Origin: Ruminococcaceae bacterium BL-6
GTDB taxonomy: Bacteria; Bacillota; Clostridia; Oscillospirales; Acutalibacteraceae
Direction of reading: 5' to 3'
Length of the DNA stretch: 64,000 nucleotides
Assembly: GCA_902810075.1 (NCBI GenBank)
Contig: LR778135.1
Span: 1,798,001 to 1,862,000 of the forward strand
Of the stretch, positions 1-64,000 are shown piece by piece. The notes below the pieces were generated by a model. That model did not search any database, was not told the DNA's origin, and was given only the letters and a program-made list of their open reading frames with translations. How positions within the stretch are numbered: the first letter of the stretch is position 1; the number at the start of each line of letters is the position of its first letter. The translations under genes were made by a program, and so were the position numbers.

Positions 1-6
1 ACCCGA

Positions 7-47
7 AAGCCTCGACACGCAATTTCGCGTGTGGGGCTTATTTTTTT
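7..47 (+). terminator. Intrinsic terminator of a gene lying left of the window
   Basis: An AAGCC...GGCTT outer stem with an inner ACACGC/GCGTGT stem is followed by seven T residues. It reads as a rho-independent terminator for a plus-strand gene that ends before base 1. Confidence 0.7.
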
Positions 48-258
48 CAGGTTTTTACGCCCGCGCCGGAGCAAATGCCGTAAGGAATACCCGCACCAGC
101 GGTGGGTTGCCGCTGATATGGCGTACCTTGCATTGCGGGTGTGCTTTTTCTTTTATGCCAGTATAAACACTAAAATCCTTACGAGAGCCTTTATACGCAA
201 TTTGGTTGTATCTGGCTTTTCTTTTTTATATCTCAGTGCTCGCGTTGAGACAAATGCC
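17..258. repeat. Degenerate direct repeat in the leader upstream of the NUDIX gene
   Basis: Two stretches about 178 bases apart share the same ordered blocks: ACGCAATTT at 17-25 and 195-203, a GGCTT plus T-rich block, a CGCG..GAG block, and CAAATGCC at 72-79 and 251-258. Bases 1-371 contain no convincing gene; the short open frames there have no ribosome-binding site or recognisable product. The region is rich in terminator-like hairpins. It may be two decayed copies of one structured leader element. Confidence 0.45.
186..227 (+). terminator. Terminator-like hairpin
   Basis: AGCC (186-189) can pair with GGCT (213-216) and is followed by a T-rich run. It occupies the same relative place in the second degenerate repeat copy as the terminator at 7-47 does in the first. 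The stem is weaker than the flanking ones. Confidence 0.35.
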
Positions 259-284
259 CTATCGCCACTCGCGTCAAAAAAGAC

Positions 285-317
285 ATCTCTCCTGTGAAGG
301 AAGAGATACCTTTTTTT
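285..317 (+). terminator. Terminator or attenuator before the NUDIX gene
   Basis: ATCTCT pairs with AGAGAT with a short GC extension, followed by seven T residues. It stands about 60 bases before the NUDIX start, so it ends upstream transcription or could act as an attenuator. Confidence 0.55.
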
Positions 318-377
318 ATGCCGAAAAATATAGTATGATGAATACTACACAGGAAAGAACTTTGAGGGGGAATGGTC

Positions 378-809
378 ATGCTGGAAGTCAGGTTTTATGA
401 CAGGGTTGCAGACTGCCAATTGAAATTTGCGGTAATTGTTTCAAAGAGCAATGGAAAATGGGTTCTCTGTAAGCATAAGGGACGGACTACATACGAATTC
501 CCCGGCGGGCACAGGGAAAACGGCGAGAATATCCTCGATACTGCTAAAAGAGAGCTTTATGAAGAGACGGGGGCATTGGATTACAGCATAAAGCCCATCT
601 GCCCCTATTCTGTCATTGGAAAAAACAAGGTGAACGAAAACGGAGAAGAAACCTTCGGCATGCTGTATTATGCGGATATCAAGGCGTTTGAGAAAGAGCT
701 GCATTACGAGATAGAAAAGGGCATTTTAATGGATACTTTACCCGGCAATTGGACCTATCCTGAAATTCAGCCGAAGCTGATGGAAAAAGCGGCTGAAGCG
801 GTCTTTTGA
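378..809 (+). CDS. NUDIX hydrolase
   Basis: This 143-residue protein belongs to the NUDIX family, which cleaves nucleoside diphosphates linked to another moiety. The full NUDIX box is present near residues 41-63: a G, five residues later E, then REL-EE-TGA, so the Mg-binding catalytic glutamates are intact. The exact substrate cannot be read from sequence; length and layout resemble small MutT/YtkD-like housekeeping hydrolases. An ATG at 372 is also in frame, but GAGGGGG at 364-370 is only one base from it and seven bases from the ATG at 378, so 378 is preferred. The gene stands alone, between a terminator-rich leader and an unrelated permease. Confidence 0.85.
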   Translation: MLEVRFYDRVADCQLKFAVIVSKSNGKWVLCKHKGRTTYEFPGGHRENGENILDTAKRELYEETGALDYSIKPICPYSVIGKNKVNENGEETFGMLYYADIKAFEKELHYEIEKGILMDTLPGNWTYPEIQPKLMEKAAEAVF

Positions 810-1031
810 ACTCCGGTTGATCGGGCATCGTCCTGCCTCCAAAAAATCCTGATTCGAGAGGGTTTGAATGAAATCCGGATTGCTGGAAAGCTTGTCCGAA
901 AGGCTTGCTTTGCGGGAACAATTTCAGCTCTAAATCCGGTTTTTAAATCTGATATAAAATCCATTTTGAATCGATATTGTGTTATGATATTTGTAGTGTC
1001 GGCTCGCAATATCATTTAACGGAGGAAAAAC

Positions 1032-2450
1032 ATGCAGCATTGTTCTGAAACTTCGCCGCAGGTTTTTGGCGGCATGCAAAAAAGTCTTTCCTTATGGAAT
1101 TTCTTCACAATAGGATTCGGAGCAATTATCGGTACCGGATGGGTCCTTTTGGTGGGAGACTGGATGGTGATAGGCGGCGGCCCGATCGCCGCCATGACCG
1201 CGTTTTTGGCGGGCGCTGTTTTTCTGCTGCCGATCGGTTTTGTTTTCGGGGAGCTGGCCGCAGCAATCCCGCTTTCGGGAGGGATTGTGGAATACGTGGA
1301 TCGCACCTTCGGGAAAACCGCATCTTACCTGACAGGCTGGCTGCTCGTGCTGGGGAATGGAATCCTGTGCCCATGGGAGGCCATTGCGATTTCCACGCTG
1401 ATATCGGAAATGTTCGGCGGCCTGTTCCCGTTTCTGCGAAGCGTCAAGCTTTACACCGTCCTGGGGGCGGATGTGTTTTTGTTCCCGACCCTCATCTCCC
1501 TCCTGATTTCAGTGTATGTGGTATGGCTGAACTTCAAAGGCGCCTCCAGCGCGGCCAGGTTGCAGTCGTTCCTGACAAAAGCACTGCTGACGGGCATGCT
1601 GGTTGCCATGGCCATTTCTATTGTGAAAGGCAGCCCAAAAAACATTTTGCCAGTCTTTGAGCGTACGGAAAGCCCGACCGTGAAAACAGACGCGGGCGGC
1701 ATGTTTGCTGGGATCGTTTCCGTATTGGTGATGACGCCCTTTTTTTACGCCGGATTCGATACGATCCCGCAGCAGGCGGAGGAGGCGAAGGAAGGACTAG
1801 ATTGGAACAGGTTTGGGAAAGTGATCGGTATGGCGCTTCTGGCATCCGGTGCTTTTTACATGATCTGCATCTATTCTTTCGCAACGATTCTCCCCTGGAC
1901 GGAATTTGTCAAAGCCTCGGTGCCGGCCCTGGCCTGCCTGCGCGGCATCAACATGATTTTATATTTCATCATGCTCGTGATTGCGGTGCTCGGCCCCATG
2001 GACCCGATGAACTCCTTTTACGGAGCGACCACGCACATCATGCTGGCGATGGGGCGCAAAGGAGAGCTGCCGAAAGCCTTTGCGGTGTTGGACGAAAAAA
2101 GCGGTACGCCCAAAGCGGCCAATATTCTCATGGCCGTGCTGACCTTATCGGGGCCGTTTCTCGGCAAGAGGATGCTGGTGCCGCTGACGAACCTATCCGC
2201 CCTGTCCTTTATTTTTGCCTGTACAATGGTTTCGTTTGCCTGCCTGCGCCTGAGGACGACCGAGCCCGATCTGCCAAGGCCCTTCCGGGTCCCCGGCGGC
2301 AGGCTCGGGATCCTCTCGGCCTGTACGGCCGGCGTCTGCATCGTGCTGCTGATGATTGTTCCCGTCAGCCCTGCGGCGCTGAATACGGAAGAATGGATCA
2401 TGCTGATCGGGTGGCTGCTTGTGGGGCTGATTTTCAGGTTGGTTTCCTAA
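1032..2450 (+). CDS. APC-superfamily amino acid permease
   Basis: A 472-residue integral membrane protein of the amino acid-polyamine-organocation superfamily. About twelve hydrophobic segments run through its length, and the first helix has the substrate-binding GFGAIIGTGW signature typical of APC symporters. A conserved intracellular stretch follows helix 8 (MGRKGELPKAFAVLD), and a cytoplasmic PRPFRVPGG segment precedes the last helices, as in many bacterial APC members. The substrate is not identifiable; likely an amino acid or amine. GGAGG at 1021-1025 supports the ATG at 1032. It appears monocistronic. Confidence 0.88.
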   Translation: MQHCSETSPQVFGGMQKSLSLWNFFTIGFGAIIGTGWVLLVGDWMVIGGGPIAAMTAFLAGAVFLLPIGFVFGELAAAIPLSGGIVEYVDRTFGKTASYLTGWLLVLGNGILCPWEAIAISTLISEMFGGLFPFLRSVKLYTVLGADVFLFPTLISLLISVYVVWLNFKGASSAARLQSFLTKALLTGMLVAMAISIVKGSPKNILPVFERTESPTVKTDAGGMFAGIVSVLVMTPFFYAGFDTIPQQAEEAKEGLDWNRFGKVIGMALLASGAFYMICIYSFATILPWTEFVKASVPALACLRGINMILYFIMLVIAVLGPMDPMNSFYGATTHIMLAMGRKGELPKAFAVLDEKSGTPKAANILMAVLTLSGPFLGKRMLVPLTNLSALSFIFACTMVSFACLRLRTTEPDLPRPFRVPGGRLGILSACTAGVCIVLLMIVPVSPAALNTEEWIMLIGWLLVGLIFRLVS

Positions 2451-2544
2451 ATTCCAAAAAGGCCGGCATTGATTTGGGCACCTGCCGGAATGTGCAGACG
2501 CCCGGAGGTGAATGGACAGTGGTGAGAAAAGGAGGAATCGTTTC

Positions 2545-3093
2545 ATGATTTTAAGAACCGACAGATTGGTTTTGCGTCCCTGGGAGGAGAAAGACGCGCA
2601 GGCGTTATATCAGTATGCAAAAAGCCCGGACATCGGGCCTCATGCGGGCTGGCCTGTTCACACCGATATAGAAAACAGCCGTCAGGTGATCAGAGACGTT
2701 TTGTCCGCGGAAGAAACCTATGCCGTTGTGTGGAAGGGGGACGATTCCCCAATTGGAAGTATCGGCCTTAAAATTGGTAAAAAGAGCAGCATTGCTTCCG
2801 GTGATGCCGAAGGGGAAATCGGGTATTGGCTCGGCGTTCCCTACTGGGGGCAGGGCTTGATACCGGAAGCGGTCCGCGAGTTGATGCGGCACGGTTTCGA
2901 AGAGCTCGGGCTGAAAACGCTTTGGTGCGGATATTTCGATGGGAACGAAAAATCCCGGCGCGTTCAGGAAAAATGCGGATTCCAATATCATCATACCGAA
3001 AAAGACAAGGAATTGCCGCTGATCAATGAAGTCAGAACGGAACATGTTACCTGCATCACAAAGGAACAATGGCAAAAAAGAGCCGGAAAATAA
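2545..3093 (+). CDS. GNAT family N-acetyltransferase (RimJ/RimL-like)
   Basis: A 182-residue GNAT enzyme, predicted to move an acetyl group from acetyl-CoA to an amine. The start TDRLVLRPWEEKDA is the typical opening of the RimJ/RimL group. The acetyl-CoA-binding loop (YWLGVPYWGQGLIPEA, about residues 95-110) and the later NEKSRRVQEKCGF segment are the usual C-terminal markers. The real start is the ATG at 2545, nine bases after AGGAGG at 2530-2535; a longer in-frame opening at 2512 has no such site. The family modifies ribosomal protein N termini, peptides or small amines, and the sequence does not say which. A short terminator follows. Confidence 0.88.
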   Translation: MILRTDRLVLRPWEEKDAQALYQYAKSPDIGPHAGWPVHTDIENSRQVIRDVLSAEETYAVVWKGDDSPIGSIGLKIGKKSSIASGDAEGEIGYWLGVPYWGQGLIPEAVRELMRHGFEELGLKTLWCGYFDGNEKSRRVQEKCGFQYHHTEKDKELPLINEVRTEHVTCITKEQWQKRAGK

Positions 3094-3105
3094 TCCGGCC
3101 CGTTT
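3082..3105 (+). terminator. Terminator after the GNAT gene
   Basis: GCCGG pairs with CCGGC over the end of the acetyltransferase gene, followed by CCGTTTT. It is a short, modest rho-independent terminator. Confidence 0.45.
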
Positions 3106-3219
3106 TGATTTCAGATCAGAAAACTTGCCTGAACGAAGCAAACGTTATATAAAGACTTAAAAACCGATCCATGCTGAACGATTTAACTTTAAGGGCCTTT
3201 TGTAACAAGGCGATCTGGT

Positions 3220-3768
3220 TTACCTTACCGACAATCCAAGTTCTTCCGCCTTTTTCAATGCATCCGTGTGTAAGATATCGCCTTTTTCTGCAACCGATGG
3301 AATCAGCAGATGAGCCAGGTCCATCCACTTCTGATAAGACGCGATCAGCTCGTAGGTTTTGACCAATCCGTCAAAATCAGCCTCTTCTTCCGTTTCGGCG
3401 CAGGCCAGTAAAATACTTTCTTTGATCCTGCTCTGTCTGCCGCCGATCAGCAGCGCATACATTTTATCCAGAGCCGCCTTCAATTGCGCCGGAAAAGAAA
3501 ACCAATACATAGGCGTTGCAAGAACGAGAATATCGCTTTGTTCCATAAGCGGAGCCAGCGTGTTGAAATCGTCTTCGAATACGCAGGCGGCCCCTTTGGA
3601 GTAGCACCTGTTACATGCCTTACAGCCATTGATTTTCTTTAAGCCGGCTTCGTACTTTGTTATGGTATGCCCGGCGGCCCGCGCTCCTTTGATAAACGCA
3701 TCCGCCATCAAGTCGCTGTTGCCTCCCTTTCTGGGGCTGCCCGTAAGTACTAAAACTTTTTTACTCAT
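3220..3768 (-). CDS. Flavodoxin-fold NAD(P)H-dependent FMN reductase
   Basis: A 182-residue flavodoxin-fold protein. It opens with the FMN phosphate-binding loop TGSPRKGGNS (residues 9-18). A Cys-rich CKACNRCYSKGAACVF segment follows at about 49-64, then the ATPMYWFSFPAQLK flavin-contact motif. This pattern is common among clostridial NADPH-dependent FMN reductases and iron-sulfur flavoprotein relatives; whether a cluster is bound cannot be told. It lies two bases downstream of the sugar acetyltransferase gene, so the two form an operon. The divergent HxlR-type regulator probably controls it, as such regulators often govern quinone or FMN reductases responding to electrophiles. Confidence 0.85.
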   Translation of the reverse strand: MSKKVLVLTGSPRKGGNSDLMADAFIKGARAAGHTITKYEAGLKKINGCKACNRCYSKGAACVFEDDFNTLAPLMEQSDILVLATPMYWFSFPAQLKAALDKMYALLIGGRQSRIKESILLACAETEEEADFDGLVKTYELIASYQKWMDLAHLLIPSVAEKGDILHTDALKKAEELGLSVR

Positions 3769-3770
3769 TT

Positions 3771-4379
3771 TTATCGTCCTCTCTTATATTCTTCCTGCTT
3801 CGTGGACCAATACTTCTCATCCTCGTCCGTGATGGACCGCAATACTTTGCAGGGGGTTCCGGCTACAACGACGCCGCTCGGAATATCTTTTGTTACCACA
3901 GAACCAGAACCGATTACCACGTTGCCGCCTATGGCCACGCCGGGATTGATTACCGTATTTCCGCCGATCCATACGTCACTGCCAATGGTGACAGGCTTTC
4001 CGTATTCCAGGCCGGTTGCCCGCACTTGTGCATCGATAGGGTGTGCGGCGGTATAAATACAGACGCGGGGGCCGAAAAGGACATGATCGCCGATAGTCAC
4101 AGGACATACGTCAATGATGATACAATCGTAATTGGCATAGAAATTTTCTCCCACAAAAATATGACGGCCGTAGTCGCAATGAAAAGGCGGCTCAATCCAG
4201 ATATTTTCACCGGTTGAACCGAACAACTCTTTCAAATAAGCAATCCGTCTATCACACTCATCCTCATTCGTTTGATTAAACAAGCGCACAAGGCGCCTTG
4301 CATTTTTATTATCCTGCACCAGTTCTTTGTCCTGTGCAATATATAATTTCCCTGAAAGCATTTTTTCTTTTTCCGTCAT
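3771..4379 (-). CDS. Sugar O-acetyltransferase (maltose/galactoside type)
   Basis: A 202-residue member of the left-handed beta-helix (hexapeptide repeat) acetyltransferases. The N-terminal [13 protein letters not shown] is the Mac domain found in maltose and galactoside O-acetyltransferases. The central part carries hexapeptide repeats ([18 protein letters not shown], then [20 protein letters not shown]), including the TAAHP catalytic-histidine region. These enzymes acetylate excess sugars with acetyl-CoA. The start at 4379 is chosen over an upstream in-frame ATG because AGAAGG lies just ahead of it and MTEKEKM is the usual family N terminus. It is the first gene of a two-gene operon with the FMN reductase. 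Confidence 0.9.
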
Positions 4380-4444
4380 AAATAACCTTCTTTCCAGACC
4401 TTGCTTTTTTATTATTTGAAAAAGATCCAATTGATGCTAAAATA

Positions 4445-4472
4445 AGAATAGCGTATTTGTATGATTAGTCAA
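4445..4472 (-). promoter_or_regulatory. Sigma-A promoter of the acetyltransferase-FMN reductase operon
   Basis: On the minus strand TTGACT (4467-4472) and TATTCT (4445-4450) are separated by 16 bases. The -35 box overlaps the palindrome at 4471-4483. Confidence 0.6.
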
Positions 4473-4483
4473 GTACGTACCTT
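4471..4483. promoter_or_regulatory. Putative HxlR-type operator
   Basis: AAGTACGTACCTT is a near-perfect palindrome in the divergent intergenic region. It overlaps the minus-strand -35 box and sits just upstream of the hxlR-like gene. Assignment as the regulator's own site is inference from position and symmetry. Confidence 0.45.
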
Positions 4484-4516
4484 CTGGATATATACTATAT
4501 GGAAGGAGAGTGTAAA

Positions 4517-4879
4517 ATGGCGATTGAAGACTGCAGCCCGACAGGAGCAGATATCGAAGATACCGGTTTTGGATATACCTTGTCGATCATCGGCGGCAAA
4601 TATAAAATGATTATCATGTATTGGCTTTCCGAGTATAAGCAAGTCATGAGGTTCAATGAACTGAAACGCTGCATCGGTACGATCACCTATAAAACGCTCA
4701 GCAATACATTGAAAGCCATGGAAGCCGACCGGCTGATTATCCGCACAGAGTACCCGCAAATACCGCCCAAGGTGGAATACGCTCTTTCAGAGCGCGGAAA
4801 GTCTTTGATCCCTGTCTTGAATATGATGTGCGAATGGGGAGAAAACAATCGGCTGCCACAGTCAAAAAACTGTGGGTAG
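4517..4879 (+). CDS. HxlR family winged-helix transcriptional regulator
   Basis: A 120-residue HxlR/DUF24-type regulator of the MarR-like winged-helix group. Typical features are the SIIGGKYKMIIMYWL segment after a short N-terminal tail, then MRFNELKRCIG-ITYKTLSNTLK as the helix-turn-helix, and the wing around EYPQIPPKVEYALSERG. There is a cysteine near the N terminus (residue 6), the type of residue some HxlR regulators use for redox sensing, but this is not proof. The ATG at 4517 has GGAAGGAG at 4501-4508. It is transcribed divergently from the sugar acetyltransferase-FMN reductase operon, which is its most likely target. Confidence 0.88.
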   Translation: MAIEDCSPTGADIEDTGFGYTLSIIGGKYKMIIMYWLSEYKQVMRFNELKRCIGTITYKTLSNTLKAMEADRLIIRTEYPQIPPKVEYALSERGKSLIPVLNMMCEWGENNRLPQSKNCG

Positions 4880-4917
4880 AATGTTAACGATGAAAATGCT
4901 GCATGTGCCAAACAAAA

Positions 4918-4953
4918 CCCGGGCGGCCGAATTTTGGCCGCCCGGGTACTTTT
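4918..4953 (+). terminator. Strong terminator after the HxlR regulator
   Basis: A perfect 11-bp GC stem (CCCGGGCGGCC/GGCCGCCCGGG) with a 7-base loop is followed by TACTTTT. Confidence 0.8.
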
Positions 4954-4973
4954 CCGCTTGATTCTTTTCGGGG

Positions 4974-5003
4974 TTGTGGTCTCATACTCTTTTAGAGTAT
5001 AAT
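4974..5003 (+). promoter_or_regulatory. Promoter with overlapping inverted repeat, flavin reductase gene
   Basis: TTGTGG and TATAAT (4998-5003) are 18 bases apart. Between and overlapping the -10 box lies a perfect inverted repeat ATACTCT-TTT-AGAGTAT (4984-5000), well placed for a repressor. Transcription would give a leader of about 110 bases before the ATG at 5119. Confidence 0.55.
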
Positions 5004-5118
5004 AAAATGGAAATAAGGTTTCGGGCGCTTGAAAGAATTATGAAACAAGCGCTCCGCGCATTTCATGCCTTGCAGTTATGACAAAACAATATCATAAAGA
5101 AAAGGAGCGGTGAATGGT

Positions 5119-5667
5119 ATGTCATTGAAAAAACTCCCCATAGAAAAGGCGTTTATGCTGGTGGAACCCGGCCCGGTCCTTCTGGTCACGACAAACGACG
5201 GAAGGAAAAACAACATCATGACGATCACGTGGCACATGGTGATCGATTTTACCCCGCAGATCGCCCTGACGACCGGGCCGTGGAACCACTCGTTCCAGGC
5301 GCTGAGGGAGACCAAAGAATGTGTGCTTGCGGTTCCGGCGGCCGATCTTGCGGAGAAAGCGGTCTCGATCGGGGACTGTTCCGGCGCCGAGGTGGACAAG
5401 TTCCAGAAGTTCGGCCTGACGCCGCTTCCGGGACTGAAAGGAAAAGCGCCGCTGATCTCCGAATGTCTGGCATGTCTGGAATGCCGCGTTCTGGATTATC
5501 TGGAGCCCTACGGCATTTTTATCCTTCAGGGCACCCAGGCGTGGATGGATTTCGAGCGGAAGGAGCGCCGCACTTTCCACGCGAACGGTGACGGGACCTT
5601 CGTGGTGGATGGAGAGACCATCAGCCTGCGCAGCCTGATGGAGGACAAGCTGCCGTCCGGCGTATAA
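5119..5667 (+). CDS. Flavin reductase-like, FMN-binding split-barrel protein
   Basis: A 182-residue member of the flavin reductase-like domain family (FMN-binding split barrel). The sequence NNIMTITWHMVIDFTPQIAL, with the following GPWNHSFQALRETKECVLAVP, is the typical FMN-binding region. Such proteins bind FMN and pass electrons from NAD(P)H or partner proteins; the partner here is not known. Two cysteines (ECLACLEC region) lie in the C-terminal half. The ATG at 5119 is preferred to the GTG at 5110 because AGGAG at 5103-5107 is too close to the GTG. The gene is monocistronic with its own promoter and terminator. Confidence 0.85.
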   Translation: MSLKKLPIEKAFMLVEPGPVLLVTTNDGRKNNIMTITWHMVIDFTPQIALTTGPWNHSFQALRETKECVLAVPAADLAEKAVSIGDCSGAEVDKFQKFGLTPLPGLKGKAPLISECLACLECRVLDYLEPYGIFILQGTQAWMDFERKERRTFHANGDGTFVVDGETISLRSLMEDKLPSGV

Positions 5668-5670
5668 AGG

Positions 5671-5712
5671 AATAGAGTACGAAAGCCTGCGGCTCAAGGG
5701 CCTCTATTTTTT
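5671..5712 (+). terminator. Terminator after the flavin reductase gene
   Basis: AATAGAG pairs with CTCTATT around an inner AGCC-TGC-GGCT stem, with a T-run of six. Confidence 0.6.
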
Positions 5713-5808
5713 CTTCTCCCCCATTTTGCGGGAGGCGCACCAAGCGGGCTTTTGAAAAGACGGAAACAGCGATTAAAAAAATGAATGATTTTACAGGAGG
5801 CGTTCCAT

Positions 5809-6870
5809 TTGCAGATCCATAAAATTGCGGTGATTCCCGGCGACGGAATCGGGCCCGAGGTTATTTCGGAGGGCTGCAGGGTGCTGGAGCGCGCCGCCCG
5901 GCTGGACGGCGGGTTTCGGTTTGAATTTACGACTTTTCCCTGGGGGTGCCAGTATTACCTGAAAAACGGCAGGATGATGGCACAGGACGGAATCGAGCAG
6001 CTCAGCGGATTCGACGCCATTTTTCTGGGCGCCGTCGGTTTTCCCGGAGTGCCGGACCACATTTCGCTTTGGGGGCTCCTCCTCGAGATTCGCAAAAGCT
6101 TCGACCAGTATGTCAACCTCCGCCCGGTAAAGCTTCTGCGGGGAGCACCCTGCCCCCTGAAAGGCGTCAAACGGGAAGACGTCGACATGGTCTTTGTGCG
6201 CGAGAACAGCGAGGGCGAATATGCCGGCAGCGGAAGCTGGCTTTACCGGAACACCCCATACGAGGTTGTGATCCAAAACGGGGTTTTCTCCCGGCGCGGA
6301 TGCGAACGGATCATCCGCTATGCGTTCGAGCAGGCGCGCCGCGAGCACAGGACGCTGACCAGCGTGAGCAAGGGAAACGCGCTGAACTATTCCATGGTTT
6401 TCTGGGACCAGATTTTCGCCGAGGTAAGCCGGGAATACCCGGATGTCAAGACCGCCGGATACCTGGTGGATGCGGCCAGCATGCTGATGGTAAAGCATCC
6501 CGAAAAATTCCAGGTGGTCGTCACTTCCAACCTGTTCGGCGATATCCTCACCGACCTCGGCGCCGCGATCGCCGGCGGCATGGGCCTCGCCGCCGGCGCG
6601 AACATCAACCCCGAGCGTAAATATCCCTCCATGTTCGAGCCGATCCACGGTTCGGCGCCCGATATTGCCGGACGCCAGATCGCGAACCCTCTCGCCACCA
6701 TCTGGGCCGCCAGCCAGATGCTCGATTTCTTCCATCACGAGGACTGGGGGAAACGCCTTCTGAACGTGATCGAGGATGTGCTGACGGATGGAAAAGTGCT
6801 CACCCCGGATATGGGCGGAACAGCGACCACCGCACAGGTAGGCGACGCCGTCCTTTCCCGCCTGGAATAA
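5809..6870 (+). CDS. Tartrate/isopropylmalate-type NAD-dependent decarboxylating dehydrogenase
   Basis: A 353-residue beta-decarboxylating dehydrogenase of the isocitrate/isopropylmalate dehydrogenase superfamily, closest in features to tartrate dehydrogenase. It carries AVIPGDGIGPEV near the N terminus, the VRENSEGEYAG substrate loop, the Mg-binding NLFGDILTDLGAAIAGGMG motif and EPIHGSAPDIAG for NAD. It oxidises a 2-hydroxyacid (malate, tartrate or 3-isopropylmalate class); the substrate is not settled. The start is the TTG at 5809, eight bases after AGGAGG at 5795-5800; an ATG at 5785 lies ahead of that site and has none of its own. No leucine pathway genes adjoin it, which argues against leuB. 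Confidence 0.85.
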   Translation: MQIHKIAVIPGDGIGPEVISEGCRVLERAARLDGGFRFEFTTFPWGCQYYLKNGRMMAQDGIEQLSGFDAIFLGAVGFPGVPDHISLWGLLLEIRKSFDQYVNLRPVKLLRGAPCPLKGVKREDVDMVFVRENSEGEYAGSGSWLYRNTPYEVVIQNGVFSRRGCERIIRYAFEQARREHRTLTSVSKGNALNYSMVFWDQIFAEVSREYPDVKTAGYLVDAASMLMVKHPEKFQVVVTSNLFGDILTDLGAAIAGGMGLAAGANINPERKYPSMFEPIHGSAPDIAGRQIANPLATIWAASQMLDFFHHEDWGKRLLNVIEDVLTDGKVLTPDMGGTATTAQVGDAVLSRLE

Positions 6871-6949
6871 GGGAATTTGCACACGGCTGATTAACCTGTG
6901 CGCCATCGCCTTCATGGCCCGCTTTTGCATGTAATTTTACATTGGTGCA

Positions 6950-6997
6950 ACAAGCCCGAACGGATGTTTTAAAGCGTCCGTTCGGGCTTGTTTGTTG
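6950..6997. terminator. Bidirectional terminator
   Basis: A 15-bp stem (ACAAGCCCGAACGGA with its complement) followed by a T-rich tract serves the dehydrogenase on the plus strand. It may also serve the converging DUF523 gene. Confidence 0.75.
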
Positions 6998-7050
6998 ATT
7001 TTATTTAAAATTACGATATTATCTGTATTTCTTCTTTTGAAAAAGAAATA

Positions 7051-7482
7051 TCAGGGGATTAATTTCCCGCATTCGTCCTCCGAACAGACGGCGATCCCCG
7101 CTTCCAGAAGCTTTTGTACCGTCACCCCGTTTCCGGGCACGAGTTTACCGGAGAAGGTTCCGTCGTAGATCCGCCCGCAGCCGCAGGATGGGCTGCGGCT
7201 CTTCAGAACGGCCGCTCCGCAGCAAAGGAGCTTTGCCAAACGGAGCGTTTCCTCCGCCCCCTTCTGAAACGGCCCGGTGCAGTCGCGCCCGTCTTTTGCC
7301 GCGGCTCTGCCATCCCTGAGTTCCACAGGCGGCCGGGGCGTCGGAAGGCCGCCCAGCTGCTCCGGGCAGACCGGGATCAGACTGTGGAAACGCGCGAGCC
7401 GCAGGACCCTTTCATCCGCGCATCCCGTTCCGTTGTACCGGCAGGCGGTTCCCAAAAGGCACGCGCTGACCAGCAGATTCAT
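7051..7482 (-). CDS. DUF523 family protein
   Basis: A 143-residue DUF523 protein of unknown function. The N-terminal NLLVSACLLGTACRYNG with two cysteines, the VCPEQLGGLPTPRPPVE motif and the VLKSRSPSCGCG segment are the conserved family marks. Several conserved cysteines suggest metal or cluster binding, but this has not been shown here. The ATG at 7482 is taken because AAGGAAGG precedes it and it gives the normal family N terminus. The upstream pirin gene is separated from it by a terminator, so it probably has its own promoter. Confidence 0.88.
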   Translation of the reverse strand: MNLLVSACLLGTACRYNGTGCADERVLRLARFHSLIPVCPEQLGGLPTPRPPVELRDGRAAAKDGRDCTGPFQKGAEETLRLAKLLCCGAAVLKSRSPSCGCGRIYDGTFSGKLVPGNGVTVQKLLEAGIAVCSEDECGKLIP

Positions 7483-7501
7483 CGATCGTCCTTCCTTTCC
7501 C

Positions 7502-7530
7502 AAAAGTGCCGCACAAAGCTGCACGGCACC
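7502..7530 (-). terminator. Terminator of the pirin gene
   Basis: On the minus strand GTGCCG pairs with CGGCAC, with TTTT following. It lies between the pirin stop and the DUF523 start. The plus strand also has a T-run beside the stem. Confidence 0.6.
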
Positions 7531-7534
7531 TTTT

Positions 7535-8371
7535 TTACGGATGCTTGATAAAGGTTCCCTCTTCCAGCTCCTGAAACGCAAGCTCCAGCTCTTCCCGGGT
7601 ATTCATGACGATCGGCCCGCCCCACGAAACGGGCTCGTGAAGGGGTTTCCCGGAAAAGAAGATCACCCTGGAATCGGAATCCGGGGGCGCGCCGACGCAG
7701 ATGCGATCCCCCTCCCCGAACAGCACCGCCGTTTTTTCCGGAACAGTGCGCCCGGAAATCAGAGCCTGTCCCACAATGGAAAACACGAACACGGTCTCCT
7801 CCGGAGGAGTTACGATATCCAGTTTTTCCCCGCGGGGAAGCCTGATATCGTAAAGGGATGCCGGAATGTGGGGCGGCTTCACCCCGGAAACGCCGGAAAA
7901 GGAGCCGGAAATCACCCGGATTTCCGCATTGCCCTCGCGGGCCGTCCCCATCCGGTCCGGCGTGATATCAAAATAGGCCGGAGCCGTCATCTTTTCCGTC
8001 CGGGGCAGGTTCAGCCAAAGCTGGAACCCGAGCATCCGTTCGGAAGGCTTCGGCATTTCCTGATGCAGGATCCCGCTCCCCGCGGTCATCCACTGGCTCT
8101 TCCCCGCATCGATCGCGCCCTTGTTTCCAAGGCTGTCCTCGTGTTCGATCCTGCCGGAAATCAGATAGGTGATCGTCTCGATCCCGCGGTGGGGATGCAT
8201 CGGAAATCCCGCGATATAATCCCCGGGATCGGTGGAGTCAAACGAATCCAGCATCAGAAACGGATCGAAGTCCTCCACATCCCGGTTGCTCAGCACACGA
8301 ACCAGGTGCACCCCGGCCCCATCCACCGTTTCCCGGCCCCGCACCATTTTCAGAATTTTTCTTTCTGCCAT
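7535..8371 (-). CDS. Pirin family protein
   Basis: A 278-residue two-domain cupin of the pirin family. Metal-ligand motifs are visible: FPMHPHRGIETITYLISG (HPHRG) and the downstream HEDSLGN and GILHQEMP segments with the H and E residues expected for the N-terminal iron site. Some bacterial pirins act as quercetin dioxygenases, others have unknown roles. GGCGGTG precedes the ATG at 8371. The gene has its own promoter overlapping the end of the upstream DUF1667 gene and its own terminator, so it is probably a single-gene unit. Confidence 0.92.
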   Translation of the reverse strand: MAERKILKMVRGRETVDGAGVHLVRVLSNRDVEDFDPFLMLDSFDSTDPGDYIAGFPMHPHRGIETITYLISGRIEHEDSLGNKGAIDAGKSQWMTAGSGILHQEMPKPSERMLGFQLWLNLPRTEKMTAPAYFDITPDRMGTAREGNAEIRVISGSFSGVSGVKPPHIPASLYDIRLPRGEKLDIVTPPEETVFVFSIVGQALISGRTVPEKTAVLFGEGDRICVGAPPDSDSRVIFFSGKPLHEPVSWGGPIVMNTREELELAFQELEEGTFIKHP

Positions 8372-8411
8372 TTCAGCACCGCCTTTCTCTTCGTTTCAAA
8401 GGTCCGCCCTC

Positions 8412-8441
8412 ATTGTAGCAGAAAGGGATACCATTATGCAA
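8412..8441 (-). promoter_or_regulatory. Sigma-A promoter of the pirin gene
   Basis: On the minus strand TTGCAT (8436-8441) and TACAAT (8412-8417) are 18 bases apart. The -35 box overlaps the end of the DUF1667 gene. Confidence 0.55.
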
Positions 8442-8805
8442 GATGGGATTTTGAAACTGCCGCCCCGACGTTTCTGGTCGCGACCACGTCGCTGCCGAGG
8501 CCGAGAACATCCGGGATCACCACCTGTCCGATTGCGACGGGAGCCCGCAGGCGCACTTTTTTGATCTGTTCCATCACCGGGAAAATCCGAGAAATCGGGA
8601 CCGGTTTTGTCAGGCGGACGCTTGCGAGCGGAAGCTCTCCGTTCAAAACCAGCACCGAGCTCGCTATGGTGCGCATCGGGCTGACCGTTTCCTGCCACGC
8701 GTATTTTTCCCCGCGCCGGCAGCCTGCCCCTTTGACGGAAACGGGCTTTCCATCCTTCGTCTCCACTTGGATCGCACAGCCCCTGGGGCAGATGATGCAA
8801 GTCAT
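8434..8805 (-). CDS. DUF1667 protein, third subunit of the FAD oxidoreductase operon
   Basis: A 123-residue DUF1667 protein. It has the Cys-rich MTCIICPRGC start (Cys 3, 6, 10) and GAGCRRG (Cys 29), a four-cysteine pattern that could hold a metal or iron-sulfur cluster. The rest is mostly beta strand. In Clostridia and Thermotogae this family is encoded next to a GlpA-like FAD dehydrogenase and a second FAD oxidoreductase, and the same order is found here. The ATG at 8805 lies five bases after the stop of the preceding gene. It is probably a small electron-carrier subunit, which is inference from context. Confidence 0.85.
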   Translation of the reverse strand: MTCIICPRGCAIQVETKDGKPVSVKGAGCRRGEKYAWQETVSPMRTIASSVLVLNGELPLASVRLTKPVPISRIFPVMEQIKKVRLRAPVAIGQVVIPDVLGLGSDVVATRNVGAAVSKSHLA

Positions 8806-8810
8806 CGTTT

Positions 8811-10055
8811 TCAGCACTTCACCTTCACCTCCAGATCCCCATCCGGCGCGAGCACGCTCTGCGGCACCGAAACCTGAACCATTTCCGCCGGATTGACGTT
8901 TCCCTTTCGGGGCGACGACACAATCACTTTTCCGTTCTGGATCACCTGGATGGCGCAGTCCCGAAACGGGCGGCTCACTCGCAGGGAAATCCTGACGTCT
9001 TTTTTTCCGCTGATTTTCTGCGGGACCGTGTTCCCCATCCCGTCCCCACAGGAGATGTTCAGGCGGCATGGCGGAAGGCTGCCCGATTTGATGTATTCGG
9101 CCACAGCGCCGGCCGTCCTCTCCGCTTCCAGAGAGACAAAATCGACCAGGTCGTGAACGTGCAGGACATTCCCCGCGGAAAAGATTCCCTCGACCCCGGT
9201 ACGGAAATACTCGTCGACCACCGCGCCCTGCGTATGGCCGTCGAGCGTCACGCCCGCCCTGCGGGAAAGCTCGTTTTCCGGGATCAGGCCAACCGAAAGG
9301 ATCAGCGTATCGCAGGGATACTCCCGTTCCGTGCCGGGGATCGGCCTGCGCCGTTCATCCACCCGGCTCACCGTGACGCCCGTCAGCCGCTCCCGGCCGT
9401 GGATTTCCGTCACCGTATGGCTCAGATAAAGCGGGATGTTGTAATCGATCAGGCACTGCTGGATATTGCGGGGCAGCCCGCTGGGATACGGCTGAATCTC
9501 GAACACGGCCTTGACGTTCGCCCCTTCCAGGGTCATGCGCCGCGCCATGATCATGCCGATGTCCCCGGAGCCGAGGATCACGACGTCTTTTCCGACCATG
9601 GTGTTGTAAAGGTTGAGATAAGCCTGAGCGACCCCCGCCGTGAACACACCGGCCGGCCTCTCGCCGGGGATCGCGAGGGCGCCTCTGGTACGCTCGCGGC
9701 ATCCCATGGTAAGAATGACCGCCCTTGCCCGGTACCTGACCAGCCCGCCGCGCGAAACAGCCGTCACTTCCCGCTGCGGGGAAACGGAGATCACCATGGT
9801 GTCCGTGCGGCAGTCGATTCCCAGCCGCCCGGCCTCTTCCTGAAACCGCGCGGCATATTCCGGGCCGGAAAGGCTCTCCCCGAACCGGGTCAGCCCGAAG
9901 CCGTCGTGGATGCACTGGCGCAGGATTCCCCCTGACGTTTTCTCGCGCTCCAGCACCAGAATATCCTGAATTCCCTGCCTGCGCAGCTCCGTCGCCGCGG
10001 CCAGCCCCGCCGGGCCGCCGCCTATGATCACGACGTCTTTTGGAATGGATCTCAT
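8811..10055 (-). CDS. FAD-dependent pyridine nucleotide-disulfide-type oxidoreductase
   Basis: A 414-residue FAD/NAD(P) oxidoreductase. It opens with a Rossmann dinucleotide site (DVVIIGGGPAGLAAATELRR), has a second nucleotide site around VVILGSGDIGMIMARRM, and a third near GIFSAGNVLHVHDLVDF for FAD. This layout matches the second subunit of clostridial glycerol-3-phosphate dehydrogenase-like complexes and opine/sarcosine oxidase alpha relatives. It overlaps the upstream dehydrogenase gene by four bases (ATGA) and is followed by DUF1667, so all three are translationally coupled or nearly so. Its likely role is to pass electrons from the dehydrogenase to NAD(P) or quinone. Confidence 0.87.
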   Translation of the reverse strand: MRSIPKDVVIIGGGPAGLAAATELRRQGIQDILVLEREKTSGGILRQCIHDGFGLTRFGESLSGPEYAARFQEEAGRLGIDCRTDTMVISVSPQREVTAVSRGGLVRYRARAVILTMGCRERTRGALAIPGERPAGVFTAGVAQAYLNLYNTMVGKDVVILGSGDIGMIMARRMTLEGANVKAVFEIQPYPSGLPRNIQQCLIDYNIPLYLSHTVTEIHGRERLTGVTVSRVDERRRPIPGTEREYPCDTLILSVGLIPENELSRRAGVTLDGHTQGAVVDEYFRTGVEGIFSAGNVLHVHDLVDFVSLEAERTAGAVAEYIKSGSLPPCRLNISCGDGMGNTVPQKISGKKDVRISLRVSRPFRDCAIQVIQNGKVIVSSPRKGNVNPAEMVQVSVPQSVLAPDGDLEVKVKC

Positions 10056-11509
10056 TTTCTGACCTCCCCGGTAAACAGATTGGAATGCGGGCGCGAATAA
10101 AGAAGCTTTTCGGCCGGAATCCCGAGCTCATCCCGGATCATCTGCGCGACCCTCATCTGACAGTATCCGCCCTGGCATCTTCCCATCATGCAGCGGGTCC
10201 GGTATTTGATCCCCGTCATGGTCGAGACGCCGAGCGGGTTGCGAATCGCCTGAAGGATCTCCGCGCGCGTCACCGTTTCGCACCGGCAGACCACTTCCCC
10301 GTAATCCGGATTTTCCTGAATCAAACGCTCCTTTTTCTCATCCGGCTGCTCGGAAAAGCGTGTGATCCCCTTCCTGCTCGGGTCAAAATCCTTTTTGGCG
10401 GTCAGCGGCTCCCGCTGCCCGATCAGCTTCACCACGCGGCGCGCGATGGGCAGGGCGGCGGTGAGCCCCGGGGATTCGATCCCCACCAGGTTCACGGCGT
10501 GCGGCGCCGCATCGTCGCGCACCTCTATGACAAAATCCTGCACCGTTCCGTTTTCGTCCACCCATTTGGGAAGGATTCCGGAATAATTGCGGATATAATC
10601 CTTCTTCCGGATAAACGGCCAGAGCCTGGATGCGCTCTCCGCCAGCTCTTCCATATTCTTTGCAGGCACGCCGTAATCGGTGAAATCCTTCACGTATTCC
10701 GCGTCCGGCCCGACGATGACGTTTCCGTCCACGGTCGGGGTGACGTGAATTCCCATATAGGTGTTGCTGGGGACAGGATAGACCGGCAGCGGGAGCAGCG
10801 CGCCCATCCTTTTGTCCAGGATCAGGTAATTCCCTTTGGAGCCCGCGATGCGGTAGCCGGTGATGCCGAGCATTTCGGATATGACGCCGCAGCCGAGCCC
10901 CGCGCTGTTGACCACCCAGCGGGTGCGGAACTCCCCGCGCGGCGTTTCGACCGTATAGCTTTGGTCCGCTTCGCGCCGGACCCCGGTCACCTCGTGGCAG
11001 AAGAAAAATTCGGCGCCGTTCTGCCGGGCGTTTTCCGCAAGCGCGATGGTAAACAGAAACGGATTCACGATCCCGCTCATCGGCGAGAACATCGCAAACT
11101 CTCCCTGCACGCCGGGGGCAAGCTTTTGAATCGCGCTTTTGTCCACCAGCTCCAGCCCGCGGCACCCGTTGAGCTTTCCGGTCTCCATCGTTTTTTTCAG
11201 GCTTTTCAGGTCTTCGCCGGTGTTTCCAACCAGCAGCTTGCCGGTGCGGCGGAACGGGATGTCCAGCTCCTGTGCGGTCCGGTCGAACTCCCGGTTTCCC
11301 TCCACGCAGCACTCCGCTTTCAGCGTGCCCGGATCGTAGGCGAAGCCGCCGTGAACGACGCCGGAATTTCTTCCGCTCGTCTCACAGCAGACATCCGGAT
11401 TTTTTTCCAGCACCCCGATCTTCATCCGGTACCGGGACAGTTCCCGGGCCACCGCGCTGCCCACGACGCCGGATCCGATGATCAATACGTCAAACTGATC
11501 TTTCATCAT
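10052..11509 (-). CDS. GlpA/LhgO-like FAD dehydrogenase with C-terminal [2Fe-2S] domain
   Basis: A 485-residue FAD-dependent dehydrogenase of the DAO family. FDVLIIGSGVVGSAVARELSR near the N terminus is the FAD site. The C-terminal part from about residue 395 is a BFD-like domain with four cysteines (VVCRCET and CMMGRCQGGYC), expected to bind a [2Fe-2S] cluster. Related enzymes oxidise glycerol-3-phosphate or 2-hydroxyglutarate; which one applies here is not decided by sequence. The start at 11509 or the next codon (ATGATG) is likely, with a purine-rich GGGGAGG about 17 bases ahead, farther than normal. It heads the three-gene operon and has an AT-rich palindromic control region upstream. Confidence 0.85.
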   Translation of the reverse strand: MMKDQFDVLIIGSGVVGSAVARELSRYRMKIGVLEKNPDVCCETSGRNSGVVHGGFAYDPGTLKAECCVEGNREFDRTAQELDIPFRRTGKLLVGNTGEDLKSLKKTMETGKLNGCRGLELVDKSAIQKLAPGVQGEFAMFSPMSGIVNPFLFTIALAENARQNGAEFFFCHEVTGVRREADQSYTVETPRGEFRTRWVVNSAGLGCGVISEMLGITGYRIAGSKGNYLILDKRMGALLPLPVYPVPSNTYMGIHVTPTVDGNVIVGPDAEYVKDFTDYGVPAKNMEELAESASRLWPFIRKKDYIRNYSGILPKWVDENGTVQDFVIEVRDDAAPHAVNLVGIESPGLTAALPIARRVVKLIGQREPLTAKKDFDPSRKGITRFSEQPDEKKERLIQENPDYGEVVCRCETVTRAEILQAIRNPLGVSTMTGIKYRTRCMMGRCQGGYCQMRVAQMIRDELGIPAEKLLYSRPHSNLFTGEVRK

Positions 11510-11562
11510 ACAGGTTTCCAGGGGGGAACCTCCCCTGGCGTCCTCCTCCTTTTTCAGCTTTA

Positions 11563-11606
11563 TTGATATTTCAGTAATATATCTATAATATACTAATATC
11601 AGTATA
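11563..11606. promoter_or_regulatory. Twin AT-rich palindrome-like operator sites of the FAD operon
   Basis: TACTAATATCAGTA (11591-11604) contains a near-palindrome ACT-AATATC-AGT overlapping the -10 box. A related GATATTTCAGTAATAT block lies about 28 bases closer to the gene (11564-11579). The spacing suits a dimeric regulator bound downstream of the promoter. The regulator is unknown. Confidence 0.4.
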
Positions 11607-11629
11607 GGACACAAATTTTCAAAAGTAAA
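11601..11629 (-). promoter_or_regulatory. Sigma-A promoter of the FAD oxidoreductase operon
   Basis: On the minus strand TTTACT (11624-11629) and TATACT (11601-11606) are 17 bases apart. The -10 box overlaps the palindrome noted separately. Confidence 0.55.
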
Positions 11630-11630
11630 G

Positions 11631-11670
11631 AAAAACTTTCCGGGCCGTCTTTCCAATGGCTCCGGAAAGC
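11631..11670 (-). terminator. Terminator of the sugar ABC transporter operon
   Basis: On the minus strand CTTTCCGG pairs with CCGGAAAG and is followed by TTTTTC. It separates the ABC operon from the FAD operon. Confidence 0.7.
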
Positions 11671-11678
11671 TTTTTTCC

Positions 11679-12509
11679 TTATCCTTTCACGGCCCCCTGA
11701 ACCATCCCTTCGACCAGCTGCTTCTGAAAAATGAGGAAAACGACGATGGGCGGAATGATGGTCATCGTGATGACGGCGCCGAGCACCCCGAAGTTCCAGC
11801 TGTCGCCCTTCAGCATGGTGAGCGCCACCGAGATGGGCATGGCGCTGTCTTCCGTCGCCAGCGTCTTGCCCATGGTGTATTCCCCCCAGATGCTGTAAAA
11901 GGAAAATACGGTGACGATGACAAGGCCGTTCCTCGCGATGGGAAGGATGATGTTGAGCCACGTCCGGAACACGCTGCATCCGTCCATTTCCGCGGATTCC
12001 TCCATCTCTTTCGGGATGGCTTTGAAAACCCCCCTCATGATGAACACCGAAAACGGCAGGACGTTCATGACGTTCGGGAAAATCAGGCCCCAGGCGGTAT
12101 TGAGCAGGCCGAGGTTATACTCCATAATGTAAATGGGGATCAGAAGGGCCGCAAGCGGGAACGTGACCACGAACAGGATGAACGCCATGATGGCCCCGCT
12201 GCCTTTAAACGGGAGCTTCGCAAACGCGTACCCGGCCATGGCGCTGCATATCACGGTGATCACGACGCCGAGCACCGTAATGACGACGCTGGTCCGATAA
12301 TAATTGAGGTATTTTCCCCCTCTGGCAAACACATAGGCGTAGTTGTCCAAGATCGGCCTGTGCGGGAAAAACGTCATGTTGACAGACAGAATCTCCTGCT
12401 GGCTTTTCAGCGAGTTGAACAGGCTATAAAAGATCGGGACGACAAAAATCAGGGCGATCAAGGCGAGCAGAAGGTACAAAAAGAACCGGTTGGCTTTTTT
12501 GGCGCTCAT
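11679..12509 (-). CDS. Sugar ABC transporter permease, MalG/AraQ type
   Basis: A 276-residue inner-membrane permease of the carbohydrate uptake 1 (CUT1) family. It shows six hydrophobic segments and the conserved EAA loop in the form EMEESAEMDGCSVFRTWLNIILPIARNGL, which docks to the ATPase. GGAGG seven bases before the ATG at 12509 supports the start. It overlaps the upstream permease gene by four bases and ends the operon. With the partner permease and the lipoprotein it forms an oligosaccharide or monosaccharide importer. No ATPase gene adjoins, so a shared MsmX-type ATPase is expected. Confidence 0.93.
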   Translation of the reverse strand: MSAKKANRFFLYLLLALIALIFVVPIFYSLFNSLKSQQEILSVNMTFFPHRPILDNYAYVFARGGKYLNYYRTSVVITVLGVVITVICSAMAGYAFAKLPFKGSGAIMAFILFVVTFPLAALLIPIYIMEYNLGLLNTAWGLIFPNVMNVLPFSVFIMRGVFKAIPKEMEESAEMDGCSVFRTWLNIILPIARNGLVIVTVFSFYSIWGEYTMGKTLATEDSAMPISVALTMLKGDSWNFGVLGAVITMTIIPPIVVFLIFQKQLVEGMVQGAVKG

Positions 12510-13405
12510 CTTTCCGCCTCCTCGCTGTTCAGCTTCATATTCAGCAAAGAAAAGAACAGAATCATGCCGCTTAGCACAAAGGCGATGGCCGAAGCATAAC
12601 CCATGTTGAAATACAGGAACGCATTGTTGTAAATATACATATAAAGGACGAGGGTCGCGTTCCCCGGGCCGCCGTTCGTCATGACCATCGGCTCCACGAA
12701 CACCTTGAGCGCCGCAATGATCGCCCAGATTCCCGCGACGACATAGGTTTCCTTCAGATTGGGCAGTATGACATAAACCAGCTTCTTCCAGCCCACCGCT
12801 CCATCCATATCGGCGGCCTCCAGAACATCGCCGGAGATCGACTGCAGGCCGGAAAGAAACAGGATCGTTTCAAATCCAATGTTGCACCACAGGTTCACCA
12901 CCAGAATGGAGGACATCGCGCTCCCGGGCTGCGTCAGCCAGGGACGGGCCAGCGCGGGAAGATGGAGGACCGTGCCGAGAAAATAATTGAGAAGGCCGAA
13001 ATTCTCGGAAAAGATCCAGCTGAACACGATGCACGCCAGCGAAGCCGGCACGACGATCGGCATGAAAACCGCCGTGCGGAACAGCCATGTCCCCTTTTTG
13101 CAGAAGAACAGAAGAAGGGCCATGGCAAGGGAAATCACCATCAAAAGGGAAAAATCAAACACGGCGAAAAACAGGGTCGTCTTCATGGCATGGACAAAAT
13201 CGCTGTCCAGAAACATCTTGGCGTAATTGCTGAAGCCGGTGAATTTCGGAGCACGGTCGTAGATGAAATTGTAATCGGAAAGGCTCAGATACCCGGTGTA
13301 AAACAGCGGATAAATCACGAACAGAAAGATAATTAAAAAGCAGGGAAGGACAAACAGAACGCCCCATACGGACTTCTGTCTGGAGCGGGTCCATGTTTTT
13401 TTCAA
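12506..13405 (-). CDS. Sugar ABC transporter permease, MalF/UgpA type
   Basis: A 299-residue CUT1 permease with six or so transmembrane segments and an EAA loop (EAADMDGAVGWKKLVYVILPNLK). An FLFVIYPLFYTGYLS first helix and the late NGGPGNATLVLYMYIYNNAF segment are typical of MalF/UgpA-type sugar permeases. A GTG at 13417 is in frame, but the Shine-Dalgarno site is only two bases away from it; the TTG at 13405, six bases after GAGG, fits better. It lies between the substrate-binding lipoprotein and the second permease. A large stem-loop upstream may tune the mRNA level relative to the lipoprotein. Confidence 0.88.
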   Translation of the reverse strand: MKKTWTRSRQKSVWGVLFVLPCFLIIFLFVIYPLFYTGYLSLSDYNFIYDRAPKFTGFSNYAKMFLDSDFVHAMKTTLFFAVFDFSLLMVISLAMALLLFFCKKGTWLFRTAVFMPIVVPASLACIVFSWIFSENFGLLNYFLGTVLHLPALARPWLTQPGSAMSSILVVNLWCNIGFETILFLSGLQSISGDVLEAADMDGAVGWKKLVYVILPNLKETYVVAGIWAIIAALKVFVEPMVMTNGGPGNATLVLYMYIYNNAFLYFNMGYASAIAFVLSGMILFFSLLNMKLNSEEAER

Positions 13406-13437
13406 AATATTCCTCACACTCCCTTCAAGGGGGCAGC

Positions 13438-13461
13438 GGGCGCCCGTCTTTTCGGGCGCCC
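13438..13461 (-). promoter_or_regulatory. Intercistronic stem-loop between binding protein and permeases
   Basis: A 9-bp GC stem (GGGCGCCCG and its complement) has no T-tract after it on the minus strand. Similar structures after binding-protein genes protect the upstream mRNA, so more lipoprotein than permease is made. This role is inference. Confidence 0.55.
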
Positions 13462-13486
13462 TTCCTGCCTTTCCCCAGTCCGGATC

Positions 13487-14782
13487 TTATTTATTGAGAG
13501 ACTTCACCATATCCTGAAGCTGCTGAACCGTCGTGTCCACGCTGGTTCCCTTGCTCAGGCTGTTCTGAAGGATGGACTGCAGATCCTTGATGAATTTTGC
13601 GAGGTCTTTATACACGGGATAGGTAACCGACTTATCGATGGAGTTTTTCAGATTTTTCCAGTCCGGAGCTTCCGCCATCGCGTAATATTCGTTGATGACG
13701 GGCAGTTTGCCGTACTGATTCAGCGTGCTTGTCTGCACATGCTCGCCCAGAAGCTGCTCCTGAATGAACTGAACCGCCAGTTCCGCGTTGGGGGAGCATT
13801 TCGGCACGATGACGCCGTTGACATAGCCGACGCTGCCGTTCTGGTCCGCCCCGGGAATCGGGAGGACGGAAACATTGTCCTTGCCCAGCGTCTGCCCCGC
13901 TTCGATCCATCTGGAGCCGCTTTCCACCAGCATGGCGACCTTTCCGGCCTTATAGCTGTTCCTGCCGGAGTCGTAATCGGCGAAGGTCTCCTGCGAGAAT
14001 ACGCCCTCCTTGACCCCTTTCTGCCAGATGCTCAGAATCTTGCGGAACTCCGGATTGTCAAAGCCCACGCTGATGCCGTCGTCCTGGTACAAGGTCTTGT
14101 GGGATGCCTGCAGAACGCCCAGCACGGTTCCGTGGATATCCTTGCCCCACTGGATCGTCGCGCCCTGCTGCACGACCTTGCCGTCCTTCACCTTGTGCAG
14201 CTTCTTTGCAAACTCATAGAACTCTTCCCAGTCCTTCGGGGCAAGGGGTTTCCCCTCTTTGTCGACCAGGCCGGCTTCCTTGAACATTTTCGTGTTGATG
14301 TTGATCGCCGTGATTTCCGAAATCACCGGAATCACATACTGCTTGTCATGCAGCCTGCTCATTTCAATCGCGGAGGGGACGAATTTGCTTTTGTCAAAAT
14401 TGCTGAAGAAATTCAGGTCCTTGTCAAAATCATAAATCAGGTCTTTGCCGATGAACTGTTCCGCAAAGGAGGCGCCGTCGATCATGACGAGGTCGACCGG
14501 CGTTTCCCCTTTCATCCAATTGATCGAATAGTTGGAAACGACCGTTGGGTCCGCATAGGTCTGGATTTCCACCTTCACATCCGGATGATCCTTCATAAAA
14601 GCCTTGGCGGCGTCTTCCAGGAATATTTTGGTCACCTGCCAGGATTCTCCCCCGACCCGCAGCACCTTTGATCCGGAGCCGGAGCCTGCCGGCTGAGAGC
14701 CTGCGGCGGGCTCGGTCTTTCCGCAGGAGGTGAGCGACAGCACAAGGGCGGACGCCAGCAGCGCGCAGAAAAAGCGTTTCAT
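13487..14782 (-). CDS. Sugar ABC transporter substrate-binding lipoprotein
   Basis: A 431-residue extracellular solute-binding protein of family 1. The N terminus is a lipoprotein signal (basic MKRFF, hydrophobic core, LTSC lipobox with Cys at residue 20), so it is expected to be anchored on the outer face of the membrane. The following Gly/Ser linker and the mixed alpha/beta body with EEFYEFAKKLHKV and the GKVAMLVESGSRWIEA block are common in this family. GAGGT precedes the ATG at 14782. It lies downstream of NagB-like and LacI genes, suggesting an amino sugar or related carbohydrate ligand. Confidence 0.92.
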   Translation of the reverse strand: MKRFFCALLASALVLSLTSCGKTEPAAGSQPAGSGSGSKVLRVGGESWQVTKIFLEDAAKAFMKDHPDVKVEIQTYADPTVVSNYSINWMKGETPVDLVMIDGASFAEQFIGKDLIYDFDKDLNFFSNFDKSKFVPSAIEMSRLHDKQYVIPVISEITAININTKMFKEAGLVDKEGKPLAPKDWEEFYEFAKKLHKVKDGKVVQQGATIQWGKDIHGTVLGVLQASHKTLYQDDGISVGFDNPEFRKILSIWQKGVKEGVFSQETFADYDSGRNSYKAGKVAMLVESGSRWIEAGQTLGKDNVSVLPIPGADQNGSVGYVNGVIVPKCSPNAELAVQFIQEQLLGEHVQTSTLNQYGKLPVINEYYAMAEAPDWKNLKNSIDKSVTYPVYKDLAKFIKDLQSILQNSLSKGTSVDTTVQQLQDMVKSLNK

Positions 14783-14824
14783 TCCATTGACCTCTTTTCT
14801 TTTTTGATTTTATTGCAAACCGTC

Positions 14825-15580
14825 TTACCGGTATTGCGCCAAAACATCCCCTCCGCACAGGGAAGCGGAATCCTGATCCAGGAACAGATGCCAGTCACCG
14901 TGCGCGCGCAAAAGCGTGGCGGGAATCAGATTGGTTGTTTTTTCGGCGGAAAGAGTTCGATAAACCGCCTCGGCCTTTTCCGAATGGGGAACGCTGGAAA
15001 CGATGCACCCGCACTGCATGATGCGGTACGGCGTCATGGAAACGGCGACGCGGGGGACCGCGTCGAGATCGGGGAACCAGCCCTCCCGGAACTGCTGGCG
15101 CCTGCATCTGTCATCCAGATGCACGATGTGGAAGGATTCCTTCGTCTCAAAATCCGCCGGCGGGTCGTTGAACGCGATATGCGCGTTTTCCCCGATCCCG
15201 ATCACCCCGACGTTGATCGGCTTTTCACAGAGCTTTTCGGTAAGCTCCCGCAGGTTCTTCTCCACGTCGCCCTCGCCGTCGACAAGATACGCCTGTCCGA
15301 CCGGAACCTTTGAAAGCACGCGCTCCCGAAGATACCTTCGGAAGCTTGCCGGATGCGTTTCCGGAAGGCCGACATACTCATCCAGATGGAAAATCGTCAC
15401 TTTCTCCCAGTCCACCGGCTCGCGGACCAGAGCCGCCAGCGTTTCGAACTGAGAGGCTCCCGTGGAGAGGATCATCCGGACTTCGCCATTCTGGGCAATC
15501 GCTTCGTTCATCCGCCGGGCGATCAGATCCGCCGCGGCGCGGCCCAGCGAATCCGCGTCTTTTTCAATCACCAACTGCAC
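14825..15580 (-). CDS. NagB-like glucosamine-6-phosphate deaminase/isomerase family protein
   Basis: A 251-residue member of the NagB/6-phosphogluconolactonase fold family. The phosphate-binding loop (LSTGASQFETL, 38-48), the HLDEYVGLP motif with the acid near 67-68, and GIGENAHIAFNDPP (128-141) are present. In classical NagB the last motif is a Gly-Asp-Gly-His version, so the catalytic Asp is replaced by Asn132 here while His134 stays. It may still be a deaminase, as proteins of this subgroup are so annotated, or act on another sugar phosphate. The start is the GTG at 15580, eight bases after GGAGG, which lies in the lacI stop region. It is in the ABC sugar operon. Confidence 0.82.
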   Translation of the reverse strand: MQLVIEKDADSLGRAAADLIARRMNEAIAQNGEVRMILSTGASQFETLAALVREPVDWEKVTIFHLDEYVGLPETHPASFRRYLRERVLSKVPVGQAYLVDGEGDVEKNLRELTEKLCEKPINVGVIGIGENAHIAFNDPPADFETKESFHIVHLDDRCRRQQFREGWFPDLDAVPRVAVSMTPYRIMQCGCIVSSVPHSEKAEAVYRTLSAEKTTNLIPATLLRAHGDWHLFLDQDSASLCGGDVLAQYR

Positions 15581-15585
15581 AAAAC

Positions 15586-16656
15586 TTACCTCCAATATTC
15601 TATTTTATTATTGAGGTCCCTCACGGTTCCTCGAATAATCAACTCAGGCTCCAGAGAAATCGAGTAAACATCCGATCCGCCGCCGTTGATGCGGTCCATC
15701 AAAAGCTTCAGGGCGAGCTTGCCGGTTTCATAGGCGGGCTGCTGAATGGTGGTGAGGGGCGGGGTGACCATTTTCGCCAGATAGACATTGTCGAATCCGA
15801 TGATGGAGACCTGCCCCGGAATCGAAACCCTTCCTTCCAGCATAAGCCACTGCATGATGCCGATCGCCGTCATATCGTTCACCGCCATGATCGCGGTCGG
15901 CCGGTTCTGCAGCTTCATAAACCTTTCCGCCAGAATCCTTCCGTTTTCAAATTCATAGCTACCGCCGATCTCTTCTTCGATGTCGGAAAGGATCACGTTT
16001 TCCTCGCGGACCGGCAGGCCGTTTTTCATCATGCCGATCTTGAACCCCTCGAGCGCCTCCCGCCGGCTGATCCGCGTGAGCGGGGCGCCCAGAAATGCGA
16101 TCTCGCGGTGCCCCATGGAAGCCAGATAATCGACCGCGAGGATTCCGCCCTTTACGGTGTCGAACTGCACCTGGCTGCAGCTGATGCCCTCAATTTCCTG
16201 ATCGACCACCACGATTTCCACACCCTTTTTGCGCAGAAGCTCCAGCTCGGAAAAATGTTTGAACAGCGGGGAAATAATGATGCCGCGAATCTTCTTGCGC
16301 AGCAGGCTCCTGATATATTCGCGCTGGTTTTCCTCGCTGCGGAACGAATCACAGAAGAAGACGTTGCAGTTGTATTTTTTCGCCTCGCTCAAAATCCCCA
16401 TGGCGATCTGTGGGTAAAAGGGGTTTGAAATGTTCGGCAGAATCACGCCGATTTCCAGATCGCGGAAACCGAACCGGGCGCGCTGGGCCGAGCGGACATA
16501 ATGAAGCTCCTGCGCGCATTCCAGTATTTTTCTTCTGGTCTGCTCATGAACCGGATAGGTGCTTCCGCTCAGCACCCGAGAAACGGTGGAAGCGGAAAAT
16601 CCGGTTTTGGAAGCGATATCATAAATCGTGCTTTTCTTCGGCTTACCCGGTTTCAT
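15586..16656 (-). CDS. LacI family transcriptional regulator
   Basis: A 356-residue LacI/GalR regulator. The N-terminal helix-turn-helix and hinge are clear: STIYDIASKTGFSASTVSRVLSGSTYPVHEQTRRKI (residues 8-42), followed by a periplasmic-binding-like effector domain beginning around VRSAQRARFGFRDLEIGVILP. GGAG six bases before the ATG supports the start. It is the first gene of the operon and five bases before the NagB-like gene, so it probably regulates itself and the sugar importer. The effector is likely the imported sugar or its phosphate. A perfect palindrome lies just upstream of the promoter. Confidence 0.93.
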   Translation of the reverse strand: MKPGKPKKSTIYDIASKTGFSASTVSRVLSGSTYPVHEQTRRKILECAQELHYVRSAQRARFGFRDLEIGVILPNISNPFYPQIAMGILSEAKKYNCNVFFCDSFRSEENQREYIRSLLRKKIRGIIISPLFKHFSELELLRKKGVEIVVVDQEIEGISCSQVQFDTVKGGILAVDYLASMGHREIAFLGAPLTRISRREALEGFKIGMMKNGLPVREENVILSDIEEEIGGSYEFENGRILAERFMKLQNRPTAIMAVNDMTAIGIMQWLMLEGRVSIPGQVSIIGFDNVYLAKMVTPPLTTIQQPAYETGKLALKLLMDRINGGGSDVYSISLEPELIIRGTVRDLNNKIEYWR

Positions 16657-16686
16657 GGCGTTTTCTCCTTTTCTGTTTCTATTTTC

Positions 16687-16714
16687 AGTATAAATGTTTG
16701 TGCAAAATAATCAA
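16687..16714 (-). promoter_or_regulatory. Sigma-A promoter of the LacI-sugar importer operon
   Basis: On the minus strand TTGATT (16709-16714) and TATACT (16687-16692) are 16 bases apart, ending about 30 bases before the lacI start. Confidence 0.5.
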
Positions 16715-16716
16715 TA

Positions 16717-16729
16717 GTAAATGATTTAC
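16717..16729. promoter_or_regulatory. Putative LacI-type operator
   Basis: GTAAATGATTTAC is a perfect 6-1-6 palindrome three bases upstream of the -35 box of the lacI promoter. Its even-sided AT-rich arms resemble LacI-family sites, though the usual central CG is missing. Assignment is inference. Confidence 0.4.
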
Positions 16730-16739
16730 GAAATATTTT

Positions 16740-17225
16740 ATGGATATTATTTCTATATGGATCATTATAGATAAGTGTTTCTATCTTTTTTGTTTCTGTT
16801 TGAGCAGCGATGATCCTGTCAGAAACCGTTGGCCTCCTCTGCAGAAGCAACAATTTTCCTGCCTTTTTTCGTGTTTTTGACCAAACCTTCGGCAAACTGC
16901 CCGTTTCTATTGAGAAGTTTTAGAATAAAAAACGTTTTCTTTAAAGAAACAATGGGTCACTGGCTTTTCCGCCCATTTCTCCGGCCCGAAAAACACTTTC
17001 AAAAAACAACTCTTCTGTTTAGAAAGCTTTTGGAACGGAGTATTCGATGTGCAAAAAAGAGAACTTTTATTATTTTATCTTTTCTTTTCGAGGAATACAA
17101 GCCCCTCCGAAAGAATCGATCGAAACAGGGCAGAAACCGGACGTTCCCGTTAAAAAATTTCATGAAAATCATCTGCGACCGCCTTTTCCCGAACGGCATG
17201 AAAAATCACAATTTCAAAGACAGGA
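16740..17225. other. Intergenic stretch with no recognised gene
   Basis: About 490 bases hold no convincing coding sequence. Open frames on either strand lack Shine-Dalgarno sites, are rich in Lys, Phe and Ser, and match no family I know. A short TTTCTTTAAAGAAA palindrome occurs at about 16937-16950. The AT content is higher than in neighbouring genes. Confidence 0.5.
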
Positions 17226-17227
17226 CC

Positions 17228-17262
17228 GAAAAAATCCGCCGAAATTCTTCGGCGGATTTTTT
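17228..17262. terminator. Bidirectional terminator after the zinc-ribbon gene
   Basis: ATCCGCCGAA/TTCGGCGGAT is a perfect 10-bp stem with a 4-base loop and A/T runs on both sides, so it acts on either strand. It ends the minus-strand gene at 17266. Confidence 0.85.
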
Positions 17263-17265
17263 CTC

Positions 17266-17565
17266 TTATACAATGCCCGAATCCCGCAGCAGCTCTTCGC
17301 ATCGTTTCAGCGCGGCATACGGAACAAAAAGGTTCCGGTTCGACGGCATGCGCCCGTAAGCTGTGGGTGTATCTAAGCCGCAGGCACGGATTTCATGGGG
17401 GATTCGGTTTTCGTCCAGAAGGGATGAAATCAGGTCGGCTTTTCCTTCGGCGGCCGTCATCAGCAGGACGGGGTCCCCTCCCTCCGGCTCGCGAAGCTTT
17501 TTTCCCCCGCAGGACGGACATCGGTCTTCCGGACAAAGGATCTGACAGTTCGGACAATACAGCAT
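17266..17565 (-). CDS. Small zinc-ribbon protein with DUF2007-like domain
   Basis: A 99-residue protein. The N terminus has a zinc-ribbon pair of CxxC motifs (CPNC at 4-7 and CPSC at about 17-20). The rest (VLLMTAAEGKADLISSLLDENRIPHEIR and later NLFVPYAALKRCEELLRD) resembles the DUF2007 signal-transducing-protein fold, a small alpha/beta domain of unknown function. The ATG at 17565 has AAGGGG upstream and gives the zinc-ribbon start; a longer in-frame extension is not supported. It is a single gene ahead of a strong terminator. The function is unknown. Confidence 0.72.
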   Translation of the reverse strand: MLYCPNCQILCPEDRCPSCGGKKLREPEGGDPVLLMTAAEGKADLISSLLDENRIPHEIRACGLDTPTAYGRMPSNRNLFVPYAALKRCEELLRDSGIV

Positions 17566-17672
17566 GACGGTCCCCTTCCTTTCCTGACGGCATCGACAGC
17601 GTATCCGCAAGGCCCCGAATACGCGGGGCTCTTTTCAGTTTATTATAACATGATCCGGCCCGTTCGTCCAGA

Positions 17673-18254
17673 TCACTGCAGAACCGGCTGAAGCTGCTTT
17701 CCTTTTAACGCGGCCAGAGCAGCCGGAAGCAGCAGCTCGAAATTCGACGCGGCGGAGGTCGGCTTTTTTTCAGGATCATCCTGCGCGAGAGGCACAAAGT
17801 AGATGTTTTTCGTATTCATCAGGCGGCCGATATGCTGCGCCGACGCGGACAGCGCGTCGTTGGTGGAAAACGCGATGAGCACCGGGCGCCCGATCCTGAG
17901 GGCGGATTTCACCGCCATCGTCACCGGGGTGTCCGTAATGCCCTGGGCAAGCTTCGCGAGCGTGTTTCCCGTACAGGGGGCGACGATCATCAGGTCCACC
18001 ATCCCCTTCGGGCCGATCGGCTCCACTTCCACGATGCTCTTCAAAATTTTACGGCCGCATATCTCTTCCACCCGGGCGTTGATGTCCTCCGCTTTTCCAA
18101 AGCGCGTGTCGGTGGAGCTCGCCTGGTAGGACATGATGGGAAGCAGGCGGTATCCCTTTTCGACGATCGCGCGCATTTGCTCCATCACTTTCTCAAACGT
18201 GCAGAAGGATCCGCACATGGCAAATCCAAAGGTCAAATCGCTCAAGTTTCTCAC
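17673..18254 (-). CDS. dpaB: Dipicolinate synthase subunit B
   Basis: A 193-residue flavoprotein-type subunit of dipicolinate synthase (SpoVFB). It has the Rossmann-like opening TFGFAMCGSFCTFEKVMEQM and the PIGPKGMVDLMIVAPCTGNTLAKLAQGITDTPVTMA block typical of the family, close to the phosphopantothenoylcysteine decarboxylase fold. With subunit A it makes dipicolinic acid from a dihydrodipicolinate-pathway intermediate in the mother cell, for loading into the spore core. It overlaps dpaA by four bases, so they are coupled. No dapA, dapB or asd gene follows, unlike the Bacillus subtilis arrangement. Confidence 0.94.
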   Translation of the reverse strand: MRNLSDLTFGFAMCGSFCTFEKVMEQMRAIVEKGYRLLPIMSYQASSTDTRFGKAEDINARVEEICGRKILKSIVEVEPIGPKGMVDLMIVAPCTGNTLAKLAQGITDTPVTMAVKSALRIGRPVLIAFSTNDALSASAQHIGRLMNTKNIYFVPLAQDDPEKKPTSAASNFELLLPAALAALKGKQLQPVLQ

Positions 18255-19105
18255 TCCTCCATCATGTTGTAGATCGTATTCTTGATGATTTCCCCCGCCG
18301 CCTTCGGCGCGGCCCTACCCGGAAGCGACGGGCCCTGAATCACCCTTATCCCGAGCTTTTCCGCCGCTTTGCAGTCGATTCCGCCGGGCGCGGACGCCAG
18401 CTCGATCATCAGGGTGTCCGAAGGAATTCTGGAAAGGACGCGGCGGGTAAAGATCAGCGCCGGCACGGTGTTGAAAATGATATCGTACCGGTCTTTTTCA
18501 CACAGCTTTGCCGTGTGCACGCCGTGGTACCCGAAAACGTCAATCCAGGCAAAATCCTTCTGGCTGCGCGCGCTTACGGTGACGTCCGCTCCGATCCCGC
18601 GGAGCATCCAGGAGAGGGCTTTCCCGATTCTTCCGTACCCCGCCACCAGACATTTTGATTTTCCCAGAGCGCCGGGATATTCCCGCATGGCGATTTCGAT
18701 GCTGCCCTCCGCGGTAACCCCCGCGTTGCGGATGGCGAATTCCTCCCTGCTGTTGTAATCGCTGGTATCGATCTCATCCCAGATATCGCTTGTCTGATAC
18801 AATTGATCCATCATTCCCCCGTAAACTTTTTTGGACCGGAAAAAAGAAGCGAACGAATGATCCAGCAGGATCTGTTCGGAACAGAACGGCGCGTTCAGAT
18901 GGCAGCCGTCGTGCGTAACGGGAAGCGGCAGGATGATGCAGTCGCAGATCAGCGCGGCGTCGCTGAGCTGGACTTCCTTCGCCCCCTTGATTTCGGGCGC
19001 AAGGTCAAACCCGAAGGTATAGACGTTATAGCCGTCTGCGGCTATGGATTCGGCAAGGGCGATCTGCCGTTTGTCCCCGCCGATCACCCCGAAATTTTCA
19101 GCCAT
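18251..19105 (-). CDS. dpaA: Dipicolinate synthase subunit A
   Basis: A 284-residue NAD(P)-binding subunit of dipicolinate synthase (SpoVFA). The N-terminal NFGVIGGDKRQIALAESIA and the later CLVAGYGRIGKALSWMLRGIGA Rossmann site are typical, the latter for NAD(P). Together with DpaB it makes the dipicolinate that gives spores their heat resistance. The start is the ATG at 19105, spaced correctly from GGGGGGAT; a TTG farther upstream is in frame but overlaps that site. A sigma-K-type promoter sits about 30 bases upstream, in keeping with late mother-cell expression. Confidence 0.94.
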   Translation of the reverse strand: MAENFGVIGGDKRQIALAESIAADGYNVYTFGFDLAPEIKGAKEVQLSDAALICDCIILPLPVTHDGCHLNAPFCSEQILLDHSFASFFRSKKVYGGMMDQLYQTSDIWDEIDTSDYNSREEFAIRNAGVTAEGSIEIAMREYPGALGKSKCLVAGYGRIGKALSWMLRGIGADVTVSARSQKDFAWIDVFGYHGVHTAKLCEKDRYDIIFNTVPALIFTRRVLSRIPSDTLMIELASAPGGIDCKAAEKLGIRVIQGPSLPGRAAPKAAGEIIKNTIYNMMEE

Positions 19106-19135
19106 GAAAAATCCCCCCAATTTTTAGTGCTGAAA

Positions 19136-19163
19136 TATATTATGGAAATGGAAATCGGTATGT
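19136..19163 (-). promoter_or_regulatory. Sigma-K-type promoter of dpaAB
   Basis: On the minus strand AC (19162-19163), 17 bases, then CATAATATA (19136-19144) match the sigma-K consensus AC-N17-CATAnnnTA exactly. The start of transcription would be about 24 bases before the ATG. Bacillus subtilis spoVF is sigma-K dependent. Confidence 0.65.
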
Positions 19164-19218
19164 GATTGGCTCGAAAAGGATTAAAATTGATTTTTAGATT
19201 GCAAAATAAAAAAAATTG

Positions 19219-19247
19219 TTTATTTTATGTTAAGAAAGCAATATAAT
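19219..19247 (+). promoter_or_regulatory. Sigma-A promoter of murC
   Basis: TTTATT (19219-19224) and TATAAT (19242-19247) are 17 bases apart. The leader to the murC ATG is about 90 bases. Confidence 0.5.
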
Positions 19248-19343
19248 AGAGAGGCGGGTTTCTCCGCGCGGAACAGAAAAACCGGAAGATCAATTTCACA
19301 AAAAACAGCGCAGCGCTGTTGACAGATAAAGGAGCGCTTGACA

Positions 19344-20729
19344 ATGGAACATCAGGACATTCTGGATCGGGTTAAAAGAATCCATTTTATCGGGATCGGC
19401 GGCTCGGGGATGTGCCCCCTTGCGGAGATCCTGCACCACGACGGCTTTCAGCTGACCGGCTCGGATATCAATGAATCGGATACCCTCGCGAGGATTCGGT
19501 CTTACAACATCCCCGTATTCATGGGCCACCGGCCCGAAAATGTCGGGGACGCGGAGCTTGTCGTTTACACCGCGGCCGTAAAAAAGGATAACCCGGAGCT
19601 TGTGGCCGCCCGGGAGCGCGGGATTCCCGCGCTCGAGCGCTCCGTCATGCTCGGCATCGTCACGCGCCGGTACCGGAATTCCATCGCGGTTTCCGGCACG
19701 CACGGAAAAACGACGACGACCGCCATGATCACCCAGGTATGCATCGACGGGAACCTGGATCCTTCGGCGATCATCGGCGGGAAGCTGCCGTACATCGGCG
19801 GAAACGGGCGAGTGGGAAAAAGCGAGACCATCATCTGCGAAGCGTGCGAATATGTGGACACCTTCCTTCAGCTGACGCCCGCCGTCTCCATCATCCTGAA
19901 CATCGACGCCGACCATCTGGATTATTTCAAAACGGTGGACAACATCATCAAATCCTTCCACCAGTTCTCCACACAAACGAGCCGGGTACTGATCGTCAAC
20001 GGAGACGACGCCAATACGCAGAAGGCGGTTCAGGGCGTCACCGGCGCAAAGATCATCACGTTCGGCCTGAAGCCGGGAAACGATTATTCCGCCGCCCGCA
20101 TCTCCGACAAGGAAAAGGCCTGCGAGGATTTTACGGTCCTGAAAAACGGGAAAAAGCTTCTGGATGTTTCCCTGTCGATCCCGGGCAGGCACAACATCTA
20201 CAACGCGCTGGCAGCCGCCGCGACGGCGGATTACCTGGGCATTCCCGCGGACTGTATCGCGGACAGCCTGCACCGCTTCACCGGCGTGCACAGGCGCTTT
20301 GAAATCCTGGGAAAATTCAACGGGATCACCGTAGCCGACGATTTCGCGCACCATCCCACCGAGCTGACCGCGACGCTGACCGCCGCGATGCACATGGGCT
20401 TCCGGCAGGTATGGGCGCTCTTCCAGCCGCACACCTTTTCGCGGACCTATCTTCTTCTGGACGATTTCGCAAAGGCGTTGTCTATCCCCGACCATGTCAT
20501 CCTTTCCAGGATTCTAGCCGTGCGCGAAACGAATACCTACCACATTTACTCCAAGGATCTGGCGGCGAAAATCCCGGGCAGCGTCTGCCGGGACACGTTT
20601 GAGGAAATGGCGGACTATGTGATGGCAAGGGCCCATCCGGGCGATTTGATCCTCACGCTGGGCGGCGGAGACATTTACAAATGCGCGAACCTGATCGTAA
20701 AGCGATACAAAGAAAAAACGGAGCAATAA
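19344..20729 (+). CDS. murC: UDP-N-acetylmuramate-L-alanine ligase
   Basis: A 461-residue Mur ligase that joins L-alanine to UDP-N-acetylmuramic acid with ATP, the first amino acid step of peptidoglycan synthesis in the cytoplasm. The N-terminal HFIGIGGSGMCPLAEIL (UDP-binding), ATP-loop SGTHGKTTTTAM at about residue 115-126, NIDADHLDYF and the C-terminal FAHHPTELTATL motif are all intact. The ATG at 19344 follows AAGGAG at 19329-19334. It is transcribed alone with a strong terminator. mreB lies tail to tail with it, a wall-growth neighbourhood. Confidence 0.97.
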   Translation: MEHQDILDRVKRIHFIGIGGSGMCPLAEILHHDGFQLTGSDINESDTLARIRSYNIPVFMGHRPENVGDAELVVYTAAVKKDNPELVAARERGIPALERSVMLGIVTRRYRNSIAVSGTHGKTTTTAMITQVCIDGNLDPSAIIGGKLPYIGGNGRVGKSETIICEACEYVDTFLQLTPAVSIILNIDADHLDYFKTVDNIIKSFHQFSTQTSRVLIVNGDDANTQKAVQGVTGAKIITFGLKPGNDYSAARISDKEKACEDFTVLKNGKKLLDVSLSIPGRHNIYNALAAAATADYLGIPADCIADSLHRFTGVHRRFEILGKFNGITVADDFAHHPTELTATLTAAMHMGFRQVWALFQPHTFSRTYLLLDDFAKALSIPDHVILSRILAVRETNTYHIYSKDLAAKIPGSVCRDTFEEMADYVMARAHPGDLILTLGGGDIYKCANLIVKRYKEKTEQ

Positions 20730-20756
20730 AAAAAGGCCCTCAGGGCCTTTTTTTAT
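20727..20756. terminator. Bidirectional terminator between murC and mreB
   Basis: AAAGGCCCT-CAGGGCCTTT stem with A and T runs on both sides serves both converging genes. Confidence 0.85.
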
Positions 20757-20778
20757 TGCTCCCGTTCTGGTCTTTTGC

Positions 20779-21804
20779 TCAATACACGGCGCTCAGCGGG
20801 TTCAGGACGCCGTATGTCTTGTTTTCCATGTCGTCGATAAACTTGATCGCCTTGCCCGCCCCGACGGCCACGCAGTTTTCCGGCTCCTCCGGAATAAAAA
20901 CGTTCATTTTCGTCTTTTTGCCGATCAGCGTATCAAAGCCGAACAGACGGGCGGAGCCGCCCGTCACGATGATGCCGTCCGTATAGATGTCGCCCATCAG
21001 CTCCGGCGGCGTTTTTTCCAGAACCTCCTGTGCGGTGCGGATGATCTGCATGGCCGGCTCGATCAGCGCTTCCAGCACCTCGTCGCTGCTCAAATCCGCC
21101 CACTGCGGCAGACCGGTCAGGATGTTCCTTCCCTTGACGCGGTAGGATTCCACTTCTTTTTTGGGGTAAACACAGCCGACGGCTATTTTGGCCTCTTCGG
21201 CCATCCGTTTGCCGATCAGCAGATTATATTTGCGGCGCACCATCTTGATGATCGCCTCGTCGAACGCGTCACCCGCGATTTTGATCGAACGCGAAATCGC
21301 GACGCCGCTCAGGGAAATGACCGCCATATCCGTCGTGCCGCCGCCGATATCGACGACAAAGCAGCCGTGTGGGGTCGAAATATCCACGCCGGCGCCCATG
21401 GCCGCGGCCACCGGCTCCTCGATCAGGCAGATCTTCCGGACGCCCGCGGCGCTGATGGCATCCACCACGGCGCGCTTTTCCACCTCTGTGATCCCGCACG
21501 GGACGCTGACCACGACGCGCGGCATGAACACCTTGCTGGCGCCGATCTTCTTCAGATAATAGTGAATCACATACTGGGCCAGCTCGAAGTTGGAAATGAC
21601 GCCGTTGCACAGCGGATGCACAACCGAAATCTTCGCGGAGGTGCGGCCGACCATCGCGTAAGCGTCTTTTCCAATGGCAACAATGTCCTCCGTATCCTGA
21701 TCATATGCGATAACAGACGGTTCATTCAGAATGATTCCTTTTCCGTCCAGATAGATTTTTAAAGTCGAAGTACCGAGATCGATTGCAATATCTGTTCCAA
21801 GCAC
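20779..21804 (-). CDS. mreB: Rod shape-determining protein, MreB/Mbl family
   Basis: A 341-residue bacterial actin that forms filaments under the membrane and guides the elongation machinery. The ATPase motifs are visible: the phosphate 1 loop GTDIAIDLGTSTLKIYLDG, the CFVVDIGGGTTDMAVISLSG phosphate 2 loop, and TDGIIVTGGSARLFGF near the adenosine site. The GTG at 21804 (VLGTDIAID) is preferred over an upstream TTG because AGGTGA is correctly spaced and family members start at this place. It stands away from mreC/mreD, so it may be an Mbl- or MreBH-type paralog rather than the main MreB; sequence alone does not settle this. Confidence 0.9.
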   Translation of the reverse strand: MLGTDIAIDLGTSTLKIYLDGKGIILNEPSVIAYDQDTEDIVAIGKDAYAMVGRTSAKISVVHPLCNGVISNFELAQYVIHYYLKKIGASKVFMPRVVVSVPCGITEVEKRAVVDAISAAGVRKICLIEEPVAAAMGAGVDISTPHGCFVVDIGGGTTDMAVISLSGVAISRSIKIAGDAFDEAIIKMVRRKYNLLIGKRMAEEAKIAVGCVYPKKEVESYRVKGRNILTGLPQWADLSSDEVLEALIEPAMQIIRTAQEVLEKTPPELMGDIYTDGIIVTGGSARLFGFDTLIGKKTKMNVFIPEEPENCVAVGAGKAIKFIDDMENKTYGVLNPLSAVY

Positions 21805-21868
21805 CGCGTCAATCACCTGTCTTTCCAAATAATATCTTTTTTTATTATATTACATGTACCATTGCTTT

Positions 21869-22534
21869 TCAATACGATTGAGTGGTAACTTTTGCCACCA
21901 CGGCGCAGACCACTTTTTTTGCCCCGCAGCGGTACAGAACCCCCGCGCATTCCGAAAGCGTGGCGCCGGTGGTTACGATATCGTCGACCAGAAGGACCGT
22001 GCCTCCCCGGATGGCTCCGGGGTCGCGCGCGCTGTAGACCCCCCGGACGTTTTGCGCCCTCTCCCCGCGGCGGAGCCTGTGCTGCTCGGGATTGTCCACC
22101 TTTTTTTCGAGCAGCGGGCGGTAGGGCAGCCCGGCCCGCGCGGCGATTCGGCGCGCCAGAAGCTCGGACTGGTTATACCCCCTTTTTTTCTTCCTTTCCC
22201 GGGAAATCGGGACGCAGGTGACGGCGGAAAACGAGGGATCGGGAACATTCTTCCGGATATTCTCCAGCATTCGGTCCGAAAAAAATTCCCCGTATTTTTT
22301 CTTTCCCCTGAACTTAAAATTCAGGATCGCTTTGCGCACTTTTCCATCGTAAGAATAAGGCGCTGTACAAAGAAAAGTCTTCCCGGTTTCCGGCAGGATC
22401 ATGCGCTGTTTCCAGTGCACGGGGAACACCTCTTTTTCGCACGCGCCGCACACCGTTTTCCCGGGGGAAATCACGCGGGAGCAGAACACGCACCGGGGCG
22501 GAAAAAGATAATCCAGCAGGCGCTTAATTTTCAT
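21869..22534 (-). CDS. ComF family phosphoribosyltransferase-like protein
   Basis: A 221-residue ComF-family protein. The N-terminal zinc ribbon has two CxxC motifs (CVFC and CGAC, residues 15-32 region) and the C-terminal part has the PRPP-binding loop VLLVDDIVTTGATLSE. The family is linked to DNA uptake during competence in Bacillus, where its biochemical role is still unclear, and is present in many bacteria without natural competence. It overlaps recD2 by 11 bases (22524-22534), so the two are translationally coupled; the pairing suggests a DNA-processing role. Confidence 0.9.
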   Translation of the reverse strand: MKIKRLLDYLFPPRCVFCSRVISPGKTVCGACEKEVFPVHWKQRMILPETGKTFLCTAPYSYDGKVRKAILNFKFRGKKKYGEFFSDRMLENIRKNVPDPSFSAVTCVPISRERKKKRGYNQSELLARRIAARAGLPYRPLLEKKVDNPEQHRLRRGERAQNVRGVYSARDPGAIRGGTVLLVDDIVTTGATLSECAGVLYRCGAKKVVCAVVAKVTTQSY

Positions 22535-24740
22535 TTGCGATCCCCTCCGCCAGGAAATGGGAAAGCCCGGAATAGCGCAGATTTTTCCGGTTGTTGCGCA
22601 CCATCGTTTCCACGATCCGTTCCATCCCGACCAGGATCAGCAGCGATTTCGCGCGCGTCACCGCGGTGTACAGAAGATTCCGGTAATACAGGCGTGACGG
22701 CCCCGGAAACATGGGGATGACGACCGCCTGAAACTCGTTGCCCTGGCTCTTATGGACGGTCATGGAATAGGCGAGCTCAAGCTGGGATGCGTCATCCATG
22801 GTGTAAAGCACATAGCGGTCATCCATCTGGACCGTAAGGGTCGCGGCCCGCTTGTCGATCTCCAGCAAAATCCCGACGTCGCCGTTATAGACGCCCTCCC
22901 CCGTCGTCCCATCCGCTTTGGTCCAGGGAAGATTGTAATTGTTCTTCACCTGCATCACCTTGTCCCCGACGCGAAGGCTATACTCGCTTCCCCGAATTTC
23001 CTTTTTTTTGCCGTCCTGCGGATTCACGGCGTCCTGAAGGCGCCGGTTCAGCTCGATCGTGCCGAGCTCTCCTTTTTTTCCGGGCGAAAGCACCTGGATA
23101 TCGAGCAGCGGCGAATAGCCGTAGCTGTTGGGCAGGCGCCTGGTATAAAGATCGACGATGGTGGAGGAGACTTCCGGCGCGTTCTGCTTTGGAAGAAAGA
23201 AAAAGTCGCTTTTCCTGTCGCGAAGCTCCGGCATCTCCCCTTTCACGATCCGGTGGGCGTTGCGGATGATCAGGCTGTTCATCGACTGACGGAAGATTTC
23301 CCGCAGCTGGACGACGGGAAACATGCCGGATGAGATCAGGTCCCCCAGCACGTTCCCCGCCCCCACCGAGGGAAGCTGGTCGCTGTCCCCCACCAGAATC
23401 AGCCTGCACCCGAGCGGCAGGGCGCGCAGGACGCTCTCGAACAGCAGGACATCCACCATCGAAAGCTCGTCCAGGATCAGGGCGTCGCATTCGAGCAGGT
23501 TCTTTTCGTTTTTGGCGAATACGGGCCGGTCCTGCTCGTTCCATTCCACCTGAAGGAGGCGGTGGATGGTCTTTGCCTCTCGGTTCGTCACCTCCGACAT
23601 CCGCTTGGCCGCTCGGCCGGTGGGGGCGGCGAGGAAGACCTTTTCCCCGTGATCTTCCAGCAGGGTGATGATGGCGTTCAGCGTCGTGGTCTTCCCCGTT
23701 CCGGGGCCTCCGGTCAGAATCAGGATTCCTTTGGAAAGCGCCTGGATCACGGCTTCTTTCTGCCCCTGCGCATATTGGATGGAAAAGCGGCGCTCTATTT
23801 CCGAAATGGCATTTTCGATCCCCGTGATCGACTGGGCGGGATACCGGAGGATCATCAGCAGGCGACCCGCACAGTACAGCTCGGATTCGTAATACCGGGG
23901 AAGAAACAGGTATTCGCGCTCCCCGAACATCTGGGGAACGACCATGCGGGAATCCTTCATCCCGCTCAGCTCCCCGCGCACCAGCTCGGGCTCCACCCCC
24001 AGCAGGCGGCAGGCGGCGGGGACCAGCTTGTCCGCCGGCAGGCAGGTATGGCCGTTCCCGGTGTTGTGTTTGAGAACATAAAGAAGGCCGGCACGGATCC
24101 GCGCGGAATCGTCCTGCGGACGGCCGGCCGATTCCGCGATGACATCCGCCCGGCCGAAATCGACGTCAAGCCCGTCTGAGCAAAGCAGGAACGGGTCGCT
24201 GCGAAGCATTTCCACCGAATTCGGCCCGTATGCCTTCCAGACCCGCACGGCCTCCTCCGGCGTGATCCCGAACTTGTTCAGGTACAACATCATCTCGCGG
24301 ATCCCGTAGATCCGGTGAAATTCTTCTGACATTTTTTTTGCCTTTTCCTTTGTGACCCCCTTGATGCTGCAAAGGCGTTCCGGCTCGTTCTCCAGGATCT
24401 CCAGCGCATGCTCCCCGAAAGCGTTCACGATTTTCAGCGCGGTGGCCGGCCCGATCCCCTTTACCACGCCAGACGAAAGATATTTCAGGATGGCGGAAGA
24501 GGTGGTCGGCTGAAACCGCTCGATGGCTTCCGCCTTGAACTGCTGCCCAAAGCTCGGGTGGTTGATCCACCCGCCGTACACGTGCAACTCCTCCCCGCAG
24601 CTTGCCCAGGGAAGGGTTCCGACCACCGTGACAAGCTCTTCCCCCGTATTCAGTTCCAGAATCGTATATCCGTTGTTTTCGTTATGGAAAATGATATCCT
24701 CGACGGAGCCGGACATTTCCAAAAGCTGTCTGTCCTGCAT
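22524..24740 (-). CDS. recD2: RecD2-like ATP-dependent DNA helicase
   Basis: A 738-residue superfamily 1B helicase of the RecD2/YrrC type, a 5'-3' DNA helicase not part of RecBCD. It has the extended N-terminal OB-like and helix-hairpin-helix region typical of the RecD2 subgroup, Walker A ILTGGPGTGKTTTLNA (about 340), the DELSMVDVLLFE Walker B, and GDSDQLPSVGAG. The C-terminal UvrD-like part has SMTVHKSQGNEFQAVVIP and YTAVTRAKSLLILVG. It is expected to unwind DNA in repair and at stalled forks. GGGGAG precedes the ATG at 24740. The gene is the first of the recD2-comF pair. Confidence 0.95.
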   Translation of the reverse strand: MQDRQLLEMSGSVEDIIFHNENNGYTILELNTGEELVTVVGTLPWASCGEELHVYGGWINHPSFGQQFKAEAIERFQPTTSSAILKYLSSGVVKGIGPATALKIVNAFGEHALEILENEPERLCSIKGVTKEKAKKMSEEFHRIYGIREMMLYLNKFGITPEEAVRVWKAYGPNSVEMLRSDPFLLCSDGLDVDFGRADVIAESAGRPQDDSARIRAGLLYVLKHNTGNGHTCLPADKLVPAACRLLGVEPELVRGELSGMKDSRMVVPQMFGEREYLFLPRYYESELYCAGRLLMILRYPAQSITGIENAISEIERRFSIQYAQGQKEAVIQALSKGILILTGGPGTGKTTTLNAIITLLEDHGEKVFLAAPTGRAAKRMSEVTNREAKTIHRLLQVEWNEQDRPVFAKNEKNLLECDALILDELSMVDVLLFESVLRALPLGCRLILVGDSDQLPSVGAGNVLGDLISSGMFPVVQLREIFRQSMNSLIIRNAHRIVKGEMPELRDRKSDFFFLPKQNAPEVSSTIVDLYTRRLPNSYGYSPLLDIQVLSPGKKGELGTIELNRRLQDAVNPQDGKKKEIRGSEYSLRVGDKVMQVKNNYNLPWTKADGTTGEGVYNGDVGILLEIDKRAATLTVQMDDRYVLYTMDDASQLELAYSMTVHKSQGNEFQAVVIPMFPGPSRLYYRNLLYTAVTRAKSLLILVGMERIVETMVRNNRKNLRYSGLSHFLAEGIANEN

Positions 24741-24761
24741 TCTTTTCTCCCCAGCCGTACA

Positions 24762-25145
24762 TTAGTTTGTGTGTTCAGTATAATCCTTTTTGTATGTATT
24801 TGCAAATTCCCCGTTCAGAAATCCGGGCAGGCTTTCCACAGAAATCAGACGGACGCAGAGGCAGTCCCGCGCGAATTTCTCACAAACCGCCCGGGTTTCG
24901 CCGTCCATGCCGCAGTCCACGCAGACGACTTCCTTTTCCCCAGAGCCGCGCATCCACCGGATCTGCTCCACCGCGCTTCTCATCCGGTGCTCCGCGGTTT
25001 CGTCGTGCCCGCGGAACGTGAGAAGAAGCGACGTTTTCTTCCCCCGGTCGGGCTGAAGAATCCAGAAGAGCGCCACGCGGTACAATTCCGTCACGCCCAG
25101 AATGGCCAAAAAGGCAACCAGAACCCGGCATAAAGCATCCAGCAT
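24762..25145 (-). CDS. Membrane-anchored hypothetical protein
   Basis: A 127-residue protein of unknown function. It starts with one hydrophobic helix (LCRVLVAFLAILGVTELYRVALFWIL), followed by a soluble alpha/beta domain. The soluble part carries EVVCVDCGMDGETRAVCEKFARD with several cysteines, and a short glycosyltransferase-like look cannot be claimed. The start is the ATG at 25145, correctly spaced from GAGGTGA. It lies 21 bases upstream of recD2 on the same strand, so it may be co-transcribed. It could be a clostridial orphan; no family was recognised. Confidence 0.65.
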   Translation of the reverse strand: MLDALCRVLVAFLAILGVTELYRVALFWILQPDRGKKTSLLLTFRGHDETAEHRMRSAVEQIRWMRGSGEKEVVCVDCGMDGETRAVCEKFARDCLCVRLISVESLPGFLNGEFANTYKKDYTEHTN

Positions 25146-25238
25146 GAAAATCACCTCGATATAGTTTATGCCGGAACAGAAAAATGTGACAAAAGGGGCT
25201 GCGAAAACCGCATCCCCTTTTGTCTATCGCCTATTGCT

Positions 25239-26420
25239 TCATTCAAAAAACTTTTTTAATTGTTCCGCTTTATCCGTCTTTTCCCACGAAACGCCCAGGT
25301 CCTCGCGGCCCATATGGCCGTAAGCCGCAAGACGGCGGTAGATCGGTTTCCTCAGATCCAGGTCACGGATGATCGCGGTGGGACGAAGGTCGAACACCCT
25401 TTTCACCGCTTCCGCAATCCTGTCCTCGGGGAAGCCGGAAGTCCCGAACGTATCGACCATGACGGAAACGGGACGCGCGACGCCGATGGCGTAGGCAAGC
25501 TGTACCTCGCATTTTCTGGCAAGGCCGGCCGCCACAATATTCTTCGCCACATAGCGCGCCGCATAGGCTGCGGAACGGTCCACCTTGGTTGGGTCTTTGC
25601 CGGAAAAGGAGCCGCCGCCGTGCCTTCCGTATCCGCCGTAGGTATCGACGATAATCTTGCGCCCGGTCAGCCCGCTGTCGCCAACGGGGCCGCCCACCAC
25701 AAAGCGGCCGGTCGGATTGATGAAATATCTGGTCTTATCGTCGAGAAGCTCCGCTGGCACGACAGGCCCGACCACATGCTTCAGAAGGTCGCTGCGGATC
25801 TGTTCCAGCGTGGCCTGCGGGTCGTGCTGGGTGGAAATCACGATGGTATCGACCCGGACCGGCCTGTCGCCGTCGTATTCCACCGTCACCTGCGTTTTTC
25901 CATCCGGACGCAGATACGGCAGCGTTCCGTTTTTGCGCACGGCGGCAAGCTGCTTTGCAAGGCTGTGCGCGAGCGAGATCGTCAGCGGCATCAGGGTCTT
26001 GGTTTCGTCGCACGCATAGCCGAACATCATGCCCTGGTCGCCCGCGCCGATTTTATCGTTTTCCTCGGTGGCTCCGTTTCTCGCCTCAAAGGATTCGTTG
26101 ACGCCCATCGCGATATCGGGCGACTGGACGTCGATGGAAGTGATGACTCCGCAGGTGTTCCCATCGAATCCATAGGCGGGGTTGTTATAGCCGATATCGC
26201 GGACCACTCCGCGCGCAATGGCGGGAATATCGACATAGCACTCGGTGGAGATTTCCCCCATCACATGGATCAGGCCGGTTGTAGCCGTCACCTCGCAGGC
26301 CACATGCGCCCGCGGGTCCAGGGCGAGAATCTCATCCAGGACCGCATCGGCAATCTGATCGCAGACTTTATCGGGATGGCCTTCCGTGACCGATTCCGAC
26401 GTAAAAAAATGTTTTGCCAT
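25239..26420 (-). CDS. metK: S-adenosylmethionine synthetase
   Basis: A 393-residue methionine adenosyltransferase, making SAM from methionine and ATP. The family motifs are intact: [20 protein letters not shown] near the N terminus, [16 protein letters not shown] in the middle, and [27 protein letters not shown] for the active-site loop. The GGAGGAATCAAGA before the ATG at 26420 supports the start. It is monocistronic and under a SAM-I riboswitch with a terminator, so SAM excess shuts it off. An extended -10 promoter lies above the riboswitch. Confidence 0.97.
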
Positions 26421-26442
26421 TCTTGATTCCTCCATAAACTGA

Positions 26443-26481
26443 TAAAATAAAAAGCACCATCCGATAAAACCGAACGGTGCT
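26443..26481 (-). terminator. Riboswitch-controlled terminator of metK
   Basis: On the minus strand AGCACC...GGTGCT with an inner CGG/CCG stem is followed by a T-rich run, just before the metK Shine-Dalgarno. It is the expression platform of the SAM-I riboswitch. Confidence 0.8.
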
Positions 26482-26487
26482 GAACAA

Positions 26488-26590
26488 CCTCATCTATCGG
26501 CATCTACCGCAGGAATTGGCACCTTGCACCCGAAGCGCAGGTTGTCGGACATCATCGGGCCTGTTCCCTCCGTCACTCTTGATAAGGACT
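26488..26590 (-). ncRNA. SAM-I (S-box) riboswitch
   Basis: On the minus strand the S-box order is visible: CTTATCAAGAG (26576-26586), GGAGGGA, GGCCCGATGATGTCCGACAACC, then GGTGCCAATTCCTGC. When SAM binds, the terminator at 26443-26481 forms and metK is not transcribed. The sequence and the gene both agree on this assignment. Confidence 0.92.
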
Positions 26591-26609
26591 TATTCAATTG
26601 TTATGGCCT

Positions 26610-26623
26610 ATTATACCACAGGC
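26610..26623 (-). promoter_or_regulatory. Extended -10 promoter for the SAM riboswitch-metK transcript
   Basis: On the minus strand TGG-TATAAT (26610-26618) is an extended -10 motif, starting RNA about 10 bases before the riboswitch. There is no good -35 box. The -10 lies in the arm of a hairpin (ATACCACA/TTGTGGTAT, 26613-26643). Confidence 0.55.
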
Positions 26624-26643
26624 GCAACGCGCCGTTGTGGTAT
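26613..26643. repeat. Inverted repeat overlapping the metK promoter
   Basis: ATACCACA (26613-26620) and TTGTGGTAT (26635-26643) pair, with a GCGC inner stem and an AAC loop. The right side on the minus strand carries the extended -10 box. It could be an operator or part of the decayed repeat next to it. Confidence 0.5.
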
Positions 26644-26664
26644 ATTCTATCAATTGGCGAAGCT

Positions 26665-26695
26665 GGTATCATAGCCGTCTTGCGGCTATGATACC
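26665..26695. repeat. Perfect 12-bp inverted repeat upstream of metK
   Basis: GGTATCATAGCC (26665-26676) and GGCTATGATACC (26684-26695) are exact complements around a 7-base loop. Its GGTATCATAGCC arm on the minus strand aligns with the GCTATAATAACC block of the 126-bp repeat found at 53.6-54.0 kb. Confidence 0.7.
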
Positions 26696-26699
26696 ATGA

Positions 26700-26815
26700 T
26701 GGTAAGGAAAAGCAACCACCCTTGATACGATAAAGCTTCCAAACGCACAACTTATCATGGTTCTACGTTCTCAGGTGATTCTTCTTCGCTTACGCCGTGA
26801 GAATATTATAGCATC
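26700..26815 (-). repeat. Decayed copy of the 126-bp intergenic repeat, in the metK leader
   Basis: This stretch matches the 53602-54029 repeat in the same order: AAAGCTTCC, a CGCA block, TTATCATG, GTTCT, CTTCGCTTACGCCGT and ATTATAGCAT. Identity is partial with small gaps. It contains TATAAT on the minus strand at about 26806-26811, in the same place as in the intact copies. The flanking TGGTATCATAGCC block continues the alignment into a second degraded unit, so the leader appears to be built of old tandem copies. Confidence 0.65.
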
Positions 26816-26860
26816 CTTTTCCAGAAAAGCCAAGTAAAAATATAAATTTAGTAAAATTGG

Positions 26861-27433
26861 TCAGATCGGACGGATCATCTCTCTGTGCCTCTGAACAAAA
26901 GGCAGAAGAGCCCGGAAAACGATCCCGGCAATTGCGCTGTTGAGCCCCGCCTTAATCAGGTTGAACGGGATAATGCCGGGGAGCATGATCGCATCCACAA
27001 CCGACTTCGGGGTCCCGAAAAAGTAGACGGTAAAAATGTAATTCATCGGGATCATGGCCGCCGTCATGGCAAGGGAGCCGAGGACCATCCCGACCACCAT
27101 ATCGGAAAACTTATGTCTGCGCTTATAGAATTCCCCGGCCAGAACGACCAGAAGGCCGGAAGCCACCACATGCATCAGAAGGCCGACCCAGCCGTTCCCG
27201 CCGAACAAAAAAGCCTGAATCACGGAAACGATAAAGAGGATGGACACGGCAGGCATCGTGCCGAACAGCATTGCGGCGATCAGAATCGGCGCGTCGGCCA
27301 TATCGTATTCCAGGAACGGCGCCGCGGGCACCAGCGGAATGCGGACAAAGGCGATCAGCACAAGGGAGACTGCGGCAAGCATCGCCAGCTGGGCCATCTG
27401 GATGACCCTGTTTTTCGACATACTGTTTTTCAC
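26861..27433 (-). CDS. ribU: ECF transporter riboflavin-specificity component
   Basis: A 190-residue membrane S component of an energy-coupling factor transporter. It has about six hydrophobic segments and a family-typical helix 1 block (RVIQMAQLAMLAAVSLVLIAFVRIP) followed by EYDMADAPILIAAMLFG, the usual substrate-proximal region of RibU. The FMN riboswitch upstream makes riboflavin the likely substrate; this is inference from regulation plus family. The GTG at 27433 follows AAGGAG at the normal spacing. EcfA/T genes are not nearby and are presumably shared. A regulated terminator precedes the gene. Confidence 0.88.
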   Translation of the reverse strand: MKNSMSKNRVIQMAQLAMLAAVSLVLIAFVRIPLVPAAPFLEYDMADAPILIAAMLFGTMPAVSILFIVSVIQAFLFGGNGWVGLLMHVVASGLLVVLAGEFYKRRHKFSDMVVGMVLGSLAMTAAMIPMNYIFTVYFFGTPKSVVDAIMLPGIIPFNLIKAGLNSAIAGIVFRALLPFVQRHREMIRPI

Positions 27434-27464
27434 GGGAAAGCACTCCTTTTTTCTGCTGCCAACG

Positions 27465-27494
27465 AAAAAAGTCCCACAGCAGGCGCTGTGGGAC
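27465..27494 (-). terminator. Riboswitch-controlled terminator of ribU
   Basis: On the minus strand GTCCCACAGC-GCCT-GCTGTGGGAC is followed by TTTTTT. It lies between the FMN riboswitch and the ribU start and is the expression platform. Confidence 0.9.
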
Positions 27495-27518
27495 GGAATC
27501 ACGCAAAGATGCGCAGGT

Positions 27519-27638
27519 CTTCTTTCATCCGGACTGTACCGTCGGCTTTGGGATCTCACCAAAATCTGCATATGCTCGCGGGCTCGCCGGCTCTGAGCCG
27601 GATTACCGCCGGTGGGGAATCTCACCCCGCCCCGAAGA
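27519..27638 (-). ncRNA. FMN riboswitch (RFN element)
   Basis: On the minus strand the RFN order is present: GGGGCGGGGTGAGATTCCCC, ACCGGCGGTAATCC, a GGCTCAGAGCCGGCGAGCC arm, GGTGAGATCCCAAAGCCGAC, then GGTACAGTCCGGATGAAAGA. FMN binding favours the terminator that follows, lowering riboflavin uptake when FMN is plentiful. Confidence 0.93.
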
Positions 27639-27695
27639 CAGCTTATTAAATTTTTAACATTTTTATTATATTCCGCTTTTCCGGAATTGTCAAGG

Positions 27696-27737
27696 GAAAA
27701 AAGGAAGCTCCGGAAAAATCCGAAGCTTTCTTTTTTT
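27696..27737 (-). terminator. Terminator of the rpoB-tuf block
   Basis: On the minus strand GAAGCTTCGG pairs with CCGGAGCTTC, followed by a T-run. It closes the tuf transcript. Confidence 0.8.
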
Positions 27738-27753
27738 AATTCACGGAACGGAA

Positions 27754-28956
27754 TCAGGAGTTGATTCCGACAACGACGCCGGAACCGACCGTATGGCCGC
27801 CTTCGCGGATAGCGAAGCGAAGACCGTTTTCAATCGCGATCGGGGTAATCAGTTCCACATCCATTTCAACGTTGTCCCCGGGCATGCACATCTCGGTGCC
27901 TTCCGGCAGCGTGATGACGCCGGTCACATCCGTCGTTCTGAAATAGAACTGAGGACGGTAGTTGTTGAAGAAAGGAGTGTGGCGTCCGCCTTCGTCTTTG
28001 GTCAGAACATAAACCTGACCCTTGAATTTGGTGTGCGGATGAATGGTTCCGGGCTTTGCCAGAACCTGGCCGCGCTCGACTTCGTTCCTCTGGATGCCGC
28101 GGAGCAGGACGCCGATGTTGTCGCCGGCCTCGGCATAGTCCAGGGTTTTTCTGAACATTTCGATACCGGTCGCGACCGTCTTCCTGCGCTCTTCGGTCAG
28201 GCCGATGATCTCGACTTCTTCGTTCATCTTGAGCTGTCCGCGCTCCACTCTGCCGGTGGCGACGGTGCCGCGGCCGGTGATGGTGAACACATCTTCAACA
28301 GGCATCAGGAAAGGCTGATCCGCTTTGCGGTCCGGGGTGGGAATGAATTCGTCCACGGCATCCATCAGTTCATGGATGCATTTGTACTCGGGCGCATTCG
28401 GGTCTTTGGAAGTGCACTCCAGAGCCTTCAGAGCGGAACCGCGGATGATCGGGGTATCGTCGCCCGGGAATTCATACTCGTTCAGAAGATCGCGGATTTC
28501 CATCTCGACAAGGTCAAGGAGCTCTGCATCGTCGACCTGATCCACCTTGTTCATGAACACTACGATGTAAGGCACGCCCACCTGACGGGCAAGAAGGATA
28601 TGCTCCCTTGTCTGCGGCATCGGGCCGTCTGCGGCGGATACGACCAGAATGGCGCCATCCATCTGTGCAGCGCCGGTAATCATGTTTTTCACATAGTCGG
28701 CATGGCCGGGGCAGTCGACGTGGGCATAGTGCCGCTTTTCCGTCTGATACTCCACGTGGGCCGTGTTGATTGTGATGCCGCGGGCCCTCTCTTCGGGAGC
28801 CTTATCAATATTTGCGTAATCGACGAAATCCGCGTCACCTTCCAGGTTCAGGACCTTGGTGATAGCTGCTGTCAATGTGGTCTTACCATGATCGACATGG
28901 CCGATGGTACCAATGTTAACATGAGGTTTATTTCTTTCAAACTTTGCCTTTGCCAT
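27754..28956 (-). CDS. tuf: Translation elongation factor Tu
   Basis: A 400-residue GTPase delivering aminoacyl-tRNA to the ribosome. It starts [29 protein letters not shown] with the P-loop, and has the [23 protein letters not shown] switch II region, NKVD and the domain 2 and 3 strands (for example [13 protein letters not shown] and [18 protein letters not shown]). GGAGG lies well before the ATG at 28956. It follows fusA and also has its own promoter, so it can be expressed above the rest of the operon. Only one copy is in view. Confidence 0.98.
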
Positions 28957-29017
28957 TGGAAATCCTCCTTTTTATCATACAAAATTAATTTCTTTTTAAC
29001 AGTTAGCTACGCATATC

Positions 29018-29046
29018 ATTCTAGCAATTCGGAAGTGAAAAATCAA
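29018..29046 (-). promoter_or_regulatory. Sigma-A promoter before tuf
   Basis: On the minus strand TTGATT (29041-29046) and TAGAAT (29018-29023) are 17 bases apart in the fusA-tuf spacer. It gives extra tuf transcription. Confidence 0.55.
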
Positions 29047-29069
29047 GCATAATTTTCAAGTTGTTCACT

Positions 29070-31142
29070 CTATTTGCCGCGGGCGGAGATAATGGCTTCG
29101 GAAACCGATTTCGGCACTTCCGAGTAGTGCGCCGGTTCCATCACATACTGCCCTCTGCCCTGCGTTTTAGAACGCATATCCGTCGCGTAACCAAACATTT
29201 CAGAAAGCGGAACCTCCGCGGTGATCTGCTGCGCTCCCGAAATCGCGTCGATCCCCTGGATCATCCCGCGGCGGGAGTTCAGGTCGCCGATCACGTCGCC
29301 CATATACTCATCCGGCGCGGTAACGACAACCTTCATGATCGGTTCCATCAGAATCGGGTTTGCTTTCCTCATCGCGTCCTTGAACGCCATGGAACCGGCG
29401 ATCTTAAACGCCAGCTCAGAGGAGTCGACCTCGTGGAAAGAGCCGTCGTAAAGCGTGACCTTCACGTCCACGACATTGTAGCCCGCCACAACGCCGGCAA
29501 GCATGGCGCCCTGGATTCCCTGGTCGACGGCCGGAATAAATTCCTTCGGGATGGCGCCGCCCACAACGGCATTGACGAATTCATAGCCCTTTTCGGGGTT
29601 GGGCTCGATCCTGATCTTAACGTGGCCGTACTGGCCTTTACCGCCGGACTGCCTGACATACTTGGTGTCGGACGAAGCCTCTTTCAGGATGGTCTCTTTA
29701 TAGGCGACCTGCGGCTTGCCGACGTTCGCCTCCACCTTGAATTCCCTCATCAGCCTGTCGACGATGATCTCAAGGTGAAGCTCGCCCATGCCGGCGATAA
29801 TGGTCTGTCCCGTTTCCTCGTCTGTGTAAGCCTTGAAAGTCGGGTCTTCCTCCGCCAGCTTGGCAAGCGCGATGCCCATCTTTTCCTGGCCGGCCTTTGT
29901 CTTCGGCTCGATTGCCACGCGGATGACGGGCTCGGGGAATTCCATGGATTCCAGCACGACGGGATGCTTTGCGTCGCAGAGCGTATCGCCGGTCGTGGTG
30001 TTTTTCAGGCCGACGGCCGCCGCGATATCCCCCGCATAAACGCTTTCGAGATCCTGGCGGTGGTTCGCGTGCATCTGAAGGATGCGGCCCATGCGCTCGT
30101 TGTCATCCTTGGTGGAATTGTAAACCGTATCCCCCGCGTTCACCGTGCCGGAATACACGCGGAAGAAACAGAGCTTTCCGACGTAGGGGTCGGTCGCGAT
30201 CTTGAAGGCGAGCGCCGAAAACGGCTGGTCGTCGGAAGAATGGCGGTCTTCCTCTTCCCCCGTGTCCGGGTTCGTTCCCTTGATGTTCGGGACATCCGTC
30301 GGGGCGGGCATATAATCGACAATGGCGTCCAAAAGCTTCTGCACGCCCTTATTCCTGTAAGAAGAACCACAGGTAACCGGAACCATGCTGTTGGCAAGTG
30401 TGGATTTGCGAATACAATCTTTGATTTCCTTCTCGGTCAGCTGCTCCCCGTTCAGGTATTTTTCAAAAAGAGTGTCATCCTGCTCTGCAACATGCTCGAT
30501 CAGCGCGGTGTGGTATTTCTTGGCCAGCTCTTTCATGTCATCCGGAATCTCTTCGCAGCGGATGTCCTTCCCGAGCTCGTCGTAATAGACGTAAGCCTTC
30601 ATCTCCACCAGGTCGATCAGTCCCTTATAAGTGTCTTCTTTGCCGATGGGAAGCTGAATCGGCACCGCATTGCATTTCAGACGGTCTTTCATCATCTGGA
30701 TCACATGGAAGAAATCAGCCCCCATGATATCCATTTTATTGACATAGGCCATGCGGGGAACATGATATTCCTCCGCCTGGCGCCAAACAGTCTCGGACTG
30801 CGGTTCAACGCCGCCCTTTGCGCAGAAAACGGTTACGGAGCCGTCGAGCACGCGAAGGGAACGCTCCACCTCGACCGTAAAGTCAACGTGGCCGGGAGTG
30901 TCAATGATGTTGATTCTGTGACCCTTCCAAAAGCAGGTGGTAGCAGCAGAGGTGATCGTGATCCCTCTTTCCTGCTCCTGCGCCATCCAGTCCATCGTTG
31001 CAGCGCCATCATGAACTTCGCCAATTTTATGGTTAATTCCTGTATAATACAGAATACGTTCCGTGGTAGTTGTTTTACCGGCATCAATGTGTGCCATAAT
31101 GCCGATATTGCGGGTCATTTGTAATGATACCTGCCTTGGCAT
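29070..31142 (-). CDS. fusA: Translation elongation factor G
   Basis: A 690-residue GTPase that drives ribosome translocation. The N-terminal [23 protein letters not shown]-loop, [21 protein letters not shown] and NKMDIMGAD motifs, and domains II to V follow with normal length. GGAGG precedes the ATG at 31142. The gene follows rpsG by 77 bases in the str-type block and precedes tuf. The sequence looks like a full-length, functional EF-G. Confidence 0.98.
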
Positions 31143-31219
31143 AGTGTCCTCCTTAAATCTGAATCATGTGTAAGTGTCTGCGCAGAGAGATGGAAAAGCT
31201 TCCGGTCAGCGCCGAAGGA

Positions 31220-31690
31220 TTACCACCTGTAATGAGCAAACGCCCGGTTGGCTTCCGCCATCTTATGCGTATCTTCACGCTTTTTGGCGGCGCCTCCGGC
31301 ACCATTAATCGCATCAAGGATTTCTCCGGCAAGTCTTTCTTTCATCGTCTTTTCGGATCTCAGCCTGGAATAATTCGTTACCCAGCGCAGACCCAGTGTC
31401 TGCCTTCTTTCGGGGCGTACCTCGATCGGCACCTGATAGGTCGCGCCGCCGACGCGGCGCGCCTTTACCTCTAAAGACGGCATGACGTTTTCCATTGCCT
31501 GCTCAAAAACTTCAAGCGGGTCTTTTCCCGTTTTCTCGCTGATAATATCGAATGCACCGTAGACGATCTTCTGGGAAACACCCTTCTTGCCGTCGTACAT
31601 GATATTGTTGATCAAACGGGTCACAAGCTTGGAATGATAAAGCGGGTCGGGCAAAACATCACGTTTTGCAATAGAACCTCTTCTTGGCAC
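31220..31690 (-). CDS. rpsG: 30S ribosomal protein S7
   Basis: A 156-residue primary rRNA-binding protein of the small subunit. [17 protein letters not shown] opens the chain, with later KRLxx-type [26 protein letters not shown] block, as in all bacterial S7. The start is the GTG at 31690, seven bases after AAGGAGGG; that gives the conserved N terminus instead of the longer in-frame extension. It follows rpsL and precedes fusA, the normal str order. In other bacteria S7 is an autoregulator of this operon. Confidence 0.97.
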
Positions 31691-31831
31691 TTTACTTCCC
31701 TCCTTCACATAAATGATATCATCGGTACTCGAAAGGACAAACTCCCGTTGGCCATAGAGACGTTCTTAAAAATCTATAAAAACGCCGCCAGATGTGCTTC
31801 TTCAGCACGCAGCCGTAAGGTTTCTGCCAGA

Positions 31832-32263
31832 TCAGCCCTTTTTCGCAGCGCCGGGCTTCGGACGCTTCGCGCCATACTTGGAGCGCGCCTGCATACGCTT
31901 CGCAACGCCCTGGGCATCCAGAGTGCCGCGGATGATATGGTAACGCACGCCAGGCAGATCCTTGACACGGCCGCCGCGGATCATCACGACGCTGTGCTCC
32001 TGCAGATTGTGGCCGACGCCGGGGATATACGCACTGACTTCAATGCCGTTGGAAAGCCTTACCCTCGCGATTTTTCTCAGCGCCGAGTTCGGCTTTTTGG
32101 GCGTAGCCGTCTTCACAGAAGTGCAGACGCCGCGCTTTTGGGGGGAATCCTGATCGATCGAAAGCCTTTTCTTGGAATTCCATCCCTTCAGAAGCGCAGG
32201 AGCCTTTGCTTTTCTTTCGCTGACTTCTCTGCCTGTATGGACCAACTGATTAAATGTGGGCAT
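31832..32263 (-). CDS. rpsL: 30S ribosomal protein S12
   Basis: A 143-residue small-subunit protein in the decoding centre. It begins [12 protein letters not shown], carries the SPQKRGVCT and [11 protein letters not shown] blocks and the [13 protein letters not shown] segment. The lysines at TPKKP and RVKDLPG that give streptomycin resistance when changed are normal here. The insertion after residue 25 is standard in Firmicutes. One odd point is CTSV where other bacteria usually have CTRV. GGAGGTG precedes the ATG at 32263. An L7Ae-like gene, often found between rpoC and rpsL in Firmicutes, is absent. Confidence 0.97.
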
Positions 32264-32367
32264 ATGACACCTCCTCTCTGAAAGATGATATGTTAAACGG
32301 GCATATTCTGCCCCTTTTAACCCGGAATAAACAATCTTGCGAAAATCATACAATAATGCAGGGGAAG

Positions 32368-32398
32368 CCTGCTCCAAAAGGAGTCTTCTGGAGCAGAA
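32368..32398 (-). promoter_or_regulatory. Leader hairpin between rpoC and rpsL
   Basis: On the minus strand CTGCTCCA pairs with TGGAGCAG across a 12-base loop and no T-run follows. It lies in a 177-base spacer between rpoC and rpsL that has no gene. It may be a processing or regulatory site. Confidence 0.45.
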
Positions 32399-32440
32399 AA
32401 ATCCCGATTTTATTGTAAATCATCACAATTAATAATTTTA

Positions 32441-35986
<3,546 letters not shown>

Positions 35987-36000
35987 TATGCAGCCCCCTA

Positions 36001-39789
<3,789 letters not shown>

Positions 39790-39962
39790 TGGCTCAATCA
39801 CTCCATTCATATATTTAACCATCTTTTTAAGATAAACAAACAGTCAATGAAGGCTCACACCACCGTTTCTGCAAAATTTTTCAAGTAGCTCTTGCCTTTT
39901 TTATCAATTCGTGATAGAATAAATCTAATCAGGGAAGAGTATATGTTTCCATGATGATGCAG
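39790..39962 (-). other. rpoB leader
   Basis: About 170 bases separate the rpoB start from its promoter. There is no rplJ-rplL upstream, so the common L10/L12 leader control is missing. No strong hairpin or T-tract is visible. A short leader gene is not supported. Confidence 0.45.
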
Positions 39963-39968
39963 TATATT

Positions 39969-39997
39969 AGTTTATTACAATATCTAAAATTTGTCAA
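39969..39997 (-). promoter_or_regulatory. Strong sigma-A promoter of rpoB
   Basis: On the minus strand TTGACA (39992-39997), 17 bases, then TAAACT (39969-39974). The -35 is a perfect consensus. It explains why rpoBC is expressed alone here. Confidence 0.75.
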
Positions 39998-40020
39998 GCT
40001 TTTTTGCAAAAAAAGTATGC

Positions 40021-40048
40021 CATCCCGCGATACGGGATGGATTTTTTT
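40021..40048. terminator. Terminator upstream of the rpoB promoter
   Basis: CATCCCG pairs with CGGGATG with a T-run on both sides. With the hairpin at 40104-40140 it insulates rpoB from the rrf2-rpoD operon. Confidence 0.7.
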
Positions 40049-40103
40049 GTTTTTCACCCTGTAAAAACGGAAAAATCCGCGGTTTCAAACGGCTGCAGGC
40101 CGC

Positions 40104-40140
40104 AAAAAGATGGCAGACACTTTTGTGTCTGCCATCTTTA
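40104..40140 (-). terminator. Terminator of the dgt-dnaG-rpoD-rrf2 operon
   Basis: On the minus strand GATGGCAGACAC pairs with GTGTCTGCCATC, then CTTTTTG follows. A 12-bp perfect stem ends the Rrf2 gene. Confidence 0.85.
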
Positions 40141-40164
40141 TTATGTACATATTCCGTCCCCGCC

Positions 40165-40575
40165 CTATTTCCCCAATTTCTCCGTCTCCCCCGGCAAATT
40201 GGAAAAGGTATAGGAATCCAGCTTATCCCGCACCACAAGGGAGATTTCCTCGTAAATCCGGTGAAACCGGCAGGCCGTGTGGGTGCAGTAATATTCATCC
40301 TGCTGGCACCGGCTGATCATATAGGGCCCCTCGACGGATTCGATGACCTCGCGCAGGGTGATTTCTCCCCCGGGGCGAGCCAGCATATATCCCCCGTGGG
40401 CTCCCTTATACGACTTCACCAGACTGTCGGCCACCAGTTTGCGCAGAATTTTCAGCGCAAACCGAAGGGGCACGTGCGTTTCCTCGGAAATACTTCTCGC
40501 ATCGACCTTTTTGTCGGACTGTGCGAGCATATCGACGATCCTCACCGCATAATCCGCTTCTAATGTCATATGCAT
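40165..40575 (-). CDS. Rrf2 family transcriptional regulator (IscR-like)
   Basis: A 136-residue Rrf2-type winged-helix regulator. The helix-turn-helix lies at DARSISEETHVPLRFALKILRKLVADSLVKSYKG, followed by the wing GGYMLARPGGEITLREVIESVEGP. A three-cysteine cluster-binding loop (CQQDEYYCTHTACRFH) is present, as in IscR, CymR-like and NsrR proteins that hold an Fe-S cluster. It could sense iron-sulfur state, cysteine or redox; the target is not shown. GAGGAG precedes the ATG at 40575. It is last in an operon with rpoD, 21 bases after it. Confidence 0.9.
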   Translation of the reverse strand: MHMTLEADYAVRIVDMLAQSDKKVDARSISEETHVPLRFALKILRKLVADSLVKSYKGAHGGYMLARPGGEITLREVIESVEGPYMISRCQQDEYYCTHTACRFHRIYEEISLVVRDKLDSYTFSNLPGETEKLGK

Positions 40576-40596
40576 GCTGCATGCTCCTCACTAAAA

Positions 40597-41691
40597 TCAA
40601 TCCAGAAAATCCTTCAGCTTCTTGCTGCGGCTCGGATGGCGCAGCTTGCGCAGGGCCTTCGCCTCGATCTGGCGGATCCGCTCCCTGGTGACGTTGAATT
40701 CCTTGCCGACTTCCTCCAGCGTGCGGGAGCGGCCGTCCTCCAGCCCGAACCGCAGGCGCAGCACCTTTTCCTCCCTCGGGGTCAGCGTATCCAGCACCTC
40801 CCCGAGCTGTTCCTTTAAAAGGGTGTGGGAGGCGGCATCCGCGGGAGCGGGGGCTTCGTCATCCGGGATAAAATCTCCCAGATGGCTGTCCTCCTCCTCG
40901 CCGATCGGGGTTTCCAGCGAAACGGGCTCCTGCGCGACGCGCATGATCTCGCGCACCTTATCCACCGGCATGTCGAGCTCCGCGGAAATTTCGTCCGCGG
41001 TGGGCTCGTGGCCGTTGGTGTGAAGAAGCTGGCTGGAAACCTTTTTCACCTTGTTGATCGTTTCCACCATATGCACGGGGATGCGGATGGTGCGCGCCTG
41101 ATCCGCGATGGCCCGGGTGATTGCCTGACGAATCCACCACGTGGCGTAGGTGGAAAATTTAAAGCCCTTGGTGTAATCGAATTTTTCCACGGCCTTGATC
41201 AGCCCGAGGTTCCCCTCCTGAATCAGGTCGAGGAACTGCATGCCGCGCCCCAGGTAGCGTTTCGCGATGCTGACCACCAGGCGCAGGTTCGCTTCGGAAA
41301 GGCGCTTTTTCGCCGCTTCATCCCCTTCGGAAATCCGGATGGCAAGGTCGATCTCCTCTTCGGGGGAAAGCAGCGGAACGCGGCCGATCTCCTTTAAATA
41401 GACCTTGACCGGATCGTCGATCGCGATCCCCTCGCTGCTCAGCGAGGACTCCACATCCTCGCTCTCGTCGCCCGGAGTTGTGATATCAAGGTCTTCCAAA
41501 GGCAGGTTCGCAAAGTCTTCGATGATCTCGACCCCCTGTGCTTCCAGCGTATCGTAAAATTTTTCGATCTGTTCCGGCTCAAAATCGAGTTCGCCCAGAG
41601 CATCCAGAATCTCCTTTGTGGAAAGCTGCCCCTTGCTTTTTCCAAGCTCGATCAAATCCCTGATAACCGTCTTCTTATCCGGCGTTTCCAT
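40597..41691 (-). CDS. rpoD: RNA polymerase primary sigma factor
   Basis: A 364-residue housekeeping sigma factor (SigA). Regions 2.3 and 2.4 ([37 protein letters not shown]), 3 ([15 protein letters not shown]) and 4.2 ([29 protein letters not shown]) are complete, and region 1.2 has [13 protein letters not shown]. It recognises TTGACA/TATAAT-type promoters, and many such boxes are seen in this window. It follows dnaG by 13 bases. dnaG-rpoD linkage is classic for Gram-positive bacteria. Confidence 0.97.
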
Positions 41692-41704
41692 AACCGATTT
41701 CCCC

Positions 41705-43471
41705 CTATTTTTTCTGCTCCTTCAGCCGCTCGAGATATTCCCTGATATCCTGCGGCTGAGCAGAGCCTGCGCTCTGCACCTTCATTTTACCGTTTTCCTG
41801 TAAAATGACGTCAATATATTCCCCGGCATCCTGCGCAGTTACAGCGACCTGATGATATTGTGCCAGCATTTTTGCCACAGCGGCGATTTCATCGACGGAA
41901 AACTCTTCCGAAAGGTCTGTAAGGCTGCACGCCTTGCCGTTCTTAATTTTCCCAAGAATTACTTGATATACACGGCGGTTGAAAGCCGTGATGAATTTTT
42001 CGGCGGGCAGGGCCGCCGAAACGCGCCCGGCGGCGTCCGGATGCTGAAAAAGATAGACGATCAGCCCCTCCTCCGCATTGGCCGCCCGCAGGTGATCCTT
42101 TTTTTCCGGATTCACCGTGTCGCGGTAGCCGGCGGTCTGCTGCGCAAACGCGCGGAATTCCTTCTTGTTTTTGATCTGCATCCTCTTTCTGCTCTTTTTG
42201 TCCGCCTGAAGGAGGATGGCGCTCCGGTCCACCCCGGTTTCCTCGGCGAGCCGCCCGGCGTAAACCTCCTGCTCCACACGGTTTTCCAGCGTGGCCAGAA
42301 CATCGGCCGCCCCGGAAAGATACGCGATCTTTCCATCCGGCGTCTTCATGTCGCACTGCGACCGGATCTTCTGAAGGCGGTATTCCACATCGTTCCCGCT
42401 CGCTTCCAGAAGCTGGCGGAACCGGGCGGGGCCCTGCTCCCCCAGAGACTTTATGTACTCGTCCGGGTCTTTTCCCCCGATGATGCGGATCACCCGGACG
42501 TTCAGCCCCACGCCGCGCAGGATGGGGATCGCGCGGGCCGTGGCTTTCTGCCCGGCCTCGTCGGCATCGTAAGAGAGAAAGACCTCCCCGGTGTAGCGCG
42601 CCATCAGACGGGCCTGCTCCACCGTAAGCGCGGTTCCCAGCGTCGCGATCGCGTTGGTGAAGCCGGCCTGATGGAGCGCGATGACATCCATGTAGCCTTC
42701 CGCCAGGATCAGCCCGCCGCCCGCGCTGTTCTTCGCGAAGTTCATCGCGAACAGGCCGTTGCTTTTGCGGAAGACCGGCGTGTCGGAGGTATTGAGATAT
42801 TTCGGCTTGCCATCCCCCAGAATCCTGCCGCCGAACGCGATCACGTTGCCGCGCAGGTCGATAATCGGGTACATGACGCGGGAAAAGAAACGGTCCACCG
42901 GCCTTCCCGTGGAAGAGCGGAACGCGACGTTCGCCTGGATCATCTCTTCCGGATGGAACCCCTTCCGGCTCAGATAATCCACCAGCTCAAACCGGGAGGG
43001 CGGCGCGAAGCCAAGGCCGAAATGCCGGATGGTCTTCGGGGTCACCCCCCTGCCCAGCAGATAGTCCATCCCGGGCTTCCCCTGTTCGCTGATCAGGATC
43101 TGGTGATAAAAGCGCGCGGCTTCCCGGTTGATTTCCAGAATCCTCGCCTTCAGGCGGGAAAGGCCGGAATCGGCCTCGTTTTCCGGCACCTGAAGCCCGG
43201 CGCGCTGCGCCAGGAAGCGGATGGCTTCCATATAATCCAGATTTTCGATCCGGCGGACGAACGTGATCACGTCGCCGCCAGCACCGCATCCAAAGCAGTA
43301 GAACGACCCGGTTTCCGGGTACAGGTTGAACGACGGCGTTTTCTCGCTGTGAAAGGGGCAGAGCCCCACCAGGTTTCTTCCCCTGCGGCGAAGGCTGACA
43401 TAGGAAGAAACGATGTCGGCAATGTCGCTCCGGCTCTTCAGCTCCTGCATAAATCCTTCCGGCAGCGCCAA
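41705..43471 (-). CDS. dnaG: DNA primase
   Basis: A 588-residue primase that lays RNA primers for replication. The N-terminal CHC2 zinc finger is visible (Cys38, His41, Cys59, Cys62), then the TOPRIM core with [17 protein letters not shown] and [17 protein letters not shown] motifs, and a C-terminal DnaB-binding region. The start is a TTG at 43471, seven bases after GGAGGG. Its length is normal. It lies between a dGTPase-like gene and rpoD, the usual macromolecular-synthesis order in Clostridia. Confidence 0.96.
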
Positions 43472-43495
43472 CGGTCATCCCTCCAATCCTTCGGC

Positions 43496-44491
43496 TCAGT
43501 GATTCCAGGACCTGGGAACGCTGATCTCCTGAAAAAGCTCCACGGCGTAACGGTCCGTCATCCCGGCGATATAGTCCGTAACGGCGCGGTCGATCCCTTC
43601 CTCCCCGGCGATCCGTCTCATGTCTTCCGGCAGATGCCCCGGCATTTTCAAATACTCGTAAAGCGTACGGATCAGGAACGGAACCTTTTTCTCCTCCCTT
43701 TTCGCGTACGGATTCAGATAAACATATTCAAACATGAAATGATAAAGCCGGTCGAACGCCTCTTTGACATCCCCGGCCATGGCGATGGTATTCCCATCGC
43801 TTGTCCGAATCACGGAATGGACGAGTGTATCGATCCGGACCGACCGGCGGTTTCCCAGCACGGACGTAATGCCCTGCGGGATCTCTGATTCGGTCATCAC
43901 GCCGCCGCGGATCGCGTCGTCGATATCGTGGTTGATGTAAGCGATCCGGTCGGCAAGCCGCACGATGCGGCCCTCCGGCGTCTTGGCGGGCTTTCCGCTG
44001 GTGTGGCAAAGGATCCCGTCGCGCACCTCTTTGGTCAGGTTCAGGCCTCTTCCGTTGTTCTCGAGCTTTTCCACCACGCGGACGCTCTGCTCGAAATGCC
44101 GGAAGCCGCCGGGGCAAAGCTCGTTCAAAACGCGCTCCCCCGCATGCCCGAACGGCGTGTGGCCCAGGTCGTGCCCGAGGGAAATGGCCTCGGTCAGGTC
44201 CTCGTTGAGCATAAGGCCGCGCGCAATCGTGCGGGCGATCTGGGAAACCTCCAGCGTGTGGGTCAGCCGGGTGCGGTAATGGTCTCCTTCCGGCGAAAGG
44301 AACACCTGCGTTTTATGCTTCAGCCGGCGAAACGATTTGCAGTGGATGATGCGGTCGCGGTCCCGCTGAAAAGGGGTTCGCACGTCGCATTCCTGTTCGG
44401 GGACATCCCTGCCCAGCGTATTTTTCGACAAAGTGGCATAAGGCGACAAAATCTGCTCTTCCAGCATCTGCGTTCTTTCGCGCACTGTCAT
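43496..44491 (-). CDS. dGTP triphosphohydrolase-like HD-domain protein
   Basis: A 331-residue HD-superfamily protein of the deoxyguanosinetriphosphate triphosphohydrolase-like type. The metal site residues are visible: YRTRLTHTLEVSQIA (H), SLGHDLGHTPFGHAGE (HD and H) and the later DRIAYINHDIDDAIRGG (D). It is expected to hydrolyse dNTPs, altering the nucleotide pool, though the specificity cannot be read. AAAGGTG precedes the ATG at 44491. It is first in the dgt-dnaG-rpoD-rrf2 operon, which suggests a link between nucleotide pool and replication. Confidence 0.92.
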   Translation of the reverse strand: MTVRERTQMLEEQILSPYATLSKNTLGRDVPEQECDVRTPFQRDRDRIIHCKSFRRLKHKTQVFLSPEGDHYRTRLTHTLEVSQIARTIARGLMLNEDLTEAISLGHDLGHTPFGHAGERVLNELCPGGFRHFEQSVRVVEKLENNGRGLNLTKEVRDGILCHTSGKPAKTPEGRIVRLADRIAYINHDIDDAIRGGVMTESEIPQGITSVLGNRRSVRIDTLVHSVIRTSDGNTIAMAGDVKEAFDRLYHFMFEYVYLNPYAKREEKKVPFLIRTLYEYLKMPGHLPEDMRRIAGEEGIDRAVTDYIAGMTDRYAVELFQEISVPRSWNH

Positions 44492-44537
44492 ATCGGTATC
44501 ACCTTTTATCCTCTCAGATAGATATACGCTAAAAAAG

Positions 44538-45170
44538 TCAAATATCCTCTAAAAATTCAAAATATTTTTCTCCGGTCACATCAAACGAAACGGAGCCGGC
44601 GGTCGCATCGGCCAGCTTTTTCTCAAACGCGGGGCAATCCTCCTTCGCCATATGGAATTTCATCTCCACGGTGTCGGTGAAGCCGGTCTCGTCCACCGTC
44701 CCGCCGCACTGCGGGATCAGGGCGGAAATCAGGCCGTACTGGGAATAGCTGCAAAAAAGCCGCATCATCCGGCAGGGGCGCATCTTTGCGACGCCGGCCT
44801 GACGCACAGCGAGGGACGCCGCGTGCGAGTAGGCGCGCACCAGGCCGCCGGCCCCCAAAAGCACCCCGCCGAAATAGCGCGTCACCACGACCGCCGTATC
44901 GACAAGGCCCGATTTCACCAGCACATCCAGAACCGGGATCCCGGCCGTGCCCTGTGGCTCCCCGTCGTCAGAATACCGGCGGAGCTGCCCCGAGCGCAGC
45001 GCATAGGCGTAAACGTTATGGGAGGCATCCCAGTGCTTCGAACGGATTGTGTTCAGGAAAGAAAGCGCGTCCTTCTCGGTTTCGACCGGTTTCGCACAGC
45101 CGATAAACCTTGAACGACGCTCCGTAAATTCAGCGGAAGCTTCCCTTCGGACCGTAAGATATCCGCCCAT
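44538..45170 (-). CDS. YigZ/IMPACT family protein
   Basis: A 210-residue protein with the YigZ fold: an N-terminal IMPACT-type domain and a C-terminal RWD/EF-G-like domain. RSKHWDASHNVYAYAL, the YSDDGEPQGTAGIPVL motif and TRYFGGVLLGAGGLVRAYSHAA are typical and well conserved. The family is linked to translational control but its bacterial function is not clear. GGGAGGGG precedes the ATG at 45170. The gene is followed by the dgt operon on the same strand, with a 46-base spacer. Confidence 0.9.
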   Translation of the reverse strand: MGGYLTVRREASAEFTERRSRFIGCAKPVETEKDALSFLNTIRSKHWDASHNVYAYALRSGQLRRYSDDGEPQGTAGIPVLDVLVKSGLVDTAVVVTRYFGGVLLGAGGLVRAYSHAASLAVRQAGVAKMRPCRMMRLFCSYSQYGLISALIPQCGGTVDETGFTDTVEMKFHMAKEDCPAFEKKLADATAGSVSFDVTGEKYFEFLEDI

Positions 45171-45195
45171 CTGCAACCCCTCCCGCACGTTACAT

Positions 45196-45224
45196 AAAAA
45201 GACAGGCGGCGCAGAGCGCCGCCT
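45196..45224 (-). terminator. Terminator of rpmE
   Basis: On the minus strand AGGCGGCGC pairs with GCGCCGCCT, followed by GTCTTTTT. Confidence 0.85.
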
Positions 45225-45253
45225 ACAAATCCAAAATAAAACGCAGGTCCGGA

Positions 45254-45460
45254 TTATTTGTCCTGCATGCCATAACGCTTTTTAAAGGTGTCGACACGTC
45301 CGCTCGTATCAACAAGTTTCTGCTTGCCGGTAAAAAACGGGTGGCACTTGGAACATATTTCAACGCGGATGTCGCTTTTCGTCGACCTTGTCTCAATGAC
45401 ATTTCCGCAAGCGCATGTAATGGTTGCCTTCTGATATTTTGGATGGATATCCTTCTTCAT
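45254..45460 (-). CDS. rpmE: 50S ribosomal protein L31
   Basis: A 68-residue L31 of the zinc-containing type. It has [10 protein letters not shown] and the CxC...CxxC set (Cys16, Cys18, Cys36, Cys39), so it is the C+ form that stores zinc. The start at 45460 (MKKDIHP) fits the family; the longer in-frame frame to 45490 gives an odd extension. It has its own promoter and terminator and so is transcribed alone. The protein sits at the subunit interface of the ribosome. Confidence 0.96.
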
Positions 45461-45503
45461 TCCTGTCACCTCTTTCACGTGAAAGTACAACTACAATATG
45501 AGA

Positions 45504-45532
45504 ATTTTATCACAACCCGCTCCAAAAAGCAA
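45504..45532 (-). promoter_or_regulatory. Sigma-A promoter of rpmE
   Basis: On the minus strand TTGCTT (45527-45532) and TAAAAT (45504-45509) are 17 bases apart, about 45 bases above the rpmE start. Confidence 0.55.
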
Positions 45533-45554
45533 GTATTTTTTCCTGAAAAGCCAT

Positions 45555-46367
45555 TTATTTTTGAGACTGGCTGTCAAGATACGCGGTGTATTCCTCCAGG
45601 CACATGCCCATCTGGCGCATCCGCTTCGCGTTTTCTTCGCCGACATAGCGGAAATGGCCGGGCTCCGCGGCTTTTCCGGTGATGCTCTCCTTATCTTTCG
45701 GGAAGCGCTCGACAAAACCGTAATCCACGCCGTGCTCGATCAGCCATTTATATTCGCTGCTTTTTTCAAAACCGGATTTGCCGGCTGAAAATTCGACCGC
45801 AAGCCCGGTCTGATATTCGCTGTATCCGCCCCGCTCCACCGTATTCTGAGCCGCGGCCTCCGCCTTTACCTGCGAATAGCCGGACGACGTCAGCTCCTTC
45901 ACCCTTTTCCGATAAAGCTCCTCCTGCTCCTGCGCGGAGACATATCCTTTCGAGGGCTTCAGATCGACCCCATCCTCTTTCGCGGCGCGCTGCATCTCCA
46001 AAAGCGAATCCGCGATCCGCTTCTCCACCATGACGCCGCCCGCTTCGGTCAGGCTGACTTCATAATCCGGCGGGAGCATATGCAGGCTGTTTACCAGCAC
46101 CAGGTTCAGGCTGTCCCAGTCCTGCTCCGCCGCGGAGGATTCCTCCCCGGCTTCGCTTCCGGCGGACGAAGCGTTCGGCAGCAGCCAGGGAAGGACCGGG
46201 GAAATATGATACCAAACAAGCGCGATTCCGGCCCCGACGGAGACCACAAGGACCACCGCCACAACCGTCATCATGATTTTCAGCCGTCTTACCTGATTGA
46301 CGCTTCTCCACCGCGGGGAAGTTTTCATCACCTTTTCCCCGCGGATTTTTTCCTTTCCACGGTGCAT
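45555..46367 (-). CDS. VanY/D-Ala-D-Ala carboxypeptidase-like protein with degenerate active site
   Basis: A 270-residue membrane-anchored protein of the M15B (VanY) fold. Residues 29-53 form one transmembrane segment, residues 61-85 are a Ser/Glu-rich linker, and the catalytic-fold domain follows. The normal M15 signatures are altered: SxHxxGxAxD reads SEYQTGLAVE (183-192), losing the zinc histidine and aspartate; the GYRS arginine is Val143; EPWH reads EPGH (235-238), so only Glu235 and His238 remain. It is thus probably inactive as a peptidase and may bind peptidoglycan or act as a scaffold or regulator. GGGTG before the ATG at 46367 supports the start. Confidence 0.8.
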   Translation of the reverse strand: MHRGKEKIRGEKVMKTSPRWRSVNQVRRLKIMMTVVAVVLVVSVGAGIALVWYHISPVLPWLLPNASSAGSEAGEESSAAEQDWDSLNLVLVNSLHMLPPDYEVSLTEAGGVMVEKRIADSLLEMQRAAKEDGVDLKPSKGYVSAQEQEELYRKRVKELTSSGYSQVKAEAAAQNTVERGGYSEYQTGLAVEFSAGKSGFEKSSEYKWLIEHGVDYGFVERFPKDKESITGKAAEPGHFRYVGEENAKRMRQMGMCLEEYTAYLDSQSQK

Positions 46368-46554
46368 AAGCCGGTCACCCTTTAAGTGTTTTTTTTATTG
46401 TATAACGAACACGGAATATTTGCAAGATACAAAAGATTTTCCCATTTTTTCAAAAAAAGCGCCGGGCTCCGTCTGAAAGATCAAGGAACCGGCCTGTTTC
46501 GGCTGAAATTGCGCCGCCTGACGTTAAAAATGGCCGAGATCCGGAAAAAAGCGT

Positions 46555-46583
46555 TTGCTTTTCCCGGGAATATAGTTTAGTAT
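46555..46583 (+). promoter_or_regulatory. Sigma-A promoter of pyk
   Basis: TTGCTT (46555-46560) and TAGTAT (46578-46583) are 17 bases apart, with a leader of about 48 bases to the TTG start. Confidence 0.5.
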
Positions 46584-46637
46584 TATCGTGGGGAAATTTT
46601 GAAATAAGATATGATCCACTGAATGGAGGCTGTCATT

Positions 46638-48401
46638 TTGAGAAAAACAAAAATCATCTGTACCCTGGGCCCGGCCACGGACTCGGAAGAGGTTCTGAGG
46701 AACCTGATGCTTTCCGGGATGGATGTGGCAAGGCTGAATTTTTCCCACCAAACCCATGTGGAACAGAAAGCCCGAGCCGATATGGTAAAGAGGCTCCGAA
46801 AGGAACTGAATTTTCCCGTTGCGCTCCTCCTGGATACGAAAGGCCCCGAAATTCGGATCAAAGCCTTCAAGACGCCGCAGGTACTGCTGAAACAGGGACA
46901 GAAATTTGTATTGACCACAAAAGAGGTTGAGGGAACCGAAAACATCGTCAGCGTCACTTTTCCGAACCTCCCCCGCGATGTGCGGCCAGACTCCAGAATT
47001 CTGATCGACGACGGGCTCATCGAACTGAAGGTGGATTCCTGCACGGACACCGATGTCAACTGCACGGTATTAAACGGCGGGCCCGTTTCCGCAAACAAAG
47101 GGATCAACGTTCCGGGGGTTTCGCTTTCGATGCCCTTTCTGAGCGAAAGGGATAAAAGCGACATCGCGTTCGGCGTAAGGGAAGATTTCGACTTCATCGC
47201 CGCTTCTTTTACACGGAACGCGCAGGATATTCTCGATCTTCGGATGGAGCTGGAAAAAAACAACTGCCATTCCATCCGCATCATCGCGAAGATCGAGAAC
47301 CGCGAGGGCGTGGAGAATATCGACGAGATCATCCGGGTGGTGGACGGAATCATGATCGCCCGAGGCGACCTTGGCGTGGAAATTCCGCTGGAGGAAATCC
47401 CGGTGATCCAGAAACGATTGATCCTGAAAGGATACGAAGCCGGGATGCAGGTGATCACCGCCACCCAGATGCTCGATTCCATGATCAAGAATCCGCGCCC
47501 CACCAGGGCGGAAGCGACCGACGTCGCGAACGCGATCTACGACGGGACGAGCGCGATCATGCTTTCCGGGGAAACGGCCGCCGGAAAATATCCGGTGGAG
47601 GCGGTGCGCACCATGGCCACCATCGCGGAGCGCACGGAACGGGACATCGACTATAAAGAACGTTTTTCCAAGCGCGATTTCAACGAACAGCCCAATGTGA
47701 CATCCGCCATTTCCCACGCCACCTGCACCACGGCCCACGACCTGGGCGCGGTCGCGATCATGACGGTATCGAAATCCGGGAAGACGGCCCGCACGATCTC
47801 GAAATACCGCCCGGCCTGCCCCATCATCTCCGGCACGACCAGCGAAACGGTCTACCGGCAGATGAACCTTTCCTGGGGGGTCATCCCGATCATGGTGGAG
47901 GAAAAGTCGAACACGGACGAACTGTTCGACCATGTGGTCGACGTGGCCCGCAAAGAGAAGCTCGTGAAGAACGGCGACCTCGTCGTGATCACCGCCGGCG
48001 TCCCCGTTGGAATTTCGGGGACCACGAACCTGCTGAAAGTGCAGCTGGTCGGCGACGTGCTTGTTTCGGGCGTCGGAGTAAATAAAGGGGGCGTCTGCGG
48101 CAACCTCTGCGTGTGCAAAACCGAGGAGCAGGCGAGAAAGGACTTCAAGGCCGGCGATATTCTCGTGCTCCCGCAGACCTCCAACAATATTCTGGACCTG
48201 ATCCGGGCTTCGTCCGGTGTCATCACCGAGCGCGGCGGGCTGAACTCCCATGCGGCGATCGTCGGCCTGGCGCTGAACAAGCCGGTCATCGTCCACGCCG
48301 AAAGCGCGACGGACATCCTGAAAAGCGGCACGACCGTCACGGTCGACGCCAGCCGCGGCATCGTGTACAGCGGCGTTCAGCACGCCCATTCCCCTTTCTG
48401 A
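46638..48401 (+). CDS. pyk: Pyruvate kinase
   Basis: A 587-residue glycolytic enzyme turning phosphoenolpyruvate and ADP into pyruvate and ATP. RKTKIICTLGPATDSEEVL, LDTKGPEIR, IMIARGDLGVEIP and ATQMLDSMIKNPRPTRAE are the family motifs; the catalytic lysine lies in IIAKIENREGVENI. The last 110 residues form the extra PEP-utilising/C-terminal domain (GVITERGGLNSHAAIVGLALNKPVIV), common in Bacilli and Clostridia. The start is the TTG at 46638, eight bases after GGAGG, which gives the normal MRKTKI opening. A terminator follows. Confidence 0.96.
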   Translation: MRKTKIICTLGPATDSEEVLRNLMLSGMDVARLNFSHQTHVEQKARADMVKRLRKELNFPVALLLDTKGPEIRIKAFKTPQVLLKQGQKFVLTTKEVEGTENIVSVTFPNLPRDVRPDSRILIDDGLIELKVDSCTDTDVNCTVLNGGPVSANKGINVPGVSLSMPFLSERDKSDIAFGVREDFDFIAASFTRNAQDILDLRMELEKNNCHSIRIIAKIENREGVENIDEIIRVVDGIMIARGDLGVEIPLEEIPVIQKRLILKGYEAGMQVITATQMLDSMIKNPRPTRAEATDVANAIYDGTSAIMLSGETAAGKYPVEAVRTMATIAERTERDIDYKERFSKRDFNEQPNVTSAISHATCTTAHDLGAVAIMTVSKSGKTARTISKYRPACPIISGTTSETVYRQMNLSWGVIPIMVEEKSNTDELFDHVVDVARKEKLVKNGDLVVITAGVPVGISGTTNLLKVQLVGDVLVSGVGVNKGGVCGNLCVCKTEEQARKDFKAGDILVLPQTSNNILDLIRASSGVITERGGLNSHAAIVGLALNKPVIVHAESATDILKSGTTVTVDASRGIVYSGVQHAHSPF

Positions 48402-48420
48402 TATTTTTTGAAGAAACTCC

Positions 48421-48457
48421 AAAAAAATCCGTGCCGGATGGCACGGATTTTTTCTTT
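48421..48457 (+). terminator. Terminator of pyk
   Basis: ATCCGTGCC pairs with GGCACGGAT with a 4-base loop, then a T-run. An A-run ahead makes it usable from the other strand too. Confidence 0.85.
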
Positions 48458-48518
48458 TTAAAATTTATTTCCCGGGAAACGGTGTGGTCCGTCCGGATGC
48501 GCAAGCCGGCGCTTCCGG

Positions 48519-49946
48519 TTATTTCCCCTCGAAAAACACCTTAAATGCGCGGTAAGCCATGTGGACGTCGATCTTCGACACCACTTCGAGCGGGGCGTGC
48601 ATGGAAAGCACGGGAACGCCCATGTCGACCACGTCGACATTCAGGTTCGCGATGAACAGGGCAACCGTTCCGCCGCCGCCCGCGTCCACCTTGCCGAGCT
48701 CGCCGGTCTGCCACAGCACGTCGTTCCGGCAGAGCATATCGCGGATTTCCGCCATGAATTCGGCGGAAGCGTCGGAACTTCCGGACTTCCCTCTCGCGCC
48801 GGTATATTTGAACAGGCCGACACCGTTATTCAGGTAGCAGGAATTTCTCGCCTCGTAAACGCTCGCATACTGCGGGTCGAACGCCGCGCCTACGTCGGCG
48901 GAAAGGCATTTGGAATGGGTCAGGACATCGCGCCCCTCCAGGCCCTCCTTCTGGGCCAGGGCATCTACAAAATAGTGCAGGAACGACGAATCCATCCCGG
49001 TATTCCCCATGCTGCCGATCTCTTCCTTATCCGCCAGCACGGCGAGGATGGTGTTTTTCGGCGCCTTGCAGTTCAGCGCAGCAGTGAACGCCGGGTAGGC
49101 GCAGACCCTGTCGTCGTGGCCGTAGGCGCAGATCATGCTGCGGTCGAATCCCATGTCGCTCGCCCGGAAAGCGGGAACAAATTCGATCTCCCCGGAAACG
49201 AAGTCTTCCTCGGTGATCCCGTATTTCTCGTTGATGAGCCTCATGACGTTCAGCTTGAACAGGTCTTCGCCCTTTCCGTCCTTCGTGCGGACCGGACGGC
49301 TGCCGATCAGCACGTTCAGGTTTTCGCCCTCGATCGCCTGAGACATGGGCTTTTTCATCTGCTCCGTGCCAAGGTGGGGCAGCAGATCGGTGACGCAGAA
49401 CAGCGGGTCACCCGGGTCATCCCCGACCCGGATATCGACGTAGGTGCCGTCTTTGCGCACGACCCTGCCGTGCATCGCGAGCGGGATCGTCGTCCACTGA
49501 TATTTTTTGATTCCGCCGTAATAATGGGACTTGAACAGCGCCAGGTCGTTCGCCTCGTAAAGCGGATACGGCTTCAGATCGAGGCGCGGGGAATCGATAT
49601 GGGCGGCGATGATGCGCACGCCATCCCGGCATCCGTTTTTGCCGATCACGGCGAGGATGATGGATTTGCCGCGGTTATTGTAGTACACCTTGTCGCCGGG
49701 ATGATAGGCAGCCTCGGGGTCAAACGGGACAAATCCCTGCTTCTCCGCCTCACGGATGGAAAAATTCACGCATTCGCGTTCGGTTTTGCACTGGTTCAGG
49801 AAATCCTTGTATCCCTCGCAATAATCGTCCGCTTTTTTGACCTTTTCGTCCGTCAGAGAGAAAAATCCGTTTTTCCGGTTGATCAGCAGCTTTTCCTTTA
49901 AAGCTTCCACCTCGGGATTTTCCTGTTTTTCCTCTTTTTTTGCCAT
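48519..49946 (-). CDS. M18 family aminopeptidase
   Basis: A 475-residue metallo-aminopeptidase of family M18 (aspartyl aminopeptidase-like). Metal and catalytic motifs are present: RIIAAHIDSPRLDLKP, VLADKEEIGSMGNTGMDS (glutamates) and the C-terminal GVPVLSMHAPLEVVSKIDV histidine site. These enzymes form large dodecamers and remove acidic N-terminal residues in the cytoplasm. GGAGG precedes the ATG at 49946. It converges on pyk from the right and is 15 bases below the transglycosylase gene on the same strand. Confidence 0.93.
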   Translation of the reverse strand: MAKKEEKQENPEVEALKEKLLINRKNGFFSLTDEKVKKADDYCEGYKDFLNQCKTERECVNFSIREAEKQGFVPFDPEAAYHPGDKVYYNNRGKSIILAVIGKNGCRDGVRIIAAHIDSPRLDLKPYPLYEANDLALFKSHYYGGIKKYQWTTIPLAMHGRVVRKDGTYVDIRVGDDPGDPLFCVTDLLPHLGTEQMKKPMSQAIEGENLNVLIGSRPVRTKDGKGEDLFKLNVMRLINEKYGITEEDFVSGEIEFVPAFRASDMGFDRSMICAYGHDDRVCAYPAFTAALNCKAPKNTILAVLADKEEIGSMGNTGMDSSFLHYFVDALAQKEGLEGRDVLTHSKCLSADVGAAFDPQYASVYEARNSCYLNNGVGLFKYTGARGKSGSSDASAEFMAEIRDMLCRNDVLWQTGELGKVDAGGGGTVALFIANLNVDVVDMGVPVLSMHAPLEVVSKIDVHMAYRAFKVFFEGK

Positions 49947-49961
49947 GATACATTCCTCCTG

Positions 49962-50558
49962 TTATTTAAAATGATAAAGGTTTTGATAGATTTTATAATT
50001 TTTCAGAACCAGAGTACTGTAACGGTCCGTTTCGGGATAAGGGACGCGGTCGAGGCATTTTCCGTCGGACGACAGTTCCGGGTCATCCAGCCAGCCGTTC
50101 ACCGCGCCGATTCCGGCGTTGTAGGCGCAGATCGCCGTTCTTTTCTCGGGGTACATCCCGAGCAGCATGGAGAGGAAATGGCACCCGTAACGGATGTTGG
50201 TCTCCGGCACCAGCAGGTCCTCCTCGGTAAGGGCCGGCTCATCCTTCCGCTTGCTCTGCAGCCACTCAAACGTCGGGGGTGTGATCTGCATCAGTCCCAC
50301 GGCCCCCGCGCGGGATTTCGCGTTCGGGTCGAAATTGCTCTCCGTCTTGATGACCGCATAGACAAGCGCTTTGTCCAAATGGTACTCGGACGCTTCCCGC
50401 TCCACGATATCCCTATATTCCAGCGGATAGATCTTTTTCATCAGCAGATCGTAGCCGTTTGTCACCATCACAAAGCCAATCGCCGCAAGGATCAGCAGAG
50501 CAAGGAAGGAAAACAGCTTCTTGTGTTTGATTTTCGGATTCCTAGCCCTTTTTCTCAT
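49962..50558 (-). CDS. Lytic transglycosylase, SLT family
   Basis: A 198-residue membrane-anchored lytic transglycosylase. After a basic N terminus there is one transmembrane segment (LFSFLALLILAAIGFVMV), then an SLT domain. The catalytic glutamate is in AVIKTESNFDPNAKSRAGAVGLMQITP, the classic signature, and the later AYNAGIGAVNGWL completes the family pattern. It cuts glycan strands of peptidoglycan with a 1,6-anhydro product. The ATG at 50558 has GGGGGA before it and overlaps coaE by 17 bases, so translation is coupled. Confidence 0.92.
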   Translation of the reverse strand: MRKRARNPKIKHKKLFSFLALLILAAIGFVMVTNGYDLLMKKIYPLEYRDIVEREASEYHLDKALVYAVIKTESNFDPNAKSRAGAVGLMQITPPTFEWLQSKRKDEPALTEEDLLVPETNIRYGCHFLSMLLGMYPEKRTAICAYNAGIGAVNGWLDDPELSSDGKCLDRVPYPETDRYSTLVLKNYKIYQNLYHFK

Positions 50559-51165
50559 CGCCATCCCCCGCAGCCCGGCATAAAAACGCCGCCACATCCT
50601 TCCGCAGAACCCCAAGGGAAGTGGTCCCGCTGATGAAATAATCCGATTTTTCAATATAATAAGCGTCGCCGTGCTGCGCGCGGATCCGGGAAACCGCCGC
50701 TTCCCTGTCGATCCCGTCGCGCAGCATAATGCGCTCCAGGCGGATCTTCAGCGGCGCGGTCACCGTCAGGATCCTGTCGCAGACGGCATCCGCCCCGCTT
50801 TCGAACAGAAGCGGGGCGTCCACTATGATGAAGCGGTTCCCCTCTTTTTTCAGGGCATCGATCTCATCGTTCAGCGCGCGCAGAATCCACGGATGGGTGA
50901 TCCCGTTGAGCCGTTCCGTTTTTTCCGGGGAGGAAAACGCCCTCTTTGCAAGCAGCTTTCTGTCAAGCCTTCCATCCGCGCCGATCACGTCGTCCCCAAA
51001 TTCCTTCTGTAAGCTTTCCCGGCACGCCGCGCAGTTATCCAGCACCCATTTTGCCTTTTTATCACAGTCGATCACCGCGCATCCCAGCTCGCGCAGGATG
51101 CCGGCGACCGTCGATTTTCCGGAGCCCGTCGGCCCGGTGAGACCGATAATCACTGTTTCAGCCAA
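50542..51165 (-). CDS. coaE: Dephospho-CoA kinase
   Basis: A 207-residue kinase for the last step of coenzyme A synthesis, phosphorylating the 3'-hydroxyl of dephospho-CoA. It has the P-loop IIGLTGPTGSGKSTVAGIL, the GCAVIDCDKKAKWVLDN segment and IIVDAPLLFESGADAVCDRI. The start is the TTG at 51165, seven bases after GAGGTG. It overlaps the sua5 stop by eight bases and the transglycosylase start by 17, so sua5, coaE and the transglycosylase form a tight operon. Confidence 0.95.
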   Translation of the reverse strand: MAETVIIGLTGPTGSGKSTVAGILRELGCAVIDCDKKAKWVLDNCAACRESLQKEFGDDVIGADGRLDRKLLAKRAFSSPEKTERLNGITHPWILRALNDEIDALKKEGNRFIIVDAPLLFESGADAVCDRILTVTAPLKIRLERIMLRDGIDREAAVSRIRAQHGDAYYIEKSDYFISGTTSLGVLRKDVAAFLCRAAGDGDEKKG

Positions 51166-52192
51166 GATGAAGCACCTCAAATCCGGCCGCGCGGATCAGC
51201 CGGTTATATACCGCCAGGCCGACGCCCTGCGGTTTCGGGCAGCGCGCATAAACCGTTTTCGCGTTTTTCCGGTCGACTTCCCGGAGCGCGTCGAACAGGT
51301 TCCGGGCCAGCTCGCGGCTGTCCTCCCGGCTGCCGTAGCAGACCGCCGGAACGTTCAGGCCGGCATCCTCGCCCGTGTAGCAGAGGGCAACCGTACCCGG
51401 TTCGCAGTGGCTGTTCACATAATTCCGGTAGCTGAAAAGATCCCCGTCAAGAATGATTACGTTTGCCTTCGGGGAATAATGCTTGTATTTCATCCCGGGC
51501 GACAAAACTTTTGCGCCGCTTGCAAGCGGATGCATCACGGCGCTGTCCATTTCGACATTTCCCAGCACGCTTTGCAGCTGTTCCAGCGTGATTCCGCCCG
51601 GCCTGAGCAGCCTGGGCGGATCGGACGCGAGCGTCACCACGGTGGATTCCACCCCCACCCGGCACGGGCCGCCGTCCAGCACGGCGTCGATCCTGCCGTT
51701 CAGGTCGGCCATCACATGACGCGCCTCCGTGGGGCTGGGCCGGCCGGAAAGATTGGCGGAAGGCGCCGCCAGCGGAACCCCGGCGGCATCGATCACCGCG
51801 CGCGCGACGGCGTTTTCCGGGAAGCGGACCGCGACCGTCTGCTGTCCCGCCGTCACCTCGCCGGGAATCACGGGTGATTTCGGCAGAATGATCGTCATGG
51901 GGCCGGGCCAGAACTGTTTTGCGAGCTTCATCGCCCTTTCCGGGATTTCCCTTACCAGCCCGCCCCACTGGGAAAGATGGGAAATATGGACGATCAGCGG
52001 ATTGTCCATCGGGCGGCCCTTCGCGCTGAAAATATGGGAAACAGCCGTTCCGTCCAGCGCGTTTGCGGCCAGGCCGTAAACGGTTTCCGTCGGTATGGCG
52101 ACAAGGCCCCCTTCCTTCAGGATCCTGCCGGCTGTCTGAATATCTTCCTCGCGGTCCGCATGAAGCAGCCGCGTTTTCATCTGATTTTCCAT
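51158..52192 (-). CDS. sua5: Threonylcarbamoyl-AMP synthase (Sua5 type)
   Basis: A 344-residue two-domain enzyme making threonylcarbamoyl-AMP for t6A modification of tRNA. The N-terminal YrdC-like domain has GGLVAIPTETVYGLAANALD, KGRPMDNPLIVHI and SANLSGRPSPTEARHV; the C-terminal Sua5 domain (about 230-344) has PGMKYKHYSPKANV. The start at 52192 is about 11 bases after GGAGTAA, slightly long. It follows prfA by 11 bases, in the common prfA-sua5 arrangement. prmC, often beside prfA, is not here. Confidence 0.95.
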   Translation of the reverse strand: MENQMKTRLLHADREEDIQTAGRILKEGGLVAIPTETVYGLAANALDGTAVSHIFSAKGRPMDNPLIVHISHLSQWGGLVREIPERAMKLAKQFWPGPMTIILPKSPVIPGEVTAGQQTVAVRFPENAVARAVIDAAGVPLAAPSANLSGRPSPTEARHVMADLNGRIDAVLDGGPCRVGVESTVVTLASDPPRLLRPGGITLEQLQSVLGNVEMDSAVMHPLASGAKVLSPGMKYKHYSPKANVIILDGDLFSYRNYVNSHCEPGTVALCYTGEDAGLNVPAVCYGSREDSRELARNLFDALREVDRKNAKTVYARCPKPQGVGLAVYNRLIRAAGFEVLHLG

Positions 52193-52203
52193 TTTGATTT
52201 CGA

Positions 52204-53286
52204 TTACTCCTGTTTTTCGATTGTCTGTTCCAGCTTTTTCGCCCTGTCCGCCGTGATCAGGGCGTCGATCAGCTCGTCAAGGTCCCCGTCCAGCACATCC
52301 GCCAGGCGGTAGAGCGTCAGCCCGATCCGGTGGTCGGTCACGCGGCCCTGCGGGAAATTGTAGGTGCGGATCCGTTCGGAACGGTCGCCCGTGCCCACCT
52401 GGGAACGGCGCTCGGCCGCGACCTTTTCATCCTGCTCCCGCTGCTTCGCCTCGTACAGGCGCGAACGCAGAACCTTCATCGCCTTGTCCTTGTTTTTATA
52501 CTGGCTCCGCTCATCCTGACATTCCACCACCGTGCCGGTCGGCAGGTGGGTGATGCGGATGGCGGATTCTGTCTTATTGATGTGCTGGCCGCCCGCGCCG
52601 CTGGAGCGGTATGTGTCGATCTGCAGGTCGGAGGGGTTGATCTCGATTTCCACGTCGTCTACTTCGGGCAGGACCGCCACCGTCGCGGTGGACGTATGGA
52701 TGCGCCCCTGCGTTTCCGTTTCCGGCACGCGCTGGACGCGGTGGACGCCGCTTTCGTATTTCAGGCGGGAATACGCGCCCTCGCCGGTAATCATAAAGCT
52801 GATTTCCTTATAGCCGCCGAGCTCCGTTTCATTCGCGTTCAGAATTTCGGACTTCCAGTTTTTCAGCCCGGCGTACATGCTGTACATGCGGAACAGACGC
52901 GCCGAAAAAAGCGCCGCCTCTTCCCCGCCCGCGCCCGCGCGGATCTCCACGATCACGTTGCGCTCGTCGTTTGGGTCGCGCGGCAGCAGAAGGACCTTCA
53001 GTTCCTCCGCGGAGCGCTCCTTTTTTCCCCTGGCCTGCTCCAGCTCCTGCTGAACCATTTCCTTCAGCTCGCGGTCCAGCCCGTTTTCCCCCAGCATTTC
53101 CTGCGCGTCTTTCTCGGCCTTTCCGGCCGCAAGGTATTCGCGGTACTTTGCGACGATGGGCTCCAGATTCTTATATTCCTTCATGATTCGCGCATACGAT
53201 TCCGGATCCGAGACGACGGACGGATCGTACATGCGCTGATTCAGCTCTTCCAGCCGTTTTTCAAATACAGTCAGATTTTCAAACAT
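52204..53286 (-). CDS. prfA: Peptide chain release factor 1
   Basis: A 360-residue RF1 that reads UAA and UAG and releases peptides. The catalytic GGQ lies in [17 protein letters not shown], and the [29 protein letters not shown] block is typical of RF1. It is normal length. It precedes sua5 and follows DUF951 by 48 bases, on the same strand, suggesting that the promoter at 54021-54049 drives both. The conserved GGQ glutamine is normally methylated by PrmC, whose gene is not in the window. Confidence 0.96.
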
Positions 53287-53334
53287 TCGGTTACCACCCT
53301 GTCAGATTTTCTATGATTTTGAAAATCCGGGCGG

Positions 53335-53532
53335 CTACAACTCATCCTGAACGTTTTCCCGTATGATTTTTTTGATGTTTTTCTCGCATTTCAGCCTAGG
53401 CACCATCACCTCGTGCCCGCAGCCCCTGCAGCGGATCTTGAAATCCATCCCGGAGCGGAGCACAAGGAATTCCCGGCTGCCGCACGGATGCGGCTTTTTC
53501 ATCAGCAATATGTCACCCGGACGGACATCCAT
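53335..53532 (-). CDS. DUF951 family protein
   Basis: A 65-residue protein of unknown function. It has the conserved DUF951 pattern: DVRPGDILLMKKPHPCGS, LRSGMDFKIRCRGCGHEVMVPR. Three cysteines plus a histidine suggest zinc binding, but that is inference. The start at 53532 (MDVRPGD) is backed by GGGGGAAGG and by the family N terminus; an upstream in-frame extension is not supported. It is the first gene after the tandem repeat region and probably lies in the prfA operon. Confidence 0.9.
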   Translation of the reverse strand: MDVRPGDILLMKKPHPCGSREFLVLRSGMDFKIRCRGCGHEVMVPRLKCEKNIKKIIRENVQDEL

Positions 53533-53601
53533 GAAAGCCTTCCCCCGTTTCCTTCTGAAATTCCGACGCGCCGTGTGAATCCAACCGCGCACATGCTCTC
53601 T

Positions 53602-54029
53602 CAGGCGTCGGAAGCTTCGCTTCCGGCTTACGCCGTAAGGTTATTATAGCATGATGCAAAGCAGAAAAACTATTTCAACACGGCAAAGCTTCCGAGCACG
53701 CAAAGCTTATCATGCTTCAATGTTCTTTCAGGCGTCGGAAGCTTCGCCTCCGCTTACGCCGTAAGGTTATTATAGCATGATGCAAAGCAGAAAAACTATT
53801 TCGACACGGCAAAGCTTCCGAGCACGCAAAGCTTATCATGCTTCAATGTTCTTTCAGGCGTCGGAGGCTTCGCCTCCGCTTACGCCGTAAGGTTATTATA
53901 GCATGATGCAAAGCAGAAAAACTATTTCGACACGGCAAAGCTTCCGAGCACGCAAAGCTTATCATGCTTCAATGTTCTTTCAGGCGTCGGAGGCTTCGCC
54001 TCCGCTTACGCCGTAAGGTTATTATAGCA
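53602..54029. repeat. Tandem array of near-identical 126-bp units with promoter boxes
   Basis: Three full units (53602-53728, 53729-53854, 53855-53980) and a 49-base partial (53981-54029) repeat head to tail. Units 2 and 3 differ at one base; unit 1 differs by a few bases and one extra base. Each has a GGAGGC-TTC-GCCTCC-type hairpin, a CTTAC-GCC-GTAAG hairpin and ATTATA, giving TATAAT on the minus strand in the same position. The array lies in the leader of DUF951/prfA. There is no open reading frame. A CRISPR is excluded by the 126-bp period and lack of spacers. Recent copying, and so copy-number variation, is likely. Confidence 0.9.
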
Positions 54030-54049
54030 CAAAATCAGAGAAGTCCCAA
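54021..54049 (-). promoter_or_regulatory. Promoter at the head of the tandem repeat array, facing DUF951-prfA
   Basis: On the minus strand TTGGGA (54044-54049), 17 bases, then TATAAT (54021-54026). The -10 lies at the edge of the partial fourth unit, and the -35 lies in unique sequence. Other units have the -10 only, with a weak -35. Confidence 0.6.
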
Positions 54050-54086
54050 TGTTTTTCAAAAATTCCTCCGTTTTTCGCCGTGCCGC

Positions 54087-54116
54087 TTGCTTCCGGGCAG
54101 CGAAACGGTCTATAAT
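54087..54116 (+). promoter_or_regulatory. Sigma-A promoter of birA
   Basis: TTGCTT (54087-54092), 18 bases, then TATAAT (54111-54116). It places the start of transcription about 30 bases ahead of the GTG at 54154. Confidence 0.55.
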
Positions 54117-54153
54117 GGAAAAAGAGTTTAACGTTAAATGGAGAGATGTCATC

Positions 54154-55137
54154 GTGAAAAAGGATGAGATTCTGGAATATCTGAAAAAAAGCGGGGATTA
54201 CGTTTCGGGCGAGGACCTGAGCAAAAAGCTTGGGATTTCCCGGTCGGCGGTCTGGAAAAACATCAACAGCCTGCGGGAAAGCGGGTATGTGATCGAATCG
54301 GTCACAAACCGGGGCTATCGGCTCGCGGATACCTCGGACGTGCTGAACGAACGGGAAATTTCCGCCGGCCTGAAAACAAAGGTTTTCGGGAAAAAGCTGA
54401 CCGTTTTCCCCGAGATCGACTCCACGAACGAAGAGGCGAAGCGCCAGGCCCTGAAAGGGGCCGAGCACGGCAGCGTCTATGTCGCGGATCAGCAGCTCGG
54501 CGGAAAGGGGCGCCTCGGCAGGGTATGGTCCTCCCCGCCGAAAACGGGGCTCTGGTTTACGGTCCTTCTGCGCCCCGACGCCGCGCCGATGCAGGTGTCG
54601 AACCTTACGCTGCTCGCGGGCCTTGCCGTCTGCCGCGCCATCCGCTCCCTGACCGGCAGCGAGGCGATGATCAAATGGCCGAACGACATCGTCATCGGAA
54701 GCCGAAAGGTGTGCGGAATTCTCACCGAAATGACAGCGGAGGCCGACCGCGTCCATTTCGCCGTGGTGGGGATCGGCGTGAACGTCAACAACAAGGAGTT
54801 TTCCGAAGAGCTCGCCGTAAAGGCCACTTCGCTCCGGATGGAGACCGGCTCCCCCGTTTCCCGCGTCGCTCTGCTGCAGGGAATCCTGCCGGAATTTGAA
54901 GCCCTTTACAACGAATATTTCATCGACGGAAACGAGGACTGGCTGAAATCCTACAAGAAAGTCTGCGTTTCGCTCAACCACAGAGTCGGCGCGGAGCGAA
55001 GCGGCGGCAGGGTGACCGGGATGGCGACGGACATCACCCGGGGCGGACAGCTCGTGGTGAAGTGCGACGACGGCAGCCGGATCGAGATCAATTCCGGCGA
55101 GGTGATCGTTCAGGGTATTTACGGACAGACCTGCTGA
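54154..55137 (+). CDS. birA: Bifunctional biotin ligase and biotin operon repressor
   Basis: A 327-residue BirA of the DNA-binding class. The N-terminal winged helix (GDYVSGEDLSKKLGISRSAVWKNINSLRESGY) is joined to a biotin ligase domain with the GGKGRLGRVWSSPPKTGLW loop (biotinyl-AMP), IKWPNDIVIGSRKVCGILTEM and a C-terminal SH3-like cap. It joins biotin to carrier proteins and may repress biotin genes. The start is GTG at 54154, eight bases after GGAGAG and below the promoter; upstream in-frame starts are at or before the -10 box. It is transcribed alone. Confidence 0.94.
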   Translation: MKKDEILEYLKKSGDYVSGEDLSKKLGISRSAVWKNINSLRESGYVIESVTNRGYRLADTSDVLNEREISAGLKTKVFGKKLTVFPEIDSTNEEAKRQALKGAEHGSVYVADQQLGGKGRLGRVWSSPPKTGLWFTVLLRPDAAPMQVSNLTLLAGLAVCRAIRSLTGSEAMIKWPNDIVIGSRKVCGILTEMTAEADRVHFAVVGIGVNVNNKEFSEELAVKATSLRMETGSPVSRVALLQGILPEFEALYNEYFIDGNEDWLKSYKKVCVSLNHRVGAERSGGRVTGMATDITRGGQLVVKCDDGSRIEINSGEVIVQGIYGQTC

Positions 55138-55170
55138 GCAAGCGGCCATGGAACCTGCCTGAAAACGAAG

Positions 55171-55214
55171 AGGCGGACCCTTGGGATTTCTCCCGAAGGG
55201 CCCGCCTGTTTTTT
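55171..55214 (+). terminator. Terminator of birA
   Basis: AGGCGGACCCTT pairs with AAGGGCCCGCCT, with a loop of about 13 bases and a T-run. Confidence 0.8.
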
Positions 55215-55311
55215 GATATTCCTGATACGATTCTCCCATTCAAATGCGGATCCATCTGCATTTCAGCCCGCCGCTTTGCGGCAAGCGGCGTACACCGCCA
55301 TGAGAACAATA

Positions 55312-56532
55312 TCACCGCTGCATGTCTTCATTGAAAAACTTGTTATGGACGGTAACGACCGCCTTATCGGCGTCCTTCCGGTCGATCAGCACGGAAATCT
55401 TGATTTCGCTGGTGGAGATCATCTGGATGTTGATGTTCGCATCGTAAAGGGCTTCGAACATCGTCGCGGCAACGCCGGGATGCGTTTCCATCCCTGCGCC
55501 GACGATGGAGACCTTCGCGACATTCTCGTCGAAAACCGCGCTGGTCGCGCCCAGAAGGTCCACATACGGGGTCAGGATTTCCATCGTCGCCGCAAGATTG
55601 TCCTGGGAAACGGTGAAGCTGATATCCTTCGTTCCGTTTCTGCCGATGGACTGAAGAATGATATCGACATTGATGTTGTTGGCGGAAAGCTTGGAAAAGA
55701 CCTTAAACGCAAGGCCCGGCCGGTCGGGGACGCCGATGACGGATACCCGCGCCACTTTGTCGTCTTTTGCAATCCCGCTGATTAACATTTTCTCCATTTT
55801 TTTAGCCTCCTTCACAATCGTGCCCGGGACCCTGGACAGGCTGGAAAGAACCTCCATCTCGATGTTGTACTTCTTAGCCATCTCCACGGAGCGGTTATTC
55901 AGGACCTGCGCGCCCAGCGACGCAAGCTCCAGCATCTCGTCGTAGGAAATCACGTCGATCTTTTTCGCGTTCTTCACCTTTCTCGGGTCGGCGGTGTAAA
56001 CGCCTTCCACGTCGGTGTAAATCTGGCACAGATCCGCGTGCATCACCGCGGCGATCGCGACGGCGCTGGTATCGGAGCCGCCGCGCCCCAGCGTCGTCAC
56101 GTCGTTGTAGCGGTTGACGCCCTGAAAGCCCGTGACGACGACGATATTGCGCTTATCCAGTTCCTTTTTGATACGATCGGGCTTCACCCGCTCGATGCGC
56201 GCCGAGCCGTAGGCGGAATCCGTGACAAAGCCCGCCTGCCACCCCAGCAGCGACACGACCGGAAAGCCGAGCTTTTCGATCGTCATGGCGAGAAGGCTCG
56301 CGGACATCTGCTCGCCGGCGGAAAGCAGCATATCCATCTCCCGCTTGGAAGGCCTGGGGTTGACCTCCTTTGCCTTTTCAATCAAGTCATCCGTCGTGTC
56401 CCCCTGGGCCGAGACGACGACCACAACGTCGTTCCCCTGCTCATAAGTCTTTGTGACAATATCCGCGACATTGAGAAGCCGCCTGGCATCCGCAACCGAA
56501 CTGCCCCCGAATTTCTGAACGATCAAGCTCAT
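55312..56532 (-). CDS. lysC: Aspartate kinase
   Basis: A 406-residue aspartokinase making aspartyl phosphate, the entry to lysine, threonine and methionine synthesis. VQKFGGSSVAD at the start, TTLGRGGSDTSAVAIAAV and a YTDVEGVYTADPR block mark the kinase domain (1-about 245). Two ACT domains follow, with VGAGMETHPGVAATMFEALY in the second, where an amino acid inhibitor would bind. The ATG at 56532 and normal length are consistent. It ends the ACT-hom-thrB-lysC operon. Confidence 0.96.
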   Translation of the reverse strand: MSLIVQKFGGSSVADARRLLNVADIVTKTYEQGNDVVVVVSAQGDTTDDLIEKAKEVNPRPSKREMDMLLSAGEQMSASLLAMTIEKLGFPVVSLLGWQAGFVTDSAYGSARIERVKPDRIKKELDKRNIVVVTGFQGVNRYNDVTTLGRGGSDTSAVAIAAVMHADLCQIYTDVEGVYTADPRKVKNAKKIDVISYDEMLELASLGAQVLNNRSVEMAKKYNIEMEVLSSLSRVPGTIVKEAKKMEKMLISGIAKDDKVARVSVIGVPDRPGLAFKVFSKLSANNINVDIILQSIGRNGTKDISFTVSQDNLAATMEILTPYVDLLGATSAVFDENVAKVSIVGAGMETHPGVAATMFEALYDANINIQMISTSEIKISVLIDRKDADKAVVTVHNKFFNEDMQR

Positions 56533-56564
56533 ATGGTTCTGTCCTCCAAAATTAGTCTCTCAAT

Positions 56565-57461
56565 TTATTCTGAAATGATTTCCGCCCCGGAATCATTCGC
56601 GCTTCTGATTTCGACCTTCCAGCCCGGGATCCCCCGCTCTTCCATCCGCTCAAGCGCCCGCTGCGCGAAGCCATCCGCCGACTGCGCCGGAATCATCGCG
56701 ATGATGGTCGGCCCGGCGCCGCTGATGTAGGTACCGAGGGAGCCGAGCTCCCCGCCGAGCTGAAAAACCTCGCCGCAGTGTTCGATCAGGCCAAAACGGT
56801 ACGGCTGATGGATTTTATCCTGCACCGCGACCCGCAGGTTTTCAATCTTTCCGGAAAACAGCGACGCTGTCATCAGTGCCGACCGGGAAAGATTATAAAC
56901 CGCATCCTGCCTGGAATACTGCGCGGGCAGCACAGAGCGCGCCTTTTCCGTTTTCAGCTCGAACGGCGGGATAAACAGCGCGAAGCGGATCTTATCCGAA
57001 ACGGGGACGCTGACGCTGTAGACGTGCTCCTTCTCGATGGCGGAGGTGACAAGCCCCCCCAGGATGGCCGGAGTCGTGTTGTCCGGGTGGCCTTCGATTT
57101 TGGCCGCCAGATCGATCAGCTCCCCGCGGGAAAGGGGATTCCCCAAAATCCGGTTGGCCCCCAGGATCCCCGCCACGATGCAGGCGGAGCTGCTGCCGAG
57201 GCCGCGCGCCATCGGGATGTTGTTTTCCTGGATGATTTTCATCCCCTTCAGCGTGCGGCCGCACTGCTGAAAAAGATATCTCGCGGCCCAGAAAATCAGA
57301 TTGTTCTCATCCGTTGGCACCTGGACGGAATCGCGGCAGGAAATATCGAGCGCGTCGCTTTCTTCCATCCAGACCTGATTGTATAAGGTCAGGGCGATCC
57401 CCAGCGTGTCGAATCCGGAACCGAGGTTCGCGCTGGTCGCCGGGACCTGTATGCGCATCAT
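56565..57461 (-). CDS. thrB: Homoserine kinase
   Basis: A 298-residue GHMP kinase that phosphorylates homoserine on the threonine path. VPATSANLGSGFDTLGIALTLYN at the start and IPMARGLGSSSACIVAGILGANR (ATP loop) are classic, as is the SGAGPTIIAMI C-terminal motif. Two ATG codons in a row (57461, 57458) could start it. It is 26 bases after the hom stop and 33 bases before lysC. Threonine synthase (thrC) is not in the window, so the last step is encoded elsewhere. Confidence 0.95.
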   Translation of the reverse strand: MMRIQVPATSANLGSGFDTLGIALTLYNQVWMEESDALDISCRDSVQVPTDENNLIFWAARYLFQQCGRTLKGMKIIQENNIPMARGLGSSSACIVAGILGANRILGNPLSRGELIDLAAKIEGHPDNTTPAILGGLVTSAIEKEHVYSVSVPVSDKIRFALFIPPFELKTEKARSVLPAQYSRQDAVYNLSRSALMTASLFSGKIENLRVAVQDKIHQPYRFGLIEHCGEVFQLGGELGSLGTYISGAGPTIIAMIPAQSADGFAQRALERMEERGIPGWKVEIRSANDSGAEIISE

Positions 57462-57486
57462 AACGGCATTCTCATTCCTTTCCGCA

Positions 57487-58725
57487 TTAAAAATCCGCGA
57501 TCCTGATCCTGGAAGCGACGGTCACTCCGTCCAGCTCCTCCAGTTTTTTCAGGAAATCCCGCTCGGGCATCTGATCCGCCACAAAGGCAAATTCGTTTTT
57601 CGGCGCCTTTTTCCGAACCAGACGGGTGACCCCGCCGAAAACGGAATCCGCGTCCTTCAGCGCCTCTTCGGGGTCGTCCGCCGCCGCGCGGACGTAGAAC
57701 GAGACCTTGTCGGAAAGGTAATCCTGAACATAATCCGGGGAGCCGTCCTCCCAGAACAGATATTTGCGCGCCTTGAAATGCTTGACGCAGTCGATGACGT
57801 CGGCCACAACGGCGCTGGCGGTGGGGAGCTTCCCCGCGCCTTTCCCGTAGAACACCACGTCGCCGGTGGAGTCGCCGCGCACCATGATGCCGTTGAACAC
57901 GTCGTCCACATTGGCAAGCTGGCTTTCCCGGGAAATAAACATCGGGCACACAATGATCTGGATCTGGCCGTTTTCCATCATCTTCACGCGGCCGATCAGC
58001 TTGATGACACCGCCCCACACCCCGGCATATTCGACGTCGGGAAGCGAGATGCCCGTGATCCCCTCGGTATGTACCTGTTCGGGATAAACGTGGCGGCCGA
58101 ACGCCAGCGAAGCCAAAATGCAGATTTTCCGGCAGGCGTCCAGCCCTTCGACATCGGCCGAAGGGTCGTGCTCGGCATAGCCGAGCTTCTGCGCCAGCGC
58201 AAGCGCCTCGCCGAAATCCATCTGCTCGCGGATCATCTTGGTCAGGATAAAATTCGTCGTGCCGTTCAGGATGCCGGCGATCCCGATCAGGTCGTTCGCG
58301 GCAAGGCACTGGCTGATGGGGCGGATGATCGGGATTCCGCCGCCGACGCTCGCCTCGAACAGGAAATTCAGGTTCATCTTCTGCGCGAGCGCCAGAAGCT
58401 GCGCGCCTTTTGCGGCGACCAGCTCCTTGTTGGACGTCACCACGCTTTTGCCCGCCAGCAGACAGCGGCGCACATAATCATATGCGGGATTCAGCCCGCC
58501 CATCACTTCGACCACGATCCGGACCTCCGGGTCGTTCACAATGTCGTCGAACGACTTGGTAAAACGGTCCGCGAACGGAGCGTCCGGAAAATCACGGAGA
58601 TCCAAAATGTATTTGATCCGGATTTCTTCCCTGGCACGTTTGGCAATATTTTCAGCATGGTTCTTCAAAACTTCCACCACGCCGGAGCCAACCACCCCAT
58701 AACCCATCACTGCTATTTGTACCAT
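57487..58725 (-). CDS. hom: Homoserine dehydrogenase
   Basis: A 412-residue NAD(P)-dependent enzyme that reduces aspartate semialdehyde to homoserine. The N-terminal IAVMGYGVVGSGVVEVL Rossmann motif, GGLNPAYDYVRRCLLAGKSVVTSNKEL, and the GILNGTTNFILTKM catalytic segment followed by EHDPSADVEGLDACRKICILASLAFG are present. A C-terminal ACT domain (about 330-412) is expected to sense threonine. The ATG at 58725 with GAGGTG gives the proper start; the in-frame extension upstream reads through the ACT gene end. It overlaps nothing and sits just after the ACT gene. Confidence 0.95.
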   Translation of the reverse strand: MVQIAVMGYGVVGSGVVEVLKNHAENIAKRAREEIRIKYILDLRDFPDAPFADRFTKSFDDIVNDPEVRIVVEVMGGLNPAYDYVRRCLLAGKSVVTSNKELVAAKGAQLLALAQKMNLNFLFEASVGGGIPIIRPISQCLAANDLIGIAGILNGTTNFILTKMIREQMDFGEALALAQKLGYAEHDPSADVEGLDACRKICILASLAFGRHVYPEQVHTEGITGISLPDVEYAGVWGGVIKLIGRVKMMENGQIQIIVCPMFISRESQLANVDDVFNGIMVRGDSTGDVVFYGKGAGKLPTASAVVADVIDCVKHFKARKYLFWEDGSPDYVQDYLSDKVSFYVRAAADDPEEALKDADSVFGGVTRLVRKKAPKNEFAFVADQMPERDFLKKLEELDGVTVASRIRIADF

Positions 58726-58747
58726 CGTCACACCTCTTCTTCCAAAG

Positions 58748-59188
58748 TCACTGATCGGAAATATTTTCAATCGTCCGAACCCCATCCACGCTTTTCAGCA
58801 GCTCCAGCAGCTCGTGGACGGAGCCGACCATGTCGTCGATCCGGGCGGAAATAGAGACCAGCGCCTTTCCGTTGATGGGAATGTTCTGATTGATGGTCAG
58901 AATATTCGCCCCAAAACCGTAAAACTGCGAAACAAGGGCCATCAGCACGCCGGGCCTGTCGTACAGCACCACCTGCACGGTGATCATTCGGTTGGTGGTT
59001 TCCGGATTGTACGGGTAGACCGAGTCCTTGTATTTATAGAACACGCTTCTGGAAATTCCGGCCATTCTGACTGCTTCCGACGTACTGGAAGCCTCGGAAT
59101 TCGTGAGATATTGCTTTGCCTCGACCACCTTGGAATAAACCTTCGGCAAAACCTTTTTATCCACCAGAAAAAAAGTTGAACCCTTCAT
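58748..59188 (-). CDS. UPF0735/PheB-like ACT domain protein
   Basis: A 146-residue ACT-domain protein of the UPF0735 (PheB-like) family. The N-terminal half has a predicted helix-turn-helix (NSEASSTSEAVRMAGISRSVFYKYKDSVYPY), and the second half is an ACT domain (ITVQVVLYDRPGVLMALVSQFYGFGANILTINQNIPI). It may act as an amino-acid-sensing regulator of the homoserine genes it heads; that is inference from the two domains and from gene order. It is the first gene of the operon, next to the promoter at 59228-59256. Confidence 0.87.
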   Translation of the reverse strand: MKGSTFFLVDKKVLPKVYSKVVEAKQYLTNSEASSTSEAVRMAGISRSVFYKYKDSVYPYNPETTNRMITVQVVLYDRPGVLMALVSQFYGFGANILTINQNIPINGKALVSISARIDDMVGSVHELLELLKSVDGVRTIENISDQ

Positions 59189-59200
59189 TGTCCACCACCT

Positions 59201-59234
59201 ATAAACTATTGTACGGTAACAAAAAACAGTTTAT
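59201..59234. repeat. Inverted repeat at the ACT-hom-thrB-lysC promoter
   Basis: ATAAACT (59201-59207) and AGTTTAT (59228-59234) are 7-bp inverted repeats 20 bases apart. The right arm is the -10 box itself; the left arm lies between the start of transcription and the ribosome site. A regulator looping over both would block the operon. Confidence 0.45.
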
Positions 59235-59256
59235 CATTTATTTCCATACTTTTCAA
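59228..59256 (-). promoter_or_regulatory. Sigma-A promoter of the ACT-hom-thrB-lysC operon
   Basis: On the minus strand TTGAAA (59251-59256), 17 bases, then TAAACT (59228-59233). No T-box or other riboswitch is visible in the 40-base leader. Confidence 0.6.
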
Positions 59257-59344
59257 TAGCCAAACTCATGAAATAATTTTAGACGGGCGGGAAGGAACCG
59301 TATCATTTGACGAATTTCCACGAAAAAGCGCCCCCTGAAAGACG

Positions 59345-59392
59345 GCGGAGGGACGCGAAAGGACAAGCGCCTTTTGCATCCCTCCGTTTTTT
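59345..59392 (+). terminator. Hairpin with T-run after the PBP gene
   Basis: CGGAGGGA pairs with TCCCTCCG, and the T-run is on the plus strand. The PBP gene ends from the other side, where the tail is CCGTCTTTC. It may be a partial terminator in both directions. Confidence 0.5.
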
Positions 59393-59397
59393 CGGAA

Positions 59398-61755
59398 TCA
59401 GGACCGCTTCTGTTTTCCCGCCGCTCTCGTCCCGGGCGCGGGGGTGATCTGCGTGCCGTCCCTCCCGCGTTCGAACGGGTCGGTAAAACCGGGATCCTGC
59501 TGCGTCCCGGAATTTTCCTGACCTCCCTGGGATGCGGGCTGGGACTGATTCTGCCCGTCTCCCGGCTGCTGCGGATCGATCTGAGAAGCTCCGATGTCAG
59601 AGGAGTTTCCATCCTCGGGCCCGGTGCCGCCGGAAACGGAAGTTTTCCGGTCGTCGAGCGATGGAAGATTTCCGCGCTCGTACCATCCCGTTTTCACAGA
59701 GGGGAAATTTTCGTTGGCGAGCTTTCCGTTGTCGGTGCAGTAAGCGGCCGATATGACATTCGGGTCGTACTGAAAGCTGAGCTTTTCCTTGCCCTTTAAG
59801 TACTGGGTCATGATATTCTTCCAGATTTTTTTCGCCCAGGCCGTATTGCTGTTGGAAAGGGTTTTTGGGGTTTCATAGCCGGTCCAGATCCCCGCCACAG
59901 CGTACGGGGTGCCGCCGACAAACCAGCTGTCCCTGTCTTCGTCGGTCGTGCCGGTTTTTCCGTAAACGTCCCAGCCGCTGACGGCGGCTCCGCTGCCCGT
60001 TCCCTCCGAGCCGTAAACCACCTGGCGCAGCAGCCTGTGCACGATAGTGGCCGTCGTGGATTTGATCACCTGGGAACCCTCCTTGTCGCGGTTGTCCAGA
60101 ATCACGTTTCCGTCGTGGTCCTCCACATAATAATAAGTATAGGGGGCGTAGAATTTTCCCCCGTTGCCGAAGATCTGGAACGCGGCGGTCATTTCCCGCA
60201 CGGTGACGCCGCCGTTCATGCCGCCCAGCGCCATGGCTGCAAGCTGCATGCCATCCGTTTTGGGGTTCAGGTGGGTGAAATGGAGCTTTTCCGTCAGAAA
60301 CTGAAACGATGTGGTGGGGGAAATCATGTTGCAGAGCTGCACGGCTGGCGCGTTCGCGGAAATCTCCAGCGCACGCTGAACCGTCATGGTTCCGTAATAC
60401 CCTTTGTACCAGTTGTTGGGGCCCGGTTTTCCGGGGCCGAAATAGTTGGGGAGCGGCTCATCGGGAAGAATCGACGAATAATTGATTCTCCCCATGTCGA
60501 TGGCGGGGCCGTAAACGGCGATCGGCTTGATCGAGGAGCCCGGCTGCCGCTGGCTGTCCGTCGCATAGCTCAAAAGGCGGTTGCCCGTTTTTTCGCCGCG
60601 CCTTCCCACCGTGGCCAGGACTCGCCCGCTGTAATCCATCATCAGGTAGCCGGTTTGAATCTTCTTGTCATACGGCATCGACTTGCCGTTGATGACCGAT
60701 TCGGCGATGCTCTGCGCGTTCTGATCCATGGCGGAATAAATTTTCAGGCCGCCGTGGTACATCATATCCGTCGCTTTGTCCTCGGAAATTCCGAGCGTGG
60801 ACTGAAGGTCGGAGACCACATCCTCAAACATCGCGTCGATGTACCAGTTCCAGACCGGCGTGTCGGTCGCGATGTCGTCCTCTTTTTTTCCGACGAATTT
60901 CATATGCCCCGATTCCTTTACCGCGGAATCATACTCACTTTTGCTGATCATCTTCTGTTCCAGCATCTGATCCAGAACAAGCTGCTGGCGCACCTTGTTG
61001 TTTTCCGGAAAAGAGAGGGGCGTGTACTTGTAAGGATTCTGGGTAATGCCGGCGATCGCCGCGCATTCCGCCAGATCGCACTGGCTGATGTCCTTCCCGA
61101 AATAAAGGTTCGCCGCGGTCTGCACCCCCTGGCATCCGCTGCCGAAATTGACGACGTTCAGGTATGCTTCCAGAATCTCTTCCTTCGAGTACCGCTGATC
61201 CAGATTGATCGCACGGAAAATTTCCTTGATCTTTCTCGTCAGGCTCACTTCCCGGTCGCCGGTAATGTTCTTGACGAGCTGCTGGGTGATGGTGGAGCCG
61301 CCGTAGCTTCCCCCTTTGGTGAACAGGGTGGTCACGGCGCCGAACGTTCTGATCCAGTCCACCCCGTGATGGTCCTTGAAGCGCTTGTCTTCAATCGCGA
61401 TCATGGCGTTTTTCATGTTTTCCGGGATTTTGGAATAATCCACCCAGATTCTGTTTTCAGAGCTGTGCAGCCGCTGATATTCCACCGGATTCCCGTTTTC
61501 GTCGTTGACATAGATAAAGCTCGTGTAATTCAGCTTCAGATTGTTCAGGTCCATCTTGATGGACTCATCCCTGAGCCCCACGAGAAAGGAAATCATAGAA
61601 ATCAAAACGATCGTCCCGGCAATCGCCAGGACCAAAAATGCGGTGAAAAGGGCTTTCAGGGCCATGCGCCCCGCACAAGCCGCGGCCGACCTCCCGGAAT
61701 CGGGACGGTCCATCCCAGGTGTGCCAACATATTTATTAATATCCGTCTTTCTCAC
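59398..61755 (-). CDS. Class A penicillin-binding protein (PBP1a-like)
   Basis: A 785-residue bifunctional peptidoglycan synthase. A cytoplasmic tail is followed by one transmembrane anchor (ALKALFTAFLVLAIAGTIVLISM). The glycosyltransferase domain has IEDKRFKDHHGVDW and GGSTITQQLVKNITG. The transpeptidase domain has the serine motif PGSSIKP, a following SAN, and KTGTTDEDRDSWFVGGTP. The last 80 residues are Pro/Gln/Ser/Gly-rich and likely disordered outside the cell. The start is the GTG at 61755, seven bases after GGAGGTG; the longer in-frame frame has no such site. It is next to spore genes and may work in wall or spore-cortex synthesis. Confidence 0.93.
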   Translation of the reverse strand: MRKTDINKYVGTPGMDRPDSGRSAAACAGRMALKALFTAFLVLAIAGTIVLISMISFLVGLRDESIKMDLNNLKLNYTSFIYVNDENGNPVEYQRLHSSENRIWVDYSKIPENMKNAMIAIEDKRFKDHHGVDWIRTFGAVTTLFTKGGSYGGSTITQQLVKNITGDREVSLTRKIKEIFRAINLDQRYSKEEILEAYLNVVNFGSGCQGVQTAANLYFGKDISQCDLAECAAIAGITQNPYKYTPLSFPENNKVRQQLVLDQMLEQKMISKSEYDSAVKESGHMKFVGKKEDDIATDTPVWNWYIDAMFEDVVSDLQSTLGISEDKATDMMYHGGLKIYSAMDQNAQSIAESVINGKSMPYDKKIQTGYLMMDYSGRVLATVGRRGEKTGNRLLSYATDSQRQPGSSIKPIAVYGPAIDMGRINYSSILPDEPLPNYFGPGKPGPNNWYKGYYGTMTVQRALEISANAPAVQLCNMISPTTSFQFLTEKLHFTHLNPKTDGMQLAAMALGGMNGGVTVREMTAAFQIFGNGGKFYAPYTYYYVEDHDGNVILDNRDKEGSQVIKSTTATIVHRLLRQVVYGSEGTGSGAAVSGWDVYGKTGTTDEDRDSWFVGGTPYAVAGIWTGYETPKTLSNSNTAWAKKIWKNIMTQYLKGKEKLSFQYDPNVISAAYCTDNGKLANENFPSVKTGWYERGNLPSLDDRKTSVSGGTGPEDGNSSDIGASQIDPQQPGDGQNQSQPASQGGQENSGTQQDPGFTDPFERGRDGTQITPAPGTRAAGKQKRS

Positions 61756-61883
61756 GGGCCGGCACCTCCTTTTGTCTTTATTATGCCGCAAAGCACTGCC
61801 AAAACGGCAAGAATTCTGCGGCAGGCATGGACTTTTTGAATATTTTGCCAATTGTTTCTAATACTACAATTGAGGTGATTTCT

Positions 61884-62261
61884 TTGAAAAAGATTATAAG
61901 CCTTGTGGTCTGCACCGCCGTGATCCTTGCGGGCTTTGCCTTTCTGACGGAATACAATCTGCAAACAAAAAATAATGCCATCCCTCAAAATATAGAAAAC
62001 CGGCCTTATTCTACCTCAAATGGGGAATCAAGTCAAGAAGATGTCAGCCGGCCGGTGATGACAAACCGGGGAGACACCTATGTCATGAGAACGTACGAGG
62101 GAAAGATCGGAATCTTCAAAAATGAGGACAGCACCCCGTTTCAGGTGATAGAGGTGGAAGTCGCTTCGCTTCCGGAAACGGACCGGCTTCTTTTGGAAAA
62201 CGGAATCTCGTTCACCGACGTTTCCAAGCTGAGGCAGGCGATCGAGGATTATGAAAGCTGA
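61884..62261 (+). CDS. BofC C-terminal-like membrane-anchored protein
   Basis: A 125-residue protein. A short signal or membrane helix (IISLVVCTAVILAGFAFL) is followed by a Ser/Asn-rich linker and a domain YVMRTYEGKIGIFKNEDSTPFQVIEVEVASLPETDRLLLENGIS, which fits the BofC C-terminal family found in sporulating Firmicutes. In Bacillus BofC tunes the SpoIVB signal in the forespore; whether this short protein does so is not known. The TTG at 61884 is six bases after GAGGTG. It diverges from the PBP gene and has a terminator downstream. Confidence 0.72.
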   Translation: MKKIISLVVCTAVILAGFAFLTEYNLQTKNNAIPQNIENRPYSTSNGESSQEDVSRPVMTNRGDTYVMRTYEGKIGIFKNEDSTPFQVIEVEVASLPETDRLLLENGISFTDVSKLRQAIEDYES

Positions 62262-62276
62262 CCCGCAAAAAACAAG

Positions 62277-62312
62277 GAGCACCATACCGGCTGGTATGGT
62301 GCTCCCATTTTT
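62277..62312. terminator. Terminator between the BofC-like gene and the SASP gene
   Basis: GAGCACCATACC pairs exactly with GGTATGGTGCTC (12 bp), followed by CCATTTTT on the plus strand. It can end both converging genes. Confidence 0.85.
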
Positions 62313-62320
62313 GGAAAAGG

Positions 62321-62515
62321 TTATTTCATATCCTGTTCGTACTTCTCGATCATCTTTTTGACCATCTGGCCGCCGATAGAACCGGCCTGCTTCGAGGTAA
62401 GGTCGCCGTTGTATCCCTGCTTCAGGTTCACGCCGACATCGCTGGCAGCTTCCATCTTAAACCGATCAAGAGCCTCACGGGCCTGAGGAACTACACTCTT
62501 ATTGCTACTAGCCAT
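62321..62515 (-). CDS. Alpha/beta-type small acid-soluble spore protein
   Basis: A 64-residue SASP that coats spore DNA and shields it from damage. The sequence VVPQAREALDRFKMEAASDVGVNL and the later GDLTSKQAGSIGGQMVKKMIE are the two hallmark helices of the family. The germination protease site lies around KMEAASD. The start is ATG at 62515, giving MASSNKS; a second ATG three codons upstream is too close to AGGAG. A sigma-G-like promoter is possible upstream, so forespore expression is expected. Confidence 0.96.
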   Translation of the reverse strand: MASSNKSVVPQAREALDRFKMEAASDVGVNLKQGYNGDLTSKQAGSIGGQMVKKMIEKYEQDMK

Positions 62516-62581
62516 AACTTTCATACACTCCTAATCTCAAATTTTATTGTTTTCTTTTTTCCTCTTGTGCGTCTGCAATCC

Positions 62582-62611
62582 TATTTTGTGCATCGAGGGA
62601 CTTTTTATGAC
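62582..62611 (-). promoter_or_regulatory. Possible sigma-G promoter of the SASP gene
   Basis: On the minus strand GTCATA (62606-62611), 17 bases, then CAAAATA (62582-62588), near the sigma-G consensus (GHATR and CATnnTA-type). It is a moderate match, about 65 bases above the start. Confidence 0.4.
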
Positions 62612-62632
62612 TGTAAATTTTTTCATTGTGTC

Positions 62633-63178
62633 TTAAAAACGATAACCGTCATCCGAAGGGACCCCGGCCAGCAGAAAGACCGCGCAGGTGGCCAAAAGCG
62701 AATACGGGCCCAGCTGCCGGCACAACTCAATCGAGATGTCGCGCGGCTCCAGCACTTCGCCCGTAACGGTGCGCACGCTTCTCTGCAGGCTGACGCAGGC
62801 GGAGGAATCCGTCAGGCTGGCGACGCTCAGCGTATCCTTGGCTGAGGTTCCGCAGGCCACCGCGATCAGCCCGGTCCCTTTCAGCGCCGAAGCCGCCCTG
62901 CTGTTGTGGGAGCCGAACACGGTGAGGAAGCCTATGGGGATCTCGGGCTTTTTCGTCGGCAGAAAGCTGTTTTTGAACAAAAGGATTCCCGACGGCAGCT
63001 CCAGCTTCGGAAGCTCTTCACAGTCATAGACGCAGAATTCCGGCTCCGTTTTTTCCGAATACCTTTTCAGGACATCGCCGTTGAAATACTGCACCATCCC
63101 ATACTGCCGCAAAGCGCCGGCCAGCACGTCGGAAACGGCGTTGTCGCTTCGTTTTCCACAAAGAAAAATAGTTGTCAT
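62633..63178 (-). CDS. Hypothetical protein in the spore gene cluster
   Basis: A 181-residue protein that I do not recognise. It starts TTIFLCGKRSDNAVSDVLAGAL, a beta-helix opening that recalls a small Rossmann-like or nucleotide-fold protein, and ends with a weakly hydrophobic segment (LGPYSLLATCAVFLLAGVPS). The mid part has EFCVYDCEELPKLELPSGILLFKNS. It diverges from the cortex hydrolase gene and lies between that and the SASP gene. The ATG at 63178 has GAGGTG close by. A sporulation role is only suggested by neighbours. Confidence 0.6.
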   Translation of the reverse strand: MTTIFLCGKRSDNAVSDVLAGALRQYGMVQYFNGDVLKRYSEKTEPEFCVYDCEELPKLELPSGILLFKNSFLPTKKPEIPIGFLTVFGSHNSRAASALKGTGLIAVACGTSAKDTLSVASLTDSSACVSLQRSVRTVTGEVLEPRDISIELCRQLGPYSLLATCAVFLLAGVPSDDGYRF

Positions 63179-63355
63179 ATCCACCTCTGCGCTCAATCCG
63201 CTTCGATTTTTTCTTTCTGATTTTTTATTATGGATGATAACCATCCAAATATGTAATTTTCAAGAAAGTATTTTTGTGTCAGAACAAACGTACAAGCATA
63301 TACTGTTATGAGAATCAAAATCATAAAAGTCTTCAGGAAAAGGACGACGCCAGAT

Positions 63356-63802
63356 ATGCCATATGATAACAGAGAACTTTTTGCAAGGCTGATCAAATGC
63401 GAGGCCGGCGGCGAAGGCGACGACGGCATGAACGCGGTCGCCTCTCTGGTGATGAACCGCACGAACGTCCCTTACGGAGAATTTTTCCGGGTGAGCCAGG
63501 GCGGAAACCTGCGCAATATCATCGAACAGCCGGGCCAGTTTACCTGCATGATGACGACCGTGGGAGGACAGTACAATCCGCAGAACGTCTACAATATGGA
63601 TCCGGAAGAAATTCATTATCAGATTGCCGACAGCGTGATCGCCGGCAGCAGAATGGCCGCCGTCGGCAACAGCCTGTTCTATTTTAATCCTTACAATCCG
63701 AACTGCCCTCAGTATTTTCCGCCAGGCGGGGTGGGATCGTTTTTCAACCGCATCCATCAGCACTGCTTTTACGCGCCCACGCAAAAATACCGTGACACTT
63801 GA
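63356..63802 (+). CDS. Spore cortex-lytic cell wall hydrolase (CwlJ/SleB-like)
   Basis: A 148-residue hydrolase of the Hydrolase_2 family, without the N-terminal peptidoglycan-binding domain of SleB, so it is like CwlJ. LFARLIKCEAGGEGDDGMNAVASLVMNRTNVP has the catalytic glutamate region, and ALFYFNPYN-like SLFYFNPYNPNC ends the fold. It breaks down cortex peptidoglycan during germination. The ATG at 63356 follows AAAGGA by about 11 bases; an in-frame start at 63308 lacks a site. The next gene starts 12 bases later, as gerQ does beside cwlJ in Bacillus. Confidence 0.88.
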   Translation: MPYDNRELFARLIKCEAGGEGDDGMNAVASLVMNRTNVPYGEFFRVSQGGNLRNIIEQPGQFTCMMTTVGGQYNPQNVYNMDPEEIHYQIADSVIAGSRMAAVGNSLFYFNPYNPNCPQYFPPGGVGSFFNRIHQHCFYAPTQKYRDT

Positions 63803-63813
63803 GAGGTGAAACC

Positions 63814-64000
63814 ATGAACAACACAAATCCGGCTTACAGCGCCGTTTATAACAATCCCTATTTTGTGGGCGGATGTCCTTCCTGCGGCTCCCCGGCGGCG
63901 GGAGGCTGGAATCCGCAGAAGCCGTCTGCGCCCCAATCCATACCGGGCCAGCCGGCGGCATCCCAGCCCGCGGCGCAGCAGACGCCGTTTTCCGCAGGCT
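63814..64000 (+). CDS. Partial gene, probable spore coat protein GerQ
   Basis: The first 62 codons of a gene run to the window edge. The ATG at 63814 follows GAGAGGTG. The peptide is rich in Asn, Tyr, Gly, Pro and Gln, with a CPSCG pair and Ala/Gln repeats, and has no stop. In Bacillus, gerQ directly neighbours cwlJ and its protein has a Gln/Pro-rich N terminus that is needed for CwlJ localisation. The conserved GerQ core would lie beyond this window, so the name is inference. Confidence 0.55.
   Translation, partial: MNNTNPAYSAVYNNPYFVGGCPSCGSPAAGGWNPQKPSAPQSIPGQPAASQPAAQQTPFSAG

Follow-up and report, generated by a model that had tools for sequence, protein, structure and literature searches.

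The window, a 64,000-nucleotide stretch of the genome of Ruminococcaceae bacterium BL-6, carries on its minus strand a gene for a DUF951 protein followed by prfA, which encodes peptide chain release factor 1, and, on the far side of their leader, a divergent gene for a biotin-protein ligase of the BirA type (Table 1). The leader contains a single tandem array, placed by Tandem Repeats Finder at 53593-54029 with a period of 126, 3.5 copies, 98% matches and a score of 823. Three 126-bp units and a last core are arranged on the minus strand and directed toward DUF951-prfA; in the frame used for comparing them (AACC...TATAAT, minus strand), each unit consists of a core (AACCTTACGGCG...ATTG), a linker and a TATAAT box.

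A sequence-only reading of this DNA had described the array as three full units and one partial, with TATAAT boxes on the strand that reads toward DUF951 and prfA. The array is real, its partial unit is a diverged last core, and four minus-strand boxes were located, starting at 54026, 53900, 53774 and 53648; the single base said to separate units 2 and 3 holds in the plus-strand frame of that reading. Its assignment of the only good -35 box to the outermost TATAAT, in unique sequence, is borne out by a promoter scan, in which TTGGGA, a 17-nt spacer and a TG ahead of the box give 10 of 12 matches. Two weaker minus-strand promoter sites (9/12, with 0.9 sites expected from shuffles) lie elsewhere than at a TATAAT, one of them inside the array (53678-53651). 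Where two hairpins per unit had been proposed, the core forms a strong one (-21 kcal/mol, z -4.28), but the linker, although its arms pair, is no stabler than shuffled sequence (z -1.05, with 29 of 200 shuffles at least as good). A site scan found no minus-strand terminator-like site inside the array. The likely start of the DUF951 gene is the ATG at 53532, favoured by ORF scoring over an upstream GTG at 53592, and the plus-strand TATAAT at 54111, ahead of the biotin-protein ligase gene, has no element on it.

Table 1. Positions of the repeat units, promoter boxes, genes and riboswitch discussed in the text.
Feature	Position	Strand	Basis or remark
-35 box TTGGGA, DUF951-prfA promoter	54044..54049	-	in unique sequence
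Outermost extended -10 box TGC-TATAAT, left element edge	54021..54029	-	promoter scan and sequence
Unit 1, 126 bp	53895..54020	-	covariance model, 90.6 bits
Unit 1, core hairpin	53970..54020	-	
Unit 1, linker	53901..53969	-	
Unit 1, right-end TATAAT	53895..53900	-	
Unit 2, same sequence as unit 1	53769..53894	-	covariance model, 90.6 bits
Unit 3, two bases off units 1 and 2	53643..53768	-	covariance model, 88.4 bits
Last partial copy: diverged core, without linker or closing TATAAT	53590..53642	-	covariance model, 67 bits
DUF951 protein, 65 aa, first gene past the array	53335..53532	-	Pfam PF06107, E 3.4e-27
prfA, peptide chain release factor 1	52204..53286	-	PF03462 and PF00472
Divergent biotin-protein ligase, BirA type	54154..55137	+	PF03099, PF08279
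metK promoter TTGGCT-17-TATAAT, left edge of decayed family-1 copy	26805..26833	-	sequence
Decayed family-1 copy, metK leader, ends ATCATGG-TATCAT	26688..26813	-	sequence and weak covariance match
Family-2 element at the right-end box (now TATCAT) of the family-1 copy	26610..26687	-	sequence
metK SAM riboswitch	26487..26588	-	Rfam RF00162, 78 bits
metK	25239..26435	-	

A dispersed repeat and its position on promoters

The unit of the prfA leader is not local, because a genome-wide search, which the sequence-only reading had proposed with the 126-bp unit, returns 56 matches in its own genome for the array sequence (a 428-bp query). A pattern for the core hairpin that contains no TATAAT gives 88 hits there, against 2 with a reversed control pattern. 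These cores, here termed family 1, group into 44 clusters (same strand, less than 200 nt apart); some of them are perhaps chance matches, and at least one chance cluster (L134) is probably among the 44.

With the same TATAAT-free pattern in this genome (G000), a TATAAT lies at most 24 nt upstream of 39 of the 44 outermost hairpins and of 25 of 44 inner ones, leaving five outermost hairpins without a box. The box is preceded by TG in 35 of the 38 outermost copies that have both a tail and a TATAAT. A wider set, comprising 106 outermost and 79 inner copies after repeated contexts were dropped, and including a few outermost copies that are spurious regular-expression matches, retains TATAAT in 100 of the former and 43 of the latter; this set is biased, its named loci having been retrieved by a pattern that itself contains TATAAT. 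A -35 box matching at four or more of six positions accompanies 33 of the 100 outermost copies with TATAAT (12.6 in shuffles) and 12 of the 79 inner copies (9.5), and a TTG at 17-nt spacing is found at 18 of 100 (2.4) and 4 of 79 (2.0), respectively, so that the -35 excess in the wider set is clear at outermost copies only. The contrast is weaker within G000 alone, because the outermost copies there reach a modest 11 of 35 against 4.3 in shuffles and the inner ones 7 of 27 against 3.6.

With genes called by a codon-scored model, 38 of the 40 sites that pass the core filter are followed by a co-directional gene (a 41st cluster, a false core inside a gene, was left out). The exceptions are L007, where the next gene is on the opposite strand, and L126, where no gene was called; the L030 site is separated from its next gene by 1309 nt. 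The downstream genes, judged by their N-terminal sequences, include DUF951-prfA, ruvC, gltX, fba, ldh, nusB, trigger factor, ksgA, folE and others (with DUF951, prfA, ruvC, gltX and fba confirmed by Pfam), and no common function was seen among them.

Beyond this genome, a BLAST search of 60 relatives recovered the unit in each of the four genomes compared from the genus (G000-G003) and in one of 56 others, where a 23-bp match looks like chance. A pattern scan of named genomes yielded 55 stretches, in carriers that include Clostridium sporosphaeroides, Faecalispora jeddahensis, Clostridium minihomine, Anaeromassilibacillus senegalensis and Clostridium sp. D33t1. A search with a covariance model built from 69 cores, in which at most 26 candidates per genome were scored under strict filters that lose weak matches, detects family 1 in 30 of 200 genomes (25 of 135 genera), patchily within the taxonomic family. 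G213, G155 and G137 are among the genomes with high copy numbers. Many copies in scattered genera fit the spread, or the loss, of a mobile element. The element had no match in plasmid and phage collections, and a single IMG/VR contig matches it. Rfam, at gathering score, reported the SAM and FMN riboswitches alone in the 64-kb window, with nothing for the repeat core, and nothing in ten carrier loci; TLS-PK1, with two hits at E<=1 over 53200-54300, was set aside as chance-level and far below threshold. Among the titles and abstracts listed none describes this palindrome family, which is no proof that a description is lacking.

Stem, linker and element ends

RNAalifold folds the core alignment into 14 pairs, 10 of which show compensatory changes. 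The proportion of paired cells in this stem is 96.6%, as against 83.3% in shuffles and 32-45% when the structure is slid along the alignment, and cells with double changes number 121 against 35 in shuffles, both measured on a structure drawn from the same alignment, which favours that structure. The paired region includes the CTC ahead of the predicted start, with just two double changes there.

Linker sequences differ between genomes. In readable linkers the ends close as N'CA...TGN, and N can pair with N' in 28 of the 32 inner copies that retain TATAAT and AA; the boxes at inner junctions often deviate from TATAAT (TATAGAT, TTTAAAT, TTGAAT). Matched ends are calculated at -5.5 kcal/mol in inner copies, against -3.0 when the ends are swapped, and at -2.4 against -2.0 in outermost copies, where the difference is small. 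The tail of the core, ATTGAAN'CA, comes close to being the complement of TGN-TATAAT. At outermost cores its N' agrees with the flank base N in 34 of 74 cases (20 expected), which is only a hint of guided targeting because related sites are not independent. By eye, the left end, AACCTCAC, does not match the right end of the element; the linker arms form an inverted repeat, imperfect, that takes in the TATAAT.

Several loci depart from this plan. In the source genome, a 3' module beginning G/A-TGAGCGCTCCGCG... replaces the usual linker in L030, L125, L126, L128, L129, L136, L137 and L139; the G/A-TGAGCGCTCC tail was considered as a possible larger element and rejected, as the eight cases have just about 40 bp in common, except for L030 and L126, which share the whole of the 260 nt compared past the core (and so at least that length). 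In G137 the core apparently lies within a longer repeated cassette (L234, L237, L238, L240-L242 and L245-L247), with a common TTGAC promoter region upstream and, in several loci, gtaggggcagacc-type sequence downstream. Between L172 and L313 the core stem is altered at several paired positions, and some 50 nt ahead of the box have diverged, all between flanks otherwise 90-99% identical; this pattern suggests conversion or very fast stem evolution.

Filled and empty promoters, and a second palindrome

The gltX promoter of G000 reads TTTGG-TATAAT, followed by a 124-bp unit and then by TATAAT-AAAAATAAGC, whereas a single TATAAT and no unit are found in the leaders of G001, G002, G003, G028, G213 and G152 (6/6). 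Fourteen genomes were searched for this promoter and seven leaders compared, G137 being without a clear promoter and the other seven giving low-identity hits. At fba, G000 has one 125-bp unit between two TATAAT boxes, and the unit is absent from the 260 nt compared in all seven others (G001, G002, G003, G028, G213, G152 and G137); the promoter aligns well with that of G000 up to TATAAT in G003 and G001, and loosely in G028 and G002. The fba box of G001 carries a different palindrome (family 2, below), and the same box in G003 is empty. The extended -10 usually predates the insertion, because a TG already stands one base ahead of TATAAT in the empty boxes (6/6 gltX and 4/7 fba promoters). Gain in G000 would be a simpler account than loss in the relatives; the TATAAT at both ends of the unit could be either a 6-bp duplication or a copy borne by the element.

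All four species compared from the genus carry the element at the prfA promoter, with species-specific linkers and one to about four cores (a single core each in G001 and G003, three or more in G002). Where G000 has the -35 box TTGGGA, the orthologous promoters of G001-G003 read ATGGGA. At another locus, two identical units and a third core in G001 face one core in G003, between flanks 99% and 90% identical by BLAST, and the remaining core differs by paired stem changes. Copy number, which the sequence-only reading suggested could vary and tune the expression of release factor 1, does vary between species. Flank matches among those listed suggest that several other sites are common to the genus (the base-by-base comparison covers prfA), and because prfA and these sites are shared, movement would not be frequent.

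Other promoters are less clear. No alignable empty promoter was found at nusB, which was dropped as a third empty site. The ruvC promoter is filled in G000 and G152, without the element in G003 and G028, and accompanied by other repeats in G001 and G002, which leaves it ambiguous as an empty-site case; an array at ruvC is also found in A. senegalensis (flank match L003-L070). A comparison of L159 of G003 with G001 was dropped, the two flanks matching separate places about 15 kb apart.

Family 2 is a palindrome of the form TGGTATAAT-AGCCG...CGGCTATTATACCA-GCTTCGCCAATT...GGCGCGTTGCGCCTG-TGGTATAAT, unrelated in sequence to family 1. In nine contexts its right end is TATAAT in six, and its left box is TATAAT in three and TATCAT in three; two copies at fba in G001 and one in L136 are imperfect on the right. 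Such palindromes were noted at or adjoining -10-like boxes in L328, L022, L028, L130, L136 and L255. Family 2 adjoins family 1 in L022, in L028 (where the chain order is 2-1-2) and in the window itself, where the metK leader (26487-26833, minus strand) holds two nested palindromes of different families between its -35/-10 boxes and a SAM riboswitch. The family-1 copy there gives a weak covariance hit (26758-26813, 25.2 bits, E 0.0016), the family-2 copy ends in TGG-TATAAT (26610-26618), and the riboswitch begins about 15 nt past the start that spacing alone would predict for that right-end -10. This order is the one that would be expected from successive landings on the newest -10 box. In the same region, an FMN riboswitch (27513-27643, minus strand) overlaps the start of a called ORF (26861-27625); the real start of this ORF probably lies downstream of the called one.

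Origin of the arrays and comparison with known repeats

The prfA array probably consists of stacked tandem copies of a small palindrome, mobile but non-autonomous, which takes the extended -10 box (TRTGN-TATAAT) of a working promoter as its landing site. The sequences show a dispersed element with a promoter TATAAT as its left edge, the -35 box still present, and, at gltX and fba, a second TATAAT as its right edge; relatives lack the unit at the same promoters. The prfA array is an exception to this two-box pattern, in that its last copy is truncated and has no closing TATAAT.

On such a model, transcription from the old -35/-10 boxes would now pass through the element as a structured leader, and the right-end TGN-TATAAT could initiate transcription anew close to where it began before the insertion, so that an essential gene might survive the hit. 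The next copy could in turn land on that right end, itself a TGN-TATAAT, which would account for tandem stacks in the same orientation; slippage or unequal exchange could then alter the number of units. The stem-loops, kept by compensatory changes, may serve movement as folded single strands, and are more likely to be needed for this than for the regulation of one pathway.

The origin that the sequence-only reading had favoured, in-place duplication of a local promoter-proximal segment, would account for the identity of units 1 and 2, and because of that identity recent local duplication may have added to the number of units. As the source of the unit itself, it is already contradicted, since the same unit occurs in 44 clusters against different and unrelated promoters, and whole units present in G000 are missing from the same promoters (gltX, fba) in relatives; this explanation now has hardly any credence. 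A conserved regulatory leader RNA, similar to a riboswitch, attenuator or antiterminator and serving a regulon that includes prfA, would begin at promoters and show strong stem covariation, as the element does, and might be expected from the occupation of prfA in four of four species and the ruvC arrays of G152 and A. senegalensis. Against it stand the unrelated functions of the downstream genes, the orthologous promoters without the element, linkers that vary between genomes, pairing that includes the CTC upstream of the predicted start (with its few double changes), a core without an Rfam match at gathering score and an array without a terminator-like site on its strand, and it is accordingly regarded as improbable.

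Of greater weight, yet still unlikely, is the view that the element is a conventional MITE: a DDE transposase would move it and leave a short (TA-type) target duplication, TATAAT would be no more than a favoured AT-rich target, and purifying selection would spare only the intergenic copies. The element is indeed non-coding and about 125 bp long, the imperfect inverted repeat of its linker arms includes TATAAT, and its inserts of 124-125 bp have TATAAT at both ends. Survivorship alone, however, would yield intergenic spread in both orientations, as opposed to the observed preference for TATAAT and for the direction of the next gene; terminal inverted repeats of the whole element were not seen by eye, and the loci examined gave no partner IS. 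A spacing scan of these loci recognised no autonomous copy or related IS: beyond 130 nt it met one exact end (L059, at 300 nt, in a locus containing N) and otherwise matches with one mismatch, and for 177 of 294 cores no end at all. The remaining candidate, a REP-like palindrome mobilised by an IS200/IS605 (Y1) or RAYT enzyme and inserted as a single strand 3' of a TATAAT target, is suggested by the hairpin architecture, the directional insertion, the lack of clear inverted ends and the eleven equal-scoring IS200-like Y1 transposase genes of G000. PF01797 (Y1), however, matches in 7 of 12 carrier genomes (two of them weakly) and in 2 of 12 non-carriers, and gives no hit in the other five carriers (G002, G003, G133, G137 and G152), all of which have many copies. 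A Y1 transposase as general partner was rejected, as its distribution does not follow the element, and this route is considered very improbable.

Family 1 shares with MITEs its short length, its non-coding, dispersed and non-autonomous character, and its empty orthologous sites. REP/BIME palindromes with RAYT, and the palindromes of IS200/IS605, are palindromic, intergenic and tandem or paired. Family 1 resembles both in being palindromic, intergenic and tandem, and differs from both in having no consistent Y1 partner gene and in landing on a promoter box. Correia elements are marked by Neisserial sequence, a TA target and an IHF site. Published descriptions present them as MITE-sized, often just 5' of genes and bearing sigma-70-like promoters, with one immediately downstream of the mtrCDE promoter (PMC10969869); compared by description alone, family 1 is likewise MITE-sized and upstream of genes, and is set apart by the -10 box as landing site, TATAAT at both ends and tandem stacks. 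The BOX elements of Streptococcus pneumoniae are described as small, modular, hairpin-forming and dispersed, with few clear links to gene function, a middle module that is absent or present in several copies, and over-representation between convergent genes (PMC3049150). At the level of such descriptions family 1 shares all of these properties except the last: it abuts a -10 box, and its next gene is co-directional at 38 of 40 sites. BrickBuilt, a MITE of Porphyromonas gingivalis, is reported as dispersed and intergenic; its tandem repeats can lengthen or shorten, it acts as a promoter in E. coli, and it has terminal inverted repeats like those of IS5-family elements and a 23-nt minisatellite (PMC4596501). 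Family 1 is similarly dispersed, intergenic, MITE-like and tandemly repeated, but apparently targets the -10 box, which the description consulted does not mention for BrickBuilt. Family 1 behaves like these small palindromic repeats (MITE, BOX, Correia, BrickBuilt); it is filed under none of them because its two ends do not match by eye, its terminal TATAAT boxes fit either a target duplication or an element-borne copy, and no Y1 gene accompanies it consistently. What sets it apart is its landing on the -10 box; the small repeats compared lie mostly in neutral intergenic DNA or bring their own promoter.

More tentatively, at least two sequence-unrelated palindrome families may home on extended -10 boxes in these Clostridia, as instances of a general promoter-homing, promoter-sparing mode of spread; this wider reading is possible but doubtful. 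The -10 box would perhaps be targeted as the melted, single-stranded DNA of the open complex, the tail ATTGAAN'CA might guide the choice of target, and the far-end TGN-TATAAT would tend to be rebuilt, so that essential promoters would be invaded, stacked and chained and not lost. If the element does select a -10 box and leave one at each end, this would explain the spread of selfish DNA through essential promoters (prfA, gltX, fba, metK and ruvC); many leaders would have been lengthened by structured RNA, and two start sites per gene would be possible. Sister species provide pairs of filled and empty promoters, and the landing sequence is defined to the single base.
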